From NCBI GenBank assembly GCA_018457305.1, contig JAGYHM010000062.1:1-6764 (forward strand): 6,764 nucleotides of DNA. Direction: 5' to 3'. Below the pieces are notes generated by a model, which worked only from the letters and a program-made list of their open reading frames with translations, did not search any database and had not been told where the DNA came from. The stretch is from Fusobacterium sp. Its GTDB lineage: Bacteria > Fusobacteriota > Fusobacteriia > Fusobacteriales > Fusobacteriaceae. A program made the translations under genes and the position numbers. Positions within the stretch are counted from its first letter, which is position 1, and each line of letters begins with the position of its first letter. Positions 1 through 6,764 of this stretch are shown piece by piece.

Positions 1-233
1 GCTTCAGATATAACTTCTGTTAATTCTTCCATTTGAGGTTCTTCTTGTAATTTCACTAATTCATTTTCAACCGCTTGTAATGTCATAGACATATTAGTTC
101 CAGTATCTCCATCTGGTACTGGATAAACATTTAAATCGTTTAATACATCAGCATACTTTGACAGCCATCTACTTGCTGCTATAAATAATTTCATTAGTCT
201 CACTGGTGTTAAAGTTTTTATTTCAATTTTCAT
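1..233 (-). CDS. fakA: Fatty acid kinase catalytic subunit FakA-like (Dak2/DhaL domain), N-terminal part
   Basis: The first 77 codons of a gene that runs off the window at base 1. The translation has the Dak2/DhaL nucleotide-binding signature LNVYPVPDGDTGTNM at residues 34-48, whose aspartates bind Mg-ATP in this family. Family knowledge: FakA phosphorylates fatty acids carried by FakB, feeding exogenous acyl chains into phospholipids. The LNVYPVPDGDTGTN form is typical of FakA/YloV rather than the glycolytic DhaL, but the C-terminal domains that would settle this are outside the window. The start at 233 was chosen because GGAGG lies 8 nt upstream. An in-frame ATG at 248 would overlap the preceding stop as TAATG, but it has no Shine-Dalgarno and would place GGAGG inside the gene. 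Only 14 nt separate it from the xre stop, so it is very probably co-transcribed with xre. Confidence 0.85.
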   Translation of the reverse strand, partial: MKIEIKTLTPVRLMKLFIAASRWLSKYADVLNDLNVYPVPDGDTGTNMSMTLQAVENELVKLQEEPQMEELTEVISE

Positions 234-247
234 CTGTATTTCCTCCA

Positions 248-802
248 TTAAAAAGTTGGTGGGCTAACTACCCATAGTGCCTTCACTTGTTTTTTTGTAT
301 TATTTTTAAATCTATGTTTTATATTAGACTTAAAATATAGCATATCTCCTTGTCTTAGATGATATGTTGTATCCTCTATATAAATATCTAATTCTCCCTC
401 TACAATATAGACAAATTCTTCTCCATCATGTGAATAAAAATCTCGTCCACTTTCTCCCTTGGGAGCTATTTCATACATAATTGGCTCCATATTTTTTTCT
501 CTTGAATTTATCAAAAGAGATAATTTTGTATTAGAACCTTTACTTTCTGCATACTTTATATCTTCACTTCTTACAAACTTAACATTATTTTCTATTTCAT
601 CTTCATCATCTATAAGATAACTAACTCTTACATCCAAAGCATTTGCTATCTTTTTTAAATTCTCTATTGACGGCGAAGCCTTTCCTTGCTCTATTTGAGA
701 TAAAAAACTTGCCGAAAGTTCTACTCTTGTTGCAAGTTCTCTAAGTGAAATTTTTTTATCATTTCTACTTTTCTTTAATTTTTCTCCTATCGTTCTCGTC
801 AT
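248..802 (-). CDS. XRE-family transcriptional regulator with C-terminal cupin domain
   Basis: A complete 184-residue protein. Residues about 8-63 form an HTH_3/XRE DNA-binding domain (KKISLRELATRVELSASFLSQIEQG is spread over about residues 16-40, followed by SPSIENLKKIANAL). Residues about 108-177 form a cupin_2 beta-barrel with H125, E128/E129 and H163 as possible ligand or metal contacts (HDGEEFVYIVEGEL, then GDMLYFKSNIKHRF). This two-domain layout is that of the PuuR-type family, in which the cupin senses a small molecule and controls DNA binding; the ligand here cannot be read from sequence. The Shine-Dalgarno AGAGG overlaps the cinA stop codon, giving a 12-nt gap and probable translational coupling. 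Its place inside the operon suggests local or autogenous regulation, which is inference only. Confidence 0.9.
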   Translation of the reverse strand: MTRTIGEKLKKSRNDKKISLRELATRVELSASFLSQIEQGKASPSIENLKKIANALDVRVSYLIDDEDEIENNVKFVRSEDIKYAESKGSNTKLSLLINSREKNMEPIMYEIAPKGESGRDFYSHDGEEFVYIVEGELDIYIEDTTYHLRQGDMLYFKSNIKHRFKNNTKKQVKALWVVSPPTF

Positions 803-814
803 ATATCGTAACCT

Positions 815-2017
815 CTACTTCATATTTTTTAAATTTTTAAATAACAAATACAATGAATACATCATTGTTCTTTGTCTAATTCTATTTCGCTCTCCTTTAA
901 AAATTTTCTTTGTTACTTCTATTTTATCGTTTAGTTTAATTCCTATATACACCAAGCCCACTGGTTTTTCTTCTGTTCCACCGTTAGGTCCAGCAATTCC
1001 TGTAACTGATATTCCAATATCTGTCTGTAAATTTTTAAGCATTTCTTTTGCAACTTCTTGACTAACAGCACCATATTTCTTTAATATTTCTTCACTTACT
1101 CCCAATCTTTCTATTTTTGAAATATTACTGTATGTTACCAGTCCTTCTTTGAAATAAGAAGAAATACCAGAAACCCCTACTAATTTACTTGCAATCATTC
1201 CACCAGTACAAGACTCTACTGTAGAAATTGTGAGTTTTTTCTCTTTTAAATAGCCAAAAATTTTATTCTCTAATCTATCTGTATCTTCACCTATTATAAA
1301 ATCACTTATTCTATTATATAACTTTTTTTGAATTTTTTCCACTTTCTTTTTATTTTCTATTTTTGTTTGCAGTCTTATCAGTATTCCGTAGTCTTTTACT
1401 AAAAATTCATAAAAAATATCTTCTTCTGTAAAAATATCTTTTACAGTTTCTTCCAACATACTTTCACCCATACCATAAGTGATTATATCTTTTATGTAAA
1501 TTTTACTTTTTAAATTATTTTTTTCTGAAAAATATTTTAAAAATTTTGGAAACATATTTTTTAACTCATTTGGAAAGCCCGGAAAAGACGCTATGTTATC
1601 TATAAAAGTTGCAGGTGCCATACCCACATCATTTTTAAAAGAAATTGCTCCCTCTGGTTTTTTTATTTCTTTAATATTAGATTTCGTTAAATTTAATTTT
1701 CTTTCACTATATTTTTTAGTTAATTCTTTTAATTCTTCCTCATCAACTATCATTTTTTTATTTAAAAATTTTGCAATACTCTCTTTTGTTATATCGTCAT
1801 CAGTAGGTCCAAGTCCACCAGTTGTAATTATTAAATCTACATTCTTTTTGGCATAGTCTAAAACTTTTATTATTTCTTCTTCAACATCTCTTGCAAACAT
1901 TTTAAATTCTATTTCTACACCTATTTTATTTAATTGTTCTGCTATGTAAATACTGTTTGTATCTATCATAGCACCATTTAAAAGTTCTGTTCCAATTAAA
2001 ATTATTCCTGCTTTCAT
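815..2017 (-). CDS. cinA: CinA: MoaB/MogA-like N-terminal domain plus nicotinamide-nucleotide amidase (PncC) domain
   Basis: A complete 400-residue protein, about the usual length for full CinA. Residues about 4-165 are the molybdopterin-binding-like (COG1058) domain: LIGTELLNG at 7-15, TTGGLGPTDDD at 65-75 and the FPGFPNE segment at 145-151. A linker KH-like region follows. Residues about 250-395 form the CinA C-terminal domain: VESCTGG at 267-273, VTYSN at 294-298 with K301, and TGIAGPNGG at 339-347 followed by PVG. Family knowledge: the C-terminal domain deamidates nicotinamide mononucleotide to nicotinate mononucleotide for NAD recycling, and the N-terminal domain of full-length homologues has ADP-ribose pyrophosphatase activity. 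The old competence name is historical. The start is supported by AGGAG 6 nt upstream. It lies 74 nt after pgpA, a common gene pairing in bacteria, and is followed closely by the xre regulator. Confidence 0.95.
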   Translation of the reverse strand: MKAGIILIGTELLNGAMIDTNSIYIAEQLNKIGVEIEFKMFARDVEEEIIKVLDYAKKNVDLIITTGGLGPTDDDITKESIAKFLNKKMIVDEEELKELTKKYSERKLNLTKSNIKEIKKPEGAISFKNDVGMAPATFIDNIASFPGFPNELKNMFPKFLKYFSEKNNLKSKIYIKDIITYGMGESMLEETVKDIFTEEDIFYEFLVKDYGILIRLQTKIENKKKVEKIQKKLYNRISDFIIGEDTDRLENKIFGYLKEKKLTISTVESCTGGMIASKLVGVSGISSYFKEGLVTYSNISKIERLGVSEEILKKYGAVSQEVAKEMLKNLQTDIGISVTGIAGPNGGTEEKPVGLVYIGIKLNDKIEVTKKIFKGERNRIRQRTMMYSLYLLFKNLKNMK

Positions 2018-2091
2018 ATTTTTTCTCCTATTTTAATACCTTAAACTTGTATAGGGTATAATCTCTGTTTTTCCTTAAATTTAGGCTTTTA

Positions 2092-2598
2092 TTAAAAAAA
2101 GATTGTCCAAATGCAAACTAAAATAAAGTTTCCTATTATTCCAGCTAAGAAATCATCTAAAACTACTCCCACACCATTTTCTAGTGATTGTGATCTATTG
2201 ATAGGTCCTATTTTAGTTATATCTAAAATTCTAAAAATTACAAATGCCAAAACTATTGCTATTAAATTTGATTTTACTCCCACGGGATTTATTAAAAATA
2301 GAGTTGTTAAAAAACCTAAAACCTCATCTATAACAACTGCTTGTGGGTCTTCCTTTTTATAAATTTCTTTTTCACAAATATCTGCAACATAAACTGATAC
2401 TGCAAAAAATGTCATTAAAAAGAAAAAATAAAAAGAATTATACAACATCATATTAGGAAAAAATCTTTTCATATAAGATAAAATTATAAAAACTGGTATT
2501 CCTCCCAATGTTCCAAAAGTTCCCGGCATAAAAGGAAATTCTCCCAAGCCAAACCAAGTTCCTAAATTTTTTATCATATTATTTTCAATATTTTTCAT
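2092..2598 (-). CDS. pgpA: Phosphatidylglycerophosphatase A
   Basis: A complete 168-residue integral membrane protein. It carries all the PgpA family landmarks: GLGEFPFMPGTFGT at residues 17-30, DPQAVVIDEVLG at 84-95 (with D91 and E92), the FRILDITKIGPI segment at 122-133, and GVGVVLDDFLAG at 142-153. Hydrophobic stretches near 32-45, 53-75, 93-122 and 149-168 are consistent with about four membrane spans. Family knowledge: it removes the terminal phosphate of phosphatidylglycerophosphate to give phosphatidylglycerol, with the active site at the inner membrane. Its start overlaps the U32 stop by one base (TAATG), with GAGGAG just upstream inside the U32 3' end, so translation is probably coupled. 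A 74-nt gap without a clear hairpin or promoter separates it from cinA. Confidence 0.95.
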   Translation of the reverse strand: MKNIENNMIKNLGTWFGLGEFPFMPGTFGTLGGIPVFIILSYMKRFFPNMMLYNSFYFFFLMTFFAVSVYVADICEKEIYKKEDPQAVVIDEVLGFLTTLFLINPVGVKSNLIAIVLAFVIFRILDITKIGPINRSQSLENGVGVVLDDFLAGIIGNFILVCIWTIFF

Positions 2599-5075
2599 TA
2601 GTACACTCCTCTTTTGTAATTGTATTCTCTATATTCACCTTTTTTACTTTTCAATTGTAATAAAACTTTTTCTATTTCTTCTTGACTTTCATTTGTAAAT
2701 TCTAAGACTACTCTATCTACTCCTAAACTCTTTATATCTTCCATTATATTTATAATATTTAGAGGTTTTTCCAAAAATATTTCTGTCCCATAATTATTTT
2801 TAGTTATAAAGAAATTATCACCTTGTTCATTGCTTATAACTTTTTCCGAAGATAAGTCCACATCAATCGTCATTCCCTTTAATTTAGAGTAGACTAAAAG
2901 AGATTTTTGCAGTCTTGTATTTCCTAAAGTTTTAATTTTTGAAAAGCTTATTTCTGGTGAAATTATAAAAGAATCTAATTTTTCTATTTTTTCCAAAACT
3001 TTCATCGAATAAGAATTAACTATATTCATATTCCAATTTAACATTACTTTTTCATTTTTATTTTCTAGTAATTCATAAAAATTTGAAGCCAACGGATTTT
3101 CTAAATTATGCTGACTTAATTTAGACTGCTTTGCCATATCATAAGTTCTAAAATAAATATTTGAAATATTATATTTTTCTTTTTGACTTTCAATAAAATC
3201 TTTTTGCTCCGAATTATTAACTAAAATATCTATTGCTAATTCTTCTTTGGGCTCGCCACGGACTAAAGTCCTGCTCGCATTAAGCGACGCAGGGGCGTCG
3301 CTCTCCCCTTTCAAAACAAGTTCTTCTTTTCTATCGTTTAAATTTAATAAAGTTTCTTCTTTATTTATTGCTCTTGTGGTTTCTTCTTTTCTATCGTTTA
3401 AATTTAATAAAGTTTCTTCTTTATTTATTGCTCTTGTGGTTTCTTCTTTTCTATCGTTTAAATTTAATAAAGTTTCTTCTTTATTTATTGCTCTTGTGGT
3501 TTCTTCTTTGGGCTCGCCACAGACTAAAGTCCTGCTCGCATTAAGTGATGCAGGGTTTGGGGGCGTAGCCCCCACAAGAGAGGGCGACAGTCCCAAAGGG
3601 ACGCTGTCGCCCCCTAATTTTCTTCTAAAAGATAAAATAAGTTTTTCTCTAAATTTTTCCACTGCCTCTCTTTTTATATTTTTCAATTCTGATAGAGGTA
3701 AAAATATATTTTCATCTTTTTTTATCTCTATATCCCTTATTATGAATTCACTATCTCCAACTGCTGATAATTTTTCTTTTATCTCATCCACACTTAAAGA
3801 TTTATTTTTTGCAAGCTCTACTATGCTTTGCCCTTCTATTTCTACTGATATATTTTTTTCTTTTAAAGAAAATTTTATTTTTTCTCCTAATCTTGCTGAA
3901 AATTCTCCATAAATTTCCAATTTCTTATCAGTAATTTTTAAATTTTTAGCCACCTCATCATTTATAGTTTTATTAAAATTTTTATAAATAAATTTAGTTC
4001 CCATTGGATAATCCATTTTAATTATTTCTCCAATACTTGCTTCTTTTCTATTTTCTTTTACTCCCTTAATATCTATACGGCTTAAATTTGTTCCACCTAA
4101 AACCTTATAATCTTTAGATAAAAAACTAAGTCCATCGCCACAGATTAAACTTGTTTCTAATTTTAATTCACCTTTTTTTATTTCTCCAACTTTTTCTCCA
4201 ATATTATACGAGTAATCTTTGTTCATTATGTTTCTATTTGTTCCATAGAAATAACCTTTTGAATAACCTCTATTGAAAATTTTACTTGTATTTTCTTCTG
4301 TTTCATTCTCTTCTATTAAATTTCTAAAATAAGAAACTGTTTCATAAACATAGGTAACATCTTTCATTCTACCTTCAACTTTTATACTTTCAACACCAAT
4401 TTCTTTAAGTTTTTTTATTTCTTCCAAACCATATAATTGGTCTTTAGGACTTAAAAAATAAGATTTCTCTCCACAAGAACCTTTATATTCTTTTCTGCAA
4501 GGTTGGGCACACATTCCACGATTTCCGCTTCTTCCACCGATGAAACTGCTCATATAGCAATTTCCAGAAATAGATATACATAAAGCCCCTGACACAAAAA
4601 CTTCAAGTTCCATATCTGTATTTTCTCTAATTTCTTTTATTTCCTCAAAAGATAATTCTCTTGCTAAAACTATTCTCTTAAAACCTAAAGTTTTCAAAAA
4701 ATTTATCTCATAATAATTTCCAATCGTCATCTGTGTACTGCCGTGAATTTCAATATCAGGGAAATTTTCGTGTATATATTTAGCCAAACCTATATCTTGG
4801 ACAATTATTGCATCTAAACCATATTCATACAAGACTTTAATCTTATCGTATAAGGTTTCAATTTCTGAATTTGACATAATTGTATTTAATGTCAAGAAAA
4901 TTCTTGTCCCCCTTGTATGAGCATAATCTATTGCAGTTTTTACTTCTTCCATAGTAAAATTTTTTGCATTTCTTCTTGCTCCATAACCTTTTAATCCTAA
5001 GTAAATTTCATCTGCCGTCGCCTTTATGGCTGAATAAAATCTTTCCATATTTCCAGCAGGTGCTACAATTTTCAT
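2598..5075 (-). CDS. Peptidase U32-family protein, probable RNA (23S rRNA/tRNA) hydroxylase, RlhA/TrhP-like, with a 125-aa repeat insertion
   Basis: A complete 825-residue protein. Residues 1 to about 300 form the U32 domain: APAGN at 5-9, GSTQMT at 112-117, the U32 signature EVFVSGALCISISGNCYMS at 158-176, GGRSGNRGMCAQPCR at 180-194, and KVEGRMKDVTYV at 232-243. C166, C173, C189 and C193 are conserved and are likely metal or Fe-S ligands. Residues about 300-480 resemble the DUF3656-type extension of RlhA, ending in LPLSELKNIKREA. A second barrel-like segment starts near 613. Family knowledge: E. coli RlhA hydroxylates 23S rRNA C2501 and TrhP homologues hydroxylate tRNA uridine-34; true protease activity is doubtful. 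Which RNA this one targets cannot be decided here. Residues 488-612 are an in-frame repeat-rich insertion; without them the protein would be 700 residues, close to RlhA-type lengths. AAGGAG lies 9 nt before the ATG. It heads the probable operon with pgpA. Confidence 0.88.
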   Translation of the reverse strand: MKIVAPAGNMERFYSAIKATADEIYLGLKGYGARRNAKNFTMEEVKTAIDYAHTRGTRIFLTLNTIMSNSEIETLYDKIKVLYEYGLDAIIVQDIGLAKYIHENFPDIEIHGSTQMTIGNYYEINFLKTLGFKRIVLARELSFEEIKEIRENTDMELEVFVSGALCISISGNCYMSSFIGGRSGNRGMCAQPCRKEYKGSCGEKSYFLSPKDQLYGLEEIKKLKEIGVESIKVEGRMKDVTYVYETVSYFRNLIEENETEENTSKIFNRGYSKGYFYGTNRNIMNKDYSYNIGEKVGEIKKGELKLETSLICGDGLSFLSKDYKVLGGTNLSRIDIKGVKENRKEASIGEIIKMDYPMGTKFIYKNFNKTINDEVAKNLKITDKKLEIYGEFSARLGEKIKFSLKEKNISVEIEGQSIVELAKNKSLSVDEIKEKLSAVGDSEFIIRDIEIKKDENIFLPLSELKNIKREAVEKFREKLILSFRRKLGGDSVPLGLSPSLVGATPPNPASLNASRTLVCGEPKEETTRAINKEETLLNLNDRKEETTRAINKEETLLNLNDRKEETTRAINKEETLLNLNDRKEELVLKGESDAPASLNASRTLVRGEPKEELAIDILVNNSEQKDFIESQKEKYNISNIYFRTYDMAKQSKLSQHNLENPLASNFYELLENKNEKVMLNWNMNIVNSYSMKVLEKIEKLDSFIISPEISFSKIKTLGNTRLQKSLLVYSKLKGMTIDVDLSSEKVISNEQGDNFFITKNNYGTEIFLEKPLNIINIMEDIKSLGVDRVVLEFTNESQEEIEKVLLQLKSKKGEYREYNYKRGVY
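3240..3294 (-). repeat. 55-bp direct repeat, copy 1 (inside the U32 gene)
   Basis: It matches 3501-3555 with three mismatches (3260, 3285, 3288). On the minus strand it encodes the end of PASLNASRTLVRGEPKEE (residues 595-612). It can fold: GGACT (3260-3264) pairs with AGTCC (3267-3271). CCTGC-TCGC (3270-3278) pairs with GCGA-GCAGG (3284-3293, one bulged C). A competing perfect 7-bp stem GCGACGC/GCGTCGC (3284-3290 with 3295-3301) also exists. It is much richer in G and C than the surrounding gene. Confidence 0.9.
3321..3509 (-). repeat. 60-bp tandem repeat, three perfect copies plus a 9-bp remnant
   Basis: Units are 3321-3380, 3381-3440 and 3441-3500, with the first 9 bases of a fourth unit at 3501-3509. 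The copies show no mismatches. Each unit encodes KEETTRAINKEETLLNLNDR (residues 523-582), a charged, probably unstructured segment in which KEE occurs twice. Because the unit is a multiple of three, gain or loss of copies would keep the U32 frame open. Perfect identity suggests recent expansion. Confidence 0.97.
3501..3555 (-). repeat. 55-bp direct repeat, copy 2 (inside the U32 gene)
   Basis: The partner of 3240-3294, on the other side of the 60-bp tandem array and in the same orientation. It encodes PASLNASRTLVCGEPKEE (residues 508-525). Of the three base differences from copy 1, two are synonymous and one changes Arg to Cys. The CCTGC/GCAGG hairpin (3531-3535 with 3550-3554) is retained, with one G-C pair replaced by a G-T wobble. 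Confidence 0.9.
3558..3614 (-). repeat. GC-rich two-hairpin element translated within the U32 gene
   Basis: Hairpin A is TGGGGGC-GTA-GCCCCCA at 3558-3574. Hairpin B spans about 3582-3613: GGGCGACAG pairs with CTGTCGCCC, enclosing an inner TCCC-AAA-GGGA stem. Both are in the reading frame, encoding residues 488 to about 501 (hairpin B) and the following VGATPPNP (hairpin A side). Hairpin B is a close relative (29 of 33 positions) of the intergenic sequence at 5243-5275, and the order A then B is the same in both places. Unlike the intergenic copy, hairpin B here is not followed by a T run on the coding strand, so it should not terminate transcription. Confidence 0.85.
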
Positions 5076-5112
5076 ATTTTATATCTCCTTAATTACTTTA
5101 TCTATTCTACAC

Positions 5113-5132
5113 TTATTAGAAAGCCCTAATAA
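5113..5132. promoter_or_regulatory. Inverted repeat overlapping the U32 operon -10 box (possible operator)
   Basis: TTATTAG (5113-5119) and CTAATAA (5126-5132) form perfect 7-bp arms around a 6-nt centre. The left arm covers most of the -10 hexamer and the right arm lies in the promoter spacer. A dimeric repressor bound here would block the promoter. The arms could also form a hairpin at the DNA level, but they lie upstream of the predicted transcription start. The binding protein is unknown; the XRE-cupin regulator of the same operon is only a candidate. Confidence 0.45.
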
Positions 5133-5143
5133 ACAAATGACAA
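5115..5143 (-). promoter_or_regulatory. Predicted sigma70-type promoter of the U32-pgpA-cinA-xre-fakA run
   Basis: Reading the minus strand: -35 TTGTCA (5138-5143), a 17-nt spacer, and -10 TCTAAT (5115-5120), each matching five of six consensus bases. Transcription would start near 5108, leaving a leader of about 30 nt with AAGGAG at 5085-5090 before the U32 ATG. It lies downstream of the GC-rich hairpins, so the operon can be expressed independently of coaE. Confidence 0.65.
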
Positions 5144-5147
5144 TTAC

Positions 5148-5161
5148 GGAACTAACGTTCC
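5148..5161. promoter_or_regulatory. Inverted repeat just upstream of the U32 -35 box
   Basis: GGAAC-TAAC-GTTCC, perfect 5-bp arms, ends 4 nt upstream of the -35 hexamer at 5138-5143. The position suits an activator or operator site, but the arms are short and it could equally be part of a dispersed repeat. Between it and the hairpins lies an A8...T8 tract (5178-5208) that may bend DNA or act as an UP-like element. Confidence 0.35.
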
Positions 5162-5214
5162 TACCATATACACACTCAAAAAAAATATTTATAAAATTCA
5201 TTTTTTTTAAGAGG

Positions 5215-5275
5215 GTGTCGGGGCTATCGCCCCGACACAAAAAGGGCAACAGTCCCATAGGGACGCAGTTGCCCC
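5215..5275. repeat. Intergenic GC-rich two-hairpin element
   Basis: Hairpin A is a perfect 10-bp stem GTGTCGGGGC-TATC-GCCCCGACAC (5215-5238). Hairpin B (5244-5274) pairs GGGCAAC with GTTGCCC around an inner GTCCC-ATA-GGGAC stem. The same A-then-B order and a near-identical B occur inside the U32 gene at 3558-3614, which marks this as a copy of a dispersed palindromic repeat and not just a terminator. Its G+C content stands out sharply from the AT-rich flanks. Confidence 0.85.
5239..5275 (-). terminator. Probable intrinsic terminator after coaE, formed by hairpin B
   Basis: On the minus strand the nested GGGCAAC...GTTGCCC hairpin is followed directly by TTTTT (5239-5243), 12 nt after the coaE stop. 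This is the expected shape and place for a rho-independent terminator, recruited from the repeat element. One internal A-A mismatch weakens the outer stem slightly. Confidence 0.65.
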
Positions 5276-5287
5276 AAAATAATTAAC

Positions 5288-5869
5288 TCATTTTTTTATT
5301 AAATTTTCAACTTTTTCTAAAAGTTCCTCTAAACTTCCATTATTTTCTATAATATAATCTGATTTTTTCATTTTTTCTTCATTTGATAATTGAGATGAAA
5401 TTATTTTTTTTGCAAGTTCTTCACTCACATTATCTCTCTTTTTTATTCTTTGAATTTGAACACCATAATCTACTACAACTAAAATAATTTTATCACATAG
5501 TTTATCAATTCCACTTTCAAATAAAAGGGGAACATCAAAAACAATAGGCGAAGTGAACGTACTTCCCCCCTTTTTTATATTTTCAAAAAATTTATAGACT
5601 TTTGGATGAATTATAGAATTTAAAATTTTTAATTTCTCTGAATTTTTAAAAACAATCTCTTTCAATTTATTTCTATCTATATTTTTTTTATTATTTCCTT
5701 CTAAAATTTCTTCTCCAAAATTTAAAATTATTTCTTTTTGAACTTCTTCTGTTTCAAAAATTTCTTTTGCAATTTTATCTGCATCATAAATTTTAAATTT
5801 TTTTTCTGCTAAATATTTTGATACAGTACTTTTTCCACTTGCTATTCCACCAGTTAATCCGATTATCAT
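5288..5869 (-). CDS. coaE: Dephospho-CoA kinase
   Basis: A complete 193-residue cytosolic enzyme, close to the family's usual length of about 200. It phosphorylates the ribose 3'-hydroxyl of dephospho-CoA with ATP, the last step of CoA synthesis. Visible motifs: P-loop GGIASGKST at 7-15, DADKIAKE at 29-36, the HP pair at 88-89, DVPLLFE at 112-118, RIKKRD at 141-146, and IIENNG at 173-178. The start is backed by AAGAGG 7 nt upstream. It has its own extended -10 promoter and a terminator-like hairpin downstream, so it is probably monocistronic. Oddity: the loop before DVPLLFE (KKGGSTFTSP, residues 99-108) is encoded by A6G6 followed by a short inverted repeat, and looks a little longer than in E. 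coli CoaE. Confidence 0.95.
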   Translation of the reverse strand: MIIGLTGGIASGKSTVSKYLAEKKFKIYDADKIAKEIFETEEVQKEIILNFGEEILEGNNKKNIDRNKLKEIVFKNSEKLKILNSIIHPKVYKFFENIKKGGSTFTSPIVFDVPLLFESGIDKLCDKIILVVVDYGVQIQRIKKRDNVSEELAKKIISSQLSNEEKMKKSDYIIENNGSLEELLEKVENLIKK

Positions 5870-5901
5870 AAAAAAACCTCTTAAATTTATTTTTGTTTTA
5901 T

Positions 5902-5910
5902 ATTATACCA
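5902..5910 (-). promoter_or_regulatory. Extended -10 promoter element for coaE
   Basis: The minus strand reads TGG-TATAAT (TATAAT at 5902-5907, TG at 5909-5910), a consensus extended -10. No good -35 is seen at 16-18 nt upstream (TAAATT at best), which extended -10 promoters tolerate. The predicted start is near 5895, giving a leader of about 25 nt before the coaE ATG at 5869. It lies just downstream of the rpsO terminator. Confidence 0.65.
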
Positions 5911-5953
5911 TATCATATTTTTTAAATTTATTAAATTATAAAACTATTAAAAT

Positions 5954-5985
5954 ATAAATAAAAAAAGGAGAACTTTTGTTCTCCC
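5954..5985 (-). terminator. Intrinsic terminator of rpsO
   Basis: On the minus strand, GGAGAAC-AAAA-GTTCTCC (arms 5978-5984 and 5967-5973, perfect 7 bp) is followed by seven T residues (5960-5966) and then a further AT-rich tail. It begins 13 nt after the rpsO stop. Confidence 0.93.
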
Positions 5986-5997
5986 TTAAAATTTTGA

Positions 5998-6255
5998 TTA
6001 TTTTCTGATTCCTAATTTTGCTATTAGTGCTCTATATCCATCTAAGTCTTTCTTAGTTAGATAAGCCAATAATCTTTTTCTTTGTCCTACCATTTTTAAT
6101 AAACCTAATCTTGAGTGAAAATCTTTTTTATGCACTCTCAAGTGTTCTGTTAAATGGTTGATTTTTTCTGTTAAAAGAGCTATTTGTACTTCTGTTGAAC
6201 CAGTATCTGCTTCATTTTTTCCAAACTCTTTTATGATTTCTTCTTTTGTTCTCAT
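5998..6255 (-). CDS. rpsO: 30S ribosomal protein S15
   Basis: A complete 85-residue protein, slightly shorter than the usual 88-89 because of a shorter N-terminus. S15 is a primary 16S rRNA-binding protein of the small-subunit platform. The hallmark segments are [19 protein letters not shown] (residues 17-35), [18 protein letters not shown] (42-59) and the C-terminal LIAKLGIRK. The Shine-Dalgarno AGGAGG (6267-6272) lies 11 nt upstream of the ATG. A good promoter lies in the gap after ftsH and a strong terminator follows, so it is likely a single-gene unit. S15 represses its own mRNA in several bacteria; see the leader discussed under findings. Confidence 0.97.
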
Positions 6256-6338
6256 AGCTATTTTTTCCTCCTAAATATTATTATCTAAGCTAAGTAATAC
6301 ATAAGCTACTTGCAAAACTGAGCCTAAATTCCTTTGTA

Positions 6339-6367
6339 ATTCTATCATATTTTTTATTATTTTACAA
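6339..6367 (-). promoter_or_regulatory. Predicted promoter of rpsO
   Basis: The minus strand shows TTGTAA (6362-6367), a 17-nt spacer, and TAGAAT (6339-6344) preceded by TGA, that is, an extended -10. Transcription would start near 6332, giving a leader of about 77 nt before the rpsO ATG. No terminator hairpin is visible between the ftsH stop and this promoter, so some readthrough from ftsH is possible. Confidence 0.65.
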
Positions 6368-6377
6368 ATTTTATTTT

Positions 6378-6764
6378 TTATTTTTCACTTTCTTCTGTTT
6401 CAAATAATTTTGCTTGCTCTGTATCTTCTTTAATTTCTTTTATTTCACTTATTTCTTCAATAATTTTTTCTATATTTTCTTTCTTTAAATCTTCTTCTTT
6501 TTTATTTTCTTGTTTTTCTTTTTCTTCCTCTTGAGCCAGTAACTCTTCTGCTGTAATTTCACCTTCCATTATGGCTTCAAATTCATCTCCCATAATAGTT
6601 TCTTTTTCAAGTAAAACTTTTGTAACAGCTTCTAACTTATCTCTATGCTCATTTAATATATCTATTGCTTTTTTATAAGCATCATTGATGATTTTTCTTA
6701 TCTCATCATCAACTTCTTTTCCAGTTTGCTCACTGTAATATTTTCTTTGGAACATATCTCCATA
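6378..6764 (-). CDS. ftsH: ATP-dependent zinc metalloprotease FtsH, C-terminal 128 residues
   Basis: The gene enters from beyond base 6764 with the frame open to the window edge (Tyr-Gly-Asp before the first visible Met), so the Met at 6755 is internal. The text YGDMF, YYSEQTGKEVDDEIRKII, then LLEKETIMGDEFEAIMEG matches the last helices of the M41 peptidase domain of FtsH. The ATPase domain, the zinc site and the membrane anchors lie outside the window. Family knowledge: FtsH is a hexameric inner-membrane AAA+ protease that degrades misassembled membrane proteins and some regulators. After the conserved core there is a tail of about 55 residues very rich in Glu and Lys (from ELLAQEEEK to ETEESEK), probably disordered or coiled coil. 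The 122-nt gap to rpsO holds the rpsO promoter. Confidence 0.9.
   Translation of the reverse strand, partial: YGDMFQRKYYSEQTGKEVDDEIRKIINDAYKKAIDILNEHRDKLEAVTKVLLEKETIMGDEFEAIMEGEITAEELLAQEEEKEKQENKKEEDLKKENIEKIIEEISEIKEIKEDTEQAKLFETEESEK

Follow-up and report, generated by a model that had tools for sequence, protein, structure and literature searches.

In-frame palindromic repeat DNA in the inter-domain linker of a U32-family protein gene of Fusobacterium sp.

Rickettsia and Wolbachia are the best-known hosts of palindromic repeats that lie in frame within conserved genes. In fungal mitochondria, GC clusters and double-hairpin elements place GC-rich hairpin modules, some of them translated, in a very AT-rich genome. 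According to two studies, Rickettsia palindromic elements (RPEs) are translated in frame, the RPE-bearing enzyme Gmk stays active, and the residues that RPEs encode are tolerated at exposed places (PMC2229807, PMC3767692). A study of GTAG/CGTC superfamily REPs describes intragenic repeat clusters encoding 43 to 82 residues, with neutrality suggested where these fall in flexible linkers or loops (PMC3733652). Correia/NEMIS, ERIC and YPAL are likewise described as small palindromic elements with open frames that become fused in frame to genes (PMC2229807). Here we compare with these systems a repeat block in a gene encoding a U32-family protein in an uncultured Fusobacterium-like bacterium.

The window, by which we mean the whole stretch of DNA analyzed, is a 6764-bp contig with an overall GC content of 27%. 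Encoded on the minus strand are the end of an FtsH-like gene, rpsO, coaE, the U32 gene, a PgpA-like gene, cinA and an HTH-cupin regulator. Open reading frame and repeat analyses recovered the block with the coordinates, length, open frame and repeat structure given in the original prediction. Its parts are as follows.

2598..5075, minus strand: U32-family gene holding the block; 825 codons with no stop or frameshift
3240..3614, minus strand: in-frame block; 375 bp, 125 codons, residues 488-612 of the U32 protein
3240..3294, minus strand: 55-bp GC-rich module, copy 1; plus-strand head TTCTTCTTT (equal to AAAGAAGAA, KEE, in the gene)
3295..3320, minus strand: 26-bp spacer completing the hairpin at 3283-3302
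3321..3500, minus strand: tandem array of three identical 60-bp units (TTRAINKEETLLNLNDRKEE) with 23% GC and codon usage like that of the host
3501..3555, minus strand: second copy of the 55-bp GC-rich module, sharing 95% identity with copy 1
3556..3614, minus strand: two-hairpin GC-rich stretch, 59 bp
3558..3574, minus strand: hairpin with a 7-bp GC-rich stem
3582..3612, minus strand: two-helix hairpin of 12 pairs, related to an intergenic copy
3620..3626, minus strand: TTCTTCT, matching seven of the module head's nine bases, within the native FRRK codons immediately outside the block

These modules account for the full length of the block (55+26+180+55+59 = 375 bp). The two 55-bp copies, which within this window occur only inside the U32 gene, differ at three sites, where copy 1 always has G or C and copy 2 always A or T. 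Copy 1 contains most of the hairpin at 3283-3302, and the 60-bp periodicity spans 3321-3509. TTCTTCTTT (Lys-Glu-Glu in the gene) is found eight times within 3240-3509, at every module head, and twice elsewhere in the window. This placement is compatible with modules having been duplicated through slippage or through recombination at short direct repeats; a target-site duplication is a further possibility. The copy at 3240, together with seven of its nine bases at 3620, could be such a duplication or could reflect native KEE/RRK codons. A terminal inverted repeat joining the block ends was not among the 25 longest inverted pairs listed, and no direct sign of transposition was found.

Only the GC-rich modules look foreign by composition and codon choice; the 60-bp array looks host-like in its codon usage. 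GC content reaches 56% in 3240-3320 and 60% in 3501-3614, against 23% in the 60-bp unit. Scored against host codon usage, the GC-rich modules gave -0.574 (27 codons) and -0.47 (38 codons), values below those of all 1554 native 27-codon windows and all 1477 native 38-codon windows, respectively. The array scored +0.535, within the range of native 20-codon windows. Each GC-rich module is free of stops in two of six frames, namely the frame used and one on the opposite strand. Of the two GC-rich parts, the second folds strongly and the first only weakly. As single-stranded DNA, 3501-3618 had a fold z of -4.34 with none of 200 shuffles equally stable, and as RNA a z of -4.70. By itself, 3240-3320 gave z values of -1.91 as single-stranded DNA (7 of 200 shuffles) and -1.26 as RNA (27 of 200). 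Hairpins with a GC-rich stem of at least 7 bp numbered three in the 6.76-kb window, compared with one in 133.7 kb from 30 relatives' loci, eight in 400 kb of genome G017 and two in 400 kb of G018. Similarly, seven stretches of at least 60% GC over 40 bp lie in the window, and 29 of 32 relatives' loci have none. The remaining three loci contain one (L001), one (L024) and eight (L025); L024 and L025 come from GC-richer genomes, and L001 and L018 represent one genome.

A homologue search with the U32 protein returned 7757 sequences, the best 120 of which were considered, one being the window's own. None of the other 119 contains the block peptides ASLNAS, RTLV or RAINKEE, and their lengths are 720 (96 proteins), 731 (21), 733 (one) and 734 residues (one). 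Among 61 Fusobacteriaceae genomes, 58 have a match to the N-terminal part that was taken as the U32 orthologue; the other three have no such match among the rows listed. One of these 58 orthologues is short (352 residues) and one is broken by TGA. The 56 uninterrupted frames encode 714-759 residues and lack the block. An alignable segment of this length and composition in all orthologues would have pointed to an old domain, and neither the 119 listed homologues nor the 56 frames contains one. The block is thus absent from every orthologue examined, in agreement with the proposal that it is a lineage-specific, palindrome-rich addition to the linker following DUF3656.

The proposal of a clean insertion, the removal of which would leave 700 residues, did not survive this comparison. 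The homologues listed are 720-734 residues long, and the nearest have linkers of their own, of 27 residues or, in P0002, 31, with sequences unlike that of the window. Between the landmarks that flank these 27-31 residues, the window has 129. In the nearest genomes (G017-G019; 67-68%), matches end at residue 488-495 and restart at 606-610. Judged by these alignments, the block has replaced, or was built onto, a native linker of 27-31 residues. The alignments also bear on a possible assembly artefact, in which the repeats led the assembler to misjoin or multiply sequence. The contig is short, and 180 bp of perfect tandem repeat approximates short-read length, making the copy number of the 60-bp unit uncertain. 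However, both sides of the block belong to one gene of one species (80.0% and 77.9% identity to P0002) and remain in frame over 125 codons, which a chance join would not yield, and we consider an artefact quite unlikely.

Palindromes related to those of the block, or resembling them, also lie outside the U32 gene.

5205..5282, minus strand: intergenic double hairpin in the spacer between coaE and the U32 gene
5244-5274: hairpin related to that at 3582-3612, lying behind coaE in the spacer
5215-5238: perfect 10-bp stem beside 5244-5274
5547..5570, minus strand: small GC-rich palindrome inside coaE, encoding GGSTFTSP

The hairpins at 3582-3612 and 5244-5274 agree at 27 of 31 bases, and shuffling produced maxima of 17 (downstream flank, n=200) and 20 (local GC-rich stretch, n=5000) for a match of this length. 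Among the four differences, one pair constitutes a G-C to A-T swap that keeps the stem, a compensatory change that is not significant for two sequences (229 of 500 shuffles equal). The intergenic stretch 5205-5282 folds with z values of -7.75 as single-stranded DNA and -7.31 as RNA. Terminator prediction over 2000-6000 placed none in the block or in 5205-5282 and yielded one site (5987-5964; 0.8 expected). The palindrome within coaE is a possible second in-frame case. Its in-frame 9-codon windows score -0.43 and -0.42, ranking second and third from the bottom of 1680, and its fold z as single-stranded DNA is -2.91 (1 of 200 shuffles equally stable). In 31 aligned CoaE relatives, the GGSTFTSP site corresponds to a variable, mostly polar loop, which in the window is one residue longer than in 20 relatives and of the same length as in 11. 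Neither the recurrence of the 3582-3612 hairpin nor the coaE palindrome was part of the original prediction.

These data can be set against a purely local origin, in which the linker grew and diverged by slippage or duplication of its own sequence, hairpins being by-products with no dispersed or mobile element involved. The native codon usage and perfectly tandem arrangement of the 60-bp array agree with this explanation, and the KEE repeats favor slippage. Weighing against it are the foreign codon usage and GC content of the GC-rich modules and the recurrence of one hairpin outside the U32 gene. A more specific variant, in which triplication of a native linker gave the 60-bp units, draws on codon usage and composition and gained no support from alignment to five linkers (p 0.74); the same dissimilarity to relatives' linkers weighs against local growth in general, which we regard as unlikely.

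Outside the block, the U32 protein resembles its relatives. Its nearest relative among the matches listed is P0002 (80% identity in the N-terminal part), followed by Fusobacterium nucleatum group proteins at approximately 68%. Pfam identified Peptidase_U32 (PF01136, residues 73-280, 269 bits) and DUF3656 (PF12392, residues 363-479, 72 bits), and no domain above cut-off inside the block. Published work gives the U32 motif as CX6CX15CX3/4C (PMC6747719) and reports that a Glu and two Cys are needed in RlhA and TrhP (PMC6599085). The U32 RNA hydroxylase hallmark, consisting of U32 domain, CX6CX15CX3/4C motif and conserved Glu, is present in the window's protein, and E158, C166, C173, C189 and C193 are invariant in 27 aligned sequences. 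The enzyme looks intact, with its catalytic motif kept. A PDB sequence search gave no match at E 0.01, and the best PDB fold match of the protein model was the U32 protein Mk0906 (5d88, E 6e-7). Its earlier designation as an RNA-modification protein is plausible in light of family membership and the conserved motif, but the protein falls short of the cut-offs of the closest NCBIfam models, the TrhP equivalog model among them (209 bits versus a cut-off of 534).

AlphaFold2 modeling with 27 sequences gave pLDDT below 50 without interruption over residues 490-610, with neighboring values of 79-94 on its N-terminal side and 89-95 on its C-terminal side. Over the tandem array the model draws a helix, at a mean pLDDT below 40. 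The possibility of a disordered loop had been raised, and the prediction of a block without confident structure between confident flanks is in keeping with it; the block is probably a long, floppy linker between confidently modeled domains. The same data speak to two further explanations. The block might be a selected functional addition, such as a tether that binds RNA or ribosomes, or an mRNA hairpin with a regulatory role, an idea in line with the charge of the KEE-rich repeats and with the strong mRNA hairpin in 3501-3618. Its absence from all relatives examined and its lack of both confident structure and a Pfam domain above cut-off make this very improbable. Alternatively, the block might not be translated as such, the gene being in decay or the stretch spliced out or bypassed. 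Although the size of the block is considerable next to that of the native linker, 825 codons run without stop or frameshift, the catalytic residues are intact, and nothing in the window attains the gathering score of any Rfam family, those of introns included. Of the explanations considered, we rate this one the least probable.

We searched several collections for relatives of the elements. The suggestion that the block peptide might be found in other proteins was not borne out, with only the window's own protein among 6080 candidates and none among 6 candidates. Aligned as a whole to 61 Fusobacteriaceae genomes, the block gave 16 matches in 14 genomes (best E 5e-6), all within 3312-3509; because they are confined to the AT-rich array or its edge, they were excluded as relatives of the GC-rich elements. 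In the same genomes, one element pattern matched once (G053, two mismatches), compared with two matches for its reversed control, and another pattern had no match. Extending the search to 98 phylum genomes, we found no element pattern, and the GC-rich module gave only chance-level matches in 16 of 98 (E 0.17 to 0.96). The generic hairpin GGGGCNNNGCCCC is present in 18 of these 98 genomes, none of them G017-G019, with no more than six sites in any one. Five element patterns had no match in viral contigs, and plasmids and phages gave no match to the block at E 1e-5. With the spacer as query and an E limit of 10, 28 plasmid records came up, the best of those listed having E 0.04; these were not counted as relatives. 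A short palindrome pattern that hit 32 loci in viral contigs was dismissed as chance, its flanks being unlike by eye and 26 of the 32 hits coming from loci of at least 51% GC.

The phylogenetic coverage of these collections qualifies the result. The U32 proteins of G017-G019 are 70-78% identical to three F. nucleatum group proteins, which share 97% among themselves, placing G017-G019 outside that group; the genome collections searched seemingly contain no F. nucleatum group genome. No convincing relative of the GC-rich elements was present in 98 phylum genomes (F. nucleatum genomes not included), phages, plasmids or viral contigs, and an element family is accordingly backed by two loci only. 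A literature search on repeats in Fusobacterium likewise contained no report of such elements in the texts it covered. As a separate observation, G017 contains a small hairpin family of its own, whose short members differ in sequence from the window's.

Compared with described systems, the block behaves like the palindromic elements of Rickettsia (RPE-1 to RPE-7) and Wolbachia, which are palindromic repeats of AT-rich genomes lying both between genes and in frame in conserved genes. Like an RPE, it sits in frame in a conserved gene and is missing from distant orthologues. RPEs are many per genome; here one hairpin is seen at two loci in 6.8 kb, and the 55-bp module only inside the U32 gene. 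The block also differs in belonging to another phylum and in being a multi-module mosaic with a tandem array, and it has no known sequence relation to RPEs. The earlier characterization of the block as analogous to RPEs yet distinct holds for its behavior. The earlier description is modified in that one hairpin relative lies in an intergenic spacer and only the GC-rich modules look foreign.

GTAG/CGTC superfamily REPs resemble the block in being short GC-rich hairpins, single or clustered, mostly behind genes and also inside them (PMC3733652). These superfamilies are further marked by many copies per genome and, for the GTAG types, by a RAYT transposase. The stems at 3283-3302, 3558-3574 and 5215-5238 (8, 7 and 10 bp) fall within the REP range of approximately 6-13 bp. 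Unlike these REPs, neither block nor spacer has an unpaired GTAG/CGTC tag at a hairpin end. GTAG is present a single time, within the loop region of 3558-3574. CGTC is found four times when both strands are counted, always within a hairpin and never at its end. The main text of the REP study does not mention Fusobacterium (PMC3733652). Correia/NEMIS, ERIC and YPAL are described with terminal inverted repeats and mostly TA target duplications, neither of which is established for the block. The GC clusters of fungal mitochondria differ in residing in an organelle and having unrelated sequences. The block may best be viewed as a variant of in-frame palindromic repeats rather than as a member of the RPE or REP family.

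On balance, and with moderate confidence, we favor an origin from palindromic, GC-rich, lineage-specific elements that an inter-domain linker accommodated in frame and that multiplied there by recombination between AAAGAAGAA repeats. The host lineage would possess a private family of small GC-rich palindromic elements, presumably mobile and distributed genome-wide. One or two copies would have entered the flexible linker joining DUF3656 to the C-terminal part of the U32-family enzyme, in a phase that kept the frame open. Repeated Lys-Glu-Glu codons at module borders would then have promoted module duplication by slippage or recombination through microhomology, leaving two GC-rich copies flanking three identical 60-bp units. 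The perfect identity of these units suggests recent amplification, while the two 55-bp copies differ at three sites; the order of events is inferred. Tolerance would stem from translation of the insert as an unstructured tether between folded parts of the enzyme, with the catalytic motif kept; the whole protein would then be made and working. More speculatively, a hitherto undescribed, coding-competent GC-rich palindromic family could be spreading in one Fusobacterium lineage, inserting in stop-free frames into genes and also spacers (U32 and perhaps coaE, within 7 kb) and producing long disordered linkers through module shuffling at Lys-Glu-Glu repeats. We consider this broader scenario possible but doubtful.

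The whole case derives from one 6.8-kb contig, on which it appears to be an independent instance, in Fusobacteriota, of palindromic repeats carried in frame by a conserved gene. As such, it would show that an obligate intracellular lifestyle is not required for the phenomenon, and would illustrate concretely how a protein linker can be extended by repeat DNA with the enzyme surviving.

Three further features were recorded in and around the U32 gene.

3247-3912, plus strand: open frame of 221 codons, antisense to the U32 gene and running across its in-frame repeat block
5147-5161: small palindrome, GGAAC-loop-GTTCC, upstream of the U32 gene
5205-5282: double hairpin immediately 3' of coaE, in the spacer between coaE and the U32 gene

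The antisense frame is probably a by-product of composition. The double hairpin at 5205-5282 was not called by the terminator scan (2000-6000 of the window), even though on the minus strand a run of TTTTT comes after its first hairpin. The palindrome gave a fold z of -2.44, with equal stability in 5 of 200 shuffles.

Variation was also observed among U32 orthologues. The protein exists in two lengths in the F. nucleatum group, 720 and 731 aa, the difference being an 11-residue in-frame stretch (P0015, P0020 and others versus P0003 and P0004). In the numbering of the window's protein this stretch precedes residue 345 and so is not near the block. In genome G028 the orthologue is broken by a TGA (G028:C1:2484766-2486246).

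Another genome, G017, carries a small family of short hairpins (L101:14523-14902 and L103:18743-19119) unlike the window's elements in sequence. The pattern is TTGCAGGNGCAC, a hairpin around GGCTNYGCC and, after that, ACCC. There are several copies, some spaced by about 90 or 180 bp, and almost all fall between predicted frames.
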